Shown here: positions 1-5,058 of the stretch, in pieces | Layout: the number at the start of each line of letters is the position of its first letter | Position numbering within the stretch: position 1 is the stretch's first letter | Assembly: GCA_031255155.1 (NCBI GenBank) | Contig: JAIRTB010000038.1 | Location: 1-5,058 of the forward strand | Direction: 5' to 3' | DNA: 5,058 nt | Origin: Rickettsiales bacterium | GTDB taxonomy: Bacteria; Pseudomonadota; Alphaproteobacteria; Rs-D84; CACZYB01 | The notes under the pieces: generated by a model | Databases searched by the model: none | What the model was told of the DNA's origin: nothing | Seen by the model: the letters and a program-made list of their open reading frames with translations, nothing else | Made by a program: the position numbers and the translations under genes

Positions 1-292
1 CGACGCCCCACAAGCTCGCACGCGCGGGAATCTCGTATTCTCCGGCCATTATGCGGTCCGCGCCCATGACACGGGCCAAGGCTTTGAACGCCAGCTTGGA
101 GCGGACCAGGCGCCGGTCCTTCAACCTTTGCGCCACGGTTTCCAAAACATCGCCGCGCTCTACCTCGAACAGCGACGCCTCCATAGCCTGGGGCAGCGCC
201 GCGACCCACAGGACGCACGCCGCGGCCAACGCCGCGGACACAACCCCGGCCACGCCAAGAGCCGCGCCTTTTCCAGATTTCCCGGGCATCAT
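1..292 (-). CDS. mltG: Endolytic murein transglycosylase MltG (YceG family), N-terminal part, runs off the left edge
   Basis: Only the first 97 codons are in the window. MltG is an inner-membrane lytic transglycosylase that cuts nascent peptidoglycan strands in the periplasm and so limits their length. Visible are a short cytoplasmic start, one hydrophobic segment at about residues 10-33 (Ala/Val/Leu-rich, no charge), then the family's LysM-like N-terminal region: FEVERGDVLETVAQRL at 42-57, the 'V-R-S-x-x-x-F' stretch at 63-69, and AGEYEIPARAS at 83-93, which matches the family pattern AGxYxxPxxxS. The catalytic domain lies outside. The ATG at 292 is preferred over the adjacent ATG at 289 because AAGGAC (minus strand, 300-305) lies about 8 bases upstream of it. 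A promoter candidate lies at 333-361. The identification rests on remembered family pattern, not on a search. Confidence 0.88.
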   Translation of the reverse strand, partial: MMPGKSGKGAALGVAGVVSAALAAACVLWVAALPQAMEASLFEVERGDVLETVAQRLKDRRLVRSKLAFKALARVMGADRIMAGEYEIPARASLWGV

Positions 293-332
293 CGGATTTG
301 TCCTTGTTTCAGCTTTCCCGACCATTCGCGCC

Positions 333-361
333 ATGATAGCAAAAACTTTTCGCGCGCGCAA
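333..361 (-). promoter_or_regulatory. Putative extended -10 promoter of mltG
   Basis: Read on the minus strand, TTGCGC (356-361) is followed after exactly 17 bases by TATCAT (333-338), preceded by TGC, giving an extended -10 (TGnTATCAT). Transcription would begin near 326, leaving a leader of about 34 bases that contains the AAGGAC ribosome binding site. The -35 is weak against TTGACA (3 of 6), but the same hexamer at the same spacing occurs in the promoter candidate of the next gene, which supports both. Confidence 0.5.
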
Positions 362-431
362 GGGGGAATCCGGGCCGCGGACCGAGGAGAGGGGATTTCC
401 GGAAAGCGGACGCGCCGGCGGGTGGGCGGGC

Positions 432-519
432 GGACGGACGGCCTATGCCTACCGCCGCGCATATTCGGCGGGGCGGACGGACGGACGGCCTATACCTATT
501 CGCCGCGCATATTCGGCGG
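432..519. repeat. Two tandem copies of a 40/41-bp hairpin-containing repeat
   Basis: Copy 1 is 432-471 and copy 2 is 479-519. Both begin GGACGGACGGCCTAT and end CGCCGCGCATATTCGGCGG; they differ by a few bases and one 1-base indel in the middle. Each copy holds a stem-loop: CCGCCG / CGGCGG around the loop CGCATATT in copy 1 (452-471). In copy 2 the outer C-G pair is replaced by T/G, still a wobble pair in RNA. Upstream, 411-431 continues the GC-rich GGGCGG/GGACGG theme. The block lies between two divergent promoters in a 325-base stretch without a gene (293-617). I know no named family for it. Confidence 0.85.
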
Positions 520-560
520 ACGCCTTTCGACCGGCATCCGCACGCCTTTCGACCGGCATC
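520..560. repeat. Perfect 19-bp direct repeat, two copies
   Basis: ACGCCTTTCGACCGGCATC occurs at 520-538 and again, identical, at 542-560, separated by CGC (period 22). It begins directly at the end of the hairpin repeat and ends 19 bases before the -35 of the following promoter. Two identical half-sites at about two helical turns could be protein-binding sites, but simple slippage duplication is equally possible. Nothing else is recognisable in the rest of 293-617 apart from the two promoters. Confidence 0.85.
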
Positions 561-579
561 GGACATGGCGGTTATTTAC

Positions 580-608
580 TTGCGCGGGGGCAAAAAATAT
601 GATATAAT
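580..608 (+). promoter_or_regulatory. Extended -10 promoter of the cysteine-rich secreted protein gene, close enough to give a leaderless mRNA
   Basis: TTGCGC (580-585) is followed after 17 bases by a perfect TATAAT (603-608), preceded by TGA, so the -10 is the extended form TGnTATAAT. The A-rich run in the spacer resembles the mltG promoter candidate. The usual start point, 6-8 bases past the -10, would be 615-617, directly in front of the ATG at 618. No Shine-Dalgarno sequence lies between the -10 and the ATG. Confidence 0.7.
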
Positions 609-617
609 CCCTTTGAA

Positions 618-2861
618 ATGAGAGGTCTTTCCAGGATAATATTCGGCATCGCGGCGGGGGCGCTTATCGCGGCTCCGCTTGGCGCAGCGCCGAAACGAAA
701 GGCGGACAAGGCCGCCGAGGAAAAGCTGAGGAAAGACTGCGACTCGTGCCTGGCCCTGTTTTCGGCAAGAACCCTTAAATTCGCCGGAAACGCCGGAAAG
801 TGCATCAACCTCCTATCCCAATGCGACAAGGCGAACCGCGCCTCGAAGTGCGAGCCCGTGATCAACGACTGCATCGACGAAAACTGCTCGGCCCCGGGAT
901 CATGCTCGAACGCCATGTCGAACCGCGCCCTATTCGTCGGATGCCTGAAAGCGGAAAACAAATTCCTTCCCTATCAATGCGCGGCGACCATTTCGGGAAT
1001 GGCCTCGTCCCTTGCCTCGCAAATAGCGGAAGAGCAGGCCGCCGCCGAGCGCGCCCACGAGGCCCAGCTTGCCCAGGCGGACGCGGAAAGGGCCGCCGCC
1101 GACGCCCAGGCCAAGGAAGCCCAGGCACGCGCCGCCGCCGACGCAGAGCGCGAAAAGGCCGCCTCGGCCGAGCGCATGAAGCAGGCCGAGCTTGCGAACC
1201 AGCTTAAACTCCAACAGGAAAAATTCGCCCTTGAACAAAAGGCCGCCTCGGCCGAGCGCGCCGCCGCCAAGCAAGCCGAGCTCGACGCCCGCAACAGCCG
1301 CCCGTCCGCAATGTTCACCAACGCCTTCAAGGACATCCAAGCCGGCCTGGCCAAGGCCCGCTCGTTCACCTCGAAGCTGTTTTCCGGCATGGGCATACGC
1401 AAGACCGACGGCACCGAGGCGCAAAGCAACCTCATGACTTTCGCCCCGCCAACCATATCCACGAACGAGATCGAGCCGGAAATATACGACGACGACTGCA
1501 CGAACGCCGTAAAAACGAAAGGCACCTGCAAATCGACGCACAAAAGGGCATGGGCGGCGAAAAAGTCCAGCAGATACCTGCAACACAGCTCTTGGAAATG
1601 CACCATCGACGCAAAAGAGGCGGCCGTGAAAACCGACCTCGACAACGCGCGAAAAGAGCTCGCCTCGACATCGAACAAGCTTGCCAACTATATACAGCGA
1701 ATCGAGTCGAACAACCAAGACGAGGACGCAAGCGACACTTTGGGGAACGAAAGGCTGGACGCCCTATACGCGGCACAGGGCCACATCGACGACCTGGCCA
1801 CGCGCCTCGACGAATACGCGGGCAAGTTGAAGACCACCTGCAACACCCTTTGCGCGGGGATGAGCACGATGCCCTCGTTCGGCTCGTCGAAAAAGATCGG
1901 GCCCGTCACATTCGACGAAAACGGCGACATCATCAAGCCCGAGGAGGAAAAGGCCGCGCCGGGGTATTCGTGCAAAGAATTCTCGAACGACACGACCAAG
2001 CCGTCCATGGCCTCGATAATCGCGGGAACGGCCAACTCCAACACCATGATAGGAGGCATCGGCGCCCAGGCGAACGAGCTTACCCTGAGGGTGCTTGAAT
2101 CCGTGGTGCAGAGCGACTTTTCCATAAACGAGGCCGAGGTCAAAATCGCTTTCGAGCAAGACATCGCCTTGTCGACGGAAAGCAGCGGAAGCTCTTGGGG
2201 CACGAAAAATTTCAAGGCAGTCGAAGATTCGTGCAAACAAGAGACAATATCATCGGCATCGGAGTCGAATTATTCGAACATTTCTTCTTGTCTGAACGCA
2301 ATATATGCCGTTACGGCATTTTCTCTAAACAATAGAGAGCAAGACGCGATATCAAAAATCCTTGCATTGATACAATCACAATTGGCTAGCATAAACTGTG
2401 TAAGCGGATATGGCGGAATGTGTTGCAACGGCCTCTATAACCTAAACAATGTCGCCGACATGAGGCAGTGCTCATTCAACATGTTATCCAAAATTTCAGC
2501 CAATACAAACAATGGGAATTTGGGCTATGGCAACGGCGGGTTTCGGATAGTGCAATATTCAGCGATATACAATCATGATTCAAATGAATGCGTTCTAAAC
2601 TATATTCAAGTAATAAAAAATGATGGCTATCTAGCTAAATTCGACAAAGATTTATCTAATCTAACTACTGTTGATGCACAAACCTTAGGTTGGAAATCTA
2701 TACAATATCAAGGCCCTAGGCAACCAGAATATAACGGCAGAGGGAATCAAACAAATTATACTTGTCCATCGCATAATAATAATAATATTATAATATTATG
2801 CACAGATGATCGATCTTTCACGGGAGAAGATTTTAATAGTAACAAAAAGCGTTGCAACTAA
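618..2861 (+). CDS. Exported cysteine-rich coiled-coil protein of unknown function, 747 residues
   Basis: I do not recognise a family. Residues 1 to about 23 form a signal peptide (basic start MRGLSR, hydrophobic core 7-19, small residues at 22-24); there is no lipobox Cys, so export to the periplasm or beyond is inferred. Residues 41-121 hold ten Cys (41, 44, 62, 69, 78, 85, 90, 96, 109, 121), suggesting a disulfide-bonded domain. Residues about 132-226 are an Ala/Glu/Gln/Lys-rich, Pro-free helix typical of a coiled coil, resembling the TolA stalk in composition only. A middle region (about 230-530) has six more Cys and helical stretches. Residues 535-747 hold ten Cys and 31 Asn. Total Cys is 26. 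The start is fixed by an in-frame TGA at 600-602 and the signal peptide; the next in-frame ATG is codon 100. There is no ribosome binding site. The last third has much lower GC than the rest, suggesting a mosaic gene. The gene stands alone and converges on dnaA. Confidence 0.88.
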   Translation: MRGLSRIIFGIAAGALIAAPLGAAPKRKADKAAEEKLRKDCDSCLALFSARTLKFAGNAGKCINLLSQCDKANRASKCEPVINDCIDENCSAPGSCSNAMSNRALFVGCLKAENKFLPYQCAATISGMASSLASQIAEEQAAAERAHEAQLAQADAERAAADAQAKEAQARAAADAEREKAASAERMKQAELANQLKLQQEKFALEQKAASAERAAAKQAELDARNSRPSAMFTNAFKDIQAGLAKARSFTSKLFSGMGIRKTDGTEAQSNLMTFAPPTISTNEIEPEIYDDDCTNAVKTKGTCKSTHKRAWAAKKSSRYLQHSSWKCTIDAKEAAVKTDLDNARKELASTSNKLANYIQRIESNNQDEDASDTLGNERLDALYAAQGHIDDLATRLDEYAGKLKTTCNTLCAGMSTMPSFGSSKKIGPVTFDENGDIIKPEEEKAAPGYSCKEFSNDTTKPSMASIIAGTANSNTMIGGIGAQANELTLRVLESVVQSDFSINEAEVKIAFEQDIALSTESSGSSWGTKNFKAVEDSCKQETISSASESNYSNISSCLNAIYAVTAFSLNNREQDAISKILALIQSQLASINCVSGYGGMCCNGLYNLNNVADMRQCSFNMLSKISANTNNGNLGYGNGGFRIVQYSAIYNHDSNECVLNYIQVIKNDGYLAKFDKDLSNLTTVDAQTLGWKSIQYQGPRQPEYNGRGNQTNYTCPSHNNNNIIILCTDDRSFTGEDFNSNKKRCN
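1153..1259 (+). repeat. Internal 23-bp direct repeat at four-heptad spacing in the coiled-coil region
   Basis: The 23 bases at 1153-1175 recur identically at 1237-1259; both encode KAASAER (residues 180-186 and 208-214). The offset is 84 bases, 28 residues, exactly four heptads, so the repeat keeps coiled-coil register. It suggests the helix grew by in-frame duplication. Between the copies the sequence has diverged. Confidence 0.8.
2221..2861 (+). other. AT-rich, Asn-rich 3' segment of the secreted-protein gene, possibly of foreign origin
   Basis: By hand count this segment has about 237 G/C of 641 bases (37%), whereas 60-base blocks earlier in the gene give 53-80% and dnaA is similarly GC-rich. 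The change occurs over roughly 2200-2260 with no break in the reading frame. It encodes residues 535-747, with 31 Asn and AT-type codons (AAT, ATA, TTA). The segment ends where dnaA begins. Either the C-terminal region was exchanged by recombination, or selection on the protein or DNA keeps it AT-rich. Confidence 0.75.
2771..2801. repeat. AT-rich inverted repeat with (AAT)4 and an 18-bp perfect palindrome
   Basis: GCATAATA (2771-2778) and TATTATGC (2794-2801) are perfect inverted repeats of 8 bases. Nested inside the same stretch, 2782-2799 is an 18-base perfect palindrome, and 2774-2785 is four AAT units. It encodes HNNNNIII in the secreted protein. There is no U-run after it, so it does not look like an intrinsic terminator. 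The DnaA-box-like TTATGCACA overlaps its right arm (2796-2804). Confidence 0.7.
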
Positions 2862-2864
2862 CCG

Positions 2865-4244
2865 CTAGCCCACCTGTTTTTCGATGTCGTCGATTATTTG
2901 GGAGAGGGCCGGCTGGACCTCTATCATCTGTCTTACACGCCGCACGGCGTGCAGAATCGTCGCGTGGTCGCGCCCGAACGCCCGGCCCAATTCCGGCAGC
3001 GATTTCGTGGTCAGCATCCTTGCCACATACATGGCAACCATGCGCGGAACCGCTATCGAGCGCAGCTTCCTTGCCCCGTCCATTTCCCCGACGGCCACGC
3101 CCCAGCGGTCCGCCACCGCCTTTTTTATATCGGCTATGGAAACCGTCCGGCTATTATACGCCAATATATCGTCCAGCGCACGCCGTATCCCTCCAAGCGT
3201 CGGCTTTTCGCCAAGCAGGACCGACCGCGCGGACAGGCGGTTCAACGCACCCTCTATCTCGGCCGGCGAGCGCGAGATTTTCGACGCCAGAAACTCGGCC
3301 ACGCCCGAATCGAACTCCAACCCCAGCCCGGCCGCCCGACGCCGCAAAAATTCCAGCCTAAGCCCGTAATCCGCGTCGTCCATGCCCAGGACCAATCCCC
3401 TCGACAGGCGCGTTTTCAGCGAATCGGGAAGACCCTCTATATTGACCGGCGCCGCGTTCGCCGACACCACAACCTGGCGCCCGTTCGACACATAGAAATC
3501 CACCAAATGGAACAGCTCGCGCGAGATATTGTCCTTGCCCGCGAAAAACTGAACATCGTCGACGACAAGAACCTCGGCCGACTTGTAATCCTCTTTGAAC
3601 GACACGGCCGTCCTATCCCTAAGCGCCTTGACGAACCCGTTCACGAACCCGTCCGCCGTCGAATAGACCGCCCGGCGCCCCCCGCCCGCGCACCCGTTCG
3701 CGAACGCTTGGAGCAGGTGCGTCTTGCCCTGGCCCGCGTTCGCGTGGACCACTATCGGATTATACGACGAATCGCCCAGCGCACGCCGAAGCGCCGCCAC
3801 GGCAAGCGCGTTCCCATCGCCCTGGACAAATGTATCGAACGAAAACCTTTCGCTTGTCTTGGAGCCGACGAAAAAACCGTTCGCCGCCGCGGGGGGCGCG
3901 GCCGGAGCCCCGCCCAGCTCCGCCCGCCCAGCGTCGTTCGCCGCGGGCATCGCGCCCACCGACACCGACACCCTCTCGACCCCATAGCGCGACGCCGAAT
4001 CCAAAAGAAGGGAGGAATAGTTCCGCAAGACCCAATCCGCAACGAATTTCGTCGGGCTTTTCACGTAAAGAGTGCCAAGGTCAATCTTGTCGAAACAAAG
4101 CCTTTCCATCCACGCGGCATAAACCGCGGGGGAAACGCTTTTCCGAACAGTATCCTGGATCGAAAGCCAGACGGCATCGCCGCGCAAGGAGGAGCCTTGG
4201 GTTTCCCCAAGGCGCGGATCTGTATCGCAAGCTATGCCTGACAC
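2865..4244 (-). CDS. dnaA: Divergent chromosomal replication initiator DnaA, 459 residues
   Basis: DnaA is the AAA+ initiator that binds DnaA boxes and opens the origin. All four domains are visible. Domain I: about 24-97, with W26 and PTKFVADWV, whose F67 aligns with E. coli F46. Domain II: a short Ala/Pro-rich linker, about 98-130. Domain III: AAA+ from about 132, with Walker A ANAGQGKT (168-175), Walker B VLVVDDVQFF (225-234) and arginine finger R279 (E. coli R285). Domain IV: from about 366, with AVPRMVAMYVAR (398-409) and helix-turn-helix FGRDHATILHA (423-433). Length is normal (E. coli 467). Odd points against E. coli: sensor 1 D269 is A262, box VII R281 is S275, sensor 2 R334 is A328, and FGGRDHTT has lost one residue and reads FGRDHAT. 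The start is GTG, chosen because AGGAGA lies 5 bases upstream and domain I is complete. It has no dnaN neighbour; it diverges from the RNase D gene. Whether it is the sole initiator or a paralogue cannot be told here. Confidence 0.95.
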   Translation of the reverse strand: MSGIACDTDPRLGETQGSSLRGDAVWLSIQDTVRKSVSPAVYAAWMERLCFDKIDLGTLYVKSPTKFVADWVLRNYSSLLLDSASRYGVERVSVSVGAMPAANDAGRAELGGAPAAPPAAANGFFVGSKTSERFSFDTFVQGDGNALAVAALRRALGDSSYNPIVVHANAGQGKTHLLQAFANGCAGGGRRAVYSTADGFVNGFVKALRDRTAVSFKEDYKSAEVLVVDDVQFFAGKDNISRELFHLVDFYVSNGRQVVVSANAAPVNIEGLPDSLKTRLSRGLVLGMDDADYGLRLEFLRRRAAGLGLEFDSGVAEFLASKISRSPAEIEGALNRLSARSVLLGEKPTLGGIRRALDDILAYNSRTVSIADIKKAVADRWGVAVGEMDGARKLRSIAVPRMVAMYVARMLTTKSLPELGRAFGRDHATILHAVRRVRQMIEVQPALSQIIDDIEKQVG

Positions 4245-4249
4245 GGAAC

Positions 4250-4255
4250 TCTCCT
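4250..4255 (-). promoter_or_regulatory. Strong ribosome binding site selecting the GTG start of dnaA
   Basis: On the minus strand AGGAGA, inside the purine run GGGAGGAGAG (4249-4258), ends 5 bases before the GTG at 4242-4244. No ATG lies suitably placed, and the residues after the GTG lead directly into domain I, so the non-ATG start is well supported. Confidence 0.8.
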
Positions 4256-4311
4256 CCCTATTCCTTTTCTCTGTATAGAGCCTTTCTCCTTCTGCTCGAT
4301 ACGAGGTCCGT

Positions 4312-4338
4312 TTTATATCCCGGACGAAAAATTTTCAA
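4312..4338 (-). promoter_or_regulatory. Putative dnaA promoter
   Basis: On the minus strand TTGAAA (4333-4338, 5 of 6 to consensus) and TATAAA (4312-4317, 5 of 6) are separated by 15 bases, shorter than the preferred 17. Transcription would begin near 4305, giving a leader of about 60 bases. The -35 overlaps the AT-rich dyad at 4327-4352. A weaker alternative -10, TATACA (4272-4277), has no good -35. Confidence 0.4.
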
Positions 4339-4352
4339 GCTTAAAAATGTTT
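4327..4352. promoter_or_regulatory. Operator-like AT-rich dyad over the putative dnaA -35
   Basis: Centred on AAGCTT (4337-4342), the flanks are symmetric: 11 of 13 base pairs of the 26-base dyad match, with mismatches only at 4336/4343 and 4330/4349. It lies in an A/T-tract region (A run before it, eight T at 4350-4357), which would be bent. A repressor or bending-protein site is inferred; no regulator is identified. Confidence 0.4.
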
Positions 4353-4360
4353 TTTTTCGA

Positions 4361-4384
4361 TTGACAAGATTCTTGCTTGACAAG
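4361..4384. repeat. Direct repeat TTGACAAG x2, 16-bp period
   Basis: TTGACAAG occurs at 4361-4368 and 4377-4384, with an inverted CAAG-ATT-CTTG (4365-4375) between them. Each copy contains a perfect TTGACA, but neither has a -10 at a usable distance: from the second copy to TATAAT at 4409 is 26 bases. They therefore look more like protein-binding half-sites upstream of the RNase D promoter than like -35 elements. A GATTC (4368-4372), a CcrM-type GANTC site, lies between them. Confidence 0.5.
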
Positions 4385-4385
4385 G

Positions 4386-4414
4386 TTGCAAATTCCTCCG
4401 CGAAAATGTATAAT
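4386..4414 (+). promoter_or_regulatory. Putative promoter of the RNase D-like gene
   Basis: TTGCAA (4386-4391, 4 of 6) is followed after 17 bases by a perfect TATAAT (4409-4414). Transcription would begin near 4421, leaving a leader of about 12 bases that contains AAGGAG (4423-4428), four bases before the ATG. The leader would be barely long enough to carry its ribosome binding site. Confidence 0.65.
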
Positions 4415-4432
4415 TCTCTCGCAAGGAGCAAA

Positions 4433-5044
4433 ATGAAAAACAAAATCATATATTTAGAGGGCGACATCGCCAAGGAATCAATCCGCGGCGATTCGATCGC
4501 CATCGACGCCGAAATGACCGGGCTGTCCCTTATGCGCGACAGGCTATGCACCGTCCAAATCGCCACGGACGGCGGCCCAGCCTTTGTGATCAAGCTCGAC
4601 CCGCCCTATGACTGCCCCAACCTGAAACGAATCCTGAACGACAGGCGAATCGTGAAAATAGGCCACTTCATCCGCGCCGACATGGCCATGATACAAAAAT
4701 GCCTGGGCATAGAAATCGAGAATGTATTCTGCACCAAGATCGCCTCGCGCCTATGCCGCACTTCCAGCGACAAGCATTCCCTCGGCGCCCTTGTCCGCGA
4801 GATCTGCGGGGTCGAGCTTGACAAAGACGAGCAGACAAGCGACTGGGCCGGGCCTTTGTCGCAAAGGCAGATAGAATACGCCGCCGCCGATGTCATCCAC
4901 CTGCACCGAATCCGCGACGAGCTTGCGCGACGCCTTGAACGCGAGGGGAGGACGGAGCTTGCCCGGAAGTGTTTCGACTTTCTGCCCGCGCGCGTCCGCC
5001 TCGACCTCGGCGGATTCGGAGAGTGCGACATTTTCGCGCACTAA
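4433..5044 (+). CDS. rnd: Short RNase D-like DEDDy 3'-5' exonuclease, 203 residues
   Basis: RNase D enzymes trim 3' ends of tRNA precursors and other RNAs from the 3' end in the cytoplasm with two metal ions. The three exonuclease motifs are present: Exo I IDAEMTGL with D25 and E27; Exo II KIGHFIRADMAMI (75-87) with D83; Exo III YAAAD with Y149 and D153, the Tyr marking the DEDDy class. The signature CTKIASRLCRTSSDKHSL (100-117) and the end RLDLGGFGECDIFAH match, from memory, the short alphaproteobacterial RNase D group. At 203 residues it lacks the two HRDC domains of the 375-residue E. coli enzyme; this is normal for the group, not a truncation. The ATG at 4433 is chosen over longer in-frame readings because AAGGAG precedes it and the domain begins here; upstream codons overlap dnaA. 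It diverges from dnaA. In many alphaproteobacteria the next gene is lptC; only 14 bases remain here to judge that. Confidence 0.92.
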   Translation: MKNKIIYLEGDIAKESIRGDSIAIDAEMTGLSLMRDRLCTVQIATDGGPAFVIKLDPPYDCPNLKRILNDRRIVKIGHFIRADMAMIQKCLGIEIENVFCTKIASRLCRTSSDKHSLGALVREICGVELDKDEQTSDWAGPLSQRQIEYAAADVIHLHRIRDELARRLEREGRTELARKCFDFLPARVRLDLGGFGECDIFAH

Positions 5045-5058
5045 TAGCATCAACGAAA

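Follow-up and report, generated by a model that had tools for sequence, protein, structure and literature searches.

Hydrolysis of DnaA-bound ATP is taken to be a central brake on bacterial replication. The locus described here raises the question of how initiation is controlled when DnaA lacks an arginine of this brake. It lies in the window (the whole 5,058-nucleotide stretch of DNA analysed), a contig of genome G000 (509,588 bases in 100 contigs, estimated 70% complete), which probably belongs to the small-genome alphaproteobacterial order GTDB Rs-D84. Passages of a review (PMC5742627) describe Arg334 as important for intrinsic ATPase activity, RIDA and DDAH and dispensable for initiation complexes, Arg285 as required for the activity of ATP-dependent complexes and for intrinsic ATPase activity, and Arg281 as repressing intrinsic ATPase activity and being required for DDAH.

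The gene, its domains and its neighbours are as follows.

2865..4244, minus strand: dnaA (459 aa, from GTG), TIGR00362 346.6 bits, curated cut-off 343.9
3993..4175, minus strand: domain I (DnaA_N), residues 24-84, PF11638 43.4 bits
3390..3851, minus strand: domain III AAA+ core, residues 132-285, PF00308 141.9 bits
2934..3137, minus strand: domain IV, DNA-binding, residues 370-437, PF08299 75.5 bits
4433-5044, plus strand: 3'-5' exonuclease-domain protein, 203 aa, below the RNase D cut-off
618-2861, plus strand: open reading frame of 747 aa, without Pfam or NCBIfam match

DnaA_N, Bac_DnaA and Bac_DnaA_C all scored above the Pfam cut-off in the order I, III, IV, the TIGR00362 equivalog cut-off was narrowly passed, and the protein classes as having the DnaA fold. 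The GTG start codon is uncertain (a database copy begins 19 residues downstream), which leaves the residues discussed below unaffected. The protein was rejected as an Hda, as it has 459 residues and domains I and IV whereas Hda is a short (about 230 aa) AAA+-only protein. Its TIGR03420 (Hda) score was 108.4 bits versus a cut-off of 194.8, although this cut-off is a weak discriminator, since none of the matches from the 289-genome class survey reached it. A single DnaA match and no second dnaA was found in the incomplete G000 assembly. By eye, the 747-aa frame has a signal-like N-terminus and an Ala-rich middle, and GC along it drops from about 0.6 to 0.3. At its 3' end lies the AT-rich segment 2550-2860 (31% GC versus 57% for the window), in which a DnaA-box match, TTATGCACA, is located at 2796-2804, just past the end of dnaA. 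Within domain IV, Ala428 changes the helix-turn-helix signature from DHTT to DHAT (E. coli T435 to Ala). Of the 52 order sequences that extend over this site, 48 have Ala here, and 9 have Lys at the E. coli R399 position, window DnaA among them. The DNA contacts of domain IV may be altered.

The residues of the ATP switch were assigned by BLASTP alignment to E. coli K-12 DnaA from NC_000913.3. E. coli residues 235-429, a span running from Walker B into domain IV, aligned gap-free, and hence the pairings of R281 with S275, R285 with R279 and R334 with A328 are unambiguous. All of the following are on the minus strand.

3723..3725, minus strand: Walker A Lys174, kept (codon AAG)
3555..3560, minus strand: Walker B Asp229-Asp230, kept (codons GAC GAT)
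3456..3458, minus strand: sensor 1 Asn263 (E. coli Asp269; codon AAC, gap-free alignment)
3420..3422, minus strand: box VII Ser275 (E. coli Arg281; codon TCG, alignment)
3408..3410, minus strand: arginine finger Arg279 (E. coli Arg285), kept (codon CGC, alignment)
3270..3272, minus strand: Arg325, three residues before sensor 2, a possible stand-in (codon CGC)
3261..3263, minus strand: sensor 2 Ala328 (E. coli Arg334), lost (codon GCC), at the start of predicted helix 327-344

The neighbourhood of sensor 2 reads R-S-P-A in window DnaA versus S-N-V-R in E. coli. An earlier, sequence-only reading had called the box VII and sensor 2 changes and the retention of the Walker A Lys, the Walker B Asp pair and the arginine finger, and both the gap-free alignment (for the changes) and the codons bear it out. 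Its sensor 1 change, D269 to A262, was off by one in register: E. coli S-D-R (268-270) pairs with A-N-A (262-264), and in an alignment with B. subtilis DnaA (8btg) Asn263 likewise stands opposite the equivalent Asp. The proposal that the protein binds ATP loosely rested on that misalignment and is dropped, the true residue being Asn, which is usual in the order.

Residue counts in homologues were taken from the 120 listed of 1,563, window copy included. Among these, sensor 2 was Arg in 117, Lys in two and Ala in window DnaA only, a distribution that is not chance scatter; the arginine finger was Arg in 118, box VII was Arg in 113 and sensor 1 was Asp in 112 and Asn in seven. Two database proteins from the same branch as the window family (P0005 and P0006) carry Lys at sensor 2 and, in the position of the arginine finger, Ile. 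When 31 genomes of other Alphaproteobacteria were sampled, 24 yielded whole DnaA proteins and all 24 retained both arginines. Window DnaA is real, and its sensor 2 loss is real and rare; as judged from residue identities, the switch-residue changes belong to the window lineage in the samples examined. Natural loss of these residues was not reported among the papers listed from the literature searched, which was covered by title and the start of the abstract with most subscription journals outside its scope, and no occurrence of DnaA was counted in PMC12306168. Another alphaproteobacterium, G394 (1.5 Mb, one contig, 99% complete), retains dnaA only as remnants interrupted by several stop codons (G394:C1:723103-723928; L133, L135), and dnaA is intact in G319 of the same genus.

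Within the window family (f1), nine genomes cover the region. The arginine finger is kept in all nine and the box VII Arg is absent from all nine, five of which have Hda and both arginines; the box VII change was therefore rejected as an indicator that control has been lost. At sensor 2, seven of the nine have Arg, among them one congener of G000, G001; the remaining two differ, G000 itself having Ala and its other congener, G002, Gly. Within this family the loss of the sensor 2 Arg is special to the window genus. Within the genus, a grouping of G000 with G001 is favoured (92/90) and one of G000 with G002 is not rejected (p 0.056), so that there may have been one or two sensor 2 losses in the genus.

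The order alignment contained sequences from 55 genomes, 53 of which cover the switch region. In these 53, sensor 2 is His in 39, Arg in 11 and Ala, Gly and Lys in one each; the arginine finger is Leu in 34, Arg in 12, Val in four and Ile, Glu and Phe in one each; and sensor 1 is Asn in 42, Ser in six, Asp in two and other residues in three. The DnaA tree, computed after removal of the four trait columns and with 15 of the 39 f5 genomes whose DnaA was extracted, requires at least four changes of sensor 2 and three of the arginine finger. The TIGR00362 cut-off was reached by only 13 of 142 order genomes; all 120 f5 genomes having a match fell below it. Family f5 (probably Ca. Enterousia-type bacteria, a name we inferred) has His at sensor 2 together with Leu, Val or Ile at the arginine finger in 39/39 genomes, these being the ones of the 120 from which a DnaA locus was extracted (e.g., L021 of the single-contig genome G027), and in 120/120 database proteins, the best 120 of 922; the genome and protein sets overlap. 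Wherever an f5 row covers Walker A, its Lys is intact; Walker B is altered in only two genomes (Gly at the second Asp) and the box VII Arg is kept in 36 of the 39. That the new His is invariant points to a rebuilt site and argues against free decay. The larger finding is that, to go by these residues, the order has dismantled the DnaA ATP switch on several occasions.

Hda, the partner in hydrolysis control, was surveyed in 41 relatives, Hda-sized genes being sought by Hda-model search. Every genome of genus g4 (six of six) has such a gene, as does G018 (family f6); G015 has a partial one where a contig ends. The search found none in the genomes of the window genus, G000 (70% complete), G001 (88%) and G002 (92%), in G003, G004, G011-G013, G016 and G020, or in any of the 23 f5 genomes searched. 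The Hda matches of G006, G018 and G015 carried one internal stop in one search and none in another. Four g4 Hda proteins begin MQQLPL, MMRQLPL, MQQLPL and MQQLSL, N-termini that we take to resemble the clamp-binding motif of Hda. A weak Hda-model match in the f5 genome G023 (C3:157894-158097) was rejected as Hda, its frames being RuvB-like by eye. In the class survey an Hda-model match was obtained in 288 of 289 genomes, two in most, and by frame length among the matches listed such pairs are usually DnaA plus Hda.

The presence of Hda was tabulated against the two arginines for 18 order genomes, five of them f5; G020 (72% complete) and G004 and G010 (fragmentary DnaA) were left out. Both arginines are kept in 7/7 scorable genomes with Hda, and one or both are absent in 9/11 scored genomes without it. 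G001 and G003 are without detectable Hda, yet keep the sensor 2 Arg. An independent-pair test gave one or two pairs in the expected direction and none against, too few independent events for statistics on the association, and no significance is possible. Elsewhere in the class, Hda loss was rejected as a predictor of arginine loss because 10/10 Hda-negative genomes keep both arginines; hence losing Hda is not in itself enough to bring the change about. Note that this outside-order set is rough, being derived from single Hda-model matches with only nine first-look candidates scored in nearly every genome. It began as 16 single-match genomes and one zero-match genome, from which seven were dropped: six in which no DnaA was found (the sole match may be Hda) and G394 (broken remnants).

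We lean towards the following reading of the window protein, the only DnaA detected in an incomplete genome, without the sensor 2 Arg or a detectable Hda. With Walker A and Walker B kept, it would bind ATP and, through arginine finger R279, would assemble at the origin. Ala328 at sensor 2 would make hydrolysis slow, leaving DnaA in the active ATP form, and initiation would be limited by the amount of DnaA (its synthesis, titration and proteolysis) and not by conversion of ATP-DnaA to ADP-DnaA. That the protein stays in the ATP form, as proposed by the sequence-only reading, is sound as a prediction from what passages of the literature on E. coli R334A and Caulobacter R357A report (PMC5742627, PMC3193534). 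The accompanying claim that Hda-type hydrolysis does not control initiation also stands insofar as such control is unlikely, the sensor 2 Arg being gone and Hda not found, although at 70% completeness Hda could be absent from the assembly only. The box VII, sensor 1 and T435 to Ala changes are common to relatives, so findings from E. coli mutants may not hold for window DnaA.

G000 encodes a full-length Lon-type protease (open reading frame of 926 aa) and GcrA, which makes proteolysis and transcriptional control possible. GcrA was not found in G001, G003 and G004, and Lon was not found in G003. In f5 the best Lon match ends at model position 562-582 of 795 in 23/23 genomes (e.g., G036:C4:9605-11248); open frames measure 585-623 aa in 19 genomes and 778-875 aa in four, and the C-terminal protease portion is apparently missing or has diverged beyond recognition by the model.

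A wider reading is tentative, and we put it somewhat below an even chance. The order as a whole, made up of small-genome Alphaproteobacteria of the gut, may have abandoned the DnaA ATP/ADP switch, with Hda gone from most lineages, the sensor 2 Arg exchanged for Ala, Gly or Lys or for a His that does not vary, a hydrophobic residue in place of the arginine finger in the largest family and DnaA itself dropped by some members. The initiator would then be hydrolysis-free and counted by amount alone, the largest family having a rebuilt nucleotide site in which His has a new job.

It seems rather unlikely that constraint is simply relaxed, with DnaA having ceased to time replication or being in the course of loss. 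Under that reading the switch residues would drift, and the protein may be weakly active or a mere DNA-binding or helicase-loading factor. The repeated changes of sensor 2 and the arginine finger in the order would fit such a course. So would the genomes G011, G012, G091, G124 and G140 (82-97% complete, G011 being 97%), in which DnaA was not found by TIGR00362, Bac_DnaA_C or an order-specific profile; weak order-profile matches in G011 and G012 fall in frames of 685 and 636 aa. The Walker B Asp pair is lost in the DnaA of G013, and cyanobacteria have repeatedly lost DnaA dependency, according to passages of PMC7198777. (G098 and G010 have DnaA fragments at contig ends.) However, window DnaA keeps the Walker motifs, the arginine finger and domain IV and passes the equivalog cut-off, if narrowly, and the f5 His is invariant in 159/159 rows (overlapping sets, best listed proteins), which is not drift. 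Moreover, the DnaA-box pattern TTATNCACA exceeds its mirrored control in G000 (20 versus 6), G001 (27 versus 8) and G002 (38 versus 17), as it does in G027 (68 versus 33). The excess is less clear in G009 (76 versus 61), in G018 (55 versus 42) and in G011 (38 versus 31), the last without detected DnaA. The origin was not located from DnaA boxes in G000, where no convincing cluster was seen and contigs are short.

Normal hydrolysis, with another residue in place of the sensor 2 Arg and the switch working without Hda, is improbable. Arg325 is the simplest stand-in, for the eight family relatives covering its position have Ala, Thr or Ser there, but it precedes predicted helix 327-344, and in G002, whose sensor 2 is Gly, the corresponding residue is Ala. 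An assembly or sequencing artefact, a cause allowed for by the sequence-only reading and suggested by the shortness of the contig (5,058 bases) and the state of the assembly (100 contigs, 70% complete), can be given hardly any credence: no Arg codon becomes GCC by fewer than two substitutions, which excludes an error in one base as the source of Ala328, the neighbouring residues differ too, the reading frame is intact across 459 aa and the congener G002 is also without the sensor 2 Arg.

Our preferred prediction is an ATP-binding, hydrolysis-poor initiator. In this lineage the sensor 2 loss is natural and close relatives still have both Arg and Hda, a natural experiment that bears on whether titration of the initiator is by itself enough to time replication. 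The laboratory mutant E. coli DnaA R334A likewise has Ala at sensor 2 and keeps the Walker motifs and the arginine finger; unlike that mutant, window DnaA is natural and also has box VII Ser, sensor 1 Asn and no Hda found. The RIDA system of Alphaproteobacteria offers a comparison in the same class at the same residue: passages of PMC3193534 report that Caulobacter DnaA R357A, like depletion of HdaA, causes over-initiation, and that R357A is not tolerated as the only dnaA. In contrast, window DnaA is naturally without the sensor 2 Arg and the partner Hda was not found. The f5 proteins resemble window DnaA in that the sensor 2 Arg is absent, sensor 1 is usually Asn and Hda was not found (23/23 searched), and differ from it in the invariant sensor 2 His, the Leu, Val or Ile arginine finger and a box VII Arg that is mostly kept. 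Finally, in the account given in passages of PMC7198777, DnaA control has likewise been weakened or lost repeatedly in cyanobacteria and symbionts; those organisms lose the dnaA gene or the need for it, whereas the window lineage keeps the gene and loses residues of its ATP switch.
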